DNA from: Actinomycetes bacterium
GTDB lineage: Bacteria > Actinomycetota > Acidimicrobiia > Acidimicrobiales > RAAP-2
Assembly (NCBI GenBank): GCA_021845725.1
Contig: JAJZVL010000010.1
Span: 1 to 63,657 of the forward strand
Direction of reading: 5' to 3'
Length of the DNA stretch: 63,657 nucleotides
Position 1 is the stretch's first letter; every line of letters begins with the position of its first letter. This document shows, in pieces, positions 1 to 63,657 of this stretch. The notes beneath the pieces were generated by a model that worked only from the letters and a program-made list of their open reading frames with translations, was not told where the DNA came from and ran no database searches. The position numbers were made by a program, and so were the translations under genes.

Positions 1-659
1 TCTGCCTCGACCGCGCGGGGGTGACCGGGGACGACGGCCCGAGCCACCACGGGATCTTCGACCTCGCGCTGCTCACGAAGGTCCCGGGCATGACCGTGCT
101 CGCCCCGTCGTCGTACGAGGAGGTCGAGGTCATGCTCCACGATGCCTTGGAGCACACCGGCGGGCCCGTCGCCATCCGGTGGCCGAAGACGCCGGCGCGC
201 CGATCAGCCGAGACTGGCTCGGGGCTGCAGGCACGGCGCGTCAGCGTCGGTGACGGCTCGGTGTGCCTGCTCGGGGTGGGCAAGCTCCTCGAGGCGTGCG
301 AGCAGGCTGCCGAGGTGCTCGGCGCGCAAGGCGTGGCCGCGACGGTGTGGGACGTCCGGGTCGCGAGCCCCCTCGACCCCGCGATGCTCGCCGACGCGCG
401 GTCCCACGCCGCGGTCGTGACCGCCGAAGACGGCATCGCCGAGGGAGGCGTCGGCTCGTCCATCGCGACCGCGCTCGCCAACGGTGCCTGCGGCACCTCT
501 CCGGCGTCGCATCCGGCCGTCGCCACCTGTGGTCTGCCGCTCGTGTACCTCCCCCACGGCAAGCCCGACGAGATCCTGGCGGCCCACGGTCTCGACGCGA
601 ACGGGATCGCCGCGGCTGCGCGCCGCGCGCTCCTCTCGGACGCTGCCGGCCGGGTCTAG
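1..659 (+). CDS. dxs: 1-deoxy-D-xylulose-5-phosphate synthase, C-terminal part (5' end outside window)
   Basis: DXS condenses pyruvate and glyceraldehyde-3-phosphate using thiamine diphosphate, the first step of the MEP isoprenoid pathway in the cytosol. The reading frame is open from base 3, so the start lies to the left. The visible 218 residues hold the end of the pyrimidine-binding domain (DRAGVTGDDGPSHHG, close to the classical DXS motif) and the transketolase C-terminal domain, ending VYLPHGKPDEIL followed by an Ala-rich helix. A GTG at base 21 lies inside the conserved motif and is not a start. The stop codon sits inside a 20-base palindrome. The product would feed menaquinone side-chain synthesis, which suits the respiratory genes that follow. 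Confidence 0.93.
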   Translation, partial: CLDRAGVTGDDGPSHHGIFDLALLTKVPGMTVLAPSSYEEVEVMLHDALEHTGGPVAIRWPKTPARRSAETGSGLQARRVSVGDGSVCLLGVGKLLEACEQAAEVLGAQGVAATVWDVRVASPLDPAMLADARSHAAVVTAEDGIAEGGVGSSIATALANGACGTSPASHPAVATCGLPLVYLPHGKPDEILAAHGLDANGIAAAARRALLSDAAGRV

Positions 660-667
660 ACCCGGCC
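648..667 (+). terminator. Perfect 20-base palindrome over the dxs stop codon
   Basis: GGCCGGGTCTAGACCCGGCC is its own reverse complement, and the dxs stop TAG is at its centre. As RNA it can fold into an 8-pair GC-rich stem with a CUAG loop. No T run follows, so it is not a classical intrinsic terminator. U-less hairpins at gene ends are common in high-GC actinobacteria. It could also limit 3' decay or bind a protein. Confidence 0.5.
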
Positions 668-742
668 TCGTGCGCCCTGCTGGCGCGCCGCGCGGCCGTA
701 GGGCGCGCGATGCTGCGGCGAGATCGCGGCCAGATCGAGGAG

Positions 743-748
743 TAACGT
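743..748 (+). promoter_or_regulatory. -10 box TAACGT, possible leaderless promoter
   Basis: TAACGT fits the actinobacterial TANNNT -10 and lies 6 bases before the GTG at 755. There is no Shine-Dalgarno sequence, so transcription would start at or next to the start codon. No clear -35 is seen. Confidence 0.45.
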
Positions 749-754
749 CACCCC

Positions 755-1705
755 GTGCCGACTGTGAGCCGGACCGCGCGTGGTGCCATTGTCGAGGTCC
801 GGGGGCTCACCAAGCGGTTCGGCTCCGTCACCGCGGTCGACGACCTGAGCTTCACCGTCGAGCCCGGACGTGTGACCGGGTTCCTCGGCCCGAACGGGGC
901 GGGGAAGACCACGACGCTGCGGATCCTGCTCGACCTCGCCTCGGCGACGTCGGGAAGCTGCTCGATCGGTGGCCGTCGCTACCGCGACATCCCCGAGCCC
1001 GCTCACCAGGTCGGGGCGGTGCTCGAGGCGACGAACTTCCACCCCTCACGGCGTGCCCGGGCACACCTCGAGATGCTCGCGATCGAGTCCGGGATCGAGC
1101 TCTCACGAATCGACCCCGTGCTCGAGCTGGTCGGCCTCACCGCTGACGCGAACCGGAAGGTCGGCGGGTACTCGCTCGGCATGCGCCAGCGGCTGCAGCT
1201 CGCGGGCGCCCTCCTCGGGGATCCCGGCGTCCTCATCCTCGACGAGCCGTCGAACGGCCTCGACCCCCAGGGGATCGCCTGGATGCGCGACCTGCTCCGT
1301 CACCTCGCCGCCGAGGGACGCACGGTCCTCATCTCCTCTCACCTCCTCGCCGAGATGGCCCAGACGGTCGACGACGTGGTGATCGTGTCACGGGGACGGC
1401 TCCGGGTGCAGGGTCCGCTCTCGCTGCTCACGAGCCAGTCCCACTCGTCGATGCGCGTGCGGACCCCCGAGCGCGACCGGCTTGCGGCGATCGCACACGC
1501 CGCCGGATATGCCCACCGACCGGAGGGGGAGGACATCCTCTTCGTCGACGGGGCAACCCCCGAGACTCTCGGGCCGCTCATCGCGTCGAACCGGGTCGTC
1601 GTCTACGAGCTCGTCCAGGTGAGCCAGGACCTCGAGAGCCTCTTCCTCGAGCTCACGACATCGATGACCGCTCGCAGGGCACCAGCCGCGGTGGCAGCGC
1701 CATGA
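755..1705 (+). CDS. ABC transporter ATP-binding protein (ABC-2 exporter family)
   Basis: This is the cytoplasmic ATPase of an export-type ABC transporter. In the 316 residues the Walker A motif GPNGAGKTT is at about 45-53, the signature YSLGMRQRL at about 139-147, Walker B VLILDEP at about 159-165, and the switch histidine in ISSHLL near 194. A C-terminal region of about 90 residues follows, as in the CcmA/DrrA-like exporter ATPases. The GTG start at 755 is chosen because it is preceded by a TANNNT -10 at leaderless spacing. The stop overlaps the permease start as ATGA, so the two are translationally coupled. The cargo cannot be read from the sequence; lipids, drugs or peptides are all possible for this family. 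Confidence 0.9.
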   Translation: MPTVSRTARGAIVEVRGLTKRFGSVTAVDDLSFTVEPGRVTGFLGPNGAGKTTTLRILLDLASATSGSCSIGGRRYRDIPEPAHQVGAVLEATNFHPSRRARAHLEMLAIESGIELSRIDPVLELVGLTADANRKVGGYSLGMRQRLQLAGALLGDPGVLILDEPSNGLDPQGIAWMRDLLRHLAAEGRTVLISSHLLAEMAQTVDDVVIVSRGRLRVQGPLSLLTSQSHSSMRVRTPERDRLAAIAHAAGYAHRPEGEDILFVDGATPETLGPLIASNRVVVYELVQVSQDLESLFLELTTSMTARRAPAAVAAP

Positions 1706-2514
1706 CGTTCTCGCCCCGGCTCGTCCGCGCGGAGCTCTTCAAGTTCCGCACCACGCCCGGCGCCTGGGTGTGCATCGGCGTGGTGCTGCTGCTCACGGGG
1801 CTCGGCATCACGACGTCGTTCATCAACGGCAGCAACGGCGTCGTGCACTTCTCCGCGCCGACGACGGTCGTGGGACTGCGTCGCCTGATGGGCGCCGGCT
1901 ACACGGCGGCGATCGTGATGGCTCCCGTGCTCGGCGTGCTGTCCATCACCACGGAGTACCGCCATCGTGTGCTCACCTCGACGCTCCTGGCCCATCCGCG
2001 CCGTGCGGACGTGCTCGGCGCGAAGGTCCTCGCCTCGGCCCTCTGGGCGCTGTTCATGGGCGTCGCGTCGTTCGTCATGATCGGCGCCATGGGGATCCCC
2101 CTGCTCCTCACCGAGGGCGGCTCGGTCTCGGCGCTGCTGCACCAGGTCGGCCCCGTCCTGCCCGGGATGCTCGCTGCCTACGTGCTCCTCGCCGTCTACG
2201 GCATGGGGATCGGCACCCTGGTGCGCAACCAGATCGCCGGGGTGATCATCGCCCTCGGGCTCACCCTCGTCCTCGAGCCCATCATCGTCGCGATCTTCAG
2301 CTCGCTCGCGCACATGGACGTGAACTTCCTCCCGACACGAGCGACGGAGGCGATCGCAGGAGGGGTGGCCGCGCGTGGACCGGGGGGCGCCGGCGCCGCG
2401 ACGACAGCCCACGTGCTCCTCAGCTGGTGGCTCGGGGCGATCGCCCTGGTCATCTGGGGTATCGGCACCGCGGTGATCGGCTACTTCACGACGTTCCGCC
2501 GCGACGTCACCTAG
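1702..2514 (+). CDS. ABC-2 type transporter permease
   Basis: Membrane partner of the ATPase encoded just upstream, with which it overlaps by 4 bases. The 270-residue protein has about six hydrophobic segments: near residues 20-42, 65-85, 105-130, 148-170, 178-200 and 240-262. That is the ABC-2 permease layout of one protein forming half of a homodimer. The text between the first two segments (about 43-64) is polar and would lie outside. Substrate unknown. It converges on the GH31 gene, leaving only 25 bases between them and no visible terminator. Confidence 0.82.
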   Translation: MTFSPRLVRAELFKFRTTPGAWVCIGVVLLLTGLGITTSFINGSNGVVHFSAPTTVVGLRRLMGAGYTAAIVMAPVLGVLSITTEYRHRVLTSTLLAHPRRADVLGAKVLASALWALFMGVASFVMIGAMGIPLLLTEGGSVSALLHQVGPVLPGMLAAYVLLAVYGMGIGTLVRNQIAGVIIALGLTLVLEPIIVAIFSSLAHMDVNFLPTRATEAIAGGVAARGPGGAGAATTAHVLLSWWLGAIALVIWGIGTAVIGYFTTFRRDVT

Positions 2515-2539
2515 ACCCAGACGCTCCCCGCCCGACCGG

Positions 2540-5089
2540 TCAGAGGAGCTCCAGCGTCTCGAACGGCGCACACTCCACCACGGTCGCGATCGTGGTGGCG
2601 CCGCGTGGGTCCCGCTGCCGGCGCACGTCGTGGGGCACCTCGGCGCCGTCCGCACGCACGCCGGCGGCAGCCTTCCCGTGGAGGACCACCCGTACCCGCT
2701 CGGGGTCGGGATAGTCGCCGTCGCGCTCCCAGCGCAGCGTGCGCAGCCCCCCCGCACCCGGCGTCAGCGTGAACCGGTGGCGGCGGTGCGGGCCGTCGCC
2801 GTCACCTGCGTCGTCGAAGAGGGCGCCGCCCGCTCGCCCGGAGCGGTCGGGAACGCAGTGCAACGCGAGGAGCCGCGGCCGGTGGCCAGGCCCGAGCACG
2901 CCGTCGGCGTACGGACCGTCGTCGAGGGGGAGGACCGTCCCTGCCCGGATGAACACGGTGGGCGAGCCGAGGGGGGCGTCCGCGTGGACGGCGCGCTGAC
3001 GCGTCGCGGTGCCGACACGGTCCCCGTCGCCCGTCAGGGGCGACCAAGGCGCCCATTCCCCACCGGGAAGGACCACGCGCCGTCCCCGCGCGCCGGGCAT
3101 GGTGACCGGCGCGACGAGCAGCCCGTCGCCGAGCAGGAGCTCGTCGAACGACGCGGGAACGTCGACGTTCTCCGGCCAGCCGGGCGGCCGGACCAGCGGG
3201 GCCCCGGTCCGAGTCGTCTCCTCGGCGAGGGTGTAGAGGTACGGAAGGAGCCGATAACGGAACCGCACGAGCCTGCCCGCGAGCGCTCGGGCGGGCTCGG
3301 GGAGCTCCCAGGGCTCGCGGGGCGCCGCCGAGCTGACGCAGTGCGTGCGGCACAGTGGCAGGAACACGGCCAGCTCCAGCCACCGCAGGTACAGCTCGTC
3401 GGTCGGCGTTCCGGTGAACCCTCCGATGTCCGGCCCGCTGAACGGGATGCCGGACAGTCCGAGCCCGAGCACGGTCGCCACCTGCTGGCGCAACGACGCC
3501 CAGCTCGTCTCCGCGTCCCCCGTCCAGACCCAAGAAGAGCGCTGCAGGCCTGCCCATCCAGAGCGCGAGAGCACGAACGGCCGGCGATCGGGCCTCGCCG
3601 CGCGCAGCGCTGCGGCACCCGCCTCGGCCATGAGCAGCCCGTAGACGTTGTGGCAGCTGCGGTGGTCCCCTGCGGCGTGCCGGGCGTCTCGGGGCAAGGT
3701 CTGGTCCCCCCACAGGGAGAAGGACGTCGGCTCGTTCATGTCGTGCCAGACGCCGCCCACCCCGTCGTCGAGAAGCCGGCCGTAGAGGCCGCTCCACCAC
3801 CGGCGCGCATCGTCGTCGGTGAAATCGCAGAAGGCGGCGCGCCCCGGCCACACCACCCCGTGGAGCACGCCACCGTCGCGTGACCGCACGAAATGCGGCG
3901 TGCCCTGGGTGTAGACGTCGTACCCAGGGTCGGCCTTCACCCCAGGATCGACGATCGCGACCATCCGCGTCCCGGCGTCCGCGAGCTCCTCGGAGAGCCC
4001 TCGAAGACCCGCGAAGCGTTCCGTGTCCACGGTGAAGACCCGATAGCCGTCCATGTAGTCGATGTCGAGGTACAGCGCGCTGAGCGGCAGCTTTTCCTCG
4101 CGAAAGCCCTGCGCCACTTCCCGCACGCGGGCGGCGGTGGCGTAGCCCCAGCGCGACTGGTGATAGCCGAGGGCCCAGCGTGGGGGGAGGGGCGCCCGGC
4201 CGGTGAGCGACGAGTAGCGCTCGAGCACTGCTGACAGGGACCCGACGGCCAGGTGGTGCCGGAGCATCCCCGAGGCGAAGCGTGCCTCCATACGTGCCGG
4301 CCCGAGATGCGACGGCGGCCCGGAGAAGATCTCCACCTCACCTTCGGTGGGGTTCTCGAAGAAGGCCAGCACGTTGCCCGTCGGGTGCACTCCGACCACC
4401 ACCGGGACGACGCAGTAGAGCGGGTCGCTGCCCGGTCCCCATCCTCCGCCCGGATCCCGGTTCCACAGCCGGTGCCGCCCGCCGAGCGCCAGCTCGCCGG
4501 CCTGCTCGCCGAGCCCCGCGAGCACCTCCTCGGAGCGCAGGAGGTGCCGGTGCACCCAGCCCTCACCCGACCGAAGGGGGGGCAGCTCGTGGCGGAGCAC
4601 CTCACCAGCGGGCCCGAGCAGCAGGATCGAACCGTCGGTGCGGACTCGCACGGTGAGCGCGACGGTCGCCGCGCTCGGCCCACGGGGATCCGTCGTCACC
4701 TCCACGTCCCCGAAGGGTCCAGGAGGCTCGGTGAGAGGATCCGCCGCGAGCGCCCAGGGCTTCGGCGGCTCGCCCGGACCCCAGCTGATCCGCACGACGT
4801 CGTCGGCGAGGAAACGGACCTCGACGTCGGCTCGCGCGAAGCGGCACGCCACGCCGACGGGGACCGGCTCGCCCCGGCCCTGTCCGCCAGGACGACCGCC
4901 GTGCACGCGATCGGCTCCCAGCAGCTCCCCGGGGTCCCTCGGCAACAGGGAGACGGACGGATCTCGACGGGCAGCCTCCACCATCTCCACGGTGTTCCAG
5001 AGCACTTCGGCCGCCGTGCGGAGGCCGAGCCCTGAGAGGATGCGACCCGCAGCCGCGGTATGCCTGAGGGTGTGCAGGACGCGGTGCAT
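2540..5089 (-). CDS. Glycoside hydrolase family 31 (alpha-glucosidase-like)
   Basis: GH31 enzymes are retaining alpha-glycosidases (alpha-glucosidases, alpha-xylosidases). The 849 residues show an N-terminal beta-sandwich region, the conserved RWALGYHQSRWGY entry to the barrel near 305, the YLDIDYMDGYRVFTVD motif, the nucleophile Asp450 in WHDMNEP and the acid/base Asp525 in WTGDAETSW, then C-terminal beta domains. Both catalytic residues are present, so it should be active. No signal peptide is visible: the N-terminus (HRVLHTLRHTAAAGR) is not typical, so a cytosolic enzyme is likely. It starts 11 bases after the GH1-like gene stop, so the two probably form one transcript. The exact substrate cannot be read; maltodextrin or isomaltose-type sugars are typical. 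Confidence 0.88.
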   Translation of the reverse strand: MHRVLHTLRHTAAAGRILSGLGLRTAAEVLWNTVEMVEAARRDPSVSLLPRDPGELLGADRVHGGRPGGQGRGEPVPVGVACRFARADVEVRFLADDVVRISWGPGEPPKPWALAADPLTEPPGPFGDVEVTTDPRGPSAATVALTVRVRTDGSILLLGPAGEVLRHELPPLRSGEGWVHRHLLRSEEVLAGLGEQAGELALGGRHRLWNRDPGGGWGPGSDPLYCVVPVVVGVHPTGNVLAFFENPTEGEVEIFSGPPSHLGPARMEARFASGMLRHHLAVGSLSAVLERYSSLTGRAPLPPRWALGYHQSRWGYATAARVREVAQGFREEKLPLSALYLDIDYMDGYRVFTVDTERFAGLRGLSEELADAGTRMVAIVDPGVKADPGYDVYTQGTPHFVRSRDGGVLHGVVWPGRAAFCDFTDDDARRWWSGLYGRLLDDGVGGVWHDMNEPTSFSLWGDQTLPRDARHAAGDHRSCHNVYGLLMAEAGAAALRAARPDRRPFVLSRSGWAGLQRSSWVWTGDAETSWASLRQQVATVLGLGLSGIPFSGPDIGGFTGTPTDELYLRWLELAVFLPLCRTHCVSSAAPREPWELPEPARALAGRLVRFRYRLLPYLYTLAEETTRTGAPLVRPPGWPENVDVPASFDELLLGDGLLVAPVTMPGARGRRVVLPGGEWAPWSPLTGDGDRVGTATRQRAVHADAPLGSPTVFIRAGTVLPLDDGPYADGVLGPGHRPRLLALHCVPDRSGRAGGALFDDAGDGDGPHRRHRFTLTPGAGGLRTLRWERDGDYPDPERVRVVLHGKAAAGVRADGAEVPHDVRRQRDPRGATTIATVVECAPFETLELL

Positions 5090-5100
5090 CGCCGGCGAGG

Positions 5101-6498
5101 TCAGCGACGCGCCTCGACCAGGCGCCGCAGGCCCGGAGCGTCACCGCCCAGCCCGAAGTCGGCGTCCGGCCATGTGGGATCCCCACCGCCCTCGGGCGCA
5201 TGGTAGAGGTAGCCGGCGATCTGCGGCTCTGTGCCGGAGGCATCGGCCTCGAGCACGTCGGGCTGAAGCGCGCGGACCTGCGCTCGGATGTACGAGCGAC
5301 GGTCCCAGCCGTCTGCCCGAGAGGCGTCGCCGCGGGTCGCGAACCCGTCCTCCACCCACACCGGGAGCCCGGGCACGGCTTGGGCATGCTCTCGGCACCA
5401 CGCCGTGAGCGCCCCGGGGTCCGGCACGACCTCCCACGGGGGCGCCGCGCGGCCCACGAAGCCGGGGCGCGCCCGGCTGGGGAGGAGCACAGTTGCGAAC
5501 GGAGGGACCCACCCGACGAGCAGCGCATCGAGCAGGTACCGCGGCCGCGTCGAAGCCGTGGACCCGTTCAGCGCGCCCGACGCGGCATGTCGCTCGCCGG
5601 CGAGCCGGTAGGCGACGTCCAGCACGCGCCGGGGCGAAGGTCGGCGCAGCATCTTCCCGCCGAACGGCGACGTGGTGCCCGCCGCGCGCCGCCACGCGAG
5701 GTCCCCGAGGCTGGCCGGCGGCATCGTGGCATCGTGGAGCGCGCGGCGCGCGGCGATCCACGGGTCGACGGCGTCGCGCTCGATCCCCAGCGCCGGTGCG
5801 CACAGGAGGTCGACCATGAGCCGGTGCCAGTCGTAGGAGGGTGACGCCCGCAGGCCGAGGATGACGTGGGCCTCGGGATCGAGGCCGTGGATCGCGCCGT
5901 AGGCGAGCAGGTGCGCGCACAGGAGGTTGTCGACGACGGCCCATGCGTCCGCCAGGGCGCCGATGCGGCGAGGGGGGTGCCGGCCGTCGACCCACCCCGC
6001 GAGGGCGACGAGGTTCGGCTGGCGCAGCGTCACCCAGTGGTGGCAGGAGGGGGCGAGGGGTCCGACGAGTCTCACGACGTGGTCGGCGAACCGGTCGGGG
6101 GACCCCGGGGTCAGCCAGAATTCCTCGCCGAGCCAGGCCGGGTGGGCGATGTCGCAGAGGACCGCGATCGGGGTGATCCCGCCGGCGACGGCGGACGCGA
6201 AGATCGCCGCGTACCGGGCGATGGCGCGCTCGTCGACACGCCCGGGCGCAGGCTCGATCCTGGCCCATTCCACGGAGAGCGCCAGAGCATCGGCACCCGC
6301 GGCCGCGGCCAGCTCGACGACACGATCGGGGTTCGTCCACACCTCTGCGCCCACGCGAGAGGCAGGGACCTTCCCCGCACGCTCCCACGCCGTCCACTGG
6401 TTCGCCGGCTCTCCGTAGCCGTTGAACCCGCCCTCCAGCCGGTAGCCTGCGGCGCTCAGGCCGAAGAGGGGCTGGCGCACAGCACTGAAGCATGGCAC
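5101..6498 (-). CDS. Glycoside hydrolase family 1-like protein with altered acid/base residue
   Basis: The protein (about 465 residues) follows the GH1 beta-glucosidase plan: FGLSAAGYRLEGG near the N-terminus, LALSVEWARIEP (compare FSISWPRI), CDIAHPAWLG, and VWVEDGF near the end. The nucleophile glutamate is kept (Glu383, in VEDG). The TxNEP motif that carries the general acid/base glutamate reads TLRQP, with Gln160 in place of Glu. Plant myrosinases also have Gln there, so activity on substrates with a good leaving group is possible; a non-catalytic role is also possible. The start is uncertain: GTG 6498 or GTG 6480, neither with a clear ribosome site. It lies upstream of the GH31 gene in the same unit. 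Confidence 0.78.
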   Translation of the reverse strand: MPCFSAVRQPLFGLSAAGYRLEGGFNGYGEPANQWTAWERAGKVPASRVGAEVWTNPDRVVELAAAAGADALALSVEWARIEPAPGRVDERAIARYAAIFASAVAGGITPIAVLCDIAHPAWLGEEFWLTPGSPDRFADHVVRLVGPLAPSCHHWVTLRQPNLVALAGWVDGRHPPRRIGALADAWAVVDNLLCAHLLAYGAIHGLDPEAHVILGLRASPSYDWHRLMVDLLCAPALGIERDAVDPWIAARRALHDATMPPASLGDLAWRRAAGTTSPFGGKMLRRPSPRRVLDVAYRLAGERHAASGALNGSTASTRPRYLLDALLVGWVPPFATVLLPSRARPGFVGRAAPPWEVVPDPGALTAWCREHAQAVPGLPVWVEDGFATRGDASRADGWDRRSYIRAQVRALQPDVLEADASGTEPQIAGYLYHAPEGGGDPTWPDADFGLGGDAPGLRRLVEARR

Positions 6499-6568
6499 GG
6501 CACCGGCCTGCCGACCGACCGCTGCTGATGGGGCGCCTGGTGCAGTGCACGGGTCCTCCCGGGACGGG

Positions 6569-6578
6569 CGACTAGCGT
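6569..6578. promoter_or_regulatory. Possible overlapping divergent -10 boxes
   Basis: The 168 bases between the GH1-like gene and the enoyl-CoA hydratase gene contain TAGCGT on the + strand (6573-6578) and TAGTCG on the - strand (6569-6574), overlapping by two bases. They are the only -10-like elements I see in this divergent region. No -35 is obvious. Confidence 0.28.
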
Positions 6579-6666
6579 CCCCCGACGGCACGCAGCGCGA
6601 CCGTGCGCAGGCCGGCCGCACGAAGGGACGACCACGCGCGCAGCGCGGTCGTCCGGAAGGAGAGCC

Positions 6667-7440
6667 ATGGCAGACGAGGTCTTGAGAGAGCGGCGGGGCA
6701 ACGTGGAGATCCTCACGATCAATCGCCCCGACGCTCGCAACGCGATCAACGGCGCCGTGAGCAGTGCTCTCGCCTCGGCGTTGGACGAGCTCGCCGAAGA
6801 CGAGGGTGCGTGGGTCGTCGTGCTCACCGGGAGCGGTGACAAGGCCTTCTCCGCAGGGTTGGACCTGAAGGCGTTCGCAGCCGGCGAGAGCGCGGAGGTC
6901 TTGAACGCGCCCGGTGGCTTCGCCGGGATCGCCCGCCGGAGCTTCCCCAAGCCGATCGTCGCGGCCGTCAACGGGGCAGCGCTGGCCGGCGGCCTCGAGA
7001 TCATGCTGTCGTGCGATCTGGTGGTCGCCGCCGACCATGCGACCTTCGGGATCCCAGAGGTCAAGCGCGGGCTTGTCGCAGGTGCCGGCGGCCTCTTCCG
7101 GCTCCCCAGACGCCTGCCGCTCTCGGTCGCGCTCGAGCTCGCCTTGACCGGCGACCCGATCGACGCCGACCGTGCGTACGCCCTGGGTCTCGTCAACCGC
7201 ATCGTGCCCCGACACCAGCTCATGGAGGAGGCGCTGGTCCTCGCCGAGCGGATCGCGGAGAACGCCCCGCTGGCCGTCCGCTACTCGAAGTCCGTCATGT
7301 TGCGTGCCGTCGACGCCGACGAGGCCGAAGGCTGGCGCCTCACGGACGACGCGGTAGGGGTGGTCTTCAGCTCCTCGGATGCCATGGAGGGCTCCGTCGC
7401 CTTCGCCGAGAAGCGCAAGCCCAAGTGGCAGGGGCGCTGA
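6667..7440 (+). CDS. Enoyl-CoA hydratase/isomerase (crotonase) family protein
   Basis: Crotonase-fold enzymes act on acyl-CoA thioesters, typically hydrating trans-2-enoyl-CoA in beta-oxidation. The 257 residues have the expected length. Visible are the first oxyanion-hole segment around AFSAGLDLKAFA (about 59-70), the second in AAVNGAALAGGLE (about 99-111), and the family block CDLVVAADHATFGIPEVKRG with Glu at one of the usual catalytic positions. A good ribosome site (GGAAGGAG) precedes the ATG. It is a single gene, with no other fatty-acid genes nearby, so its pathway is not indicated. It ends in EKRKPKWQGR, a tail common in this family. Confidence 0.9.
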   Translation: MADEVLRERRGNVEILTINRPDARNAINGAVSSALASALDELAEDEGAWVVVLTGSGDKAFSAGLDLKAFAAGESAEVLNAPGGFAGIARRSFPKPIVAAVNGAALAGGLEIMLSCDLVVAADHATFGIPEVKRGLVAGAGGLFRLPRRLPLSVALELALTGDPIDADRAYALGLVNRIVPRHQLMEEALVLAERIAENAPLAVRYSKSVMLRAVDADEAEGWRLTDDAVGVVFSSSDAMEGSVAFAEKRKPKWQGR

Positions 7441-7457
7441 CGCTCGACCGACAGACA

Positions 7458-7474
7458 GGCCGGGGACGCCGGCC
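7458..7474 (+). terminator. GC-rich hairpin after the crotonase gene
   Basis: GGCCGG and CCGGCC pair perfectly around the 5-base loop GGACG, 17 bases after the stop codon. No T run follows. A weak or U-less terminator is plausible, since tatA has its own -10-like TAGGTT at 7517-7522. Confidence 0.35.
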
Positions 7475-7566
7475 CGGGGCTCACGGCCTCTGCCCGAAGT
7501 TCGCGGGATGCCGGGGTAGGTTAGCGTTGTCGTGGCGAGTGTCCACCCGCCGAGAAGGAGACATCG

Positions 7567-7761
7567 ATGCTGGCAGACATCTTCGGGCCTGACCTGCTCG
7601 TCGTCCTGCTCGTGATCGCGGTCGTGCTGTTCGGAGGTGCCGCGATCCCGAAGCTTGCCCGGAACCTCGGCTCAGCCAAGCGCGAGTTCGAGAAGGGCAT
7701 GAAGGAAGGGGCGACGTCGTCGGACTCGACCGCCACGTCCGACGAGACGGGAGCCTCCTAG
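7567..7761 (+). CDS. tatA: Sec-independent translocase protein TatA/E family
   Basis: TatA multimers form the membrane pore of the twin-arginine pathway, which exports folded proteins such as the Rieske protein. The 64 residues show one N-terminal membrane helix (LLVVLLVIAVVLFGGAAIP, about 10-28), the short hinge, an amphipathic helix (KLARNLGSAKREFEKGM) and a Ser/Thr/Asp-rich tail, which is the complete TatA plan. AAGGAG sits 8 bases before the ATG. tatB and tatC are not in the window. It stands just before the oxidase genes, and the Rieske protein QcrA encoded below is a known Tat substrate in actinobacteria. Confidence 0.9.
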   Translation: MLADIFGPDLLVVLLVIAVVLFGGAAIPKLARNLGSAKREFEKGMKEGATSSDSTATSDETGAS

Positions 7762-7909
7762 CCCCCTAGCCAAGCGTTCGAGGCCTCTTTCTCGGGCGCT
7801 CCGGGGCGTGTCCATCGCACATGGAGGTCCTCCCGCGTGCGCCGGGCCCAGCCGTCCACAAGTTGGCACGCCCTTGACCTGCGACTTCGAATTTCCGCGG
7901 CGGTTTGGC

Positions 7910-7915
7910 TAGTCT
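7910..7915 (+). promoter_or_regulatory. -10 box TAGTCT of the ctaCDF operon
   Basis: TAGTCT lies 8 bases before the GTG chosen for ctaC, with no Shine-Dalgarno sequence between them, consistent with a leaderless transcript. TTCGAA at 7886-7891 is a poor -35 candidate at 18 bases. Confidence 0.4.
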
Positions 7916-7923
7916 CCCAGATC

Positions 7924-8826
7924 GTGGATCAGTCGCCGTCAGGCAGCCCTTCCGTCGCGTCCGCGCCGGGACCGGCACCCGCGCCCACCAGCTCGTCTCC
8001 GCAGCCCGCCCGGCACCGCCCGCGCTGGCTCGTCGCCCTCGTGGTGACCGCGGGCGGGTTGCTCCTGGCGGGCTGCAACCTGCCCACCTTCGGGGCGCAC
8101 AGGGCGATCTCCACGCAGGGACAGGACTCCATGAAGCTCTGGCAGGGCTTCTTCATCACCGGCGTGACGATCCTCGTGATCGTCTTCGCGCTGATCATGT
8201 GGGCGGTGTTCCGGTACCGGCGGCGCTCGGAGGCGATCCCGCGGCAGTTCCAGTACCACACGCTTATCGAGATCATCTACACGGCGATCCCGATCGTCAT
8301 CGTGCTCATCTTGTTCGGGTTCACCTTCGTGACCGAGAACAACGTCGACGCGCTGCCCAAGCCGAAGATATCGGTGACCGTCACCGGGTTCCAGTGGGGC
8401 TGGCGGTTCCACTACACAACAAAGCACGTCACAGTCATCGGCGTCGAGCTGCAGGACCCTGAGATGGTCCTGCCGGAGAACGAGACGGTGCGGATCTACC
8501 TCGAGTCCCATGACGTCATCCACGGCTTCTACGTCCCCGCTCTCATCTTCAGCCGCTACGCGCAGCCGGGCATCATCAACAAGTTCACGCTGAACCTCCA
8601 TACGCTCGGCACCTTCCGCGGGCAGTGCACCCAGTTCTGCGGGCTCTACCACTCCCTCATGCGCTTCCGGCTGAAAGTCGTGACCCCGGCGCAGTTCGCC
8701 GCCTGGGTCAGCGCTCACCAGTCCACAGGGCCCGAGGCGTCGATCTCGAACGCCGAGAAGACTGCGCTCGCGAGATCGACCGGCCACGCCACGCCGACAA
8801 CGACGACAGGGGGTGCAGGCTCGTGA
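7924..8826 (+). CDS. ctaC: Cytochrome c oxidase subunit II (CuA subunit)
   Basis: Subunit II accepts electrons from the bcc complex at its binuclear CuA site, outside the membrane. The 300 residues start with a signal segment ending in a lipobox (LLLAGCN), suggesting a lipid-anchored mature N-terminus, then two membrane helices (about 75-97 and 115-137). The CuA domain follows with SHDVIHGFY and [14 protein letters not shown], so the His, two Cys, His and Met ligands are present. The residue between the cysteines is Gln instead of the usual Glu. The GTG at 7924 is chosen from the -10 box and because it leaves a sensible signal peptide. The stop overlaps ctaD by 4 bases. Confidence 0.92.
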
Positions 8827-10646
8827 CCGACGTCATCGTTCCGCAGATCGTCGGCGGGGAGCCCGCCTACGCCGTCCACGAAGAGCACGGGCCGACCGGG
8901 CTCATGAAGTGGATCACGACCACCGACCACAAGGTGATCGGCCTCAGCTACATGATCACCTCGATCGTGCTCTTCTACGTCGCGGGCCTGCTCGCCCTCG
9001 GCATCCGGGTGCAGCTCACGACACCCCACGGCACGTTCATCTCGTTCCAGCAGTACAACGAGCTGTTCACGATGCACGGCAGCATCATGATGTACCTCTT
9101 CGCCGGCCCGTTCGCGTTCGGTGGCCTCGCGAACTACATCGTCCCCCTGCAGATCGGCGCGCCGGACATGGCGTTCCCCAGGCTGAACGCACTCAGCTAC
9201 TGGCTGTACCTGGGCGGCTCGATCATGATGCTGCTGACCTTCGGAGTGGCAGGTGGCGCGGCGGACTTCGGCTGGGTCGCGTACGCGCCATTGTCGACCA
9301 CGACCTACACGCCCGGGATCGGCGCAGATCTGTGGATCATGGCGCTCGTGCTGACCGGGTTCTCTGCGATCTTCACCGGCGTGAACCTGATCACGACGAT
9401 CTTCTACCTGCGCGCCCCGGGCATGACCATGTTCCGGATGCCGATCTTCACGTGGAACATGCTGGTGACCGGGATCCTCATCCTCATCGCGTTCCCGGTG
9501 CTCACCGCTGCGCTGGTCCTCTTGTTCGCCGACCGCCACTTCGGGGCGAAGATCTATGCGGTCACGGGATGCCATACCGTCACCGGTGCAGTGGACGTCC
9601 ATGCCTGTGGGTCCGCGGTGCTGTGGCAGAACCTGTTCTGGTTCTTCGGTCATCCCGAGGTCTACATCCTCGCGCTGCCGTTCTTCGGCATCGTGACCGA
9701 GATCCTCCCGGTCTTCTCGAAGAAGCCCGTCTTCGGTTACAAGGGCATGGTCTTCGCCACCATGTCCATTGCAGCGCTCTCGACGGGCGTGTGGGCCCAC
9801 CACATGTTCACGACCGGCACCGTGCTGCTGCCGTTCTTCTCGCTGATGAGCCTCCTCATCGCGGTGCCGACCGGCATCAAGTTCTTCAACTGGATCGGCA
9901 CCATGTGGAGGGGCCAGCTCGTCTACACGACGCCGATGCTCATGTCGATCGGCTTCCTTCTCGCATTCCTCATGGGCGGGGTCACCGGCGTGATGCTCGC
10001 ATCACCGCCGATCGACTTCTTCGTCCACACAACGTACTTCGTCGTCGCGCACTTCCATCAGGTCCTCTTCGGAACCGCCGTCTTCGCCGGCTTCGCCGGG
10101 CTCTACTACTGGTACCCGAAGATGTTCGGCCGCATGTTGAACGACCGGCTGGGCAAGCTGCACTTCTGGCTCATGTTCGTCGGGTTCTGGGTGACCTACA
10201 TCCCCATGTACGTCCTGGGGCTCTCGGGCATGCCGCGGCGCGTCGCGAGCTACCCGACCGGGCTCGGCTGGCGGATGTGGAACGACGTCTCGACGGTCGG
10301 CTCCTTCATGATCGCGGTGTCGTTCCTGATCCTGCTCGTGAACCTCTGGGTCTCCTGGCGCTACCCGGTCCCGGCCGGCGACAACCCGTGGGACGGGCAC
10401 ACGCTCGAGTGGTTCACGACGTCGCCGCCCCCCCACCACAACTACACCCACCTCCCCGTCATCCGCTCGGAGCGGCCGACCTGGGACTACAACCACCCCG
10501 ACGCGCCCAACATCCCCATCCACGGCGACCGGGGCGGGGGAACGCACCCCAACGGGCACGGCCCCTACGGCAACGGCAACGGCACGGGCTCACCTGGGCA
10601 CGGTGACGGCGCCTCAGGCGCTGCAGAGGAGGTGCCGGCGACGTGA
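8823..10646 (+). CDS. ctaD: Cytochrome c oxidase subunit I
   Basis: Subunit I holds haem a, haem a3 and CuB and reduces oxygen while pumping protons. The 607 residues give the usual 12-helix protein. Visible are the D-channel region [11 protein letters not shown], the active site [17 protein letters not shown] with the pumping glutamate and the crosslinked His/Tyr pair, the CuB histidines in WAHHMF, the K-channel lysine in VPTGIKFF and the haem histidines in [11 protein letters not shown]. This is an A1-type haem-copper oxidase. The C-terminal 60 residues are Gly/His/Pro-rich and polar. The GTG at 8823 overlaps the ctaC stop, and the stop overlaps ctaF. Confidence 0.95.
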
Positions 10647-11080
10647 AGATCGAGTCCAGGCTCCTCCTTGCGATCGGGGTGTTCTTCGGGATCATCACCA
10701 TCTGCTACTGGTTCACCTCGTACGAGGACGGCGGCACGCTCATGCTCATCGGCGCCACCTCGCTCGGCTTCGTCCCCGGCGCGTACTACTTCTTCTGGTA
10801 CCGGCGGTTCCACGGCCACAAGTACTTCTTCTGGGGCAGGACCAACCGCGTCGTGGGCACACGTCCCGAGGACCGCAGCGACGCGACGATCGCCGACGGC
10901 GCCGGCGTGATCAGCTCCTTCCCGGGGTCGAGCGTCTGGCCGATCACCCTGGCTGCTGGCGCCTTCGTGCTGCTGCTCGCGTTCGTCTTCGGCACCTGGC
11001 TCGCGCTCATCGGAGTGTCACTGATCCTCGTGGCTCTCGTCGGCGTGACCGCCGAGAGCCGTCGCGGCGGTCGCTACTGA
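10643..11080 (+). CDS. ctaF: Cytochrome c oxidase subunit IV, actinobacterial type
   Basis: CtaF is a small membrane subunit found in actinobacterial aa3 oxidases. The 145 residues have four hydrophobic segments (about 7-22, 31-50, 92-110 and 112-131), with the typical [19 protein letters not shown] start and the [14 protein letters not shown] region between pairs. The GTG at 10643 overlaps the ctaD stop as GTGA, completing ctaC-ctaD-ctaF. Subunit III (ctaE) is about 5 kb away on the other strand, with the bcc genes, as in mycobacteria and streptomycetes. Confidence 0.85.
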
Positions 11081-11220
11081 GCTCCGGGGGGAGCTCCGAC
11101 CCCGCGTCACGGCGCGACCATGAGGGGCAGGAGCCCGAGGCACCCACCGAGACGGCACCCACCGACGCACTGAAGGGCCTCCAGGGAACCACCCGCGCCC
11201 AGGCCCTCTCCCCGCGCCTG

Positions 11221-12360
11221 GTGCTCCTCATGGCCGTGGCGACCGGCGCGATCATCGCGAACCTCTACTACGCGCAGCCGCTCCTCCACCAGATCGCGCG
11301 CAGCTTCCACGCCAGCCCCACCGGGGTCTCCCTCGTCATCACGTGCTCACAGGCCGGCTTCGCAGTGGCGCTGGTGTTCGTCCTGCCTCTCGGGGACCGC
11401 CACCCACGCCGGCGCCTGCTCGCCACGCTGTACGCGCTCACGGTCGGCGGGCTGGTGCTCTGTGCCCTCTCGCCGTCGCTGTGGGTCTTCGAGCTGGCGG
11501 TGCTCGGCACCGGGCTCGCCACGGTCGGCGGCCAGGTCATGGTCCCCTTCGCCGCCGACCTCGCCGAACCGGCTCGGCGCGGACGCGTGGTCGCCCGCCT
11601 CATGACCGGGCTCCTCACCGGGATCCTCCTCGCCCGGACGCTTGCGGGCGCCGTCGCGGACCTCCTGGGCTGGCGGGCGATCTACTGGGTCTCCGCTGCG
11701 CTCATGGCGGTGCTCGCCGTGGTGCTCGCCGTCGCGCTCCCCGAAGATCGGCCGCGCCAGGCACTGCCCTACCGCGACCTCGTCGTGGGGACCCTGCGCC
11801 TCTTCCTCGACGAGCCGATCGTCCGGCGGCGTGCCGCCTACGGCGCCACCGTCTTCGGGTCGTTCACCGTGCTGTGGACCGCTCTCGCCTTCCTGCTCTC
11901 CGGGCCGCCCTACCACTACTCGAGCCTCGTCATCGGGCTCTTCGGGCTCGCGGGTGTCGCAGGCGTCGCCGCCGCGAACCTCGCCGGAAGGCTCGCCGAT
12001 GCGCGTCGGACGCAGCTCTCGACGCTGCTCGCCGCCGTCCTCACGCTCGCCTCCTACGCCGCACTCGCCCTGGGCCACACTTCGCTCGCAGCACTGCTCG
12101 TCGGCATCGTCGTCCTCGACGTCGGCGAGCAGAGCATGCACATCACGAGCCAGGCGGTGATCTACGAGGTCGCTCCCGAGGCTCGCAGCCGGGTGAACAG
12201 CGCCTACATGACCTGTTTCTTCGCTGGGGGTGCCGTGGCGTCCAGCGCGACGGGTGCGGTGCTCGCAGCCGACGGCTGGACGGGGGTATGCGCACTGGGA
12301 GCTGGCTTCGCCGTACTTGCGCTCGTGATGGCGCTGCACGAGCGCTGGCACGCTACCTGA
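11221..12360 (+). CDS. MFS transporter (drug/sugar efflux type)
   Basis: Major facilitator protein of about 379 residues with roughly 12 hydrophobic helices; the first contains VATGAIIANLYYAQPLL, typical of the AraJ/YgaY-type efflux group. The loop after helix 2 carries GDRHPRRRLL, the usual MFS basic loop. The substrate is not readable. The start is uncertain: there is no ATG or GTG between the ctaF stop and GTG 11221 in this frame; a CTG at 11170 would add 17 residues. The last 8 bases overlap the end of qcrB on the other strand. It sits between the two oxidase blocks, but nothing ties it to respiration. Confidence 0.78.
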   Translation: MLLMAVATGAIIANLYYAQPLLHQIARSFHASPTGVSLVITCSQAGFAVALVFVLPLGDRHPRRRLLATLYALTVGGLVLCALSPSLWVFELAVLGTGLATVGGQVMVPFAADLAEPARRGRVVARLMTGLLTGILLARTLAGAVADLLGWRAIYWVSAALMAVLAVVLAVALPEDRPRQALPYRDLVVGTLRLFLDEPIVRRRAAYGATVFGSFTVLWTALAFLLSGPPYHYSSLVIGLFGLAGVAGVAAANLAGRLADARRTQLSTLLAAVLTLASYAALALGHTSLAALLVGIVVLDVGEQSMHITSQAVIYEVAPEARSRVNSAYMTCFFAGGAVASSATGAVLAADGWTGVCALGAGFAVLALVMALHERWHAT

Positions 12361-13924
12361 GAGCTCGCCGCACTCCCGACTCGCCGGTCGGGGCCGTCGT
12401 CGCCGACGCGCCCACCGTCTCTGGCTCGAGCTCGATCCGCACGGGAACGGGCTCCGGCTCGAGCTCGCGATGCTCGTCGCCCGGATGCTCGGGCGCAGGG
12501 GCGGCGACGTACTCGCCTTCGGGGGTCCTCGAGACGACCATGGCCCTCTTGCGCTTGACCGCGCCAGGCACGTGCTGCAATTCGATGCAGACCCTCCAGG
12601 TGACGAACCCGACGATGATCGGCACCACGATCACCGCGACCCGGAAGAACCACAGCACCTCGTTCAGCGGGACGTGGAAGTAGTTCGCCAGCACGTCGGT
12701 CGCGCTCGCGCCGAAGACGGTGAAGAGGAGCCCGATCACCGCCGCGCCCGCGGCGGTGCGCTTGGGCCGATCACGCGGGCGGTCGAGCAAGTTGTGCATC
12801 GCGTAGTCGTCGGTGAAACGTCGCTCGATCATCGGCCAGGCAAGGCAGAGGTTGAACACGAGCCCGGGAAAGACGACCGCCGGAAGGAACACCTCCCAGG
12901 GGATCGTGTGCCCCCAGGCGGTCCACTCCCATGACGGCATGATCCTCAGCGCGCCGTCCAAGAACCCCATGTACCAGTCCGGCTGGACGGCGTAGGAGAT
13001 CTTCGTCGGCTCGTAGGGTCCGAACTGCCAGATGGGGTTGATCTGCGCGTAGCCGCCGAGGAAGCCCAGGACGCCGGTCACCATGAGCATGAAGCCGGTC
13101 GTCTTGGCAGCGAACTGCGGGAAGAGCGGGGACCCGACGACGTTGTGCTCGGTCCTCCCCTTCCCGGCGAACTGGGTGTGCTTCTGACGGACGAGGAGGG
13201 TGAGGTGTGCACCGATCAGGCCGATGATGATGAGCGGGATGATCAGCACGTGGATGATGTAGAAGCGCTCGATGACGATGTGCCCCGGATAGGCCCCGCC
13301 GAAGAGGAAGAACGCGAGGTAGCTGCCGACGAACGGGATCGAGAGCAGGATCGAGTACGCGATCCGGATGCCGGTCCCCGAGATGAGGTCGTCGGGGAGC
13401 GAGTAGCCGATGAAGCCGTTCAGGATCGCGAGGATCAAGAGGAGGATCCCGATGGTCCAGTTGAGCTCACGCGGCTTGCGGAAGGCACCCGTGAAGAAGA
13501 TGCGGGCCATGTGCACCACGATCGAGCCGATGAAGACGTCCGCTGCCCAGTGGTGCATCTGGCGCATGAGCAAGCCGGCCCGCACCGCGAACGAGAGGTT
13601 CACGGTCGATTCGTAGGCCTGCGACATGTGCATGCCGTCAAGCGGCTTGTAGACCCCGTGGTAGACGACGATGGCCTGCGAGGGAACGTAGTACAAGGTG
13701 AGGAAGATCCCCGTCGCCACGAGCACGATGAACGAGTAGAGCGCGATCTCTCCCAGCATGAACGACCAGTGGTCGGGGAAGATCTTGTCGAGGAGGTTCC
13801 GGCCGCCCCGGGCGATGCCGATCCGTTCGTCGAGCTCGTTGACGGCCTGCTGGACGCGGCCGTAGGGGCCGAGCTCCCGACGTGCCTCGCGGCGCGTGCG
13901 GGGCCGGCTGTCGATCAGCGCCAT
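12353..13924 (-). CDS. qcrB: Cytochrome bc1 complex cytochrome b subunit
   Basis: Cytochrome b carries haems bH and bL and the quinol sites of the bcc complex. In 523 residues the N-terminal four-helix bundle contains HHWAADVFIGSIVVHMARIF and a second histidine pair in ERFYIIHVLIIPLIIIGLIGAHL; the C-terminal half includes FGPYEPTKISYAVQPDWYMGFLDG, the actinobacterial version of the PEWY region (here PDWY). The C-terminal 100 residues are a polar extension typical of actinobacterial QcrB. It is the last gene of ctaE-qcrC-qcrA-qcrB, 41 bases after qcrA, and converges on the MFS gene with an 8-base overlap. Confidence 0.95.
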   Translation of the reverse strand: MALIDSRPRTRREARRELGPYGRVQQAVNELDERIGIARGGRNLLDKIFPDHWSFMLGEIALYSFIVLVATGIFLTLYYVPSQAIVVYHGVYKPLDGMHMSQAYESTVNLSFAVRAGLLMRQMHHWAADVFIGSIVVHMARIFFTGAFRKPRELNWTIGILLLILAILNGFIGYSLPDDLISGTGIRIAYSILLSIPFVGSYLAFFLFGGAYPGHIVIERFYIIHVLIIPLIIIGLIGAHLTLLVRQKHTQFAGKGRTEHNVVGSPLFPQFAAKTTGFMLMVTGVLGFLGGYAQINPIWQFGPYEPTKISYAVQPDWYMGFLDGALRIMPSWEWTAWGHTIPWEVFLPAVVFPGLVFNLCLAWPMIERRFTDDYAMHNLLDRPRDRPKRTAAGAAVIGLLFTVFGASATDVLANYFHVPLNEVLWFFRVAVIVVPIIVGFVTWRVCIELQHVPGAVKRKRAMVVSRTPEGEYVAAPAPEHPGDEHRELEPEPVPVRIELEPETVGASATTAPTGESGVRRALR

Positions 13925-13965
13925 CCGCTCATCTCCGTGCCTCTCCGCTCATCGGCGTGCGCGGG

Positions 13966-15003
13966 TCATGTGGCGCTCGCCTTGCCGTTGCCGATTGTCG
14001 ACCGCTCCCAGAAACCCGGGCCGATCGGCTGGTCGTAGCCTGATCGCGCCCGGAGGAACCCTGTCGTGTCGAAGTAGATCGGCAGCTGGGGTAGCGGGCG
14101 CGGCGCGGGCCCGAAGACCGGGAAGGCCCCGTCACGCACGTTGAACATCGACTGGTGGCACGGGCAGACGAGCAGCTCGAGCTCCTGCTCGTAGAGGCCG
14201 ACCGGGCAGCCGAGGTGGGTGCAGACCTTCGAGTAGGCCACGTAGCCGTCGGGAGCCCAGTCTGCTCGCGCCTTCATGGTCACGAGCGTCGTCGACTGGA
14301 CGCGGATCAGCACGGTCTGGTCGACGGCCTGCGCTGTCAATGTGGTTTCCTTCCCCTTGGGGAAGACGGTGAGGATGCCACCCACCTGCATGTCTGTGCG
14401 ATGGACCGGCGTCCCGTTCAAGTCGACCAGCAGCGACCCCTTCTTCCAGTTCGTCTTGAAGAGGGTCCCCTGGGGACGCGGCCCGAGCGAGCGCAGCAGC
14501 GGAAATGCGGCCACGATGCCGAAGAGCCCGAGCCCGCTCACCAGGAGACCGCCCAGGAACTTGCGCCGTCTGACCACGATGCCGGTCCGCTCGACGAGCG
14601 CAGCGGCCATGGCCTGCTGCTCGCTCCTGGATGACGCGAGCGAATGGCGCTCCTCGACGAACGGCCCTCGAGGCATCAGGTACTTGCCCCAGGCGGTCAG
14701 CCCGAAGCCCAGGAAGAAGAGCCCGACGAACAGGGATGCGGCGTAGGCCTGGGTGCCCGCGCGTTCGACGTAGGCGCCGCCGAACGCACAGATCCCCGCG
14801 ATGCCGATGAGGAACGACAGCGCCACGATCGCCTCGACGCGCCGCGGGTAGCGCGTCGCTTCTTGGAGATGCGGGTCGTCGAGGCGGGCGACCGGCAGTG
14901 CCGCGGCGGGCTCCCCGCCGCCCACCTCCGAACCGCTGGACCCGTGAGCGGGATCCATCACGCCGGCCGTTCCGCTCGCCTGTGGTTCCTTCGACTCGCT
15001 CAT
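13966..15003 (-). CDS. qcrA: Cytochrome bc1 complex Rieske iron-sulfur subunit
   Basis: The Rieske protein moves electrons from menaquinol to cytochrome cc. The 345 residues have a hydrophilic N-terminal tail, three membrane helices (about 60-80, 90-108 and 150-172; the three-helix form is actinobacterial), and a C-terminal Rieske domain with CTHLGC and CPCHQSMF supplying the two Cys and two His ligands. The sequence RRRKFLGG before the third helix resembles a Tat motif lying inside the protein, as known for actinobacterial QcrA, which needs both Sec and Tat; tatA is encoded about 6 kb away. It starts 25 bases after qcrC. Confidence 0.93.
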   Translation of the reverse strand: MSESKEPQASGTAGVMDPAHGSSGSEVGGGEPAAALPVARLDDPHLQEATRYPRRVEAIVALSFLIGIAGICAFGGAYVERAGTQAYAASLFVGLFFLGFGLTAWGKYLMPRGPFVEERHSLASSRSEQQAMAAALVERTGIVVRRRKFLGGLLVSGLGLFGIVAAFPLLRSLGPRPQGTLFKTNWKKGSLLVDLNGTPVHRTDMQVGGILTVFPKGKETTLTAQAVDQTVLIRVQSTTLVTMKARADWAPDGYVAYSKVCTHLGCPVGLYEQELELLVCPCHQSMFNVRDGAFPVFGPAPRPLPQLPIYFDTTGFLRARSGYDQPIGPGFWERSTIGNGKASAT

Positions 15004-15028
15004 CCCCGCGCCACCTCGTCCAACCCGG

Positions 15029-16015
15029 TCACGACGTCCTGTCTCCGATCCAGAAGGCCACCAGCATGAGGCCGCCGACGCCGAAGAGGAGCGCCACGAG
15101 GCCCTCGGCGACCGGACCGACCCCGCCCAGGCCGAACCCGCCGCGGTCGGTCGGGTGCTGGATCTTCTCGGTGACGTAGGCGACGATGTCGCGCACCTGC
15201 GCGTCGGACAGGTTCCCGGTGAAGCGGGGCATGTTGCCCGGGCCGGTTCGGATCGCCTCCGCCACCTGCGTCGGCGTCGCGGCGTGCAGGCTCGGCGCGT
15301 AGGTCCCGTAGGCGAGCTCGTCGCCCGCGCCGGTGATCGTGTGGCACGCGGCGCAGTTCAGGGCGAAGAGTGTCGCCCCCGTCGTGAGGCTCGCCTGCTT
15401 CAGGTGAACGTCGGGGATGTACGGGGCCGAGGGTGTGAGGGAGTTGATCCACGCCGCCACCTCCTCAGCCTGCTTGTCGGTGAGGCGCGGCGGCTTCTCC
15501 TGCGCCTGGACTTGCAGCGTGGTCGCTGCGGGCATGCGCCCGGTCGTGACCCAGAAGTCGACCGTCGCGGGCCCAACCCCGATCAGCGAAGGAGCGACGG
15601 CGCTCCCCTGGGCTGTCGGGAGGTGGCAGCTCGAGCAGTTCTCCTCGAAGAGCCTGTGACCCGCCGCGATGAACGACGAGGGCGGGAGGCGGTAGGTGAT
15701 GGCGCTGTCCCCGTACTGCACCACCTTGCCGTGCGAGCACTTCAGATAGGCCGGTGTGCTGTTCTGGGGCGAACCGCTGTCAGGTGGCGACTTGTACCCG
15801 ATGCGCTCGGCGTCCTTCTGGCACGCTGTCGCATGGGGTGTGACCGCCGGCTTTGTATTGACGAAGCGGGTGGCCCCAGGTGTCGCGGCGATGCCTCCGG
15901 CCGGCTTTGTCGCCGCCTGGGCCGCCGAGGACAGGGACAGGACGCTGCCCAGGCCGACGGCCACCAGCAGCGCGGCGGGCAGGGCAAACCTGCTCCTCGT
16001 CAGTCGACGGATCAC
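15029..16015 (-). CDS. qcrC: Cytochrome bc1 complex dihaem cytochrome c subunit
   Basis: QcrC is the dihaem cytochrome cc that replaces soluble cytochrome c in actinobacteria and hands electrons directly to CuA. The 328 residues have a signal peptide (about 1-35), haem motif CSSCH at 127-131, haem motif CAACH at 221-225 and one C-terminal membrane anchor (VALLFGVGGLMLVAFWIG). Before the first haem domain is an extra stretch of about 65 residues with two cysteines (Cys65 and Cys93) that could form a disulphide; I do not recognise this from typical QcrC. It lies 10 bases after ctaE and 25 before qcrA. Confidence 0.92.
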   Translation of the reverse strand: MIRRLTRSRFALPAALLVAVGLGSVLSLSSAAQAATKPAGGIAATPGATRFVNTKPAVTPHATACQKDAERIGYKSPPDSGSPQNSTPAYLKCSHGKVVQYGDSAITYRLPPSSFIAAGHRLFEENCSSCHLPTAQGSAVAPSLIGVGPATVDFWVTTGRMPAATTLQVQAQEKPPRLTDKQAEEVAAWINSLTPSAPYIPDVHLKQASLTTGATLFALNCAACHTITGAGDELAYGTYAPSLHAATPTQVAEAIRTGPGNMPRFTGNLSDAQVRDIVAYVTEKIQHPTDRGGFGLGGVGPVAEGLVALLFGVGGLMLVAFWIGDRTS

Positions 16016-16025
16016 CTCGGCGCCC

Positions 16026-16622
16026 CTACCTCAGCAAGAACAGGCAACTGTAGAGCCCGATCCACACGATGTCGACGAAGTGCCAGTAGTAGCTGACGCC
16101 CTGGAAGACGGAGAGCTCTCCCGGGTCGCCCGCCGGTCCCTTCATGCGCCCGAGGAGGAAGACCATCGCGACCAGCCCGAGGAAGACGTGCAGGCCGTGA
16201 AGGCCCGACATGATGTAGAAGAGCGATCCGTATGCGTTCGTGTTCCATCTGGTGGTCTGCGTGACCCACTCGTAGAACTGGTTCCCGAGGAACATGAGCC
16301 CGAGCGCCATCGTGACCGCGATCCAGGTGCGTGCCCCTCGCCGGTCCAGCCGCTCCTCGAGGAACACCGCGTACTGCATGGTGAAGCTCGAGGAGACGAG
16401 GATCGCGGTGAAGATGCCAGCCTGCACCACGTCGAGGTGCGTCCCCACGGGCGGCCAAGGGTGGTCGTTCGCCCGAATGGTGAAGAAGGCGGCGAACAGC
16501 CCGCTGAAGAACATGAGCTCGGAGCCGAGCCAGATCATGACGCCGACCGCCAGCATCGGCGGACGGTCGTGGACCACCCGCGCGGGCTTGCCCGGACGCG
16601 GCACCGAGATGGCCTGACTCAC
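16026..16622 (-). CDS. ctaE: Cytochrome c oxidase subunit III
   Basis: Subunit III stabilises the aa3 oxidase and has no redox centre. The protein (about 198 residues) has five hydrophobic helices and the family features MIWLGSELMFFSGLFAAFF, the GLHGLHVFLGL histidine motif and the ending YYWHFVDIVWIGLYSCLFLL. The GTG at 16622 is chosen because it gives the usual short N-terminus (SQAISVPRPGKPARVVHDRP); a farther start would add a Arg-rich stretch that does not look like this family. It heads the leftward ctaE-qcrC-qcrA-qcrB operon. TAGTAC about 10 bases upstream could be its -10. Confidence 0.9.
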   Translation of the reverse strand: MSQAISVPRPGKPARVVHDRPPMLAVGVMIWLGSELMFFSGLFAAFFTIRANDHPWPPVGTHLDVVQAGIFTAILVSSSFTMQYAVFLEERLDRRGARTWIAVTMALGLMFLGNQFYEWVTQTTRWNTNAYGSLFYIMSGLHGLHVFLGLVAMVFLLGRMKGPAGDPGELSVFQGVSYYWHFVDIVWIGLYSCLFLLR

Positions 16623-16730
16623 GGGCCTATGTACTAGTCGACGTTGCCCTGGTGGCGCCAACCTCCTGCACAGCGGCCCCATGCGCCGTGGGTCGCCGGC
16701 GCCGCCCGGGATCCCCTGGTCGAGTGCCCC

Positions 16731-19193
16731 CTATCGGGGCAGCTCGAGGCCTCGGGGCAGGTCCAGCGCATGCACCACGGCCAGCCGCCGGGTGGGGCGG
16801 GTGAGCGCCACGTACAGTGCGCGGTAGCCCGCCGTCGTGGCCTGTCGGGGTGCAGCCTCCTCGGCTTCGCCTGCCACGATCGCCGCGGGCTCGACCACCA
16901 CGACCGAATCGAACTCGAGGCCGTGGGACTCTGCGGCCGGGAGCACCACGAGCGGCGCGCCGAGCCCAGGCCCGTCGGGGTCCCTGGGGTCGACCGCCTG
17001 GAGCCCGGCGTCCTCGAGGGAACGGAGCACCCCGGCAGCCAGCCCCGGGGGGACCAGGACGGCGACGCGGCCGCCGCCGACCGCGGCGAGCTCTGCGGTC
17101 ACGACCTGCACGGTCGTCGCCACCACGCCTCCTGGGGGCGACCGCCTGGCCGTCGGCGCCTCCCCCGAGCGCCGCACGGGGGTCGGTGCCCGCAGCCCCG
17201 GCGCTGCCGCGGCGAGCACCCCCGCGGCGAGCTCCATGACCTCGGCCGGCGTGCGGTAGCCCACGGAGAGCTCGGCCACCCGAGCCCGGCGCGTCGGGCT
17301 CAGGTGCCGCTCCACGTCTTCCCAGCCTGAAGGTGCCCACGGGCCGGTCGCCTGGGCGATGTCGCCCACGACGGTCATCGACCCCGAGATGGAGCGGCGA
17401 GCAAGCATGCGCAGCTGCATCGGCGAGAGGTCCTGGGCTTCGTCGACGACGATGTGGCCGTAGGCGTGGACCTCCTCGGAGGCGGCACCGTTCGGGCTCG
17501 CGCCAAGGACCGGGCTCGTGCTCAGGCCCGCCGGCCAGAAGCCGTGCTCCGCGCGGAGCTGCTCGGCGCGCTCGGGTGCCGCGTTCCGCTTGCGCGGCCG
17601 CGACCGGCGAGGCCCGAGGAGCGCTCGCGCCTCGTCGACCAGGGCAGCATCACCAGCCGTCCACGGCACCTGATCGAGCGACGCGCTCCTTGGCCGGTAC
17701 AGCATCGCCGCCTCCGCGTCCGAGAGGATGCCGCTCCCCGCAGCGGCGAGCAGCGGCCGGGCGCCGAAGAGGTCGTGGAGGAGCTCGTGCGGCGAAAGAC
17801 GCGGCCACATCCTGTCGAGCGCCTCCGCGACGACCGGGTTCCTTCGGAGCTGCTGGCGAAGCTCGCTCAGGTCGGCACCGGAAGAGACGCTGTCGTCGGG
17901 CTCTCCGGCGCTGGCCTCTCCGGCGCTGGCCTCGCCGGCGCTGGCCTCGCCGGCGCTGGCCTCGCCGTCGCGCTCGCTCCAAGGATCCCGAGGCACCGCG
18001 GCGCGCAGGGGCGAACCGAACCGTCCTCCCAGCTCTCGGCGTCGGACTCGGTCGTACTGCTCGGCGAGTCGCTGGAGAACCTGGTGCTCCACGAACCGGC
18101 GACGGCCGTTATGGGTCCCTGGACGGCGGCGCGCCAGGGACACGATCTCGCTGGTCTCCGAGGCGGCCAAGTGCAGCGTAGCGGCCCCGAACGGCACCTC
18201 GAGGTCCTGACGCAGGCCGCGCTCGCGCGTTCGCACGGCCTTCGAGAGCACCTTCGCCATCCGCGCATCGCCTTTCAGGCGGGCGAGCGAGGGCCGGTCG
18301 GCCGAGCGGACCCGGATCTCGGGGACCAATCCCGCGATCGTCGACAACGTCACGCCGGTCTCCCCGAGAGACGGCAGGACCCGCTCGATGTAACGGAGGA
18401 AGAGCGGGTTCGGCCCGACGACGAGCACACCCTGACGCTCGAGGGGGAAGCGATGGGTGTAGAGCAGGTAGGCGGCGCGGTGCAACGCCACCGCGGTCTT
18501 CCCCGTCCCTGGCCCACCCTGCACCATCAGGAGGCCCCCGAGGGGCGAGCGGATGATCTCGTCCTGCTCGCGCTGGATCGTGGCCACGATGTCGCCCATG
18601 TAGCCGGTGCGTGCCTGGCTGAGCGAGGAGAGCAACGCGCCGGGCCCGCCGAGCGCGATCGCGTCCAAAGGCGCCGTGCCCGTACCGCGCGCGGTGCCAT
18701 CGTGCGCGCCCGTACCCGGAGCGGTGCCATCGGCATGCCCGGGCGCGAAGTACTCGTCTTCGATCCCGGTGACGGTCCTCGCGCTGACCGCGAGGTGGCG
18801 ACGGCGCGCGAGGCCCTGGGGGTCGAGCCCGGTCGCACGATAGAACGGCTCGGCAACCGGCGCGCGCCAGTCCACCACGAGCGGCTCATGGTCCGGGCCC
18901 GATACCGCCAGCCGGCCGATGTGGAACGTCTCACCCTTGTCCTGGCCGGGCTCGGGCAGCCTGTCGATCCGCCCGAAGCACAGAGCCTGGTCTCCGATGT
19001 CGAGCTGTGCGAGGCGCGCCATGCTCGTGCGCACGACGATGTCGCGCTCGGTGCGCGATTGGAAGGTCCCGCCGCGCCCGACGTCGAGCACCGACTCGAG
19101 CATCCCGGTGGCCTCGGATCGCATCGACTCGAGGCCTTCGTAAGCCCGGTCCAGGAACCGCTGCTCTTCCTGGACGTCCTGCTCTTGGGTCAC
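16731..19193 (-). CDS. helD: HelD-like superfamily 1 helicase / RNA polymerase recycling factor
   Basis: HelD proteins bind RNA polymerase and use ATP to free it from stalled complexes and nucleic acid. The protein (820 residues) shows the N-terminal coiled-coil arm (EEQRFLDRAYEGLESMRSEA), the conserved block LVVDWRAPVAEPFYRA, Walker A QGGPGTGKTAVALHRAAY, Walker B VVDEAQDLSPMQL, and the C-terminal motif RALYVALTRPTRRLAVVH. GTG 19193 is chosen because GGGAGG lies 11 bases upstream; a longer frame would run into hemE. An in-frame Gly-Glu-Ala-Ser-Ala repeat lies in the middle. In some actinobacteria HelD affects rifampicin tolerance. Transcribed away from hemE. Confidence 0.87.
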   Translation of the reverse strand: MTQEQDVQEEQRFLDRAYEGLESMRSEATGMLESVLDVGRGGTFQSRTERDIVVRTSMARLAQLDIGDQALCFGRIDRLPEPGQDKGETFHIGRLAVSGPDHEPLVVDWRAPVAEPFYRATGLDPQGLARRRHLAVSARTVTGIEDEYFAPGHADGTAPGTGAHDGTARGTGTAPLDAIALGGPGALLSSLSQARTGYMGDIVATIQREQDEIIRSPLGGLLMVQGGPGTGKTAVALHRAAYLLYTHRFPLERQGVLVVGPNPLFLRYIERVLPSLGETGVTLSTIAGLVPEIRVRSADRPSLARLKGDARMAKVLSKAVRTRERGLRQDLEVPFGAATLHLAASETSEIVSLARRRPGTHNGRRRFVEHQVLQRLAEQYDRVRRRELGGRFGSPLRAAVPRDPWSERDGEASAGEASAGEASAGEASAGEPDDSVSSGADLSELRQQLRRNPVVAEALDRMWPRLSPHELLHDLFGARPLLAAAGSGILSDAEAAMLYRPRSASLDQVPWTAGDAALVDEARALLGPRRSRPRKRNAAPERAEQLRAEHGFWPAGLSTSPVLGASPNGAASEEVHAYGHIVVDEAQDLSPMQLRMLARRSISGSMTVVGDIAQATGPWAPSGWEDVERHLSPTRRARVAELSVGYRTPAEVMELAAGVLAAAAPGLRAPTPVRRSGEAPTARRSPPGGVVATTVQVVTAELAAVGGGRVAVLVPPGLAAGVLRSLEDAGLQAVDPRDPDGPGLGAPLVVLPAAESHGLEFDSVVVVEPAAIVAGEAEEAAPRQATTAGYRALYVALTRPTRRLAVVHALDLPRGLELPR
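17901..17960. repeat. Four tandem 15-base repeats inside helD
   Basis: Two copies of CTCTCCGGCGCTGGC are followed by two of CTCGCCGGCGCTGGC, then a partial copy. On the coding strand they encode repeats of Gly-Glu-Ala-Ser-Ala, in frame, in a polar linker between helicase domains. Copy number probably varies between strains by slippage. Confidence 0.9.
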
Positions 19194-19310
19194 GTCGTCG
19201 AGGTCCTCCCAAGCGGACGAGCGAACGATCCAGTCTACGGGGAAAGGGGCGCCGGAGGTGCCGCCCCGCCCGCGGTGGTGCAGGGCGGTGCGGGCTGCGA
19301 TGATCCCCAC
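19194..19310. promoter_or_regulatory. Divergent promoter region helD / hemE
   Basis: These 117 bases separate two divergent genes and must hold both promoters. The only clear signal is the helD ribosome site (GGGAGG on the - strand near 19205-19210). No convincing -10/-35 pair was found for hemE. Confidence 0.4.
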
Positions 19311-20444
19311 ATGCCCGCCTCCCGTTCTCCGAGCACGCCTGGCACCGATCCAGCGCACGGTGCCACGACGGACACCGGGGGTGCCACGGGCGCGAGCATG
19401 GCAACGCCGCCGCTCGTGGCCGCCTGCTGGCGACGTCCCGTGCCCCACACTCCGGTGTGGTTCATGCGCCAGGCAGGGCGCTCGCTTCCCGAGTACCGTG
19501 CCGCACGGGGCTCAGGCGACGTGCTCGCGGCGATCTCGGACCCTGCCCTCGCAGCCGAGCTGACCCTTCAGCCGGTGCGCCGTTACGGGGTGGACGCAGC
19601 GATCCTCTTCTCCGACATCGTGGTCCCGGTCCACGCGATCGGCTTCGGCGTCACGGTCGAACCGGGTCGCGGTCCGGTCGTCGCCGAGCCGTTCTCCTCG
19701 AAAGCGGACCTCGGCCGGCTGCGCCCGTTCATCCCCGAGCAGGACGCCCCCTACGTCGGGGAGGCCGCCGCGCTCGTGGCCAGCGAGCTCGGCCCGGACG
19801 TGCCGCTCATCGGCTTCGCCGGCGCGCCGTTCACCGTCGCGAGCTACCTCGTCGAAGGAGGCCCGTCGCGCACGTTCGCACGGGTGAAGTCGCTCATGCA
19901 TGCCGACCCCGCTGTCTGGCACGCCCTCGTCGAGCGGCTGGCCGACATGGCGGCGGCGTCGCTCGCCTCGCAAGTCCGGGCCGGCGCCTCGGTCGTGCAG
20001 CTCTTCGACAGCTGGGCGGGAGCCCTCTCCCCGGGCGAGTACCAGCGGTTCGCGCTGCCAGCGACGCAGCGGGTGTTCGAGGCGATCAGCCCGCTCGGGG
20101 TGCCCGGCATCCTCTTCGGCGTCGGCACCGGAGAGCTTCTCGGCCTCATGGCCCAGGCCGGCGCGCACGCGGTAGGCGTGGACTGGCGGGTGCCGCTCGA
20201 CTCGGCCCGAGCGCGTCTCGGCCCGCGCCACGCGGTCCAGGGCAACCTCGACCCCGCGATCTGCCTCGCCCCTTGGGAGGTGGTCGCCGAAGAAGCGCGA
20301 GAGGTGCTCCGACGGGCGGGACGTGCAACCGGGCACATCTTCAACCTGGGGCACGGCGTGCTCCCGGAGACCGATCCAGGGATACTCTCCGCGCTCGTGG
20401 AGCTCGTCCACGCCGAAGGCCGTGCCGGGGTCCTTCCCCGATGA
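19311..20444 (+). CDS. hemE: Uroporphyrinogen decarboxylase
   Basis: HemE removes four carboxyl groups from uroporphyrinogen III, giving coproporphyrinogen III, in the cytosol. Conserved features in the protein (about 377 residues) include PVWFMRQAGRSLPEYR near the N-terminus, the aspartate-containing ILFSDIVVPVHAIG, LIGFAGAPFTVASYLVEGG, QLFDSWAGALSPGEY and GHIFNLGHGVLPETDP. The N-terminus is uncertain: ATG 19311 gives a polar Thr/Gly-rich tail, ATG 19398 gives the usual family length; I use the longer one. The stop overlaps the ferrochelatase start (ATGA), so hemE-hemH-hemY are coupled. Confidence 0.93.
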   Translation: MPASRSPSTPGTDPAHGATTDTGGATGASMATPPLVAACWRRPVPHTPVWFMRQAGRSLPEYRAARGSGDVLAAISDPALAAELTLQPVRRYGVDAAILFSDIVVPVHAIGFGVTVEPGRGPVVAEPFSSKADLGRLRPFIPEQDAPYVGEAAALVASELGPDVPLIGFAGAPFTVASYLVEGGPSRTFARVKSLMHADPAVWHALVERLADMAAASLASQVRAGASVVQLFDSWAGALSPGEYQRFALPATQRVFEAISPLGVPGILFGVGTGELLGLMAQAGAHAVGVDWRVPLDSARARLGPRHAVQGNLDPAICLAPWEVVAEEAREVLRRAGRATGHIFNLGHGVLPETDPGILSALVELVHAEGRAGVLPR

Positions 20445-21466
20445 ACGGGCCTGCACCTGGTCCAACCGGCGTTCTGCTCATGGCGCATGGGACGCCCGCC
20501 AGCCCCTCGGAGATCGAGGCGTTCTACACCCGGATCCGCGGCGGAAGTCCCCCGTCGCCCGATCAGCTCGCCGACCTGGTGCGCCGCTACGAGGCGATCG
20601 GCGGCACGTCGCCGCTCGCGTCACGCAGCGCTGCCCAGGTCGCCGGCATCACCGCGGCCCTCGACGCCGACGAGCCGGGTGCGTACCTCGTCCGCTTCGG
20701 TGCCAAGCACACCGAGCCGTTCATCGAGGATGTCGCCGTCGAGCTCGCGGCGGCCGGCGTCCCCCGGGTGGTGGGCCTCGTGCTCACCCCGCACCGCGCG
20801 TCGATGGGCTCGGACGAGTACCTCGAGCGCGCCGGGCGCGCGCTCGCCTCGACGACGCACCATCCTCCCTTGGTGCGCGTGCTCCAGTGGTACGACGCAC
20901 CGGGCTTCGCGGAGCTCCTGGCCGAACGGGTCCGTACCACCCTCGGCAGGCTCCACCCAGCGGACCGCACCATGGTCTTGTTCACCGCCCACTCGCTCCC
21001 TGAGCGCGTCGTGACGGCGGGCGATCCGTACCCTGGCCAGGTCGCCGCCTCGGCCGCCGCGGTGGCAGCAGCGGCAGGCCTCGACGCAGCGGGGGTCTCG
21101 TGGAGGGTCGCCTGGCAGAGCGCAGGGCGGACGCCCGAGCCGTGGATCGGCCCCGACCTCCTCCAGGTGCTGCGCGAGATCGGTGCCTCGTCCCGGGACG
21201 CGGGGGTCCGCAGCGCCGTCGTCGTGTGCCCGATCGGTTTCGTCTCCGACCACCTGGAGGTCCTCTACGACGTCGACGTCGAGGCGCGTGGCGTCGCTGA
21301 GGCCGAGGGCCTCGAGCTCGCGCGCACCCCATCGTTCAACGCCGACCCCCGCTTCTGCGCAGTGGTCGCCGGTGCGATCACCGGTGCGATCACCGGCACG
21401 GTCGCCAGCACGATCACCGGTGCGATCGCCGGTGCGGCCGCGCTCGGACCTGGAGGCGAAGGATGA
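20441..21466 (+). CDS. hemH: Ferrochelatase (probably coproporphyrin ferrochelatase, CpfC)
   Basis: Inserts ferrous iron into a porphyrin. In actinobacteria the usual substrate is coproporphyrin III, made by the oxidase encoded next door, and a separate enzyme (ChdC, not in this window) finishes haem; this is family knowledge. The 341 residues contain LLMAHGTP at the start, the catalytic histidine in FTAHSLPERV and the signature FVSDHLEVLYDVDVEA. The last 35 residues are an unusual tail of Gly-Ala-Ile-Thr repeats, outside the conserved fold and probably a slippage product. Overlaps hemE before it and hemY after it by 4 bases each. Confidence 0.91.
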   Translation: MNGPAPGPTGVLLMAHGTPASPSEIEAFYTRIRGGSPPSPDQLADLVRRYEAIGGTSPLASRSAAQVAGITAALDADEPGAYLVRFGAKHTEPFIEDVAVELAAAGVPRVVGLVLTPHRASMGSDEYLERAGRALASTTHHPPLVRVLQWYDAPGFAELLAERVRTTLGRLHPADRTMVLFTAHSLPERVVTAGDPYPGQVAASAAAVAAAAGLDAAGVSWRVAWQSAGRTPEPWIGPDLLQVLREIGASSRDAGVRSAVVVCPIGFVSDHLEVLYDVDVEARGVAEAEGLELARTPSFNADPRFCAVVAGAITGAITGTVASTITGAIAGAAALGPGGEG

Positions 21467-22950
21467 GCCCCGACCGGCCCGTCGTAGTGGTCGTCGGTGG
21501 CGGCATCGCGGGGCTCGCTGCAGCGTGGGAGCTCACCGGCGGCGCCGCCGGCCCACGACCTGGATCACCGTCGGTGGTCCTCCTCGAAGCCGGGGCGAGG
21601 TTCGGCGGGAAGCTGGCCACCGTCGAGCTGTGCGGAGGACCCGTCGAGGCCGGGCCCGACGGGTTCCTCGCCAGGCGCCCCGAGGCGGCGGAGCTGTGCC
21701 GGGAGGTCGGCCTGGGTGACGACCTGGTCCCGGTCGGCGCCTCGGGTGCTGCGGTGTGGGCACGAGGGCGGCGGCGTCGTCTCCCTGACGGGCTCGTGCT
21801 CGGCGTGCCCACGAAGCTGCTCCCGATCGCTCGCTCAGGGATCCTCTCGTTGGGCGGCACCCTTCGCCTCGCGAGCGACCTGGTCGTGCCCCGGCCCGAC
21901 ACCCGCGGGCCGCTCGGAGACCGCTCGATCGGACCGCTCGTCAGCCGCAAGCTCGGGCATCAGGTGGTCGACCGCCTCGTCGACCCCCTGGTCGGCGGCA
22001 TCCACGCCGGCGGCGTCGAGGACGCGAGCGTGGCCGCCGTCTTCCCGGTGCTGCTCACGGCTGCCCAGGAGCGCTCCAGCTTCATGCGCGCGCTGCGGCG
22101 AACCAGCGCCCAGGCCTCGCAGGCCACAGAGGGACCGCTCTTCTGGGCGCTGCGCGGCGGCCTCGGCTCGCTCGCTGCGCGCCTGGCGGAGCGGCTGGCG
22201 GAGCGAGATGCCGATGTCCGCCTGGCCCAGCCGGTCGAGGCGATGGACCGGGTCGCCGCAGGCTGGCTGCTCCGGACGAAAGAAGGGGAGCAGCCGGCCG
22301 ATGGCGTGGTGCTGGCGACCCCGGCCGGCCCGGCAGCCGCGCTCCTCGCTCCCCACGACCCCCAGGCCGCGGGCATGCTGCGAGCGCTCGACTACGCGTC
22401 GGTCGCGGTGGTGACGCTGGCCTTCGCCCAGGAGGCGCTGCCCGACGACCTCTTCGGCACCGGCCTCCTCGTCCCCCGCAAGACGCCCGTGCCCCGCCAG
22501 GTGGCCGACGCGGCGGCGCTCTCCCGCGGCGAGCCGTTCCTCGTGACCGCCTGCACGTACCTGTGGGCCAAGTGGCCGCACCTCGAACGACCCGGCGTCA
22601 GGCTCCTGCGCGTCTTCGTGGGAAGGAGCGGCGACACGCGTCACCAGTCGATGTCGGACGCCGATCTCGTACGGCGAGTGGCCCACGAGCTCACCGCGCT
22701 CGTGGGCTCGACCGGCGAGCCGCTCGACGCAGTCGTGACGCGCTGGGACGATGCGCTGCCCCAGTACCGGGTGCACCATCCCCTGCGCGTCGCCAGCATC
22801 GAGGCGTCGGTGCGCCGTCTCGGAGCCGTGGCGGTCGCCGGCGCCGCATACCACGGGATCGGCATCCCGGCGTGCATCGCGAACGGCAGGACGGCAGCCA
22901 AAGAGGTCCTCGCCCAGCTGGCCGGCGCACCCGCGCCGAGCACAGCATGA
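21463..22950 (+). CDS. hemY: Protoporphyrinogen/coproporphyrinogen oxidase, FAD-dependent
   Basis: HemY-type oxidases take six electrons from the porphyrinogen and pass them to oxygen. In actinobacteria they mostly work as coproporphyrinogen III oxidase (CgoX). The 495 residues begin with the FAD-binding VVVVGGGIAGLAAAWEL, followed by GARFGGKLATVE and GGPVEAGPDGFLA; DRLVDPLVGGIHAG is typical of the family, and the C-terminal FAD motif is AGAAYHGIGIPACIANGRTA. It starts at ATG 21463, overlapping hemH. The order hemE-hemH-hemY matches a coproporphyrin-dependent branch. Confidence 0.9.
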   Translation: MSPDRPVVVVVGGGIAGLAAAWELTGGAAGPRPGSPSVVLLEAGARFGGKLATVELCGGPVEAGPDGFLARRPEAAELCREVGLGDDLVPVGASGAAVWARGRRRRLPDGLVLGVPTKLLPIARSGILSLGGTLRLASDLVVPRPDTRGPLGDRSIGPLVSRKLGHQVVDRLVDPLVGGIHAGGVEDASVAAVFPVLLTAAQERSSFMRALRRTSAQASQATEGPLFWALRGGLGSLAARLAERLAERDADVRLAQPVEAMDRVAAGWLLRTKEGEQPADGVVLATPAGPAAALLAPHDPQAAGMLRALDYASVAVVTLAFAQEALPDDLFGTGLLVPRKTPVPRQVADAAALSRGEPFLVTACTYLWAKWPHLERPGVRLLRVFVGRSGDTRHQSMSDADLVRRVAHELTALVGSTGEPLDAVVTRWDDALPQYRVHHPLRVASIEASVRRLGAVAVAGAAYHGIGIPACIANGRTAAKEVLAQLAGAPAPSTA

Positions 22951-23000
22951 CGGCGCGGGACACCCCGAACGACAGCGACGAGCACGAGGAGGAAGGGCAC

Positions 23001-24164
23001 ATGGGGCAGCGAACGCAAGGATCACTCGATGCGGGGAGCGCCATGCTGCGGTTCCGCTTCGACGGGCCGGACGCGGGGCCGTGCGTGGTGCTGCTCTCCT
23101 CGCTCGGCACGACGTTCGAGATGTGGGAGCCCCAAGTGCCCCGGCTGGCAGGCTTCTGCCGCGTGCTTCGGCTCGACCACCGAGGCCACGGCGGCTCCTC
23201 CGCCCCCGCCGGCCCCTACACGATCGACGATCTCGGCCGCGACGTCGTCGGGGCCTTGGACTCGCTCGGCATCGAGCGCGCGGCATTCTGCGGCATCTCG
23301 CTGGGCGGCATGGTGGCGATGTGGGTCGGCGCGCACCACCCCGAGCGCACGACGTCGCTCCTGCTCGCGTCCACGGCTCCACAGCTCGGCCCCGCGGACG
23401 CATGGGTCGAGCGCGCCGCGCGAGCTCGCGCCACAGGGACGAGCTCGCTGCTCGACGGGCTCTACGAGCGCTGGTTCCCCCCCGAGGTGCGAAAGGAGCG
23501 CCCCGAGCTGCGCGCCGAGGTCGCGTCGATGGTCGGATCGACCGACGACGAGGGCTACGCCTCGTGCTGCGAAGCCATCGCCGCGATGGACCTCGGTCCC
23601 GACCTGCCCCGGATCCAGGCGCCGGCACTCGTGATCGCGGGCGCCGAGGACCCCGTGACGCCGCCGGCCACCGAGCTCGCGCTGGCAGAGGCGCTCGGGG
23701 CGGGTCTCGTCGTCCTGCCTGGTGCCGGCCACCTCGCCAACCTCGCCGCCACGGAGGAGTTCACCGAGGCGGCTGTCGCGCATCTCGTGGGCCTGCCGGC
23801 CGTCCGCGGCGCCGCGGCACGACGCGCGGTGCTGGGAGACGAGCACGTCACGACCTCGATGCAGACACCCAGTCCTGGTGCGCGTGCCTTGGTCGATTAC
23901 CTCACCCGCGCCGGCTGGGCCGAGATGTGGAGCCGGCCAGGGCTCGACCGGCGCACCCGCAGCGCGATCACCCTGGCATCCCTCGTTGCGCTCGGGCGGC
24001 TCGGAGAGCTGGAGATCCACGTTGCCGGAGCGCTGCGCAACGGGCTGAGCGCGGACGAGATCACCGAGATCGTGCTGCACTGCTCGGCCTACGTTGGGAT
24101 GCCGGCAGCGAAATCGGCGATGCCGATCGTGCTGCATGCCCTCGACGAGGCCGGCCCGCGCTGA
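23001..24164 (+). CDS. Fused 3-oxoadipate enol-lactonase / 4-carboxymuconolactone decarboxylase-like protein
   Basis: The first about 260 residues are an alpha/beta hydrolase with nucleophile motif GISLGGM, aspartate in AGAEDPVTPP and histidine in GAGHLANL. The last about 115 residues are a carboxymuconolactone decarboxylase domain with RTRSAITLASLVALGR, Glu-Ile-His and EIVLHCSAYVGMPAA. This is the PcaL (PcaD-PcaC) fusion of the protocatechuate branch of the beta-ketoadipate pathway. ATG 23001 is chosen over ATG 22947 because AGGAGG lies 8 bases before it. No other pca gene is in the window, so the real substrate is unproven; the two modules could act on another lactone. Confidence 0.83.
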   Translation: MGQRTQGSLDAGSAMLRFRFDGPDAGPCVVLLSSLGTTFEMWEPQVPRLAGFCRVLRLDHRGHGGSSAPAGPYTIDDLGRDVVGALDSLGIERAAFCGISLGGMVAMWVGAHHPERTTSLLLASTAPQLGPADAWVERAARARATGTSSLLDGLYERWFPPEVRKERPELRAEVASMVGSTDDEGYASCCEAIAAMDLGPDLPRIQAPALVIAGAEDPVTPPATELALAEALGAGLVVLPGAGHLANLAATEEFTEAAVAHLVGLPAVRGAAARRAVLGDEHVTTSMQTPSPGARALVDYLTRAGWAEMWSRPGLDRRTRSAITLASLVALGRLGELEIHVAGALRNGLSADEITEIVLHCSAYVGMPAAKSAMPIVLHALDEAGPR

Positions 24165-24223
24165 GACCGGGCTTGGAGGGGACCGCGGCTACGGCGTCGG
24201 CGACCGTGACTGCAACCTAGCTC

Positions 24224-25714
24224 GTGGCAGCATGGGCGACCGTGGCGTCGCGCCTCGGCCGTGTGCTCGCGCCGTCGCTGCTCGGCGGGTTGCTCCTTGC
24301 CTTCTCGCTACCGCCATGGGGGTGGTGGCCGCTCGCCTTCGTGGGAGCTGCCGTCGTCTACTGGCGTCTCGCCGGGCTGCCCTGGCGCCTGCGACTTCTG
24401 TGTGGATGGGCAGCGGGGCTCGGCTGCTTCGTTCCGGGCCTGTGGTGGGCCGCCGCCTTCAACTGGTACGGCGCAGCCGTCCTCATGGCCGTCGAAGCGC
24501 TCTTCATGGCAATCGCCGCCGTGGCGGTCGCGCCCACGCGCTGGAGGGTGCCGACGTTCGTCGGCGCCTTCACGCTCGCAGAGGCCGCACGGATCTCCTG
24601 GCCGTTCGGCGGGTTGCCGCTCGGCGGGCTCTTCCTCGGACAGGCGACCGGCCCCCTGCTCGGCAGCGCACGCCTGGGTGGGCCGCTGCTCCTCACCGCG
24701 CTCGTCTGGCTCGGCGGTGCGGGCCTCGGGGAGCTATGGAACGCGACGTCGCGCGCAGTCGCGCTCGTCGCGCTCCTGCTGGTCGCGGCCATCGGGGTCG
24801 GCGGCCTCTTCGCCCCGGCAGGTGGCAGGCCGGTCGGCAGGCTCACCGTGGCCCTCGTCCAAGGCGGCGGGCGGCGCGGCGTCAACCAGTTCGAGGTCGC
24901 CCCCGAGACGGTCCTCGCCGCACAGATCGCCGCCTCGCAGCGCCTGCTCGCAGCGGCCGACCCCCCGTCGCTCGTCGTCTGGCCCGAGGACGTCGTGCGT
25001 GTCGGGCCCAGCCTCGCCCACACCGCCGCTGCGGCGTTCCTGGCGTCGCTCGCCCGCCGTCTCGGCTCGACGGTGCTCGCCGGGGTCACCGAGACGGTGT
25101 CCGCCACCGCGTTCCGCAACGAGGTGGTGGCCTGGGGCCCGAGCGGCGGCATCATCGGCCACTACGAGAAGGTCCACCGGGTGCCCTTCGGCGAGTACGT
25201 GCCCGACCGCGCCTTCTTCTCCCATTTCGCGAACCTCTCCGCGGTGCCGCTCGACGCCATCCCTGGTCACGGGACGGGTGAGCTCACCACCCCCGCGGGG
25301 CGTCTGGGGCTCATGATCTCCTTCGAGGTGTTCTTCGCCACACGGGGGCGGTCGGCCACCCGCGCGGGGGCCGAGTTGCTCGTGGTGCCCACGAACACTT
25401 CGTCGTACGCGACGAGCCAGGTCCCGAGCCTCGAGATTGCCGCTGACCGGCTTCAGGCAGTCGAAGAGGGTCGCGACCTCGTCCAGGCGGCGCCGACGGG
25501 CTACTCGACGGTGGTCGGCGCGGACGGTGCGCTGCGCGCCCGCACTGCGCTCGGGCGACGGCAGGTTCTCGAGGCGACCGTCCGACTACGCAATGGCCAC
25601 ACCATCTACGAGGAGCTGGGTGACGCCCCGGTGCTGATGCTGGCCGCAGCATGCCTGGGCACCGGTCTTTTGCTCGCGGCCTTCGACGGGCGCGCGTCGC
25701 GGCGTCACTCGTAG
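24224..25714 (+). CDS. lnt: Apolipoprotein N-acyltransferase homologue with Ser at the catalytic Cys position
   Basis: Lnt adds the third acyl chain to bacterial lipoproteins at the outer face of the membrane. The 496 residues have about eight hydrophobic helices and a nitrilase-like domain. Of the triad Glu-Lys-Cys, Glu255 (WPED) and Lys316 (YEKVHRVPFGEYVP) are present, but the nucleophile motif, ICYE in E. coli, reads ISFE, with Ser366. The spacing fits, so this is a true substitution. The GTG start at 24224 leaves 59 bases after the previous gene. A working Ser enzyme, a paralogue with another role or an inactive copy are all possible. The CtaC lipobox shows lipoproteins are made. Confidence 0.86.
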   Translation: MAAWATVASRLGRVLAPSLLGGLLLAFSLPPWGWWPLAFVGAAVVYWRLAGLPWRLRLLCGWAAGLGCFVPGLWWAAAFNWYGAAVLMAVEALFMAIAAVAVAPTRWRVPTFVGAFTLAEAARISWPFGGLPLGGLFLGQATGPLLGSARLGGPLLLTALVWLGGAGLGELWNATSRAVALVALLLVAAIGVGGLFAPAGGRPVGRLTVALVQGGGRRGVNQFEVAPETVLAAQIAASQRLLAAADPPSLVVWPEDVVRVGPSLAHTAAAAFLASLARRLGSTVLAGVTETVSATAFRNEVVAWGPSGGIIGHYEKVHRVPFGEYVPDRAFFSHFANLSAVPLDAIPGHGTGELTTPAGRLGLMISFEVFFATRGRSATRAGAELLVVPTNTSSYATSQVPSLEIAADRLQAVEEGRDLVQAAPTGYSTVVGADGALRARTALGRRQVLEATVRLRNGHTIYEELGDAPVLMLAAACLGTGLLLAAFDGRASRRHS

Positions 25715-26196
25715 TAACCGCTGTGGATGTACACGCACGGCACACCCTCTTCGACGAACATGGCACGGTTCATCGGGTCGTCCTCGAGCGCGAGCCGCAG
25801 GTCGAAGCCGTAGGCGCGCAGGTCCACGACCACAGCGCGCTTGTACTCGGTGACCGGAGCCCGCTCGCCCGGCTGGCGCATCACGAGGAGATCCCATCGC
25901 AGGCCGTAGCGACCGAGCCACGCGAGCGTCTGGGGCTGCACTCGCAGCGGCCGCCCCGTGACCAGCACCACGACGAGCCTTGGATCGAGCAGCTCCAAGA
26001 GCCGCGCCACCTCCTCGATCAGCGGGTCGTCGCCGCACGCCTCGAAGAACGCCGCCCAGTCCCGGTGCCCACGCTCGAGGAAGTGCTGACGGCTCGTCGC
26101 GTCCGAGAGCACGCCGTCGATGTCGAAGACGACTGCTGCTCCGGCAGGCACGGGCGCCGTGCGCCAGCGCCAGTTGTCCGGCGTCCCCGCCCTCAC
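25705..26196 (-). CDS. HAD-superfamily phosphatase domain protein (polynucleotide 3'-phosphatase-like)
   Basis: The 163 residues carry the HAD motifs: I, DIDGVLSD near 24-31; II, VTGRP; III, the lysine in TEYKRAV; IV, LALEDDPMN. The arrangement, with an inserted RDWAAFFEACGDD region, resembles the phosphatase domains related to polynucleotide kinase 3'-phosphatases and 5'-nucleotidases. The substrate is not known. GTG 26196 starts 4 bases after the nuoN stop, so it rides at the end of the nuo operon. Its stop overlaps the end of lnt on the other strand by 10 bases. Confidence 0.82.
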   Translation of the reverse strand: MRAGTPDNWRWRTAPVPAGAAVVFDIDGVLSDATSRQHFLERGHRDWAAFFEACGDDPLIEEVARLLELLDPRLVVVLVTGRPLRVQPQTLAWLGRYGLRWDLLVMRQPGERAPVTEYKRAVVVDLRAYGFDLRLALEDDPMNRAMFVEEGVPCVYIHSGYYE

Positions 26197-26200
26197 TCGC

Positions 26201-28177
26201 TCAGCGCTGGAACAGCAGCGTGGCGTGGTGCGCGAACGCGGTGAGCGGTCCTGGCCAGAACCCGAGCACCACGGTGACCGCGACGCACAGGCCGATCGCG
26301 ACGGCGCTGAGCGGCGGCACCCGTGCCGGTCCGGTCGCCAGCACGTTCGCGACATCCAGCGTCTCCCCCCGCCCTCCCGCCAGTGTGTCGAACGCCAGGC
26401 TCCTGGGCGGCCCGCTCTCACCCACGAGCATGCGCTCGCGCTCGGCGTCGCTCGAAGGAGGCGAGACGGCCTGGGCGCCCTCACCGAGCGCGCCTTGGGG
26501 CACCGCACCCTCGCCGGCCCCCTCGAGCGCGAGCGTCATCGGGTCGTCGTCCAAGAGGAGCCCTGCGTTCATGCGGTCGATGGCGACGATGTTGCGCTCG
26601 TCCCCTGTCCACAAGGGGCGAGCACGCGTGCCGCCGGCTCCGGCAACGGCGAGCTCCGCGGCGGCCAGCGCACGGGGAGCGACGGACTTTCCGAGGGGTA
26701 CCGGCTCCTCTGCGGGAACCTCGACGCCTGGCGTCGCTCCGGCGAGGGGAACCGGCGTGTACATGAGCACGGCCACCCGCAGGTAGAAGAACACGGCGAT
26801 CGCCGCGGAGAGCATCGCGATCACCGCGAGCGGTACCGAATGGTCCACGGAGGCGAGGATGACCTGGAGCTTCGCCCACAGCCCCGTGGTGAACGGTGCG
26901 CCTGCCTGCGCGAGGAGGAGCACCGCGAACATGAGCGCGAGAAGCGGCTGGCGGCGAGCAAGCCCGCGATAGGAGGCGATGTCGTGAGCTGCGTCGCCCC
27001 GGCGGCCGAGGACCGTGACCACGGCGAAGCTCCCGATGACCATGAACGTGTAGGCGAACAGGTAGTACAAGGAGGCGCTCACCCCCCGAGCGGTCGCCGC
27101 TTGGAGGCCGAGCAGGATGAAGCCGGCGTGGTTGATCGACGAGTAGGCGAGCATGCGCTTCACGTCCCGCTGGACCACCGCGAGCCCCGCGCCGAGGAGG
27201 AGGGTGGCGACGGCGATGCCGTAGATGATCGGCTGCCAGTCCACCCTGAGCTGCTCGAACGACGAGACGAACACCCTGAGGAACGCAGCGAACGCTCCCA
27301 CCTTGGCGACCGCCGCCATGAACCCGGTCACCGGCGAAGGCGAACCCTGGTAGACGTCGGGCGTCCACATGTGGAAGGGCACTGCCGCCACCTTGAACGC
27401 GAACCCGACCATGAGCAGCGTCATCCCCGCGAGGAGCAGCCCGTCCGAGGTGAGCACGTGGGTCGAGAGGAAGCCTGCGATCTGGGCGAGGTTCGACGTG
27501 CCGGTTGCGCCGTAGACGAGGGCGATGCCGTAGACGAACACCGCGGACGAGAACGACCCCATGATGAAGTACTTGAGGGCCGCCTCGCCCGACGCGGCGC
27601 GGCGGTGGTTGAACGCCGCGAGCACGTAGAGCGCGATCGACAGGATCTCGAGACCGAGGAAGATCACGATCAGGTCGTTCGCCGAGCCCATGATCATCGC
27701 CCCGGACGCCGACACCATCGCGAGGACGTGGAATTCGGCACCCTCCACCCGCTCACGCCGCAGGTAGCCGTCCGCGACGAGAGCGGTGAGGAACATCGCG
27801 CAGGAGACCAGGATGTTGACGAGCGCGCTGAACCCGTCTACCACGACCGCGTGGTCCACCGCGCTGAACCCGCCGTGGCTGGTCACGTCGGCCCACTGCC
27901 ACAAGGACACCCCGAGGGCGCCGGCCGACACGGCCAGGGTGCCGAACGTCGCGACGCGCACGCGTAGCTGTCGCTCGACCAGCGCGCCGACGGCCAGGAG
28001 GAGCACCGCACCGCCGAGCATGACGATCTCGGGGAGGATCGCCTCGTAGCGGATGTGCGGCGTCGCGATGCGGGCCACGTCGGCGGCACGGGTGCGATGC
28101 GCCGCGACGGCGTGCGCGAGGAGCACCGCTCGTGACGGCGTGGAGCCGCGTCCGGCCAGGGGGTGCGCGATGCTCAT
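26201..28177 (-). CDS. nuoN: NADH-quinone oxidoreductase subunit N, with a large hydrophilic insertion
   Basis: NuoN is one of the three antiporter-like proton-pumping subunits of complex I. The family core is clear: GLEILSIALYVLAAF, ALKYFIMGSFSSAVFVYG, the lysine-bearing FKVAAVPFHMWTPDVYQG and RMLAYSSINHAGF. At 658 residues it is about 140 longer than usual. The extra length is a proline/acidic, membrane-free stretch at about residues 476-617, before the last helix. The start overlaps the nuoM stop. The last nuo gene, followed by a HAD phosphatase gene. Confidence 0.93.
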   Translation of the reverse strand: MSIAHPLAGRGSTPSRAVLLAHAVAAHRTRAADVARIATPHIRYEAILPEIVMLGGAVLLLAVGALVERQLRVRVATFGTLAVSAGALGVSLWQWADVTSHGGFSAVDHAVVVDGFSALVNILVSCAMFLTALVADGYLRRERVEGAEFHVLAMVSASGAMIMGSANDLIVIFLGLEILSIALYVLAAFNHRRAASGEAALKYFIMGSFSSAVFVYGIALVYGATGTSNLAQIAGFLSTHVLTSDGLLLAGMTLLMVGFAFKVAAVPFHMWTPDVYQGSPSPVTGFMAAVAKVGAFAAFLRVFVSSFEQLRVDWQPIIYGIAVATLLLGAGLAVVQRDVKRMLAYSSINHAGFILLGLQAATARGVSASLYYLFAYTFMVIGSFAVVTVLGRRGDAAHDIASYRGLARRQPLLALMFAVLLLAQAGAPFTTGLWAKLQVILASVDHSVPLAVIAMLSAAIAVFFYLRVAVLMYTPVPLAGATPGVEVPAEEPVPLGKSVAPRALAAAELAVAGAGGTRARPLWTGDERNIVAIDRMNAGLLLDDDPMTLALEGAGEGAVPQGALGEGAQAVSPPSSDAERERMLVGESGPPRSLAFDTLAGGRGETLDVANVLATGPARVPPLSAVAIGLCVAVTVVLGFWPGPLTAFAHHATLLFQR

Positions 28178-29757
28178 GTCGACGCCTTCTTGGCGAGTGC
28201 CGCGCTGGTGCCGGCGACCCCCCGGCGGGCGACGGCCGGCTGGTGCGTGTGGGTCGCGGCGTCCACCTGGGCGACCAGGCTGTTCACCGTGGGCGTGATC
28301 CGGTCGAGCACGGGCTTCGGGTAGATGCCGAGGAAGACGATGACCACGATGAGCGGCGCGATGACCACCCGCTCCGCCCAGCTCAGGTCACGGGTCGTCG
28401 AGTTGGCGAGATCGACCTTTCCGTGGAACACCTGCTGGTACGCCCACAGGAGGTACACCGCAGCCAGGATGACGCCCGCCGTTGCCACCACCGCCCACCA
28501 CCGGTGGGTGAGGAACGTCCCGGACAGCACGAGGAACTCGCTCACGAAGCCGTTCAGCCCGGGCAGCCCGATCGAGGCGAGCATCGCCACGGTGAACACC
28601 CCTGCGAGGACCGGAGCGGGGGCCTGGAGGCCCCGCAGCTCGCTCACCTGGGAGGTCTGGCGTCGCTCGTAGATCCATCCGACGAGGAGGAACAGGGCCG
28701 CGGTGATCAGCCCGTGGTTCAGCATGAGGAGGACCCCGCCGGTCAGTCCCTCGGTCGTGAAGGCGAAGATCCCGAGGGCGACGAAGCCCATCTGGGCCAG
28801 GGAGGAGTACGCGATGATCCGTTTCAAGTCACGCTGCGCGCACGCCACGATCGCGCCGTAGAGGATGCCGATCACCGCCAGGGTGAGCAGCAGCGGCGCG
28901 AGGTCGACCGACGCCTGTGGGAAGAGCCGGAGGTCGAACTGGAAGATCCCGTAGGTGCCCAGCTTGGCGAGGACCGCCGAGAGCACCATGGACCCGCCCG
29001 TCGGCGCCTCGGCATACGCGTCCGGAGACCACGTGTGGAACGGGAAGAGCGGTGCCTTGACCGCGAAGGCGGCGGTGAACGCCAAGAAGAGCAGGATGTC
29101 CCCTGCGCTCGAGAAGTGGGTGTGCTCGAGGGCGGGCAGGGAGAAGGTGAGCACGCCGGTCTGGTGCTCGTGCACGAAGGCCACCACCAGGATGCCCACG
29201 AGAAGGAAGGCCGAGCCCAAGAACGTGTACACGAAGAACTTGATGGCGGCGTACGCACGGCGCGTGTAGCCCCATCCGGCGATGATGAAGTACGAGGGGA
29301 TGAGCGTCAGCTCGAAGAAGAAGAAGAACAGGATCAGGTCGATCGAGACGAAGCTCCCGAGGCAGGCCGACTCGAGGAGCAGCATCCAGGCGACGAAGCT
29401 CACCGCGTCGGTGCGCGTCCGCGCCCCTGCGAGGACGATCGGGAAGAGCACCGCCGCGAGCAGGACCAAGAACAGCGAGATGCCGTCGACGCCCAGGTTC
29501 CAGTGCACGCCGAGGCCAGTTGCCCATGAGTGGTCGGTGACGAACTGGAAGCCACCCGTGGTGGTGGCGAACAGCGCTGCGATCGCGATCGCGAGCCCGA
29601 GGGTCGCGAGCGACACGGCGATGCCGACCCACTCGATCGCGACCCGCGACAGCGTGCGCACCGACCCCAAGAGCGCGACGGCGAGCGCCCCGCCGGCGGG
29701 CAGGAGGACGAGCACCGTGAGGAACGGGAAGGCGTGCGTTGCGCCGGCAGTCACCAT
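28174..29757 (-). CDS. nuoM: NADH-quinone oxidoreductase subunit M
   Basis: Antiporter-like, proton-pumping membrane subunit of complex I. The 527 residues give about 14 helices. Key charged positions are visible: the glutamate in FFFFFELTLIPSYF, the lysine in FAVKAPLFPFHTWSPDAY, RIIAYSSLAQMGF, and the histidine in LLMLNHGLITAALFLL. ATG 29757 begins 2 bases after the nuoL stop. It ends with a polar Lys/Ala tail and overlaps nuoN by 4 bases. Confidence 0.95.
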   Translation of the reverse strand: MVTAGATHAFPFLTVLVLLPAGGALAVALLGSVRTLSRVAIEWVGIAVSLATLGLAIAIAALFATTTGGFQFVTDHSWATGLGVHWNLGVDGISLFLVLLAAVLFPIVLAGARTRTDAVSFVAWMLLLESACLGSFVSIDLILFFFFFELTLIPSYFIIAGWGYTRRAYAAIKFFVYTFLGSAFLLVGILVVAFVHEHQTGVLTFSLPALEHTHFSSAGDILLFLAFTAAFAVKAPLFPFHTWSPDAYAEAPTGGSMVLSAVLAKLGTYGIFQFDLRLFPQASVDLAPLLLTLAVIGILYGAIVACAQRDLKRIIAYSSLAQMGFVALGIFAFTTEGLTGGVLLMLNHGLITAALFLLVGWIYERRQTSQVSELRGLQAPAPVLAGVFTVAMLASIGLPGLNGFVSEFLVLSGTFLTHRWWAVVATAGVILAAVYLLWAYQQVFHGKVDLANSTTRDLSWAERVVIAPLIVVIVFLGIYPKPVLDRITPTVNSLVAQVDAATHTHQPAVARRGVAGTSAALAKKAST

Positions 29758-29759
29758 GG

Positions 29760-31688
29760 CTACTTCGTCCTCGACAGCATGAAGGCCAGGATCGCGGCCA
29801 TGCCCAGGGCGATCCCGAGCACGTAGTTGCGGACGAAGCCGGTCTGGATGCGCCGCACCCCGCTGCCGGTCGACCGCACGAGACGAGCGACGCCGTTGAC
29901 GGCGCCGTCGATGAGCCGCCCGTCGACCATGACCGCGTACACCCGGGCCACGACCTGCCCCGGGCGGCCGATCACCGCGTCGTAGACGTTGTCCCAGTAC
30001 CACACGCGCTGGAGGAAGGCCGGCTCGAGCGCGGGTCGCTCCGACGTCCGGCGCCAGATCCGCCACGCGGCGTACGCAGCGCCGACCGCGACGATCCCGT
30101 CGGCGACCGCGAGCCAGATCAGCTCGGTCGGGCTCTCGTGCGCATTGAACAGCCGGTTGCCCAGCACGGGCGCGAGCCACTGTCCGAGCGTGCCGGTGTG
30201 GACCCAGGGAAGGTTGACCGCACCTGCGAAGACGGCGAAGAACGACAGCACGACGAGCGGCGCGCGCATGATCCAGGGGGACTCATGCGGGCGGTGGTGG
30301 GCCGGCCGCCCGTCGGGCGCCGGTTCGGCCCAGCGTTCGCGCCCGGTGAAGGTGAGGAAGTAGATCCGGCTCATGTAGTACGCCGTGAAGAAGGCGGTCA
30401 GGAGGCCGAGCGCGTAGAGCACGAGCGTCTTGCCGTACACGTTGGCCAGGATGTCGCCTTTGGCCCAGAAGCCTGCGAACGGCGGGATCGCGGCGAGCGC
30501 GAGCCATGCGGTGAGGAAGGTCACGAAGGTCCACGGCATGGTGCGGCGCAGGCCGCCCATGCGTTTCATGTCCTGCTCGTCCTCGAGCCCGTGGATCACC
30601 GAGCCGGCGCCGAGGAAGAGCAGCCCCTTGTAGAACGCGTGGCAGACCATGAGGAAGATGGCGGCCACGTACGCGCCGGTCCCCACGGCGAGGACCATGT
30701 AGCCGATCTGGGAGACCGTGGAGAAGGCGAGCGCCTTCTTGATGTCCTGCTGCGCACAGGCGATCGTCGCGGCGACGAACGCCGTCGCACCCCCGATCGC
30801 CGCGATGACCCACATCGCGTCCGGGCTGAGCGCGAGCAGCGGGTTGACCCTGACCATGAGGTAGACGCCGGCCGTGACCATGGTCGCAGCGTGGATGAGC
30901 GCCGAGACCGGGGTCGGGCCCTCCATCGCGTCGGGGAGCCAGTTGAACAGCGGGATCTGCGCCGATTTCCCCGTCGCCGCGAGGAAGAGCAGGAGGACCG
31001 CGGCGGTCATGGTCCCACCGCCGACGAGGAGGTGCCGGTGGGCGAAGACCGTCAGGTAGGTGAGGGTGCCCGTCTTCGAGAAGATGAGGAACATGGCGAG
31101 GAGGAAGCCGGCGTCGCCGATCCGGTTGTAGATGAAGGCCTTCTTCCCGGCGGAAGCCGCCGAGTCCCGGTGGAACCAGAAGGAGATGAGCCAGTACGAG
31201 CAGACGCCGACGCCCTCCCAGCCGACGAACGTCACGAGGAGGTTGTTCGCCAAGACCAGGACGAGCATGGAGAACACGAAGGCGTTCAGGTAGACGAAGA
31301 ACTTCGTGAAGTCCCGGTCGCCCTTCATGTACCCGATCGAGTACAGGTGGATGAGCATGCTCACGCCGGTGACGAACATGGCCATCGTCATCGAGAGCGG
31401 ATCGAGCAGGATCGCGACCTTCACGTGCAAGCCGCCAACCGGGATCCACGTGAAGAAGGCGTGCCCGCTGGCACCGCGCGCGCAGCTGTCCGAGCAGGTG
31501 AGCTGCCGGGCGCTGGACGGCTGATTGGCCAGCCCCACCAGCGTGATGCATGCCGACACGAACGCCGCGGCGACCGCGCTCGTCCCGATCCACCCCGCGA
31601 TCGGCTCGCCGATACGGCGTCCGAACGCGAGCAGCACGACGAACCCCGCCAGGGGGAACAGCGGCATCAAGAACACGGCGTGCAGCAC
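29760..31688 (-). CDS. nuoL: NADH-quinone oxidoreductase subunit L
   Basis: Distal antiporter-like subunit of complex I; its long C-terminal lateral helix braces the pumping subunits. The 642 residues include GWEGVGVCSYWLISFWFHRD, TGKSAQIPLFNWLPDAMEGPTPVSALIHAATMV (broken here into known blocks) and the KKALAFSTVSQIGYM motif. The C-terminal half holds the long amphipathic helix region and a last membrane helix (NYVLGIALGMAAILAFML). Starts 3 bases after the nuoK stop. Confidence 0.95.
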   Translation of the reverse strand: MLHAVFLMPLFPLAGFVVLLAFGRRIGEPIAGWIGTSAVAAAFVSACITLVGLANQPSSARQLTCSDSCARGASGHAFFTWIPVGGLHVKVAILLDPLSMTMAMFVTGVSMLIHLYSIGYMKGDRDFTKFFVYLNAFVFSMLVLVLANNLLVTFVGWEGVGVCSYWLISFWFHRDSAASAGKKAFIYNRIGDAGFLLAMFLIFSKTGTLTYLTVFAHRHLLVGGGTMTAAVLLLFLAATGKSAQIPLFNWLPDAMEGPTPVSALIHAATMVTAGVYLMVRVNPLLALSPDAMWVIAAIGGATAFVAATIACAQQDIKKALAFSTVSQIGYMVLAVGTGAYVAAIFLMVCHAFYKGLLFLGAGSVIHGLEDEQDMKRMGGLRRTMPWTFVTFLTAWLALAAIPPFAGFWAKGDILANVYGKTLVLYALGLLTAFFTAYYMSRIYFLTFTGRERWAEPAPDGRPAHHRPHESPWIMRAPLVVLSFFAVFAGAVNLPWVHTGTLGQWLAPVLGNRLFNAHESPTELIWLAVADGIVAVGAAYAAWRIWRRTSERPALEPAFLQRVWYWDNVYDAVIGRPGQVVARVYAVMVDGRLIDGAVNGVARLVRSTGSGVRRIQTGFVRNYVLGIALGMAAILAFMLSRTK

Positions 31689-31691
31689 GAG

Positions 31692-31997
31692 TCAGCCCTT
31701 CATCCCATGGAGATCGTCCGCGGTCGTCGACGCGCGCCGCCGGAAGATGGCGACGACCACGCCGAGCCCGACCACCACCTCGGCGGCAGCCACGACGAGG
31801 ACGAAGAAGACGAGCGACTCCCCACCGATGTCCCCGAGCACGCGGGAGAACGTGACGAACGTGAGGTTGGCGGCATTGAGCATGAGCTCGATGCACATGA
31901 ACATGACCAGGACGTTCCGCCGGACCATGACGCCGAGCGCGCCGAGCGCGAACAGCGCGGCCGCGAGCCCCAGGTACCACGCAGGACCGATGCTCAA
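31692..31997 (-). CDS. nuoK: NADH-quinone oxidoreductase subunit K (TTG start)
   Basis: Small membrane subunit with three helices and the conserved glutamates used in proton transfer, seen in FMCIELMLNAANL and VVAAAEVVVGLGVVVAIF. The length, 101 residues, is exactly that of the family if translation starts at TTG 31997, which overlaps the nuoJ stop as TTGA. No ATG or GTG is available at a sensible place, so TTG is the likely start, coupled to nuoJ. Confidence 0.92.
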   Translation of the reverse strand: MSIGPAWYLGLAAALFALGALGVMVRRNVLVMFMCIELMLNAANLTFVTFSRVLGDIGGESLVFFVLVVAAAEVVVGLGVVVAIFRRRASTTADDLHGMKG

Positions 31998-32731
31998 CGT
32001 CCCACCTCCGCATGGCTGACAGCGCCGGCGGCCTCCCCGGCGTCCGTGGCCTTCCCGGCGTCCGTGGCCTCCCCGGCGGCCGCAGGCTCCCCGCCCCCGG
32101 GCACGGGAGCGCTCGCCGATCCGGGTGCTTCGGGGCCGCCTCGGTCGTGCTCGAGCGGGCGCTGGGGCGCAGCGTCCTCGTCGTGGACGTGCGAGGGGCG
32201 GCGGGCGAGCACGACCGCGCCCACCACCGCGACGACGAGCAGCCCGGCGGTGGCCTCGAACGCCCACAGGTAGGTGGTGAAGATCGACTTGCCGAGGAGG
32301 AAGGTGTCGGTGTGGTGCCCCGCGGTGAGCGAGCCCGCGACATGGTGTGCGCCGGTCACCCAGTTCGCCGTCGCGCTCAGCGCGAGCACCCCCGCGAGCG
32401 AGATCGCGATCATGACGAGCGCGAGCGGGCGCTGGCCCTCGAGCGGCTCGGACCTCACGTCCTCCGTCCGGTCGACCCCGAGGAACATGATCACGAAGAG
32501 GAAGAGCACGACGATCGCGCCCGCGTAGACGATCACCTGCACCGCGGCGAGGAAGTAGGCATGCTGCTCGACGAACAGCACTGCGATCCCGAACAGCGTG
32601 AGCACGAGCGACAACGCGGCGTGGACCGCGTTGCGCGACATGACGACGCCGATCCCGCCCGACAGGACGACCACCGCACAGATGACGAAGGTCATGATGT
32701 CGGGCACGGTCGCCGCGACGAGGACGCTCAC
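31994..32731 (-). CDS. nuoJ: NADH-quinone oxidoreductase subunit J
   Basis: Membrane subunit with five helices. The family block AYFLAAVQVIVYAGAIVVLFLFVIMFLG includes the pi-bulge helix used in coupling. The protein (245 residues) has an extra polar C-terminal tail of about 70 residues with an 18-base repeat (Ala-Gly-Glu/Lys-Ala-Thr-Asp units). GTG 32731 overlaps the nuoI stop, and the end overlaps nuoK. Confidence 0.93.
   Translation of the reverse strand: MSVLVAATVPDIMTFVICAVVVLSGGIGVVMSRNAVHAALSLVLTLFGIAVLFVEQHAYFLAAVQVIVYAGAIVVLFLFVIMFLGVDRTEDVRSEPLEGQRPLALVMIAISLAGVLALSATANWVTGAHHVAGSLTAGHHTDTFLLGKSIFTTYLWAFEATAGLLVVAVVGAVVLARRPSHVHDEDAAPQRPLEHDRGGPEAPGSASAPVPGGGEPAAAGEATDAGKATDAGEAAGAVSHAEVGR
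32032..32085. repeat. 18-base tandem repeats at the 3' end of nuoJ
   Basis: About three copies of CCTCCCCGGCGTCCGTGG with a few changes. They are in frame and encode Ala-Gly-Glu/Lys-Ala-Thr-Asp units in the polar tail of NuoJ. Confidence 0.8.
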
Positions 32732-33591
32732 CTGCGCCCCCCTCCGACCGCGGAGTCCTGGCCGCTCGCCGTGCGCGCGCTGCGCCTCCCCGCACGGACG
32801 TCCCGCAGCCGCCCCCGTGCCCGCTCGAGCTTCTTGCGGTTGCGCGCTGCGGACAGCTGCGCACGCCACAGCCGCCCTCGCATCCCACGATGCTCGAAGG
32901 GGATGTCCTCTGCCAGCAGGTGCGATTCGAGAACCTCGCGTAGGGCCAAGGTCCCGGTCTTGGCGTCATCCCGGCGCCCGGACTGCCCGCCCTCGGGGAC
33001 CCGCACTCCATAGCCCAGCTCCCCGGACCACTGGACCTCGCCTTCGTAGGCGGCGCTGCCCGACGGCGAGGTCGCACGCATCCAGCCAGAGGTGTGCCGG
33101 TCTTCCCCCTCTCGCCAGTCCTCCCAGGGCTGCTTCTTCGGCCGGCCCTCGTCGTCGACGAGGAGCTCGCTCTTCGTGTAGATCGCGTCCGCCCGGTTCG
33201 TGAACGAGAACTCGAAGAGCTTCGACTCGGTGATCGCCTCCGTCGGACATGCCTCGACGCACATGTCGCAGTGGATACAGCGCAGGTAGTTGATCTCGTA
33301 GACGTACCCGTAGCGCTCGCCCGGGGAGACCGGGTGGTCGGGCGGGTTGTCGAGGCCCCGGACGTAGATGCAGTCCGCAGGGCACACGCCCGCGCACAGC
33401 TCGCAGCCGATGCACTTCTCCATGCCGTCCTCGTAGCGGTTCAGCACGTGGCGGCCGTGCTTGCGCGGCTGCTTCGGCTGCTTCTCCTCGGGGTACTGGC
33501 GGGTGACCCGCGGCCGCGTGAGGTGCTCGAAGGTGAGCTTGAACCCCCCGAAGAACTTGAGGTCGTCGCGCAGGTCGGAGAGCACGCCCAC
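32728..33591 (-). CDS. nuoI: NADH-quinone oxidoreductase subunit I
   Basis: Peripheral-arm subunit carrying iron-sulfur clusters N6a and N6b. Two 4Fe-4S motifs are visible: CIGCELCAGVCPADC and CIHCDMCVEACPTEA. At 287 residues it is longer than usual (about 180); the additional C-terminal 100 residues are basic and polar (ending in an Arg-rich, then Gly-rich stretch). The GTG at 33591 directly follows the nuoH stop codon. Confidence 0.95.
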   Translation of the reverse strand: MGVLSDLRDDLKFFGGFKLTFEHLTRPRVTRQYPEEKQPKQPRKHGRHVLNRYEDGMEKCIGCELCAGVCPADCIYVRGLDNPPDHPVSPGERYGYVYEINYLRCIHCDMCVEACPTEAITESKLFEFSFTNRADAIYTKSELLVDDEGRPKKQPWEDWREGEDRHTSGWMRATSPSGSAAYEGEVQWSGELGYGVRVPEGGQSGRRDDAKTGTLALREVLESHLLAEDIPFEHRGMRGRLWRAQLSAARNRKKLERARGRLRDVRAGRRSARTASGQDSAVGGGRR

Positions 33592-34878
33592 TCAGCGCAC
33601 CTCCCCGTCGCCGGCGCCTCGGACAGCACCGAGTCGACGCGGCGCCGCGCGGACGCCGACGGGTTCGAGCAGCGGCTGGCGCTCGGCCCGCCGCCTGCCG
33701 AGGGTGAACGCCCGCACGAGCAGCCCGATGACGCAGAGCGCGCCGACGACGATGCCCGCTCCCCACCAGCCGTTCACGAGGAACCCCGCGACGGCGAGGA
33801 GCCACACGAGGCTGAGCGGGATCAGGTACTTCCAGCCGAGCGTCATGAGCTGGTCGTAGCGGAGCCTCGGGAGCGCTGCGCGCAGCCACACATAGAGGAA
33901 GAGGAACAGGAAGACCTTGCCCACGAACCAGACCGACGGGAACCAGACGTCGAAGGTCGGCAGGTGCGGCACCGGTCCGTCGGGACCGCCGAGGAAGAGG
34001 GTGACGACGACCGCGGACATCGTGATCACGTTCATGAACTCGGCGAGGAAGAACAGTGCGAAACGGATCGACGAGTACTCCGTGTGGAAACCGCCGACGA
34101 GCTCCGACTCGGCTTCGGTGAGGTCGAAGGGGGGGCGGGTGAGCTCCGCGGTGATCGCGGTGAGAAAGAGGAGGAACGGGACGATGCCCAGCCGGATCAG
34201 GTTCCAGTCCCAGAACGCAGGCGCCTGCGACTCGACCATCGCGCGCGTGGAGAGCGACCCGGTCACGAGGACCACGGTGACCACCGTGATGCCGAGGGCG
34301 GCCTCGTAGGAGATCATCTGCGCCGAGGCACGGACCGAGCCGAGAAGCGGGTACTTGGAGCCCGAGGACCAGCCGGCGAGCATCACGCCGTAGACGGCGA
34401 TCGAGGACATCGCGAGCACGACCAGGATCCCGATGGTGGGGTCCGCCACCTGCAGCTCGAAGCGATGCCCCGCGATGGTCACGAACCCGCCGACCGGCAC
34501 GACGGTGAAGATGAGCAACGCAGGGACGAGCGAGAGGTAGGGCGCGAGGCGGAAGACCGTGCGGTCCGCCTGTGCAGGGAGCAGGTCCTCCTTGAAGAAG
34601 AGCTTCGTGCCGTCGGCGAGGGTCTGGAGGAGTCCCCACGGACCGGCGCGGTTGGGCCCGATCCGGCTCTGCATGTCCGAGATCAGCTTGCGCTCGAACC
34701 AGATCATGAGCATGACCGAGACGAGGAGCACGATGAACGCGACCAGCACCTTGATCAGCACGACCACCCAGACGAACCAGCCGACGCCGTGGAAGAAGAG
34801 CGGATCACCGTGCGTGGTGAGCGCGTGCGCCGCCGCGAGCACGGCCGGGGAGGCGTGCACGGCCGGGCCCCGCATCAT
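33592..34878 (-). CDS. nuoH: NADH-quinone oxidoreductase subunit H
   Basis: Membrane subunit lining the quinone-binding chamber. The 428 residues have about eight to nine helices and the conserved signature RIGPNRAGPWGLLQTLADG and LTRPPFDLTEAESELVGG, with the acidic loop facing the quinone site. The C-terminal 40 residues are basic and vary between species. The start overlaps the nuoG stop by 4 bases. Confidence 0.95.
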   Translation of the reverse strand: MMRGPAVHASPAVLAAAHALTTHGDPLFFHGVGWFVWVVVLIKVLVAFIVLLVSVMLMIWFERKLISDMQSRIGPNRAGPWGLLQTLADGTKLFFKEDLLPAQADRTVFRLAPYLSLVPALLIFTVVPVGGFVTIAGHRFELQVADPTIGILVVLAMSSIAVYGVMLAGWSSGSKYPLLGSVRASAQMISYEAALGITVVTVVLVTGSLSTRAMVESQAPAFWDWNLIRLGIVPFLLFLTAITAELTRPPFDLTEAESELVGGFHTEYSSIRFALFFLAEFMNVITMSAVVVTLFLGGPDGPVPHLPTFDVWFPSVWFVGKVFLFLFLYVWLRAALPRLRYDQLMTLGWKYLIPLSLVWLLAVAGFLVNGWWGAGIVVGALCVIGLLVRAFTLGRRRAERQPLLEPVGVRAAPRRLGAVRGAGDGEVR

Positions 34879-37748
34879 CGGAGCGACTCCAGCCGGACGT
34901 CGACCACGGCCTCGGCGGCGTCGATGAGCGCCGCCGCGGCGTTCGGAGCCCCGTCGTCGGAGGCGGCGACGTTGAAGTCGATTGCCACCACGCCGCGGGG
35001 CACGCGCGCGTCCTGCTCGCAGCGCAGGGTCAGCATCCCGCGTGCCGAGCGCACCGCCACTGCGTCGCCCCCCTGCACACCCAGCAGGTCGAGGTCATGG
35101 GGGTTCGCACGCGCCGCCGCGTCGCCCACGAGCGGGACGAGGGACGGCGAGTGGGCCACGGCAGACCCGGCGTCGTACAGGCGCCGCACCGACACGAGGC
35201 GCATCGAGTAGCGGTCCGCCGGCACGACGTGAGGCGTCCCGAGGGCGTTGGCCGCCTCCTCGAGCCCGGCACCCGGCGCCGGGGACGCAACGGGCTCCCC
35301 ACCGCCCGCGGGCGCCAGCCGTGGCCGGCGCTCGTGCGGGAGCTCCTCCGCTCCCGGCGGCTCGGCGAGCCCCACCCGTGGGGGCGCGCCCTGGCGCTCA
35401 ACGGACTCCACGCCAGGCGTGGCGATCGGATCGATCGGCAGGACCTGCCGGGCGGCGACACCGCCCACGGGCCGCTGGACGACCACCCCGTCGCGGGAAG
35501 AAGGCGAGGCGAGCACCTCCCTCGTCACCCCGGCGAACACCGGCGCCAGCCGCTCGATCTCGTCCCACACGTCGTCGGTCGACGCGAACCCGAGGTCGGC
35601 CCCGAGCTCCGCCGCGAGCTCGGTCGCGATCATCCAGTCCGGCCATGCCTGTCCGGGCGCGACGAGCTTCTGACCGAGCCGGGTCACCCTGCCCTCCACG
35701 TTCACCGTGGTCCCAGGACGCTCGTGCTCGATCGCCGCAGGCAGCACGACGTCGGCCCAGTCGGTGACCCCGCCAGGATGCCCGCAGACGGCCACGACGA
35801 AGTCCGCCGCGTCCAGGGCACGCCGCGCGAGCGCGGCGTCCACGAAGTCCTGGGGGAGGTCCGCCCCCACGACGAGGAGCGCCCTCACCCCTGTGCCGCC
35901 CTGCGGGTCTGCGAGCGACTGGAGGATGCCGGTGGTGTCGAGGCCCCGCGTTCCGGGCGTCCCACCCCAGGCGGCGGCGAACCAGTCGCGCCCTGCGTCG
36001 AGCGACACACGCCCGGGAAGGAGCCCCGGTCCCATGCCGAGCTCGAGGGCACCCATCACGTTGCCGCGCCGCAGCGCCGGCAGGAACCGGGCGGCCGGCA
36101 ACGCGCCGGCGATGCGCCTGGCCGCAGCGGCCACGACCGCTCCGTGCTCTGCGAGCGAGGGCCGCCCGAGCACGACGACGACGCCGGAGCCGTCCCCGTC
36201 GTCGCCTGCCAGAAGGGCACGGGCCCGAGCCAGCTCCTCGGCGCTCACGAGCGCGCCTTGCGGGTGTGCAGGGGGCGGCACAGCGGCGCCCTGCGGCGTC
36301 AGGGCCTCGGTGAGGGTGAGCACGTCGCCTGGGCGGGCGCGCAGCGACACCGCTGCGTAGCTCGTGAGCGAGGTCTCCGCTGCCGCCACCTCGACGATGT
36401 GGCTCCCTCCCTCGAGTGCCGCGGCACGAAGGCGCAGGAACAGCACCGGCAGCTCCTCGCGCACGTCGCCGGAGAGCACGAGGACCACGCGGGCGCGGCA
36501 CGCGTCGTCGACCGACGCACGTGGCAGGGACAGCACCGCCTCTCCTGGGAGGCCGTCGGCCAGCTGCGCGTCGACCGAGTCGGTGCCGATCACCCCCTTG
36601 GCGAGCTTCGTCCAGGCGTAGGCACCCTCGTTCGTGCAACGCGCGCCGCCGATGAGCGCCACCGCCCCGGGGCCGTGCTCGTCGGTGGCCCTGCGGATGC
36701 CCTCGGCTGCCGCCGCGAGCGCCTCGGTCCAGCCGGCGGGCACGAGCTCGCCGTCCTTTCGGACGAGCGGCTCGGAAAGGCGGTCACGCGGCGCGGGCGC
36801 GCCGGCGGCCTGGTCCCCGTTCACGGATTCGAAGACGAAGCGTCCCTTGTCGCACAGCCAGCTCTGGTTCACGGGGTCGCTGTCGAGCCCGAGCAGGCGC
36901 GTGAGCCGGTCGGTCGACGCCTGCACCGCGACGCGGCAGCCGAACGCGCAGGTCGTGCACGTGGACTCCACCTGGTCGAGGTCCCAGGGTCGCGCGCTGA
37001 ACCGGTACGGCCTGGCGGTGAGCGCCCCGACCGGACAGATCTGCACGGTGTTGGCGCTGAAGTACGACGAGAACGGGCGGTCGGGGAAGGTCGCCACCTC
37101 GACCCGCTCGCCGCGCCCGGCGAAGTCGATCTGGGGCTCTCCGGCGACCTCGGCCGCGAAGCGCGTGCAGCGGCCGCACTGGATGCAGCGCTCCCGGTCG
37201 AGCAGCACCAGGTCCGAGATGGGGACCGGCTTCTCGAAGTGCCGCTTCTCCTCGACGAAGCGGCTCTCGCCGGGCCCGTAGGCGAGCGTCTGGTCCTGGA
37301 GCGGGCACTCCCCGCCCTTGTCGCACACCGGGCAGTCGAGCGGGTGGTTCACGAGGAGGAGCTCGAGCACCCCGTCCTGGGCCTTCTTCACCTTGTCCGA
37401 GGTGGTGGTGACCTCCATGCCCTCTGCGACCGTCACGAAGCACGCGGGCTGCAGCGTCGCACCGCGTGGGCCGCTCACCTCCACCAGGCACATGCGGCAC
37501 ATCCCCACCGGCTTCATCCGGGGGTGGTAGCAGAAGCGCGGGATGAAGGTGCCCGCTCGCTCCGCCGCGGCGATGATGACCTCGCCTGGGCGGGCCTTCG
37601 CCGGACGGCCGTCGAGGGTGAACGGCACGGTGCCCGCCTCGGCGTCGGCGTCGGCGGTCTCGCTCGCGTCGGCCTGGGACGCGCCGGACGTGGCCGGGTC
37701 CGTCTCGGCGTCGAGGCGAGGACGCTCGCCGGGCGCGTGCTCAGCCAA
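34875..37748 (-). CDS. nuoG: NADH-quinone oxidoreductase subunit G (TTG start)
   Basis: Large peripheral-arm subunit with clusters N1b, N4, N5 and probably N7. The 957 residues show the 2Fe-2S region (CYHPRMKPVGMCRMC), the His/Cys N5 ligands in HPLDCPVCDKGGECPLQD, the 4Fe-4S motif CIQCGRC and a molybdopterin-type cluster motif CTTCAFGC followed by LCDKGRF. The rest is the molybdopterin-oxidoreductase-like domain without cofactor. The start is TTG 37748, supported by GGGAGG 7 bases upstream inside the nuoF end; the genes overlap by 8 bases. Confidence 0.94.
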   Translation of the reverse strand: MAEHAPGERPRLDAETDPATSGASQADASETADADAEAGTVPFTLDGRPAKARPGEVIIAAAERAGTFIPRFCYHPRMKPVGMCRMCLVEVSGPRGATLQPACFVTVAEGMEVTTTSDKVKKAQDGVLELLLVNHPLDCPVCDKGGECPLQDQTLAYGPGESRFVEEKRHFEKPVPISDLVLLDRERCIQCGRCTRFAAEVAGEPQIDFAGRGERVEVATFPDRPFSSYFSANTVQICPVGALTARPYRFSARPWDLDQVESTCTTCAFGCRVAVQASTDRLTRLLGLDSDPVNQSWLCDKGRFVFESVNGDQAAGAPAPRDRLSEPLVRKDGELVPAGWTEALAAAAEGIRRATDEHGPGAVALIGGARCTNEGAYAWTKLAKGVIGTDSVDAQLADGLPGEAVLSLPRASVDDACRARVVLVLSGDVREELPVLFLRLRAAALEGGSHIVEVAAAETSLTSYAAVSLRARPGDVLTLTEALTPQGAAVPPPAHPQGALVSAEELARARALLAGDDGDGSGVVVVLGRPSLAEHGAVVAAAARRIAGALPAARFLPALRRGNVMGALELGMGPGLLPGRVSLDAGRDWFAAAWGGTPGTRGLDTTGILQSLADPQGGTGVRALLVVGADLPQDFVDAALARRALDAADFVVAVCGHPGGVTDWADVVLPAAIEHERPGTTVNVEGRVTRLGQKLVAPGQAWPDWMIATELAAELGADLGFASTDDVWDEIERLAPVFAGVTREVLASPSSRDGVVVQRPVGGVAARQVLPIDPIATPGVESVERQGAPPRVGLAEPPGAEELPHERRPRLAPAGGGEPVASPAPGAGLEEAANALGTPHVVPADRYSMRLVSVRRLYDAGSAVAHSPSLVPLVGDAAARANPHDLDLLGVQGGDAVAVRSARGMLTLRCEQDARVPRGVVAIDFNVAASDDGAPNAAAALIDAAEAVVDVRLESLR

Positions 37749-39045
37749 CGGGGCACCTCCCCTCTTTCACGTGGACGAGGAACTCGTCGCGGAACATGTC
37801 GATGCCCGAGTGGATCGACGAAGGGATCGACGGCCCGAGCACGCAGATCGTGGTCTGCTGCGGCGGCCACTGCAACCCGGGCGAGATGTTGTCGCTCACG
37901 TCGAGCAGGAGGTCGAGGTCCTCCTCACGCCCCTCGCCCTGCTCGATACGCCGGAGCACACGCTCCAGCCAGCCCGAGCCCTCCCGGCACGGCGTGCACT
38001 GGCCACACGACTCACGGGCGAAGAACTTCGCGATGCGCCACGCTGCACGGACCATGCACGTGGAGGTGTCCATGACGGTGATCGCGCCCGATCCGAGCAT
38101 CGAGCCTGCCGCGCCCACCTCGTCCTGGCCGAGCGGAAGGTCCAGCTGGTCCGGACCGAACCACGGCGCGGAGACGCCGCCTGGGATGAACGCCTTGACC
38201 TCGCGGCCGCCGCGGACCCCGGCGCCGTAGACGGGTGCGTACACGAGGTCGCGGAACGTGGTCTTCACCATCTCGACCTCGTAGGTCCCCGGCCGCTTCA
38301 CGTGCCCGGAGAGCGCGAACAGCCGGGTGCCCGCAGAGCGCCCCTGGCCGAGACCGGCGAACGCCTTGCCGCCGTGGAGCACGATCCACGGGAGGTTCGA
38401 CATGGTCTCCACGTTGTTGACCACGGTGGGCTGGCCGTAGAGGCCGATCGCGGCGGGGAAGAACGGCGGCTTGATGCGGGGGAAGCCGCGCTTGCCCTCG
38501 AGCGATTCGAGGAGCGCGGTCTCCTCGCCGCAGATGTAGGCCCCCGCACCAGGGTGCACGACCACGTCGACCGAGAACCCCGAGCCGAAGATGTCGGCAC
38601 CGACGGCGCCGTGGTCGTACGCGTCGTTCAGGGCCTGGGTGACCCGCTCGAGGCCCAGGGCGAACTCGCCCCGGATGAAGATGAACGCCTGGCTCACCTG
38701 CAGCGCATAGGCCGCGATGAGCACGCCCTCGACGAGCTGGTGCGGATCGCGCTCGACGAGCAGGTGGTCCTTGAACGTGGCGGGCTCGCTCTCGTCACCG
38801 TTCACGACGAGGTAGGTGACGGGGTCCTTGCGCAGCATGGACCACTTCCGGCCGGCGGGGAACCCCGCGCCACCCCGCCCGAGGAGGCTCGCCGCGTCGA
38901 CCTCGGCGGCGACGGCCTCGGGCGTCATGGAGAGCGCCTTGCGCAGCCCCTCGTAGCCGCCGGTCGCGAGGTAGCGCTCGAGGGTGTACGAGTCCTCGTA
39001 GCCCACGCGGGCGGTGACGATCCGCGGTGCGTCGGTGACGGCCAT
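37741..39045 (-). CDS. nuoF: NADH-quinone oxidoreductase subunit F
   Basis: Holds FMN, the NADH site and cluster N3: the electron entry of complex I. The 434 residues include GRGGAGFPAGRKWSM (nucleotide binding), VNGDESEPATFKD, GAYICGEETALLESLEG and the cluster motif ESCGQCTPCREG plus a later cysteine in TTICVLG. ATG 39045 shares one base with the nuoE stop. All key residues are present. Confidence 0.96.
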   Translation of the reverse strand: MAVTDAPRIVTARVGYEDSYTLERYLATGGYEGLRKALSMTPEAVAAEVDAASLLGRGGAGFPAGRKWSMLRKDPVTYLVVNGDESEPATFKDHLLVERDPHQLVEGVLIAAYALQVSQAFIFIRGEFALGLERVTQALNDAYDHGAVGADIFGSGFSVDVVVHPGAGAYICGEETALLESLEGKRGFPRIKPPFFPAAIGLYGQPTVVNNVETMSNLPWIVLHGGKAFAGLGQGRSAGTRLFALSGHVKRPGTYEVEMVKTTFRDLVYAPVYGAGVRGGREVKAFIPGGVSAPWFGPDQLDLPLGQDEVGAAGSMLGSGAITVMDTSTCMVRAAWRIAKFFARESCGQCTPCREGSGWLERVLRRIEQGEGREEDLDLLLDVSDNISPGLQWPPQQTTICVLGPSIPSSIHSGIDMFRDEFLVHVKEGRCPVG

Positions 39046-39710
39046 CAGGCGCCCTTCCCCTGCGCACCCTCGGCGCCCTGAGCCTCGGCAGCCGCCTTGG
39101 CGGCCTCGGCGCGTGCGGCGGTGGCCGCGGCCATCGCCTGTCGCTCGGACGCCACCTGGTCCCTGGGCACGCGCAGACCTCCGCTGCGCCGCACCCGCAC
39201 GAGCGTCCCGTGTGGCGGGATCTCGTCGTCGCGGCGCCCCGCGCGAAGGTCGTCGACGAGCTGGTCGAAGGCCTCTGCGGAAAGGCCACCGACGTAGCGG
39301 TGGTTGACGGTCACGCACGGCGTGCGGTCACAGTCCGCCAGGCACTCGGCATCCTCGAGCGTGAACATCCCGTCGGCGGTGGTCCCGCCAGCCCGCACGC
39401 CGAGGCGGCGCTCGGCATGCTCGAGCAGTGCCTCGGCACCGCCGAGGAGGCAGGCGATGTTCGTGCAGACGGACACCAGGTACCGCCCGACCGGCTCGGT
39501 GTGGAGCATGTCGTAGAAGGAGGCGGTCCCGCGGACCTCCGCCGGGGTCACCCCGACGAGCTCGGCAATCTCCTCCATGGCCTCGGGGGTGAGCCAACCG
39601 TCCTGCTCCTGGGCGAGGTGGCAGAGCGGGACGAGCGCGGATCGCGGCTCGGGGTACAGCGAGACGAGCTCTGCCGCGCGCGCGGCCATCTCGGGGGTGA
39701 AGCGGCTCAC
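39045..39710 (-). CDS. nuoE: NADH-quinone oxidoreductase subunit E
   Basis: Thioredoxin-fold subunit with 2Fe-2S cluster N1a. Ligands are VCTNIAC and CLADC. The N-terminal helical bundle (PEPRSALVPLCHLAQEQDGW) is typical. The protein (221 residues) has a Ala/Lys/Glu-rich helical tail of about 45 residues after the fold. GTG 39710 overlaps the nuoD stop as GTGA. Confidence 0.94.
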   Translation of the reverse strand: MSRFTPEMAARAAELVSLYPEPRSALVPLCHLAQEQDGWLTPEAMEEIAELVGVTPAEVRGTASFYDMLHTEPVGRYLVSVCTNIACLLGGAEALLEHAERRLGVRAGGTTADGMFTLEDAECLADCDRTPCVTVNHRYVGGLSAEAFDQLVDDLRAGRRDDEIPPHGTLVRVRRSGGLRVPRDQVASERQAMAAATAARAEAAKAAAEAQGAEGAQGKGA

Positions 39711-41089
39711 CGGTCGACCTCCCCCATCACGGGGTCCACGGAAGAGATGGTGGCGATCGCGTCGGCGATGAGCCCGCCCCGCAGCAGCGTCGGCAGGGCC
39801 TGGAGGTTCACGAAGCTCGGCCCGCGGATGTGCATCCGGTACGGCTTCGAGGTGCCGTCGGAGACGAGGTAGCAGCCGATCTCGCCCCGAGGCGACTCGA
39901 TCGCCACGTACGCCTCGCCTTCGGGGACCCGGAACCCCTCCGTGAAGATCTTGAAGTGGTGGATCAGCGCCTCCATGGACTCGTCGATCCGAGCCCGAGG
40001 TGGGGGGGTGACCTTGCGGTCCTGCACGCGGTAGTCGCCCGGAGGCATGCGCTCGGCGATCTGGCGCACGAGACCGATCGACTCGCGGATCTCGTTCAGG
40101 CGGACGGCGTAGCGGTCGAAGTTGTCCCCGTAGGTGCCCACGATGACGTCGAAGTCGAGCTTCGCGTAGTCGAGGTAGGGCATGGTGCGCCGCAGGTCCC
40201 ACGCCACGCCCGTCGAGCGCAGGATCGGGCCGGTGAGCGACAGCGCAATGGCCTCCTCGGCGCCGAGGCTACCCACACCCACCGTGCGCTCCCGGAAGAT
40301 CGGCTGGCCGGTGAGCAGCTCGTCGTACTCGTAGGTGCGCTCGAGAACGGTGTCGCAGATGACCGCGATGTCGTCCTCCCATCCGTCGGGGAGATCCGCC
40401 GCGACGCCCCCTGGTCGGATGTAGTTGTGGTTCATCCTGAGCCCGGTCGTCTTCTCGAAGAATGCGAGCACCATCTCGCGCTCGCGAAAGCCGTAGATCA
40501 TCATCGAGGTGGACCCCAGGTCCATCCCGTTGGTCGCCATCCACATGAGGTGCGACGAGATGCGCTGGAGCTCGGAGAAGAGCATGCGGATCCACGTCGC
40601 GCGCGGCGGGAGCTCCACGCCGAGCAGCGCCTCGGTCGCCAGCGAGAAGACCAGCTCGTTGTTGAGCGGCGAGAGGTAGTCCATACGCGTCACGTTCGTG
40701 GCGCCCTGGACGTAGGTGAGCTCCTCGGCGGTCTTCTCCATCCCGGTGTGCAGGTAGCCGATGACGGGCTTGGTCCGAAGCACCGTCTCACCGTCGAGCT
40801 CGAGCATGAGCCGCAGGACCCCGTGGGTCGATGGGTGCTGCGGACCCATGTTGATGATCATCGTCTCGTCGCTCGGGCGCTCGACGTCGATGTCGCCGGC
40901 ACCGGCGACTCCTCCCTCGGGGATGCGCAGGACCGCGGCCCCGACCTCGCGCGCCAGCTCCTCGGGGGGCGTCGCGGAGCGTGTCGCGAGCTCCTGGGCG
41001 CCCTCGGAGGTCTCGGCGACCGGGGCGCGCGGCGCACGGCGGACCCCACCGACCAGGTCGGTGCTCGAAGCATCGAAGCCGTCGGTCAC
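39707..41089 (-). CDS. nuoD: NADH-quinone oxidoreductase subunit D
   Basis: Forms the quinone pocket with NuoB. Family landmarks in the protein (460 residues) are MGPQHPSTHGVLRLML (quinone-site loop), GYLHTGMEKTAE, YLSPLNNELVFSLA, MWMATNGMDLG, MNHNYIRPGG and the ending DPVMGEVDR. An N-terminal tail of about 70 polar residues precedes the family core. GTG 41089 overlaps the nuoC stop. Confidence 0.95.
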   Translation of the reverse strand: MTDGFDASSTDLVGGVRRAPRAPVAETSEGAQELATRSATPPEELAREVGAAVLRIPEGGVAGAGDIDVERPSDETMIINMGPQHPSTHGVLRLMLELDGETVLRTKPVIGYLHTGMEKTAEELTYVQGATNVTRMDYLSPLNNELVFSLATEALLGVELPPRATWIRMLFSELQRISSHLMWMATNGMDLGSTSMMIYGFREREMVLAFFEKTTGLRMNHNYIRPGGVAADLPDGWEDDIAVICDTVLERTYEYDELLTGQPIFRERTVGVGSLGAEEAIALSLTGPILRSTGVAWDLRRTMPYLDYAKLDFDVIVGTYGDNFDRYAVRLNEIRESIGLVRQIAERMPPGDYRVQDRKVTPPPRARIDESMEALIHHFKIFTEGFRVPEGEAYVAIESPRGEIGCYLVSDGTSKPYRMHIRGPSFVNLQALPTLLRGGLIADAIATISSVDPVMGEVDR

Positions 41090-41631
41090 CGCGGACCCGG
41101 AGCCTCCTTGAACTGCACCGGCACCCGGCCGACGCCGTAGTCCTTGCGGAGCGGATGCCCCTCCCAGTCCTCGGGCATGAGGATCCGCGTCAGGTCGGGA
41201 TGACCGTCGAAGCGCACCCCGAGGAGATCGAACACCTCTCGTTCCATCGCCTCGGCTCCGGGGTAGAGGTCCCAGAGCGTGTCCACGACCGGGTCGTCCT
41301 CGGGGACCTGCACACGGACGCGCGCCCTCCGGCGCAGCGAGAGCGAGAGCAGGTTCGCCACGACCTCGAAGCGCTCGGCCTGGATCCCCGGCGGCAGCGC
41401 TCGCCCGGGATGGGACAGGTAGTCGACGCCGGTCAGGTCGGCGAGCATCTCGAAACCCGCAGCCTTGTACGAGGCGACGAGGTCGTGGTAGCTCTCCCGC
41501 GTCGGAAACGCGAGCTCGTCCGCCCGCCGCTCGGGCGCCTGCGGCGTGCCCGGCTCGGGCGCCTGCGGCGTGCCCGGCTCGGAGGGCGCGGCCACCCCCT
41601 CGCCAGTCGAGGCCGGTGCGGCGTCCGTCAT
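41086..41631 (-). CDS. nuoC: NADH-quinone oxidoreductase subunit C
   Basis: Peripheral-arm subunit without cofactor, joining NuoD and NuoI. The 181 residues include [32 protein letters not shown] and [17 protein letters not shown], a diagnostic ending. The N-terminus carries a duplicated octapeptide (PGTPQAPE twice). ATG 41631 overlaps the nuoB stop, and the stop overlaps nuoD. Confidence 0.95.
41531..41578. repeat. 24-base tandem duplication inside nuoC
   Basis: Two perfect copies of a 24-base unit (41531-41554 and 41555-41578), in frame, encoding two PGTPQAPE units in the linker at the NuoC N-terminus. Confidence 0.92.
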
Positions 41632-42185
41632 CGCGGCGTGGCGACGCGCACCGCGTCGGGGGCTTCGGGCACCCACCCGGCGAGCTGCTCTCCCTGCCCG
41701 CCCACGCGTGCCGGACGCCGGGTGATGGCACCGGTGCGGATCTTCTCGTGGAGCGTGAGGATCGCGTGCAGCAGCGTCTCGGGCGACGGGGGGCAGCCAG
41801 GCGCGTACACGTCGACGGGAACGACCTGGTCGACGCCCTGCACGATCGCGTAGTTGTTGAACATGCCGCCGCTGGACGCGCACACGCCCATCGAGATCAC
41901 CCACTTGGGCTCCATCATCTGGTCGTAGACCTGACGGAGGACCGGGGCCATCTTCTGCGATACGCGTCCCGCCACGATCATGAGGTCCGCCTGGCGCGGC
42001 GACGCGCGGAAGACCTCCATGCCGAGACGGCTGATGTCGAAATCCGCCGCGCCGAGGGCCATCATCTCGATCGCGCAGCATGCGAGGCCGAAGGTGGCGG
42101 GCCAGACACTGTTCCGGCGGGCCCACCTCACGAGGTCCTCGAGCCTGCCGGTGAGGAAATTGTGCTGGAGGTCCTCGAGTCCCAC
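41628..42185 (-). CDS. nuoB: NADH-quinone oxidoreductase subunit B
   Basis: Carries cluster N2, the last electron carrier before quinone. The ligands are the adjacent cysteines in [10 protein letters not shown], the cysteine in [11 protein letters not shown] and that in [10 protein letters not shown]. Length 185 residues. GTG 42185 begins 11 bases after the nuoA stop codon; the end overlaps nuoC. Confidence 0.96.
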
Positions 42186-42196
42186 GGGACGCGCCC

Positions 42197-42649
42197 CTAC
42201 GCCGCCTGCCCTGGCGCCCCTGGTTCAGAGGGCACGCGGGTGATCGTCGACTCCGAGGTCCTCGCAGGAATGCCTGGCTCGAGCCGTCGCGCCGGCCCCC
42301 ACTGCAGCGCCCCGTTGCTCACCAGGTACATGAACGCGACGAGGACCACCGCGGCGAAGACCAGCACCTCGACGAGCCCGAACGCCCGCAGCTGCCTGAA
42401 GACGACCGCCCAGGGGTACAAGAAGATCACCTCGATGTCGAAGATGATGAAGATCATCGCGACGAGGTAGAAGCGGACCGGGAAACGCGAGGGGGGCTCG
42501 CGGCTGGGCACGATCCCGCACTCGTAGGGCGCCACCTTCTGCGCTGAGGGCTTCTGCCTCGGCGCGAGCAGCTTGGACCCGGCGAAGGAGAGCCCCGCGA
42601 AGAGCGCTCCGAGGACGAGCATCAGCAGGATCGGAAGGTACTGGTCCAC
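42197..42649 (-). CDS. nuoA: NADH-quinone oxidoreductase subunit A
   Basis: First gene of the complete nuoA-N operon, encoding a three-helix membrane subunit. The conserved [24 protein letters not shown] loop (shown here in part: YECG and RFPVRFY) and [15 protein letters not shown] are present. The 150 residues end in a polar tail. It starts at GTG 42649. The 121 bases upstream are shared with the divergent reductase gene. Rex is encoded in the window and represses nuo in Streptomyces, but I find no good Rex site here. Confidence 0.95.
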
Positions 42650-42757
42650 GGCAAATCCGTTCTATCACGGGCTCGTGCACGCAAGCACATCCTGGCCATC
42701 GCCTCGCCGCACGCCACGTCGGCGGCCGTCGCGTCGCCCGCATCGGCTACCCGCGCC

Positions 42758-42763
42758 TACGAT
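42758..42763 (+). promoter_or_regulatory. -10 box TACGAT of the reductase gene
   Basis: TACGAT lies 7 bases before GTG 42771 with no ribosome site between, the leaderless pattern. It lies in the divergent region with nuoA. Confidence 0.5.
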
Positions 42764-42770
42764 CCTGCAC

Positions 42771-44243
42771 GTGACCCCGGAGGACGTGCCGACCCCCGGC
42801 CGGCGTTCCGGCAGTGCCACCTCGAAGGGGCGCGCGCCGGCCCAGACCCGCGCCGCTGCCTCCCAGCGGCGCGGGAGCAGCCGGTCGAAGGCGCACGTCC
42901 ACGACGTCGTGGTGGTGGGCGGGGGACCATCCGGCTCGGCGTGCGCGTACTGGCTGGCAGACGCCGGCTGGGACGTCGCCGTGATCGAGAAGAAGCAGTT
43001 CCCTCGGGACAAGACGTGTGGGGACGGGCTCACCCCCCGTGCCGTGCGCCAGCTGGCGGACATGGGGCTCGAAGGCGCGCTCGCCGGCTCCCACCGCCAC
43101 ACCGGCCTGCGCTCGTGCGGCTGGGGGCACGTCCTCGAGATGCCCTGGCCCGACCACCCGGCCTTCCCTCCATACGGGTACACGATCACCCGCCACGACC
43201 TCGACGAGATGGTCGCCGAGCGCGCCCAGAAGGCCGGTGCCGTGCTCCATCAGCACACCGAGGCCTTGGCGCCCCTCCTCGCCGACGACCTCCAGGCGAC
43301 GCCCACGCCGCCGGCACCGGCGTCGGTTCCGGCGGGCAGGGAGCCTGGCGCGGGCGCGAGGCCTGGCTCCACGCTGTCGGAGTGCCGCGGCGTCACGGTG
43401 CGCGACCTGACCTCCGGAGAGACGCGCGACGTCCTGGGGCGCTACGTCGTCGTCGCCGACGGGTCGAACTCCCGGGTCGGGCGCGCGCTCGGCACTGCCC
43501 GCCGACGTGGGTACCCGCTCGGCATGGCCCTGCGCGGCTACTACCGCTCCGAGCGCCACGACGACCCCTGCATCGAGTCCCACCTCGACATCCGCGATGC
43601 CGCGGGCGAGGTGGTCCCCGGCTACGGCTGGATCTTCCCCCTCGGCGACGGCCGGGTGAACGTGGGCGTCGGGCTCCTCTCGACCGAGCAGCGCTGGAAG
43701 GGCGTGAACACGACGCGGCTCATGGAGGCCTTCGTGGCGGGCGCGCCGAAGAGCTGGGGACTCTCGGAGGAGACGAGCTGCGGGCCGCCGACCGGCGGGA
43801 AGCTCCCGATGAGCCTCGCCGTCGGGCCGCACACCGGGCCCAATGTCATCGTCGTCGGCGACGCCGCCGGCGCCATCAACCCGTTCAACGGAGAGGGCAT
43901 CGCCTACGGCTACGAGACGGGCCGCCTCGCCGCGGCCTCCCTGTCAGAGGCCCTGGCAGGCGACGGGCCGGCCGCGATCGCCCGCTACGAGGAGCGGCTC
44001 ATGGAGAGCTACGACGACTATTACCGCGTCGGCCGGGCGTTCGTGCGGCTCATCTCGAACCCGACCGCGATGCACTGGTGCGTCGCCGTGGGCATGCGCT
44101 CGGAGGCTTTCATGAAAGAGCTCCTGCGCATCATGGCCAACCTCATGCGCCCCGGGGCACCGGGCGCAGCCGAGATCGGCTACGACGCGCTCGTCCGCAT
44201 CGCGGAGCTGATGCCCGACCAGGCCGCGGCTCTCCTCGCCTGA
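42771..44243 (+). CDS. Geranylgeranyl reductase family flavoprotein, probable menaquinone reductase
   Basis: FAD enzymes of this family saturate isoprenoid double bonds; the mycobacterial relative MenJ acts on menaquinone. The 490 residues show the FAD motif DVVVVGGGPSGSACAYWLADAG (split here as VVVGGGPSG), KQFPRDKTCGDGLTPRAV with the family cysteine, the ADGSNSRVGRALG motif, and VIVVGDAAGAINPFNGEGI. A proline-rich insertion lies near 175-200. The start is GTG 42771, supported by the -10 box. It is divergent from nuoA, as known in Streptomyces, which points to menaquinone, the electron acceptor of complex I. Confidence 0.85.
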   Translation: MTPEDVPTPGRRSGSATSKGRAPAQTRAAASQRRGSSRSKAHVHDVVVVGGGPSGSACAYWLADAGWDVAVIEKKQFPRDKTCGDGLTPRAVRQLADMGLEGALAGSHRHTGLRSCGWGHVLEMPWPDHPAFPPYGYTITRHDLDEMVAERAQKAGAVLHQHTEALAPLLADDLQATPTPPAPASVPAGREPGAGARPGSTLSECRGVTVRDLTSGETRDVLGRYVVVADGSNSRVGRALGTARRRGYPLGMALRGYYRSERHDDPCIESHLDIRDAAGEVVPGYGWIFPLGDGRVNVGVGLLSTEQRWKGVNTTRLMEAFVAGAPKSWGLSEETSCGPPTGGKLPMSLAVGPHTGPNVIVVGDAAGAINPFNGEGIAYGYETGRLAAASLSEALAGDGPAAIARYEERLMESYDDYYRVGRAFVRLISNPTAMHWCVAVGMRSEAFMKELLRIMANLMRPGAPGAAEIGYDALVRIAELMPDQAAALLA

Positions 44244-44255
44244 CCCGGCGCGGCG

Positions 44256-44319
44256 GCGACCTCCAGCCGCCTCACCCGAGCGACCGGGCGACCTCCAGCC
44301 GCCTCACCCGAGCGACCGG
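44256..44319. repeat. 32-base tandem duplication copying the 3' end of hemL
   Basis: Copies at 44256-44287 and 44288-44319 are identical; nine bases of a third follow. The right copy holds the last codons and stop of hemL (leftward); the left copy lies past the stop, in the gap to the convergent reductase gene. Confidence 0.93.
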
Positions 44320-45692
44320 GCGACCTCCGCTGCCGCCTCCCCCGCCGCCTCGACGGCGGCGTCGAGCTCTGCGTCACCGTGGGTGAAGCCGCAGAACAGC
44401 ACCTCGTAGGCACCTGGTGCGACCATCACCCCGCGCCGCAAGAGCGCGTGGAAGAAGAGCGGGTAGACACCCGACGCTGCGATCGCCTGCGCCCCGCCGA
44501 AGTCGGAGGGGGCCTCGAGCGGCGAGCCCGGTGGCGGCCCGACGTAGAGGCCGGCGAGCGTCCCTGCCACCGGCACGGCCGCCGACAGCCCGCCGGCCCG
44601 TATCGCGTCGGCGAGCGCGCCGGCGAAGCGGGCGACGCGCGAGGCGAGCTCGTCGTAATCGGCGGGCGTGACCTCGTCGAGGACGGCAAGGCCGGCCGCG
44701 GTCGCCACCGGGTTCCCCGAGAGCGTCCCCGCCTGGTACACGGGGCCTGACGGCGCGAGCGCCGCCATCAGCTCACGGCGCCCGCCAAAGGCGCCGATCG
44801 GCAGCCCGCCGCCCACCACCTTCCCGAAGCACCACAGGTCGGGGGTCACCCCGGTCAGCACGCTCGCCGTTGCCGGACCGATGCGAAAGCCCGTGATCAC
44901 CTCGTCGAACACGAGCAGCGCGCCGACGGCGTCGCAGGCGCGCCGCAGGCCCTCGAGGAAGCCGGGCCGCGGAGCGACAAGGTTCATGTTGGCGGCCACG
45001 GGCTCCACGATGACGCAGGCGACCTGGTCGTCGAGCTCGGGAACGACGTTGTAAGGAACGACGAGGGTGTCGGCGACCGCGCCGGAGGGCACGCCGGCGG
45101 ACCCCGGGAGGCCGAGCGTCGCGACACCGCTCCCCCCGCCGGCGAGCAGGCTGTCGGAATGGCCGTGGTAGCACCCGTCGAACTTGACCACCCGGGAACG
45201 GCCGGTGACCCCGCGAGCGAGCCGGAGCGCGCTCATGGCGGCCTCGGTGCCCGACGAGACGAAGCGGACCTGGTCGCAGTCCGGGACGCGAGCGCAGATC
45301 GCCTCGGCGAGCAGGACCTCCCCAGGAGTGGGCATCCCGAACGAGCTCCCGAGCGACGCAGCCCGGCACACCGCTTCGACGACCACCGGGTGCGCGTGGC
45401 CGAGGAGCACCGCGCCATAGGACTGGACGAGGTCGAGGTAGCGGCGACCCTCGACGTCGAAGACCCAGGGTCCCTCGCCGTGCCCGACCGTGAAGGGCGT
45501 GCCGCCGACCGATGCGAACGAGCGCACCGGGGAGTCGACGCCGCCGGGGATCGCTCGGACGGCTCGCTCGAACCACGCCGCGTTCGTCCCGGTCGCCGGG
45601 CGCTCACCGCCACCATGGGCCGCCCCCGTCGCTGCGCCGCCCGCCGCACCCGCGGGGGGCGTGCGCCATGTGCCCGAGCCTGCGTCAGCCAC
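44304..45692 (-). CDS. hemL: Glutamate-1-semialdehyde 2,1-aminomutase
   Basis: PLP enzyme converting glutamate-1-semialdehyde to 5-aminolevulinate in the C5 pathway. Length 462 residues. Visible: GGVDSPVRSF, YLDLVQSYGAVLLGHAHP, FVSSGTEAAMSALRLARG, the PLP aspartate in LLVFDEVITGFR and the Schiff-base Lys291 in CFGKVVGGGLPIGAFGG. GTG 45692 is preceded by GAGG and overlaps the hemB stop by 8 bases. It is the last gene of rex-hemA-hemC-hemD-hemB-hemL. Confidence 0.94.
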   Translation of the reverse strand: MADAGSGTWRTPPAGAAGGAATGAAHGGGERPATGTNAAWFERAVRAIPGGVDSPVRSFASVGGTPFTVGHGEGPWVFDVEGRRYLDLVQSYGAVLLGHAHPVVVEAVCRAASLGSSFGMPTPGEVLLAEAICARVPDCDQVRFVSSGTEAAMSALRLARGVTGRSRVVKFDGCYHGHSDSLLAGGGSGVATLGLPGSAGVPSGAVADTLVVPYNVVPELDDQVACVIVEPVAANMNLVAPRPGFLEGLRRACDAVGALLVFDEVITGFRIGPATASVLTGVTPDLWCFGKVVGGGLPIGAFGGRRELMAALAPSGPVYQAGTLSGNPVATAAGLAVLDEVTPADYDELASRVARFAGALADAIRAGGLSAAVPVAGTLAGLYVGPPPGSPLEAPSDFGGAQAIAASGVYPLFFHALLRRGVMVAPGAYEVLFCGFTHGDAELDAAVEAAGEAAAEVARSLG

Positions 45693-46680
45693 CGAGCGCC
45701 TCGGCCACCTCGCCTGCGAGATAGGTGAGGACGAAATCAGCACCCGCGCGCTTGACCGCGAGGAGCTGCTCGAGAGCGACCGCCTGCGGGTCGATCCATC
45801 CATTGGCGCCGGCGGCCTTGATCATGGCGTACTCGCCGCTCACGTGGTAAGCGGCCACGGGAACGTCGACGGCGCGCCGTACCTCGGCGATCACGTCGAG
45901 GTACGTGAGCGCGGGCTTCACCATGACGATGTCCGCACCCTCTGCGACGTCGAGCGCGACCTCGGCGAGCGGCTCGCGACGGTTGGCGGGGTCCTCCTGG
46001 TACCCGCGGCGGTCGCCGCCCCCCGCGATGCACACGTCCACCGCGTCTCGGAACGGCCCGTAGAGGCCCGAGGCGAACTTCGCGGCGTAGGCGAGCACCG
46101 CCACCTGGTCGTGGCCGCCTGCGTCGAGCGCACGGCGGATCGCCGCGACCTGCCCGTCCATCATCCCACTCGGCGCGACGATGTCCGCGCCCGCCGCCGC
46201 CTGGGCCAGCGCAACGCGTGCGTACAACTCGAGCGTGGCGTCGTTGTCGACCGAACCGTCCGAGGCGAGCACGCCACAATGACCGTGGTCCGTGTACTCG
46301 TCGAGGCAGAGATCGGCGGCGAGCACCACCTCGTCGCCGAGCTCGTCGCGCAGTCTGGCCAGCGCACGCTGCACGACGCCGTCGGGGTCCCACGCCCCCG
46401 AGCCCACGGCGTCCTTGCGGGCAGGGACGCCGAAGAGGACGACCGCCGGCACACCGAGGCTCGCGAGCCGCCTGGTCTCCGCGACGGCGGAATCGACCGT
46501 GTGCTGGAAGTGACCGGGAAGCGAAGCGATGGGAAGGGGCCCGTCGGCACCCTCGCGGACGAAGAGCGGCGCGACCAGGTCGTCGACGGAGAGCCTGGTC
46601 TCCGCGACAAGGCGCCGCAGCGCCGGGGTGCGCCGCAGCCGGCGCATCCGCCGTGCTGGGAAGGCGGCACCGGGTCGCAT
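45685..46680 (-). CDS. hemB: Delta-aminolevulinic acid dehydratase (porphobilinogen synthase)
   Basis: Joins two 5-aminolevulinates into porphobilinogen. The 331 residues show the two active-site lysines, in YAAKFASG and MVKPALTYLD. The metal site reads CLDEYTDHGHCG: the first and third zinc cysteines are kept but the middle one is Asp, so it is intermediate between Zn-type (C-x-C...C) and Mg-type enzymes. The ATG at 46680 follows the hemD stop by 12 bases. Confidence 0.94.
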   Translation of the reverse strand: MRPGAAFPARRMRRLRRTPALRRLVAETRLSVDDLVAPLFVREGADGPLPIASLPGHFQHTVDSAVAETRRLASLGVPAVVLFGVPARKDAVGSGAWDPDGVVQRALARLRDELGDEVVLAADLCLDEYTDHGHCGVLASDGSVDNDATLELYARVALAQAAAGADIVAPSGMMDGQVAAIRRALDAGGHDQVAVLAYAAKFASGLYGPFRDAVDVCIAGGGDRRGYQEDPANRREPLAEVALDVAEGADIVMVKPALTYLDVIAEVRRAVDVPVAAYHVSGEYAMIKAAGANGWIDPQAVALEQLLAVKRAGADFVLTYLAGEVAEALGG

Positions 46681-46692
46681 CGGGCGCCGAGC

Positions 46693-47589
46693 CTACCGGG
46701 GCCGGAGCTCGGCGTCCCCGGGCGCATCAGGGGGCACCCCCCCAGGAACGTGCCCCGAGGCTTCGGCGGACATGCCTTCGGGCACATTCCCCAGCGCATC
46801 GGCCAGCGCATCGGCGAGCGAGACGCCCGAAGCCCCAGCGGCGATCGCCGCGACGCGGAGCCCCGCTGCCCGCGCCGCCGCCGCGGTGACCTCGCCGATG
46901 CAGGCCACGATCCCAGGCACCGGGAGCGGCCGGCCGTCGCGCGAGCGCAGCGAGACATACGCCTGCACCGCAGAGGGCGACGCGAACGCGACCGCGCTCG
47001 CGTCCTCGAGGTCCCGGGCTCGACCGGCAGGAGGCCCGGCAACGGGCACGGTCCTGTAGGCGACCACCTGCTCGACGATCCAGCCCTTCGCGCGGAGCGC
47101 CTGAGGCAGGGTCGGCCGCGCCGAGGCCGAGGCGGGGAAGAGCACCGCAGCTCCTGGCGCGCTGGCGCGGGGGAACGCCTCGGCAAGCCCCTCGGCGCTC
47201 GCGCGCTCGGGCACCAGGTCCGCCCCGAGACCCTTCGCCGCGAGCACCGCCGCGGTCCCCCGACCGACCGCCGCGAGGTGCACGCCCCGCAGCGCGCTCG
47301 GGTCGGGCACGAGGTCGAGGAGGCGTCTCGCTGCGTTCGCAGAGGTGAAGGCGACCCACTCGAAGCGAAAGAGCTGCGCCGCGGCGCGGCGCAGCGCGGC
47401 GCCGCCGTCCTCGGGATCGGCGATCTCGAGGACGGGGAACTGCACCACTGTGGCCCCCGCCGCCCGCAGCGCGTCGGCGACGTCGTCGACGTCGCCGTGG
47501 GGACGGGTCACGACGACCGTCACACCGGTGAGCCGGGCCCCGCCGCCTGGCAAGCCACTCACGCCGGCGCCCTTGAGCGACGGCTTCAC
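46693..47589 (-). CDS. hemD: Uroporphyrinogen-III synthase
   Basis: Closes and flips ring D of hydroxymethylbilane. The family is poorly conserved; VTVVVTRPHG, WVAFTSANAARRL, AAVGRGTAAVL and AVAFASPSAVQAYV match it. About 298 residues from GTG 47589, which overlaps the hemC stop as GTGA; GTG 47601 would add 4 residues. The C-terminal 35 residues are a Pro/Gly/Glu tail. Its place between hemC and hemB supports the call. Confidence 0.88.
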   Translation of the reverse strand: MKPSLKGAGVSGLPGGGARLTGVTVVVTRPHGDVDDVADALRAAGATVVQFPVLEIADPEDGGAALRRAAAQLFRFEWVAFTSANAARRLLDLVPDPSALRGVHLAAVGRGTAAVLAAKGLGADLVPERASAEGLAEAFPRASAPGAAVLFPASASARPTLPQALRAKGWIVEQVVAYRTVPVAGPPAGRARDLEDASAVAFASPSAVQAYVSLRSRDGRPLPVPGIVACIGEVTAAAARAAGLRVAAIAAGASGVSLADALADALGNVPEGMSAEASGHVPGGVPPDAPGDAELRPR

Positions 47590-48521
47590 GCCTCGGCCCA
47601 CTCAGGCAGCGAGGATGCCCCGCAGCCGTGCACGAGGTGCTGGGCAAGCGCCCTGCCGAGCGCCTGGGGGTCGTCGCCCGGGAGCGTGGCGCGAACCACG
47701 ACGCGGCCGTCGCCGGTGGCGAGCATCCCCTCCAGCTCGAGGCCGCGACCACCCCCGGGGGCGGGTCGCGCCAGCGCACCCGCAGGCAGCGTGCAGCCTG
47801 CGCCCAGAGCCTGGAGGAACGCGCGCTCCGCTTCCAGCGCGCGGTGGTCCTCGGGCATGTCGATCTGCCCCAGGAGCGCTCGGCATCGCTCGTCGCCGCT
47901 GCGGCACTCCAGTGCGATCGCGCCCTGGCCAACCTGGGGGAGGCACTGGGTCGGGGAGAGCCGCTGGGCGATGCGATCCTGCCAGCCGAGGCGATCGAGG
48001 GCGGCCGCCGCCGCGACGACGGCGACCACGGTCCCGTCCTCCACGCGCTCGAGCCTCCTGGCCATGTTGCCGCGCAGGCCGACGAAGCCGAGATCGGGAC
48101 GCAGATCGGCGAGCTGCGCTCGTCGGCGCGCCGAGCTGGTGGCGACCAGGGCTCCTGGCGCGAGCCCGTCGAGCGACGCTCCGACGAGCACGTCTCGGGG
48201 ATCGGCCCTCGGGGGCACCGCGGCGAGCACGAGCCCGTCAGGGGTCAGCGGGGGCAGGTCCTTGGCCGAGTGCACCGCGACGTCTGCCCGTCCGTCGAGC
48301 ACCGCAGCCTGTACCTCCTTCACGAAGACTCCCTGGCCGCCGATGCGCTCGAGGTCCTCGTCGAACCGGCGATCTCCCTCGGTCCGCACGACCACGGGCT
48401 CGGCGCGTACCCGGGGGTCCCGGGCTTCGAGAAGGTTCGCCACGATGCCGGCCTGCGCCAGGGCGAGCGGAGAGCCCCGCGTCGCCAGCCGGACCACGCG
48501 CGCGCCGCTCGCAGCGCTCAC
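47586..48521 (-). CDS. hemC: Porphobilinogen deaminase (hydroxymethylbilane synthase)
   Basis: Polymerises four porphobilinogens onto a dipyrromethane cofactor. The cofactor cysteine is in GAGCTLPAGA. RLATRGSPLALAQA at the N-terminus, SAKDLPP and GRGNMARRL-like GLRGNMARRLERV are typical. The 311 residues end in HGCGASSLPEWAEA. GTG 48521 overlaps the hemA stop, and the end overlaps hemD. Confidence 0.95.
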   Translation of the reverse strand: MSAASGARVVRLATRGSPLALAQAGIVANLLEARDPRVRAEPVVVRTEGDRRFDEDLERIGGQGVFVKEVQAAVLDGRADVAVHSAKDLPPLTPDGLVLAAVPPRADPRDVLVGASLDGLAPGALVATSSARRRAQLADLRPDLGFVGLRGNMARRLERVEDGTVVAVVAAAAALDRLGWQDRIAQRLSPTQCLPQVGQGAIALECRSGDERCRALLGQIDMPEDHRALEAERAFLQALGAGCTLPAGALARPAPGGGRGLELEGMLATGDGRVVVRATLPGDDPQALGRALAQHLVHGCGASSLPEWAEA

Positions 48522-49798
48522 AGGTCGAAGAGCGTGCGCAGGGCCTCGACGAGCCGCTCGCCCTTGACGGTGCCCGAGGTCTCGCGCAGCGTCACCGTGG
48601 GCTCGTGCAGCACCTTCGCGAGGACCGCCTTGGTGACGGCGTCGACCTCGTCGAGGACCTCGGGGCCGAGCCGGCCGAGGCGGCCACGGTGGCGCTGCAG
48701 CTCGCTCACCCGCAGCTCCTCGAGGCGCGTCCTCAACGCGCTCACCATCGGCGCTGCGCCCCGCTCTCGGCTCGCCGCACGGTAGCGCACCAGCTCTTCG
48801 GCCACGATGGTCCGGGCTCGCTCGGCTTCCGCTCGCCGCTCGCCGACCGCCTGTGTCACCGCGAAGCGCAGGTCGTCCATGTCGAGCAGGGTCACGCCAT
48901 CGAGCACGGCGGCCTGGGGGTCCACGTTGCGCGGCATGCCGAGATCGACCACGAGAAGACCGCCCGGGCGGGTCGAGGCGGCAGCGAGCGCGCTTGCAGT
49001 GAGGACGGGCCCTCCCGACTCCACGGCCGTGAAGACGACGTCGGACTCGGCGACCACGCTCGGGAGCTCGTCCATGCCGGCTGCGCGTGCCCCGAGCCCG
49101 GGAGCGGCGGAATCGGCGAGCTTGCGAGCACGGTCCCGGCTCCGGTTCACGACGACGACCGAGGCACTACGGCGGCCCTCGGGGAGACGAGCGAGCGCAC
49201 GGACGATGCCCGAGCCCATCGCACCGGCGCCCACCACCGTGACCGCGGCATCCGCCAGGCCTCCACTCCGACGCTCGCCGGCAAGCTCGATGGCCGCGAA
49301 CGAGAACGACGTCGTGCCCCGGGCGACGCCGGTCTCGGCGCGTGCCCGCTTCCCTGCCCGCACCGCGTGACGGAACAGCTCCTCGAGCACCGGGCCGCAC
49401 GCCCGCTCGGCGCGTGCACGCTCCCACGCGCGGCGCACCTGTCCGAGCACCTCCGTCTCGCCCACTACGGCGGACTCGAGACCGGCGGCCACGGAAAAGA
49501 GGTGGGCCGCGACGTCGTCGTCGAAACGGACCGCGGTGTGCTGCTGGAAGTCGTCGACGTCCAGCCCTGCGCGCCCGGCGAGGAGCTCGCAGACGTCGTC
49601 GACGGCATCGTGGAACCGGTCGACGACCGCGTAGACCTCGGTGCGCAGGCACGTGGACAGCACGACGGCCTCCTGGACGTTCTCCCAGGACCGCAGCGTG
49701 CCCAGCGCCTTCGCCAGGTCCGCGTCGCCGACGATCACCCGCTCGAGCAGCTCGAGGGGCGCCTGCTGATGTTCGACCCCTACAACGACGACCGACAA
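48518..49798 (-). CDS. hemA: Glutamyl-tRNA reductase (TTG start)
   Basis: Reduces glutamyl-tRNA to glutamate-1-semialdehyde, the committed step of the C5 haem pathway. With TTG 49798 as start the protein is 426 residues and the catalytic cysteine falls at Cys50 in LSTCLRTE, its standard position; most relatives have STCNR, here STCLR. GLESAVVGETEVLGQVRRA and the NADPH-binding VTVVGAGAMGSG are present. A strong AGGAGG lies 12 to 15 bases upstream, a little far. No ATG or GTG is available. 156 bases separate it from rex upstream. Confidence 0.93.
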   Translation of the reverse strand: MSVVVVGVEHQQAPLELLERVIVGDADLAKALGTLRSWENVQEAVVLSTCLRTEVYAVVDRFHDAVDDVCELLAGRAGLDVDDFQQHTAVRFDDDVAAHLFSVAAGLESAVVGETEVLGQVRRAWERARAERACGPVLEELFRHAVRAGKRARAETGVARGTTSFSFAAIELAGERRSGGLADAAVTVVGAGAMGSGIVRALARLPEGRRSASVVVVNRSRDRARKLADSAAPGLGARAAGMDELPSVVAESDVVFTAVESGGPVLTASALAAASTRPGGLLVVDLGMPRNVDPQAAVLDGVTLLDMDDLRFAVTQAVGERRAEAERARTIVAEELVRYRAASRERGAAPMVSALRTRLEELRVSELQRHRGRLGRLGPEVLDEVDAVTKAVLAKVLHEPTVTLRETSGTVKGERLVEALRTLFDL

Positions 49799-49954
49799 CG
49801 CTGAACGAGCCCTCCTCCCTGGTCCAGAGGCATCCGGTGGGCGTGGCGACGTCCTGCGAGGGCACGCTCGACGTCGCTCCTGGGCACGCCACACGCTACG
49901 ACGCCAAGACGCCGGCGCGCAGATCGCCCTGGGGCAACGGCCGTGTAGAACGCT

Positions 49955-50698
49955 CTACCCGGTCGGCGTTGCCCTGGTCGGCTCATCGCCACGCCGGAGC
50001 CGCGTGGCAGGGCGCAGACCTGGCTCGACCCCGACCGGCGGCAGGTCGGGCTCACGCCGCGCCATGAAGAAGCTCATGACCTGCAGCTCGATCGACAGAT
50101 CGACGTAGCGCACGAGGATCCCTGCAGGCACCGACAGCACTCTCGGCGCGAAGTTCAGGATCGACGCGGTGCCCGCGGAGACGAGCACGTCGGCAACCGT
50201 CTGGGCCGCGCCACCCGGCACGGTGATCACCCCGATCGCCGGCCGCTCGCCCGCGTCGAGCTCGTCGAGATGGCGCACGGCCATGCCGGCGACGCTGGTG
50301 CCGACGATGGCTGGGTCGACGTCGTAGAGGCCCGCGACCCGGAACCCGTGCGAGGAGAACCCGTCGGAGTTCGCGAGAGCCCGGCCGAGGTTCCCCATCC
50401 CTACGATGGCGATCGGCCAGTCACGGTCGGAGCCGAGCGCCCGGTCGATCTGGGCCGCCAGGAAGGCGGCGTCGTAGCCGGTGCCACGAGTGCCGAACGA
50501 CCCGAAGAGCGAGAAGTCCTTCCGGACCTTCGCGGCGTTGACACGGGCGCGCGCGGCCAGCTCCTCGGAGGACACGGTGGTCGCACCCGCGCAGAGCATC
50601 TCGGCAAGGATCCGCTGGTACAGGGGGAGCCTGACGACGGTTGCCTCGGGGATCCGCCGCGGGTGGGTCTCCCTCCCGTTCGTGGGCCGCGCGGTCAT
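49955..50698 (-). CDS. rex: Redox-sensing transcriptional repressor Rex
   Basis: Rex binds DNA when NADH is low and lets go when NADH rises. The 247 residues have the winged helix (LPLYQRILAEMLCAGATTVSSEELA, shown in part, then VNAAKVRKDFSLFGSFGTRG) and the NAD-binding fold with GMGNLGRALA. In Streptomyces rex is cotranscribed with hemACD and controls respiratory genes including nuo; the order here is the same. A weak hairpin (GTAGA/TCTAC) covers the stop codon. The C-terminal tail is Arg/Pro-rich. Confidence 0.94.
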   Translation of the reverse strand: MTARPTNGRETHPRRIPEATVVRLPLYQRILAEMLCAGATTVSSEELAARARVNAAKVRKDFSLFGSFGTRGTGYDAAFLAAQIDRALGSDRDWPIAIVGMGNLGRALANSDGFSSHGFRVAGLYDVDPAIVGTSVAGMAVRHLDELDAGERPAIGVITVPGGAAQTVADVLVSAGTASILNFAPRVLSVPAGILVRYVDLSIELQVMSFFMARREPDLPPVGVEPGLRPATRLRRGDEPTRATPTG

Positions 50699-50707
50699 CG
50701 GGCGCCG

Positions 50708-50713
50708 AGCGTA
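50708..50713 (-). promoter_or_regulatory. -10 box TACGCT of rex
   Basis: On the - strand TACGCT lies 9 bases before ATG 50698. No ribosome site is seen between them. No Rex operator (TTGTGAA-type palindrome) is visible, so autorepression is not supported by sequence. Confidence 0.35.
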
Positions 50714-50731
50714 CGGCAGGGTCCGTGCCGC

Positions 50732-50776
50732 TCACCAGATCAGCTCGGTCACGAGGTCGGTCACCAGATCAGCTCG
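50732..50776. repeat. 16-base direct repeat at the end of the SAM-hydrolase family gene
   Basis: TCACCAGATCAGCTCG occurs at 50732-50747 and 50761-50776. The right copy contains the last codons and stop of the leftward gene; the left copy lies downstream, 13 bases on. Confidence 0.9.
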
Positions 50777-51558
50777 ACGTCGCCTCCAGTCTCGAGCCCC
50801 GTCACGCCCGCAGCCGACCCTTCGCGCACGACGACGGCGAGCCGCCCGTTGGCGTCGGCGAGCACCCCGAGCTCACCGTCGTCGAGCTCGGAGAACGAGC
50901 GCACCCGCCGCGCCGCCCGCTCCTCGCCGGCGATCCTCAGCGCGAGCCTCACCGTGGCTGGTGGAGGCCCGTCGAGCTCGGGGACCCCGAGCTGCACGTT
51001 GCCGAACCTGTCGACCCAGGTGACCGGCGCCCGAAGGCGGACGCGGCCGTCCTCCTCGCGCCGGGTCGTCTCGAGCGGCGGGAGGCGCACGAGGGCGCCA
51101 GGGTCCACCTCGTCGCCCACGGACGCGGGAGCCCGGCCGCTGGCCAAGGCGGCAGCAGCCGGCGCGAACACGTCCCGTCCGTCGAAGGTCGGCGGCGCAT
51201 CCTCGGGCTTTCTGAGGGCGAGCACGGCGTCCACGCCCCCGCTCGCCTCCGCCGCGGGCACCGCGAGGCCGTTGTCCGGCGCGACGAACCACCGCCCGTC
51301 CGCAGCGCGCACCGCGATGCCGCGCCGGGCGCTGCCGACCCCGGGGTCGACGACGCCGAGCACCACGCCGGGCCCGAGGTGGGGCACCGCACGAGCGAGG
51401 GACTCGGCGCCGGCGCGCACGTCGAACGCCGGGATCCCGTGGGTGAGGTCCACCACGGCGGCGTCGGGCAAGAGCCGCAGGAGCACCGCATGGACCACAC
51501 CCACGAACTCGTCAGCAAGCCCGTAGTCCGACAGGAAGAAGACCACCGGGCGCGTCAT
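50761..51558 (-). CDS. SAM hydroxide adenosyltransferase (DUF62 family)
   Basis: Members related to fluorinase/chlorinase hydrolyse S-adenosylmethionine to adenosine and methionine with a hydroxide. The 265 residues show the family start VFFLSDYGLADEFVG, VDLTHGIPAFDVRAGA, VVDPGVGSARRG, FVAPDNG and, in the C-terminal barrel, VTWVDRFGNVQLG. The Asp in LSDYG and the His in LTHG that hold the substrate are present, so a hydrolase is more likely than a halogenase; I see no halide insertion. It ends 62 bases before the start of rex. Confidence 0.86.
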   Translation of the reverse strand: MTRPVVFFLSDYGLADEFVGVVHAVLLRLLPDAAVVDLTHGIPAFDVRAGAESLARAVPHLGPGVVLGVVDPGVGSARRGIAVRAADGRWFVAPDNGLAVPAAEASGGVDAVLALRKPEDAPPTFDGRDVFAPAAAALASGRAPASVGDEVDPGALVRLPPLETTRREEDGRVRLRAPVTWVDRFGNVQLGVPELDGPPPATVRLALRIAGEERAARRVRSFSELDDGELGVLADANGRLAVVVREGSAAGVTGLETGGDVELIW

Positions 51559-51592
51559 CGCAGCGGAGGCGTCCAGCCGCGCAACGGAGCGC

Positions 51593-51793
51593 TCAGCCGG
51601 CCTTCGTGAAGCGATCGGCGAGGTACCGGTCGAGATCCTCGCTGCGGAGCCGCAGCGACCGGCCGATCCGCACGGCCGGGAGCTCTCCGGCGTTGATCAG
51701 GCGGTAGACGGTCATGCTCGAGACGCGCAGAGCCGAGGCGACCTCCCCCACGGTCATGAAACGACTCTGAGTCCCTTCGTGAGACTGGGCCAT
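51593..51793 (-). CDS. Small excisionase-type helix-turn-helix DNA-binding protein
   Basis: A 66-residue protein that is almost wholly one MerR/Xis-type DNA-binding domain: FMTVGEVASALRVSSMTVYRLINAGELPAVRIGRSLRLRSEDLDRYL (quoted in pieces: MTVGEVASALRVSSMTVYRL, then IGRSLRL). Such proteins sit near proC in many actinobacteria and some are developmental regulators. ATG 51793 has GGAGGAG about 12 bases upstream; GTG 51817 is another possible start, adding 8 residues. No phage genes are nearby, so an excisionase role is unlikely. Confidence 0.8.
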   Translation of the reverse strand: MAQSHEGTQSRFMTVGEVASALRVSSMTVYRLINAGELPAVRIGRSLRLRSEDLDRYLADRFTKAG

Positions 51794-51868
51794 GGTGTCC
51801 GACTTCTCCTCCACCAACGACTGTAACGCCTCTCGCCAGGGCCGCGAAAGTGCGGGGTGGCGCCTCGC

Positions 51869-52675
51869 TCAGCGCGCGAGGCCCCGAGCCCGCTCGGCGG
51901 CGGCGAGCACGGCTTCGATGAAGGCGGACCGCACCCCCCTTGCCTCGAGCGCCCTGAGGCCCGCCGCGGTGGTGCCTCCCGGCGAGGTCACGTCCGCTCG
52001 CAGCAGCTCGGGACGCTGGCCGGTCTCGGTGAGCAGCGCCGCGGCACCCCTCACCGTCTCCGTGGCGAGCGTCGCGCTCAGGTCACGGGGCAGGCCTGCG
52101 AGCACGCCGGCCTCGACCAGCGACTCGACCACGAGGAACACGTAGGCGGGGCCCGAGCCCGAGAGCGCGGTCACGACGTCGAGCTGGCGCTCGGGGACGC
52201 GCACGACGGAGCCGAGAGCCCCGAGCAGTCCTTCGGCCCAGGTGAGGTCCGCGGCGCGGGCATTGCTGCCGGCGGAGACCGCGCTCACGCCTGCGCCGAC
52301 GAGAGCCGGCATGTTCGGCATGGCCCGCACGACCACCGCACCGTCGGGGAGAGCTGCCTCGAGACGCGCGGCGGGCATGCCCGCCACGACGGAGAGCACC
52401 CGTCGGATCCCCGCCGCGCCGAGGGCACGGCACGCCGACTCGGCCATGTCGGGCTTCACGGCGAGCACCGCGCCGGCATCCGGCTCGGCGAAGCCCGGTT
52501 CGGCATGCCCGGCCACGTGAAGGCCGGGGTGCGCGGCGACGAGCTCGGCACGGCGGGTTGCATCGGGCTCGACCACCGCGAGGTCACCTGCCGACCACCC
52601 ACCGCGAGCCAGGAGACCGGTCACGATCGCCCCGCCCATACGCCCTGCACCTGCGACGACAAGCGATGCGCCCAC
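51869..52675 (-). CDS. proC: Pyrroline-5-carboxylate reductase
   Basis: Last step of proline synthesis, NADPH-dependent. The 268 residues include the nucleotide motif VVAGAGRMGGAI, VRAMPNMPALVG and the signature LSGSGPAYVFLVVESLVEAG with DVTSPGGTTAAGL. GTG 52675 is chosen because a TANNNT -10 (TACGGT, 52682-52687 on the - strand) lies 6 bases upstream; the longer open frame lacks family similarity. It ends 75 bases before the small HTH gene start. Confidence 0.93.
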   Translation of the reverse strand: MGASLVVAGAGRMGGAIVTGLLARGGWSAGDLAVVEPDATRRAELVAAHPGLHVAGHAEPGFAEPDAGAVLAVKPDMAESACRALGAAGIRRVLSVVAGMPAARLEAALPDGAVVVRAMPNMPALVGAGVSAVSAGSNARAADLTWAEGLLGALGSVVRVPERQLDVVTALSGSGPAYVFLVVESLVEAGVLAGLPRDLSATLATETVRGAAALLTETGQRPELLRADVTSPGGTTAAGLRALEARGVRSAFIEAVLAAAERARGLAR

Positions 52676-52681
52676 GCCGAG

Positions 52682-52687
52682 ACCGTA
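52682..52687 (-). promoter_or_regulatory. -10 box TACGGT of proC
   Basis: Six bases before GTG 52675, with no ribosome site, the leaderless pattern. Confidence 0.45.
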
Positions 52688-52764
52688 CCGCCCCACCGGC
52701 GCCCGCCGCGCCAACACCCGGCGTCGCGTGCGGCTCGGCTCGGAGTGGCGCGTGGAAGCTCGGC

Positions 52765-53265
52765 TCAGCGCCGGCGCGGGCGGCGCCGGTAGACGGCGGG
52801 ATGGCCGAGCGCCATGGCCGTCGGGTAGTGGTCGTCGACGTAGACGATCGAGGAGCCGGCGATGCGGTCGAGCTCCTCGTCGTCGACGAGCCCGGCCGGC
52901 ACCCTGCCGACGAGGTAGACGGCATCTTCGAGGCCCAGGCAGAACGCCATCGCGTACAGCTCGGCGTTGCGGCGCATGAGGTAGCGCAATACCTCCTCGC
53001 GATGCTCCTCGGGCGCGGGCATGAACTGGGTCTCGTGGTGGAGAGTGCGCTGTCGGAGCGTCAGCCAGACGGTGATGTCGTCCTTCTCGTCTCCACGGAA
53101 CCGCAGGTACCACCTGTGCGACGCGGTCCGGTCGATCACGTCCTGGCGCTCGGCGGCGACGAGGCCGAAGGTGCCTTCGTCCGAGCGCTCCCGCTCGACC
53201 CAGGCGTCGACGCGCGCAGCAACGGCCGCGAGCTGCTCGGCACCAGGCAAGTCGACGAGCGGCAC
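52765..53265 (-). CDS. YbjN-like protein
   Basis: A 166-residue soluble protein. HRWYLRFRGDEKDDITVWLTLRQRTLHHE and the later YLMRRNAELYAMAFCLG match the YbjN/secretion-chaperone-like fold found next to mshA in mycobacteria and streptomycetes (compare Rv0487 beside Rv0486). The function of these proteins is unknown. It lies 15 bases after mshA, same strand, with GAGG 7 bases before GTG 53265; co-transcription is likely. Confidence 0.75.
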   Translation of the reverse strand: MPLVDLPGAEQLAAVAARVDAWVERERSDEGTFGLVAAERQDVIDRTASHRWYLRFRGDEKDDITVWLTLRQRTLHHETQFMPAPEEHREEVLRYLMRRNAELYAMAFCLGLEDAVYLVGRVPAGLVDDEELDRIAGSSIVYVDDHYPTAMALGHPAVYRRRPRRR

Positions 53266-53280
53266 GTCAGCACCTCGGCG

Positions 53281-54564
53281 CTACGAGCACTCGACGAGCC
53301 GTCCCGTGAGGAGCTCGTCGTGGATCGCGCACAGGCTCGACGCCGCCTCACGCCACGTGTAGTCCCTGGCGCGCAGCACCGCAGCACATCCCTGGCGCTC
53401 GGCCAAGAGCGGGTCTGCCACGAGGCGCCTCACGCAGGACGCGAACGCGTCGGGGTCCGAGCCGTCGACGAGAAAGCCGGTTCGCCCGTGGTCGACGAGC
53501 GTCGTGAGCCCACCGACCGCGGACGCGACCACCGGCGTCCCGCAGGCGGCCGCTTCGAGCGCGACGAGGCCGAAGGACTCCGACCGGCTCGGCACCAGAC
53601 AGACGTCGGCGGCCCGGTAGTACGTCGAGAGCAGCTCATGGGGCTGGGGTGGGACGAAGACGACGCGGCCCTCGACGCCCAGCTCCCGGGCGACGTGGAG
53701 GAGCCGGGCATGCTCCTCTTCTCCCCGCGGTCCGCTCGGCCCTCCGACGACCACCAGCCGGAAGGGGGCACCGGGGACGCCGTCACCGTCGGCGCACAGC
53801 GCCGCCAGCGCGCGCACTGCGACGTCAATGCCCTTGAGCGGCTGGATCCGGGCGACCGTCAGCAGGACGGTGCCGCCGGCCGGGAGACCGAGCGCCCGGC
53901 GGGCCTGGGGCCGGAACCCCGGCGCGAAGAAGGCATGGTCGACGCCTGGAGCGACGACCGAGATGCGCGCCGGATCGGCGCCGTAGAGCTGCACGATCTG
54001 GTCAGCCTCCACGCTGCAGGACGCGAGCACCGCGTCCGAGCAGGCGATGATCGCCGCCTCCGCCTCCGCACGACGATGGGGCATGTCCGCCTCCACCTCC
54101 TCGGGCACGAGCTCGGCCTTCACCCGGTCGAGGGTGTGGAACGTGGAGACGAGCGGGAGGTCCAGCTCGTGCTTGATCGCGTGCCCGGCGAGCCCCGAGA
54201 GCCAGTAGTTCGCGTGAACCGCCTCGAAAGGTCCGGCATCCTGGTCGACGAGGGGGAGTCCGGCGTCGCCGGCCATCAGCTCGAGCACGCGCTCGGTGAA
54301 CTCGCCGACGAGCGCCGGGAGCTCCTCCTTGGCAACGAGGCTCTCGGGGCCGGCGGGAACATGGTGGACGCGCAGCCCAGGCTCGACGTCGATGGTCCCC
54401 GGCAGGTCTTCGCAGGAGCTGCGCGTGAAGACGTCACAGGACACGCCCGTGCGAGCCAGCGCGGTGGCGAGCTCACGGACGTAGACGTTCATCCCGCCTC
54501 CGTCGCCCGTGCCCGGCTGGGCGAGCGGCGACGTGTGGAACGAGAGGATCGCGAGCCGGCGCAT
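53281..54564 (-). CDS. mshA: D-inositol-3-phosphate glycosyltransferase (mycothiol synthesis)
   Basis: MshA joins UDP-GlcNAc to inositol-3-phosphate, the first step of mycothiol, the actinobacterial thiol. The 427 residues show the diagnostic start SFHTSPLAQPGTGDGGGMNV, HANYWLSGLAGHAI, VSTFHTLDRVKAEL, the GT4 donor site PSRSESFGLVALEAAACGTP and TVARIQPLKGIDVAVRA. GT-B fold, cytosolic. A -10 box TAGGCT (54574-54579, - strand) is 9 bases before the ATG. Neighbouring sodN suggests a shared oxidative stress theme. Confidence 0.9.
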   Translation of the reverse strand: MRRLAILSFHTSPLAQPGTGDGGGMNVYVRELATALARTGVSCDVFTRSSCEDLPGTIDVEPGLRVHHVPAGPESLVAKEELPALVGEFTERVLELMAGDAGLPLVDQDAGPFEAVHANYWLSGLAGHAIKHELDLPLVSTFHTLDRVKAELVPEEVEADMPHRRAEAEAAIIACSDAVLASCSVEADQIVQLYGADPARISVVAPGVDHAFFAPGFRPQARRALGLPAGGTVLLTVARIQPLKGIDVAVRALAALCADGDGVPGAPFRLVVVGGPSGPRGEEEHARLLHVARELGVEGRVVFVPPQPHELLSTYYRAADVCLVPSRSESFGLVALEAAACGTPVVASAVGGLTTLVDHGRTGFLVDGSDPDAFASCVRRLVADPLLAERQGCAAVLRARDYTWREAASSLCAIHDELLTGRLVECS

Positions 54565-54573
54565 CGCCGACGG

Positions 54574-54579
54574 AGCCTA
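54574..54579 (-). promoter_or_regulatory. -10 box TAGGCT of mshA
   Basis: Nine bases before ATG 54564 on the - strand, overlapping the last codon of the upstream regulator gene. No ribosome site is seen. Confidence 0.38.
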
Positions 54580-55083
54580 ACGGGCGCTTCCTCCAGATCC
54601 TCCAGGGGGCGCGACGAGCACGTCCTGCCGATCCACATGCCCGCTCGGGTCAGGATGCTCGCTCGCGACAGGGGGGACCCCCTCCTCGTGCTCGCGACGG
54701 AAGGAGAGGTACACCTGCACGAGCGCCTGCTTCTGGCTCTCTGCGAGGTACGGGTCGGCGCGGATGTGGGCGACGAGGTCGCTTCCCTGCGCGGGCGGGT
54801 CGAGGATGCCGGCCTGCACGTAGAGGGTCTCGGCGGAGATGCGCAGCGCCTTGGCGAGCTGCTGGAGGATGTCCGCCGACGGACGTCGAAGCCCTCGCTC
54901 GATCTGGCTCAGGTAGGGATTGGAGACGCCCGCGAGCTCGGAGAGCCGTCGCAGCGACAGCCGTGCGCCGGCACGCTGAGCCCGGATGAACGAGCCGAGA
55001 TCGTGCCAACGTTCGACAGGGTCCGGGGGCACGACTCGAGCGTACCGAGCGCTCGCCTCCTCGACGCACGTCATCGGGCTCAT
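54577..55083 (-). CDS. XRE-family transcriptional regulator
   Basis: 168 residues. A Cro/C1-type helix-turn-helix occupies about residues 26-85: FIRAQRAGARLSLRRLSELA, then GVSNPYLSQIERG and PSADILQQLAKAL. It continues with a short helical region (YLAESQKQALVQVYLSF) and a polar tail. ATG 55083 overlaps the sodX stop codon, so it is likely cotranscribed with the Ni-SOD protease. Whether it controls sodN or mshA is not known. A start at ATG 55074 is also possible. Confidence 0.82.
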   Translation of the reverse strand: MSPMTCVEEASARYARVVPPDPVERWHDLGSFIRAQRAGARLSLRRLSELAGVSNPYLSQIERGLRRPSADILQQLAKALRISAETLYVQAGILDPPAQGSDLVAHIRADPYLAESQKQALVQVYLSFRREHEEGVPPVASEHPDPSGHVDRQDVLVAPPGGSGGSAR

Positions 55084-55517
55084 GCTCCAGACGTCCGGCG
55101 GCACACCCAGCCGCTCCGCTCCCGGGGCGCGTAGCGGTAGCAGGCACGCCCCCACACCTGGGCCCGGTCGACGGGGCCGAAGCTCCTGCTGTCGGTGCTC
55201 TCGGAGGCATTGTCGCCGGCGACCGTCACAAGGCCCGAGGACACGCCTTCCACGCGTTTCACGAGCAGCCGGTCCGGCATCCGGGGGTCCGGTACCGCGA
55301 CGACGTCGCCACATCTGAGCGGCCACCTCCGGGGGATGCGCACGACGAGCAGCCGGTCTCCAGGCTCGAAGGTGGGGAGCATGCTCCTGCCCTCGACGAC
55401 GACCCGGCGCGTGCCGAGGCGCGCGCCGACGAGCACCGCGGCACCGATGCCCGCGGTGCCGAACGCGGCGAGCGCCACGGCTCCGAAGAGCGCGATGCGC
55501 AGGAGCCGGCGCCCCAC
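55080..55517 (-). CDS. sodX: Nickel-type superoxide dismutase maturation protease (S26 signal peptidase family)
   Basis: Cleaves the SodN leader so that the nickel hook can form. The core has one membrane helix (LLRIALFGAVALAAFGTAGIG), the serine motif EGRSMLPTFEPGDRLLV, the lysine in DRLLVKRVEGV and the box VAGDNASESTDSRSFG, as in signal peptidases. About 145 residues from GTG 55517. The frame stays open up to 55709 but that extension is a low-complexity Ser-Arg-Pro stretch; the start is therefore uncertain. It is divergent from sodN, whereas sodN-sodX usually lie in line. The stop overlaps the XRE gene. Confidence 0.85.
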   Translation of the reverse strand: MGRRLLRIALFGAVALAAFGTAGIGAAVLVGARLGTRRVVVEGRSMLPTFEPGDRLLVVRIPRRWPLRCGDVVAVPDPRMPDRLLVKRVEGVSSGLVTVAGDNASESTDSRSFGPVDRAQVWGRACYRYAPRERSGWVCRRTSGA

Positions 55518-55708
55518 GCACCGCCACGTCGCACGACTGAGCCTGCGGCTGAGGCTGCGGCTGGAACTGGGACTGCGCCTGGGACTGGGACTGGGGTTGC
55601 GCCCGAGCCGGTGCTCGTTGTCCCGCCCGCGGCTGCATCCGTGGTTGCGCCCATGGTTGCGGGACAGAAGGGATACTCTGCACGCGACGAACATGCCTTC
55701 ACTGTGCA

Positions 55709-55733
55709 CGACCGGTCGCTCGCGTGCCGGTCG
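55709..55733 (+). promoter_or_regulatory. Hairpin in the sodN leader
   Basis: CGACCGG and CCGGTCG pair perfectly around an 11-base loop, ending 13 bases before the ribosome site AAGGAG (55746-55751). GCACG (55706-55710) and CGTGC (55723-55727) offer a competing fold. A -10-like TACTCT lies upstream at about 55674-55679, so this would be in the 5' untranslated RNA. Confidence 0.45.
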
Positions 55734-55756
55734 ATGAGAAGAAAAAAGGAGCCTTC

Positions 55757-56176
55757 ATGCGCATGCTCGACCTCGTGCTGACCGCCCTCGACGCGATCCG
55801 CCCGCCCGCCGTCGCTCACGCACACTGCGACCTCCCGTGCGGCGTCTACGACCCTGCGCAGGCGCGCATCGAGGCAGAGTCGGTGAAGGCCATCCAGGAG
55901 AAGCACAACGCGTCGAGCGACGAGCAGTTCCGCCAGCGCGCCATCCAGATCAAGGAAGAGCGCGCTGAGCTCGTGAAGCACCACCTCTGGGTGCTGTGGA
56001 CGGACTACTTCAAGCCCGAGCACCTCGCCAAGTACCCGCAGCTCCACGAGCTCTTCTGGAAGGCGACGAAGACCGCCGGGGAGTCCAAGAAGACGACGGA
56101 CGTCGCGGTGGGCCAACGCCTGCTCGACGAGATCGCCGAGATCACAACCATCTTCTGGGAGACGAAGAAGGCCTGA
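55757..56176 (+). CDS. sodN: Nickel-dependent superoxide dismutase precursor
   Basis: Ni-SOD disproportionates superoxide. The nickel hook HCDLPCGVYDP is preceded by a 22-residue leader ending AVAHA; removal gives a mature protein of 117 residues with His1, Cys2 and Cys6 as nickel ligands, the size of the Streptomyces enzyme. ATG 55757 has AAGGAG 5 bases upstream, a much better start than an upstream GTG. Four-helix bundle: EQFRQRAIQIKEERAELVKH and WKATKTAGESKKTTDVAVGQ fall in helices. The protease SodX is encoded divergently. A Nur-type nickel operator is not visible. Confidence 0.96.
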   Translation: MRMLDLVLTALDAIRPPAVAHAHCDLPCGVYDPAQARIEAESVKAIQEKHNASSDEQFRQRAIQIKEERAELVKHHLWVLWTDYFKPEHLAKYPQLHELFWKATKTAGESKKTTDVAVGQRLLDEIAEITTIFWETKKA

Positions 56177-56177
56177 T

Positions 56178-56194
56178 CCCCTGTCTTCGAGGGG
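56178..56194 (+). terminator. Small hairpin after sodN
   Basis: CCCCT and AGGGG pair around a 7-base loop, starting 2 bases after the stop. Weak and without a T run. Confidence 0.25.
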
Positions 56195-56230
56195 CGACAC
56201 CGCGCACCCCCAGTCAGCGCCAGGCAAAAC

Positions 56231-57082
56231 GTGACTGAGCTCCTCGAGGCGTACAGGTGCTTCGCGGACGAGCATCCCGGCATCCCGGAGCGCTGGCTCT
56301 TGGACCAGAGCATCGGCCTCGCCTCCCTCTACGACGTCGTCGCCGGGCTGATCGCGCAGCGTTCATCTGGCCCGGTGCTCGACCTGGGCACCGGCTACGG
56401 CCCGATCGCCATCCGGCTTGCGGCGATGGGTCTCGGAGTGGTCGGGGTCGATCGTGACGAACGGGTGCTCCACGGCGCCAAGGACATCGCGTCGAGGTCT
56501 CTCGGGCCCTCGGCGCGAGCCCAGTTCGTCACGGCCGATGCGACCCGCCTTCCGATCCCCGCTCGGAGCGGCTTCCGCCTCGCCACTGCGAGCCTTCTGC
56601 TCGAGCACGTGGCCGACCCCGCGGAGGTGGTGTCAGAGGCGTTCCGGGTGCTCGGTCCCGGCGGGATCGCTGCGTTCTTCGACGTGGACGACGGGCTCGG
56701 CGCCGAGCACCCGCAAACACCGGCGCTCCTTCGCCTCGGCGAGGCGCTGTCGACCTGGCAATCGGGCTACGGCGGCGACCGGCGGGTCGGGCGGAAGATC
56801 CCCGGCCTCCTGGCCGGCGCAGGGTTCGACGACGTCGAGGTCTACGTGCTGCCCCAGGCCCGCTTCTCGGTCACATCGCCAGGGAGCGAGGAGCGCCGTC
56901 TCACCGCGGAGCACCTCGGTCGGGCTCGCGAAGGGATCGTCGGCACGGGACTGCTCTCGGAGGAGAGGTTCGACGGGCTCGTGGCCGAGTACCTGCACGC
57001 GCCCGCGCGCCAGGTCTGCCACATCGAAGGACGCGTGCTCGCTTTCGGGAGGAGGACTCGAATCCCTGCGTCGTCACCTTGA
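56231..57082 (+). CDS. Class I SAM-dependent methyltransferase
   Basis: 283 residues. Motif I is VLDLGTGYGPIAIRLA (about 49-64), followed by the acidic residue in VVGVDRDERVL and the later motif LLLEHVADPAEVVSEAFRVLGPGG, so this is a UbiE/type 11-like methyltransferase. The substrate is not identifiable. Start GTG 56231 lies 54 bases after sodN in the same direction; no ribosome site is seen. It converges on the DksA-like gene. Confidence 0.8.
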   Translation: MTELLEAYRCFADEHPGIPERWLLDQSIGLASLYDVVAGLIAQRSSGPVLDLGTGYGPIAIRLAAMGLGVVGVDRDERVLHGAKDIASRSLGPSARAQFVTADATRLPIPARSGFRLATASLLLEHVADPAEVVSEAFRVLGPGGIAAFFDVDDGLGAEHPQTPALLRLGEALSTWQSGYGGDRRVGRKIPGLLAGAGFDDVEVYVLPQARFSVTSPGSEERRLTAEHLGRAREGIVGTGLLSEERFDGLVAEYLHAPARQVCHIEGRVLAFGRRTRIPASSP

Positions 57083-57111
57083 CGAGACAATGACACGGGT
57101 GCAGGCCACGC

Positions 57112-57384
57112 TCAGGCGTCAGGCGAGCGGTGCGCGACGCAGTGCGTGAGGAGCGGGTCCCCTTCCAGGTCACGCTCATCGAGCGCAGCTCCGCACGCCT
57201 CGCAGGTGCCGTAGGTCCCGTCGTCCAGCCGGGCGAGAGCGCGGTCCACGCCGTCGAGGAGCCGCTCGGCCGCGTGCAGGAGCACCCGCTGCTCCTCGAT
57301 CTCGGGCGGCGGACCGGGCTCGGCCATTCGCTCCTTCGTGACCGCCACGGGGTGCTCGCCTCGCGCATCTCCGGGCATCGACAT
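57112..57384 (-). CDS. DksA/TraR-type zinc finger protein
   Basis: 90 residues with a helical hairpin (EEQRVLLHAAERLLDGVDRALARLDDGT, quoted to LLDGVDRAL) followed by CEACGAALDERDL and THCVAH. The C-x2-C-x17-C-x2 spacing is that of DksA/TraR proteins, which enter the secondary channel of RNA polymerase; here the fourth ligand is His instead of Cys. The start ATG 57384 has a -10 box TAGCCT 8 bases upstream. Function beyond the fold is inferred. Confidence 0.78.
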   Translation of the reverse strand: MSMPGDARGEHPVAVTKERMAEPGPPPEIEEQRVLLHAAERLLDGVDRALARLDDGTYGTCEACGAALDERDLEGDPLLTHCVAHRSPDA

Positions 57385-57392
57385 CGACGCGC

Positions 57393-57398
57393 AGGCTA
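57393..57398 (-). promoter_or_regulatory. -10 box TAGCCT of the DksA-like gene
   Basis: Eight bases before ATG 57384 on the - strand, no ribosome site between: leaderless pattern. Confidence 0.42.
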
Positions 57399-57442
57399 TC
57401 TCGCGTCCCCGGCGTGGTCTCGCTGTCGCCGGCGTCGCTCCT

Positions 57443-57536
57443 GGCGGCCCTGCTGTCGGCGGCCCTGCTGTCGGCGGCCCTGCTGTCGGCGGGCGGCCTT
57501 GCTGTCGGCGGCCTTGCTGTCGGCGGCCTTGCTGTC
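57443..57536. repeat. Six 15-base tandem repeats in a divergent intergenic region
   Basis: Three copies of GGCGGCCCTGCTGTC (57443-57487), a 4-base spacer GGCG, then three copies of GGCGGCCTTGCTGTC (57492-57536). They differ by one base. The array lies between the divergent promoters of the DksA-like and SufS-like genes. Though open in frame with the latter (Leu-Leu-Ser-Ala-Ala), translation from there is unlikely because a good start lies at 57591. Confidence 0.95.
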
Positions 57537-57577
57537 GGCCGTGCCGCCTTTGCCGGCAATCGACCGGCCACGGTCCG

Positions 57578-57583
57578 TAGGCT
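57578..57583 (+). promoter_or_regulatory. -10 box TAGGCT of the SufS-like gene
   Basis: Seven bases before ATG 57591, no ribosome site: leaderless pattern. It lies 41 bases after the repeat array. Confidence 0.48.
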
Positions 57584-57590
57584 GTCACCG

Positions 57591-59018
57591 ATGGCCCGTG
57601 CACAGCCCGATACCCCGATCGCTGCCGTCGGGCCCTTGCTTCAGGTCGTGGGAGCCGGGCTCGGCGTGCCGTGCCTGGACGGCATCGAGCGGCCCTACGT
57701 CGACCTCGACTGCGCAGCCTCGACGCCGTCCTCCGTTGCGGTGGCCGCAGCGGTCGACGACTTCCTCCCCCGCTACTCGAGCGTCCACCGCGGCGCGGGG
57801 TTCAAGTCACGCGCGGCGACCGAGGCATACGAGACGGCACGGAGCCGCGCCCTGCGCTACGCCGGACGCGAGGGTGGCGCCGACACGGCGATCATCTGCC
57901 GCAACACGACCGAGGCGTTGAACCACCTCGCCTATCGACTGCGCCTCGAGCGTGACGACGTCGTGCTCACCACCGTGCTCGAGCACCATGCGAACCTGCT
58001 GCCGTGGGCACGCTACGCGCGGCGCCGCTACGTCGAGTGTGGATCCGACGGCACGTTCAGCGTGGACGATGTCGTGGCGGGGCTCGACGCCACGCCTGCT
58101 CCCAAGGTGCTCGCGGTCACCGGGGCGTCCAACGTCACCGGCTGGCTCCCCCCCGTCGAGGAGCTCTGCGCCGCGGCGCATGCCCGGGGGATCCCTGTGG
58201 TCCTGGACGCTGCGCAGCTCGCTGCGCACCGACCGATCCCCGGCGGGGACGGTGGGGCGGAAAGACCGGACTTCGTCGCCTGGAGCGGTCACAAGATGTA
58301 CGCACCCTTCGGTGCCGGCGTGCTCGTCGGGCCGGCAGCCGCATTCGCCGACGGCGAGCCGTTCCTCGCCGGCGGCGGCGCGGTGGAGCTCGTGGACCTC
58401 GACGAGGTGCTGTGGTCGGCGCCCCCCGAGCGCGAGGAGGCCGGCTCACCGAACGTCGTCGGCGCCGTCGCCCTCGGAGCGGCGGCCGACGAGCTCAGCG
58501 GGATCGGCTGGGAGGCGATCTCTCGTCACGAGGCCGTGCTCGCAGACCGCCTTCGCCGAGGCCTCGCCGCCATCGACGGCGTGCGACTGCTCGGGCCGCC
58601 CCCGGGGACCGAGACGCTTGCCGTGGCAACCTTCACCGTCGAAGGCATGCACCACGGGCTGGTTGCGGCGCGCCTTGCAACCGAGTTCGGCATCGGCGTG
58701 CGCCACGGGTGCTTCTGCGCCCATCCCTACCTCCTCCGGCTCCTCGGCATCGGCCCCGACGGCGTCGCAGCAGCGAGGGCCGAGGCCCTGCGCGGGGACC
58801 GCCGCCACATCCCCGGCGCAGTCCGTGCGAGCGCCGGGCTCGGGACGACCGTCGGCGACGTCGAAGCACTGCTGGACGCGTTGCATGCCGTGGCCTCGGG
58901 ATCCCCTTCGCCCGTGGACTACGTGCAAGACACCGCGACGGGCGACTTCTTCCCGGCGACAACAGCCGGGTGGTGGGCATTCTCGAGCAGTGTGGGCGGA
59001 GGGTGCGCCCGGAGCTGA
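57591..59018 (+). CDS. Class V aminotransferase / cysteine desulfurase-like (SufS-like) protein
   Basis: 475 residues. PLP Schiff-base Lys235 is in SGHKMYAPFGAG, the aspartate in VVLDAAQLAAH. IICRNTTEALNHLAYRL is the phosphate-binding region, and RHGCFCAHP holds Cys374 and Cys376; Cys376 aligns with the desulfurase active cysteine (RxGxxCAxP). The protein probably releases sulfur or selenium from an amino acid; it has no suf neighbours, so its pathway is open. A C-terminal tail of about 30 residues (DFFPATTAGWWAF) is unusual. The start ATG 57591 has a leaderless-type -10. Confidence 0.85.
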   Translation: MARAQPDTPIAAVGPLLQVVGAGLGVPCLDGIERPYVDLDCAASTPSSVAVAAAVDDFLPRYSSVHRGAGFKSRAATEAYETARSRALRYAGREGGADTAIICRNTTEALNHLAYRLRLERDDVVLTTVLEHHANLLPWARYARRRYVECGSDGTFSVDDVVAGLDATPAPKVLAVTGASNVTGWLPPVEELCAAAHARGIPVVLDAAQLAAHRPIPGGDGGAERPDFVAWSGHKMYAPFGAGVLVGPAAAFADGEPFLAGGGAVELVDLDEVLWSAPPEREEAGSPNVVGAVALGAAADELSGIGWEAISRHEAVLADRLRRGLAAIDGVRLLGPPPGTETLAVATFTVEGMHHGLVAARLATEFGIGVRHGCFCAHPYLLRLLGIGPDGVAAARAEALRGDRRHIPGAVRASAGLGTTVGDVEALLDALHAVASGSPSPVDYVQDTATGDFFPATTAGWWAFSSSVGGGCARS

Positions 59019-59030
59019 GCTCGCGCCCTG

Positions 59031-59055
59031 CGTAGCTACGCCTCACGTAGTACGT
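59031..59055. promoter_or_regulatory. Two nearby palindromes, PadR-type operator candidates
   Basis: CGTAGCTACG (59031-59040) and ACGTAGTACGT (59045-59055) are both palindromic and lie next to a possible -10 (TAGTAC, 59049-59054) before the PadR remnant. PadR regulators bind such dyads in their own promoters. Confidence 0.45.
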
Positions 59056-59063
59056 CTGCGGCC

Positions 59064-59237
59064 ATGCCAGCGAACGACCGCAGGCGCCCGTACGAGCTCA
59101 CGCCGGAAGGTGCAGCCGTCTTGGAAGCGTCCGTCGCGGAGCTTCGCCAGATCGCGGACGAAGGTGCATCTCGGCTGGCGCTCCTCGCTCGAACCCGAAG
59201 AAGGTCTCGGCCGGCGCTCGGAGCAGAGCCGGCGTGA
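59064..59237 (+). pseudogene. Truncated PadR-family regulator (C-terminal part only)
   Basis: A 57-residue frame. RRPYELTPEGAAVLEASVAELRQIADEGASRL matches the C-terminal half of PadR regulators (the xYxLTPEG wing and dimer helix; quoted as RRPYELTPEG and LEASVAELRQI). The N-terminal recognition helices are missing. The promoter and an ATG are placed directly before it, as if an internal deletion joined the start to the end of the gene. It might still be translated but should not bind DNA as a normal PadR. Confidence 0.55.
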
Positions 59238-59497
59238 GCAAGGAGTCCTGGCGCTCGGTGCGCTCGTGCCAGGCGCCGGCTTCCTCCAACGCGCGCCCGG
59301 TCGGCGGGCAAGCCACGATCACATTTCACTCGCCTTCGAGCTCATCGTGACTCGTGGAATCCTCCCTGGGACGATCGGCCCTGCGAGATTTCCGCGCCGG
59401 CTAGTACGCTCGTGAGAGGGAAGTGACGTTGTGATCTGATCGTTTCGCGTTCATTCCATGAAAAGCGCGACGGGCGACTGGGAGAGAGGGGGTCGAG
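59238..59497. other. Intergenic region before the PRC-barrel gene
   Basis: 260 bases without a supported gene. TACGCT near 59405-59410 could be a -10. The rest shows no repeat or RNA structure I can name. Confidence 0.4.
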
Positions 59498-59872
59498 ATG
59501 ACCGATGCGTCGGACGGGATCACTTGGAACGCGGCCGAATGGCACGGGAAGATGCTTCTTGACTGCAACGGCGAGAAGATCGGAAAGCTGGAAGACGTCT
59601 ACGTCGACGTGGAGAACGACGAACCCCAGTTCGGCACGGTGAAGGAAGGGCTCGTCCACCACCATCTGGCCTTCGTACCACTGGCAGGCCTTCAGATCGG
59701 TCCGGACTACTTACAAGTATCCGTCACGAAAGATCAGGTGAAGTCCGCTCCGCACATCGACATGCACGGTGAGGGGCTGTCCCAGGATGACGAGGCCGCG
59801 CTCTATCACCACTTCGGCATGAACTACACGGCGATCGGCACGGAGAGCGGACGGCGCCTCGCCAGGCGGTGA
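59498..59872 (+). CDS. PRC-barrel domain protein
   Basis: 124 residues. WHGKMLLDCNGEKIGKLEDVYVDVENDEPQFGTV is a PRC-barrel beta structure (key parts: GKMLLDCNGEKIGK and YVDVENDEPQF), followed by FVPLAGLQIGPDYLQV. Such domains occur in photosynthetic reaction centres and in RimM, and in small stress proteins of actinobacteria. The second half (DDEAALYHHFGMNYT) is a typical short appendage. GAGAGGGGG precedes the ATG. Function unknown. Confidence 0.8.
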   Translation: MTDASDGITWNAAEWHGKMLLDCNGEKIGKLEDVYVDVENDEPQFGTVKEGLVHHHLAFVPLAGLQIGPDYLQVSVTKDQVKSAPHIDMHGEGLSQDDEAALYHHFGMNYTAIGTESGRRLARR

Positions 59873-59957
59873 CGCCGTCAGGCTTCGAACAGACCGAGCT
59901 TCGGCCGAGCAGACCTGGTCGGTCGAAGTGACGGGAGCAGGCGTCTCGTGCACTCGA

Positions 59958-61367
59958 TCAGCCGGCTCCTCGATCCTGCTCCGGGGCCGCCGGGGCTGCC
60001 GTGGCCGGAGGGGCCGCCGGGGCCGGAGGGGTCGCCGGGGCCGGAGGGGTCCGCGTCCAACGCGGCGCGCGGGAGCCGGGCGGAGCCGGCGAGGCGGACG
60101 CCCGCGGCTCGTTTGCAGGCCCCGGGAGCGGCGCATCGGCGGTCGGACGTCGCCAGGGGCGCATCCTGCCAGACGTTTCCCCAGGCAAAGGGGCGTGGCG
60201 GAAGGCCAGGTAGTAGGTGACGGTGTTGGCGGCCATGAAGACCGCGGCACCCAGCACCGGGACGTCGACGAACACGCCCATGAGCGCCCCGCCCACCGCC
60301 GGGCTCACGCTGGAGGTGAGCATGGAGGGCAGCGTGCTCAAGGCTGCCACCGTGCCGCGACGGCGATCATCGGCGGCGCCCATCGCGTAGGACTGGCGGG
60401 CGGGAAGACCGAGGCTATTGCAGATGGTGCGTAGATTCAGTAGGAGAGCCGCCAGCAGGAAACCGGGCATGAACGCCATGAGGAGGAGCATGAGCACGGA
60501 GGCGCCTCGGGTGACGACCACGGTGCGCACGGCGCCCAGACGCCGGGTGAGGCGGTGCGCGCCGAGGAACGGCAGAGCGCTCACCAGGTTGACCACGGTG
60601 TAGAGCACCCCCATCTCGGCGGGCCCGGCGCCGAAGCGAACGTGGAACCAGTACGTGAGGAGCGGTCCGAGGAACCCGAACCCGAAGCCATTCAAGGCGT
60701 TGGTGAAGCCGAGGCGGCCGATGAGCTGGCTGGTGGTGAGCCCCACCGGGCTGGACGTCGTGGTGGCGGACGTTCCCGAGGCGGCTGCGCCACGGCTCAC
60801 CCGACGCAGCCGATGCTCGCGCAGCGGGACCGATACGGCTGCCACCAGGAGCGAGGCGCCGGCACCGATCAGGAACACCACCTTGTAGGCGTCGGTCCAA
60901 CTCATCCCGGCGCCGTGGAGTGCCGTCGGCACGGCGGCAACCAGCGAGCCGGCAGCGGCTGCCAGCACCCCGATGAAACCGAGACGGCCAAAGGACTTCG
61001 TCCGCTGCTCAGCAGGCACCGACGCGGCCAGCAGGGGCTGCTCAGCGGGGAAGAACGGGCCGAAGGCGCCTCCACTGCCGGCACCGCCGCCTCGACCGAT
61101 GCCGCCGAGGCCACTCGCGACCACGACCACCACGACGTCAGTGCTCGCCGCGAGCGCCAGGGCGCCGAGAGCACCCAAGAGCCCCACGGCAACCAGCACC
61201 GGGCGGCGCCCGATCCGGTCGCTCACGACACCGACGGCCGCCATCAGCACGGCGCCCACCAGGCTTCCGATGGTCAGGATGGCGCCCACCTGCGTCGACG
61301 AGTCGTGCTGCTGGGCCAGGTACAGAGGGAAGACGACGGTCAGGAACGCAGTCGCGAAGCTCCGCAC
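59958..61367 (-). CDS. MFS transporter under MarR control
   Basis: 469 residues from GTG 61367, about 12 hydrophobic helices, with the loop VVSDRIGRRPVL between helices 2 and 3. The C-terminal 70 residues are a Pro/Ala-rich tail with 18-base DNA repeats. Upstream of GTG 61367 the frame stays open for 31 more codons (ending at a TAG) with a coding-like peptide (DPQYIASNLPWLYTGRA), but contains no ATG, GTG, TTG or CTG, so the true start is open to doubt. It is divergent from marR and shares its operator, which predicts efflux of a compound sensed by MarR. Confidence 0.85.
   Translation of the reverse strand: MRSFATAFLTVVFPLYLAQQHDSSTQVGAILTIGSLVGAVLMAAVGVVSDRIGRRPVLVAVGLLGALGALALAASTDVVVVVVASGLGGIGRGGGAGSGGAFGPFFPAEQPLLAASVPAEQRTKSFGRLGFIGVLAAAAGSLVAAVPTALHGAGMSWTDAYKVVFLIGAGASLLVAAVSVPLREHRLRRVSRGAAASGTSATTTSSPVGLTTSQLIGRLGFTNALNGFGFGFLGPLLTYWFHVRFGAGPAEMGVLYTVVNLVSALPFLGAHRLTRRLGAVRTVVVTRGASVLMLLLMAFMPGFLLAALLLNLRTICNSLGLPARQSYAMGAADDRRRGTVAALSTLPSMLTSSVSPAVGGALMGVFVDVPVLGAAVFMAANTVTYYLAFRHAPLPGETSGRMRPWRRPTADAPLPGPANEPRASASPAPPGSRAPRWTRTPPAPATPPAPAAPPATAAPAAPEQDRGAG
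60005..60050. repeat. 18-base tandem repeats in the MFS 3' end
   Basis: Two and a half copies of a unit close to CCGGAGGGGTCGCCGGGG, in frame, giving the Pro/Ala tail of the transporter. Confidence 0.8.
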
Positions 61368-61450
61368 GGCCCGCCCGGTGTAGAGCCACGGGAGGTTGGA
61401 CGCAATGTACTGCGGATCGGCGGAGGAGACGTCGACGGCGGAGATGACGC

Positions 61451-61465
61451 GGTAGTCTAACTACC
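61451..61465. promoter_or_regulatory. 15-base palindromic operator between divergent MFS and marR
   Basis: GGTAGT-CTA-ACTACC: the 6-base arms are perfect inverted repeats. The -10 of marR (TAGTCT, 61453-61458) and the -10-like TAGACT of the MFS gene (- strand, 61454-61459) overlap inside it. A MarR dimer bound here would block both genes. Confidence 0.7.
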
Positions 61466-61466
61466 T

Positions 61467-61946
61467 GTGAGCGGGTCCCCATCGGCGCCATTCGACACCT
61501 CCGCGGTCCGGGCAGGGCGCGCGCTCGCACGGCTGTCACGGATCCTGGAGCAGGCATCGTCGCAGGCGGGCCTGTCCCTGGCACAGTACCGAGTGCTGGC
61601 ATTGGTTGCCGAACGGCCCCAGCGAGCTTCCGCGCTCGCAGCCCGCGTCGACGTGCAACGGGCCACGTTGAGCGCGGTGGTCAGTGGGCTCGAGCAGGCT
61701 GGCTTGCTTGCACGCCACGCGGTGGCCGGCGACGGCCGGGGAGTACAACTCGGGCTCACCGCGCGAGGGCGTGCCGCACTGGCCAGTGTCGACCGGCACC
61801 TGGGCGCGCAGCTGGTGGAGATGGCGGCAGCGGGCTCTGTCGGAGAGCTGGAGTTGCTGGCCGGGCTGCTCGAAGGCCTTGTCCGCGGGTTCGAGGTTCG
61901 ATGCGTCGTGGAGCCGCCTGCGCGCGACGAGGTGTTGCAGCCCTGA
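61467..61946 (+). CDS. MarR-family transcriptional regulator
   Basis: 159 residues with the winged helix: SLAQYRVLALVAERPQRASALAARVDVQRATLSAVVSGLEQAGLLARH (quoted parts: LSLAQYRVLALVAERP, RATLSAVVSGLEQAGL), then the wing DGRGVQLGLTARGRAAL and a C-terminal dimer helix. GTG 61467 lies 8 bases after its -10 box with no ribosome site: leaderless. It should repress itself and the divergent MFS gene until a ligand binds. Confidence 0.88.
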   Translation: MSGSPSAPFDTSAVRAGRALARLSRILEQASSQAGLSLAQYRVLALVAERPQRASALAARVDVQRATLSAVVSGLEQAGLLARHAVAGDGRGVQLGLTARGRAALASVDRHLGAQLVEMAAAGSVGELELLAGLLEGLVRGFEVRCVVEPPARDEVLQP

Positions 61947-62240
61947 CGAGCGGCACCGGGGGACCTCCTGCTCGTTGCCAGGAGGCAAGTGAAGATGACC
62001 ATCTGCTCCGGTGAATGGCGCACGACTTGACCATCGCCGCGAGCGCCCTCGCCACGGTGCCGGCTGACACCGCTCCCGCTCGGAAAGTTGCCCGGCACCG
62101 CAATGGACCCGTCTTCTCTCACCCTCCGAGCAGGACCCTCTTGCGACGGTCGGTCCCTGGAGCTCGTCTCACCAGTGGGATGCAGGCCAGCTCCTGGCCA
62201 TCGCGACCGACCAAGGGGGCGTACGTTATCTTGCAGTCCC
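61947..62240. other. Intergenic region between marR and tRNA-Lys
   Basis: About 294 bases. No supported gene. TACGTT at 62222-62227 lies 13 bases before the tRNA and could be its -10. No other signal found. Confidence 0.4.
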
Positions 62241-62313
62241 GGGCCGCTAGCTCATCGGGTAGAGCAGGGGACTTTTAATCCCAAGGTGCCGGGATCGAGA
62301 CCCGGGCGGCCCA
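62241..62313 (+). tRNA. tRNA-Lys (anticodon TTT)
   Basis: A full cloverleaf: acceptor GGGCCGC/GCGGCCC, D stem GCTC/GAGC, anticodon loop CTTTTAA with TTT at the middle, T stem CCGGG/CCCGG around ATCGAGA. The anticodon stem has one mismatch at its outer end. CCA is not encoded. It reads lysine codons AAA (and AAG by wobble). Confidence 0.94.
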
Positions 62314-62402
62314 CCTCCCCTCGAGCGTCGGGGCCTGCGACATGAGAGACTCCCGCCGGCGCGGCGCGTGGGCGCGGTGCTCGACTCGCGGAGGTGCGAC
62401 CG

Positions 62403-62831
62403 ATGACCGAAGAGACGTACCCGGTGCTGCGTCAGGTCGTCCTCGACACGACGGATGCCCGATCACTCGCCGAGTTCTACCGGAAGCTGCTCGGCTACAC
62501 CTACCAGGAAGGCGACGAGCCGCCGGCGCCCGGAGACGACGACGTGCACGGCCGGGAGTGGCTCACCCTCGAAGGACCCGGCGGGGTCGCCGTCGCCTTC
62601 CAGCAGGTCGAGCGCCTCCGCGCGCCGACCTGGCCCGAGGGCGAGGTCCCTCAGCAGCTCCACTTGGACCTCACGGTGCCCGGCAAAGAGGAGCTCGACG
62701 CGCAGCATGCCCGAGCGCTCGACCTCGGTGCGACGCTCGTCCTCGACTCGAGCGAGGACCCCACAGAACCGCTCCGCGTCTACACCGATCCTTCAGGCCA
62801 CCCCTTCTGCGTCTTCGTGAGCACGGACTGA
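62403..62831 (+). CDS. VOC (glyoxalase/dioxygenase superfamily) protein
   Basis: 142 residues, two repeated beta-alpha-beta-beta-beta units. LRQVVLDTTDARSLAEFYRKLLG is the usual first module and PQQLHLDLTVPGKEELD with PSGHPFCVF the second. The ATG at 62403 has GGAGG 8 bases upstream. It resembles many small glyoxalase-like proteins of actinobacteria; metal and substrate are unknown. Its stop is 1 base before the rmuC stop on the other strand. Confidence 0.83.
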   Translation: MTEETYPVLRQVVLDTTDARSLAEFYRKLLGYTYQEGDEPPAPGDDDVHGREWLTLEGPGGVAVAFQQVERLRAPTWPEGEVPQQLHLDLTVPGKEELDAQHARALDLGATLVLDSSEDPTEPLRVYTDPSGHPFCVFVSTD

Positions 62832-62832
62832 G

Positions 62833-63657
62833 TCAATCGGGAAGAAGCGTCGCCGGGCCGTCGCCGGGCTCGCCGTCGCCGGGCTCGCTGTCGCTGGCCT
62901 GCGCCCGGACCGGCGGGACCGTGAGCTCGGGTGCGGTGAGCGGCCTGGGCACCTCGGTCACAGGCGACGGGTCGTCGAGTGCGGTGCTCGCCGCGCCCGG
63001 AGGACGCAGGGACTCGAAACGCCGCGCCTGGGGGAGCACGCGCTGTTCGAGCGAGCCGACGAACCTGTTGTAGGAGTCGACCGCCCCGCGCAGCCGCCCA
63101 CCGAGGTCGGTGATGTGGCCCGACAGGACGGCAAGCCGCTCGTAGAGCGTGCGTCCCGCCGCCACGATCGCCTGGGCGTCTCGCGCCGCGGCGTCCTGCT
63201 GCCAGCCGTAGGCGACGGCACGCAGCAGGGCGATCAGCGTGATCGGCGTCGCGATGAGCACCTGATCGGCGACTGCGCGCTCGACGATGGCTGCGTCCTG
63301 CTCGTAGGCGGCGGCGAGGAGCGCGTCGTTCGGGACGAACGCGACGACGAAGTCGACCGACCCCTCGACCCCCTTCGCGTAGGAGCGCTTGGCAAGGCGC
63401 TCGACGTGGGCGCGCAGCTGCTGGGCATGGCGCTGCATGCAACGATCGCGCTCGGTCGCATCTCCTGCGGCGAGCCCTTCCAAGAACGCATCGAGCGGGA
63501 CCTTCGCGTCGACGACGACGCGGCGCTCGTTCGGGAGGTGGACGACCATGTCCGGGCGCTGTGCACGCCCCGACTCGCCTTCACCATGCACCTGCTCGTC
63601 GAAGTCGCAGTGCTCGACCATGCCAGCGAGCTCGACGATCCGCCGCAGCTGCTGCTC
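62833..63657 (-). CDS. rmuC: DNA recombination protein RmuC family (5' end outside window)
   Basis: The frame is open to the right edge, so the N-terminal coiled coil is missing. Present is the nuclease-like RmuC domain: RPDMVVHLPNERRVVVDAKVPLDAFLEGL (VDAKVPLDAF), SVDFVVAFVPNDALLAAAYEQD, LIATPITLIALLRAVAYGW and RFVGSLEQRVLPQARRFE. RmuC limits recombination between short inverted repeats. The C-terminal 60 residues are Pro/Glu/Asp-rich. Confidence 0.9.
   Translation of the reverse strand, partial: EQQLRRIVELAGMVEHCDFDEQVHGEGESGRAQRPDMVVHLPNERRVVVDAKVPLDAFLEGLAAGDATERDRCMQRHAQQLRAHVERLAKRSYAKGVEGSVDFVVAFVPNDALLAAAYEQDAAIVERAVADQVLIATPITLIALLRAVAYGWQQDAAARDAQAIVAAGRTLYERLAVLSGHITDLGGRLRGAVDSYNRFVGSLEQRVLPQARRFESLRPPGAASTALDDPSPVTEVPRPLTAPELTVPPVRAQASDSEPGDGEPGDGPATLLPD

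Follow-up and report, generated by a model that had tools for sequence, protein, structure and literature searches.

A GH1-fold protein with a largely replaced active site at a conserved locus of Acidimicrobiales is probably a pseudoenzyme

What does a bacterium retain in a glycoside hydrolase family 1 (GH1) protein that lacks its acid/base glutamate? This question is raised by a gene of an Actinomycetes bacterium (Acidimicrobiales, RAAP-2) within the window, by which we mean the whole stretch of 63,657 nucleotides that was analyzed (contig JAJZVL010000010.1 of assembly GCA_021845725.1). The sequence-only reading of this gene had described TLRQP in place of TxNEP, with Gln160 for the acid/base Glu and Glu383 of VEDG kept, and had proposed a protein that either acts on activated glycosides as plant myrosinases do or is non-catalytic, paired with a GH31 gene in a two-enzyme sugar module. 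The features considered below are as follows.

5101-6498, minus strand: GH1-like protein, 465 aa, GTG start; Gln160 in the acid/base column, Glu383 in the nucleophile column
6016-6030, minus strand: TLRQP codons (T157-L158-R159-Q160-P161), counted from the GTG at 6498
5344-5355, minus strand: VEDG codons (V382-E383-D384-G385), counted from the GTG at 6498
2540-5089, minus strand: GH31 alpha-glucosidase-like protein, 849 aa, carrying the motifs WHDMNE and WTGD; begins 11 bases past the GH1-like stop
6667-7440, plus strand: gene of the crotonase/enoyl-CoA hydratase family, oriented away from the GH1-like gene; marks the conserved locus
7837-10646, plus strand: genes that we take, from their sequence features, to encode cytochrome c oxidase subunits II and I (coxB, coxA); conserved flank
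755-2514, plus strand: presumably an ABC transporter ATPase and permease, judging by sequence; other conserved flank

Gene boundaries and fold

The GH1-like open reading frame runs from the GTG at 6498 to a stop that ends at 5101. A 704-aa version extending to 7215, antisense through the enoyl-CoA hydratase gene, was rejected as a chance extension because the orthologue starts coincide with a matching PC(F/H)xA...VRQ stretch of the window protein.

The Pfam Glyco_hydro_1 model (PF00232) matched above its cut-off over residues 15-222 only (58.8 bits), and the top sequence matches to solved structures, which are all listed as beta-glucosidase or a related glycosidase, end near residue 226. The protein scored below the cut-offs of five NCBIfam models among the matches listed. 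A RecC_C Pfam match at residues 253-325 (E 0.003) was under its cut-off and was treated as chance. An AlphaFold model built from 17 aligned sequences (mean pLDDT 73, pTM 0.83) has eight strands in barrel order, with low confidence at residues 18-39, which include Arg20, and 333-349. GH1 structures topped the fold search, and VIA-align gave Z of 27-29 to GH1 enzymes over model residues 6-465. Because the model and these Z values span residues 6-465, the C-terminal half is predicted to be a GH1 barrel still, diverged past the reach of single-sequence searches. The domain match, strand order, and structural alignment together place the protein in GH1 by fold and descent.

Replacement of the active-site residues

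We aligned 78 distinct relatives and used 47 intact rows for conservation, a set from which the canonical GH1 row L114 was excluded. TLRQP aligned without gaps to the T(I/V/L)NEP or NEI of the relatives, anchored by W155, T157, and N162. Gln160 fell in the acid/base column and Glu383 of VEDG in the nucleophile column, and a check for an alternative acid/base glutamate placed no other Glu in the acid/base column. These alignments confirm the residue assignments of the sequence-only reading: of the two glutamates of a retaining GH1 glycosidase, the window protein has the nucleophile and lacks the acid/base residue of T-x-N-E-P.

Across the 47 intact rows, 95 columns were at least 95% conserved. 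The subclade carrying RQP (12 rows from 11 genomes) retained 51 of these columns, while 23 were replaced by another fixed residue, defined as the same residue in at least 80% of the subclade rows, and 21 were variable. Most of the active site is among the changed columns: Gln20 has become Arg, Arg73 Ala, His116 Asp, Asn159 Arg, Glu160 Gln, Asn384 Asp, Glu440 Asp, and Trp441 Pro, and Tyr331 and Trp433 are variable; the invariant residues kept include EGGxNG, E77-W78, R80, W128, and P175-P176. We take Arg73 and Trp433 to be active-site positions, and the GH1 arginine at position 73 supports the nucleophile. Among ten glycone and catalytic positions, Glu383 alone was retained (1/10 versus 50/85 of the other columns; Fisher p 0.005); the Gln160 change is one among about ten in this pocket.

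Section 2.6 of PMC12369401 describes Streptomyces griseus SGR_2426 as binding glucose in the -1 subsite via Gln, His, Asn, Tyr, Gln, and Trp. When the set was restricted to the six -1 residues named there, assigned to columns by motif and not by aligning SGR_2426, plus the two catalytic glutamates, retention was 1/8 versus 50/87 (p 0.023). At the Gln/His/Asn/Tyr/Glu-Gln/Trp positions of the -1 subsite stand R20, D116, R159, a variable residue 331, D440, and P441. The window protein therefore shares with GH1 beta-glucosidases such as Thermotoga maritima beta-glucosidase A and SGR_2426 the whole (beta/alpha)8 fold, the nucleophile Glu column, and the Glyco_hydro_1 match on the N-terminal half, whereas other residues stand in place of the acid/base Glu and of nearly the whole -1 subsite.

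The substituted pocket is itself partly conserved. Arg20, Asp116, Arg159, Gln160, Glu383, and Asp384 were fixed in the RQP subclade, but only 6 of the 11 inspected pocket positions were fully conserved there, versus 140 of 453 columns overall. These counts are suggestive, short of proof, of selection on the new pocket itself.

The genus, the locus, and the history of the losses

The GH1-like gene occurs in all 13 genomes of the window's genus with no stop within the matches. One PF00232 match was found in 12 of these genomes, and the other (G007) has the C-terminal part only, at a contig end. The acid/base column holds Gln in 12 (RQP in 11, LQP in one) and Arg in one (LRP), so that Glu is absent from all 13. 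RQP as a sequencing error was ruled out because it recurs in 11 of the 13 genomes and the others read LQP and LRP. The nucleophile column holds Glu in 11 genomes, His in one, and Gln in one; the two genomes without Glu are the two with Leu159, and all 11 with Glu have Arg159. This co-occurrence is compatible with a structural Arg159-Glu383 pair and is weak evidence for it, because it reflects a single split in the tree. Two lost rows of genus g18 (L051 and L097, from G029 and G042) have Arg at the Asn159 column (FRAPN) and no nucleophile Glu, possibly through a parallel change. No second GH1 was found in the window's genus, nor any other GH1 match in the window's own genome. An order-wide search of 298 genomes at E <= 1e-95 returned only the own genome, a limit too strict to bear on distant lost members.

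Against the two nearest orthologues, the GH1-like gene gave dN/dS of 0.32 and 0.29. The controls gave 0.25/0.22 for GH31, 0.07/0.08 for enoyl-CoA hydratase, and 0.29/0.27 for coxB, and the GH1-like values are thus of the same order as those of GH31 and coxB. For the GH1-like gene, shadow frames on the same strand gave 1.46-1.91; one antisense frame gave 0.37-0.46, a dip seen in every control gene and presumably due to a degenerate position shared with the true frame. With dN/dS near 0.3, the GH1-like gene is under purifying selection. Eight within-genus pairs ranged from 0.26 to 0.41 and seven intact pairs with defined dS from 0.13 to 0.23, a rough comparison given the unequal divergence of the pairs. 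Two lost pairs, from g18 and g10, had values of 0.20 and 0.12, and saturation affected one further pair of each kind, intact and lost. Since the genus values lie above those of intact pairs, constraint in the genus appears relaxed yet present.

One gene order is found repeatedly in different genera: coxA-coxB-(others)-enoyl-CoA hydratase, an opposite-strand GH1, (DedA, DoxX/Rieske-type) alpha/beta-hydrolase, GH31, and ABC genes. GH31 and the hydratase were named from Pfam/NCBIfam, and the remaining names (DedA, DoxX/Rieske-type, alpha/beta-hydrolase, cox, and ABC) are putative, given by sequence features. The locus carries an intact GH1 in, for example, G013, G023, G027, G053, G060, and G016. 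The copy there is a lost one throughout the window's genus, as well as in G019, G022, G029, G042, G036, G054, G039, G021, G030, and G038; the last six of these have an intact GH1 elsewhere in addition to the lost locus copy. Outside the locus are the lost row L096 (G069) and some intact rows (e.g., L011, L015, L131, L132, and L136).

The proposed module with GH31 did not hold up as a fixed pairing. GH31 was detected in 5 of the 13 genus genomes, immediately after the GH1-like gene in four, and therefore the GH1-like gene persists without it. In six genus genomes the contig continues beyond the GH1-like gene with no GH31 adjacent. Completeness of the genus genomes is 58-93%, and two at its upper end, G008 (93%) and G003 (90%), are still without GH31. 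The eight genus genomes in which GH31 was not found contrast with other genera, where it is present at the locus. In the window, GH31 is the sole GH31 match of its genome and matches alpha-glucosidase models under their cut-offs; we take its WHDMNE and WTGD motifs to carry the catalytic Asp residues.

A careful tree of 75 rows, from which L016, L077, and L115 were dropped as short, split 25 lost locus rows from the other 50 with support of 100/92 and placed L117 and L096 as additional, separate losses. In a quick rooted tree (SH-aLRT only, 12 canonical GH1 rows as outgroup, with L009, L010, and L017 also dropped), 23 lost rows formed one side of a single branch. The trees support one old loss, with copies that would now reside in at least seven genera (g1, g6, g8, g10, g11, g18, and g19), plus the two separate losses; inner placements are unsure because of long branches (L112, L108, L053, and L096). 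L117 (G106:C22, genus g15) has THGA for TxNEP, keeps AEDG, lies near an enoyl-CoA hydratase gene, and has intact close relatives. L096 (G069:C127, family f10) shows DQLN and GVDG in these columns, and the usual locus markers were absent within the 16 kb inspected.

Candidate functions of the GH1-like protein

We consider it likely that the window protein is a GH1-fold pseudoenzyme, the product of an old loss at this locus, whose rebuilt pocket binds a ligand or partner without glycosidic cleavage. This best reading rests on residues, fold, locus, and selection, from which we infer inactivity. The non-catalytic option of the sequence-only reading is thereby supported, with nearly the whole -1 subsite replaced, the acid/base Glu absent from 13 of 13 genomes, and the nucleophile lost from 2 of 13. 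Because the active site is nearly all lost yet the genus keeps the gene under selection, the protein probably has a different, non-cutting job. Counted against a pseudoenzyme are the nucleophile Glu kept in 11 of the 13 genomes and a constraint weaker than in intact pairs.

A new enzyme activity, in which the fixed Arg/Asp/Gln/Glu set would act on a different and probably anionic substrate, is improbable in our assessment. The fixation of the substituted residues in the RQP subclade and the purifying selection on the gene are consistent with it, but the residue set is not common to the LQP and LRP members or to the lost members of other genera, and a scan of the conserved neighborhood found no gene pointing to a substrate.

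Still less probable is myrosinase-like catalysis, in which Glu383 would form the glycosyl-enzyme and thio- or aryl-glycosides with good leaving groups would be cut with an outside base. Plant myrosinases also have Gln in the acid/base column, and they retain the rest of the -1 subsite. In the window protein, by contrast, substitution extends to the Gln, His, Asn, Tyr, Glu, and Trp of the -1 subsite, position 73 holds Ala and not the Arg that supports the nucleophile, and two genus members lack the nucleophile altogether. We reject this as the main reading because the remainder of the -1 subsite has been lost, and with it falls the proposal of action on activated glycosides. The likeness lies in the two catalytic columns, with Gln in one and Glu in the other; in Arabidopsis thaliana myrosinases, Gln likewise takes the place of one catalytic Glu of the pair (PMC9632345).

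Slow decay of a functionless gene, although in keeping with many changed invariant positions and a dN/dS above that of intact relatives, is highly implausible because dN/dS is about 0.3 while the shadow frames of the same strand lie well above 1, and because all 13 genomes retain the gene; moreover, the barrel is preserved and lost members persist in at least seven genera.

For the pseudoenzyme, a possible course of events begins with a catalytically intact GH1 beta-glycosidase-like protein at the cox/enoyl-CoA hydratase locus in an ancestor within this Acidimicrobiia family, as position and tree support. One lineage would then have lost the residues of retaining-glycosidase chemistry and kept the gene, in line with the residue losses and purifying selection, and in the window's genus the pocket would have been rebuilt with Arg20, Asp116, Arg159, Gln160, Glu383, and Asp384. 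Glu383 would no longer be a nucleophile and may instead pair with the newly gained Arg20 and Arg159, so that the former -1 site is filled or its charge is altered. Counted against such pairing are L117, with Glu in the nucleophile column and without the new arginines, and the g18 rows, with Arg and without Glu. In outline, the protein would bind either a partner protein or some ligand that may be anionic, and cut no glycosidic bond.

The best-known GH1 pseudoenzymes are the animal Klothos, which likewise have a GH1 fold with catalytic Glu lost. In beta-Klotho, an animal receptor, two GH1-like domains lie in tandem and each has one Glu replaced, whereas the window protein is bacterial and single-domain with most of the pocket replaced; the likeness is not a claim that the losses share descent. 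Beta-Klotho is taken as non-catalytic (PMC10229096). More speculatively, the old bacterial lineage beside the cox and hydratase genes could be a counterpart of Klotho, a ligand sensor or partner binder with its pocket rebuilt differently in each genus. A search of open-access titles and abstract beginnings found no paper on a bacterial GH1 pseudoenzyme or on this locus. Related genera carry intact and inactive versions at one shared locus and so offer a natural enzyme-to-non-enzyme series, and such proteins should not be annotated as beta-glucosidases.

Two minor observations complete the analysis. A very divergent GH1-like protein (L147; G099:C10:87300-90300), in which searches for NEP and ENG patterns found none, fell among the lost rows on a branch of 4.2 and was excluded from the quick rooted tree. 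A tRNA-Lys (TTT) at 62241-62315 was the sole tRNA found in the window.
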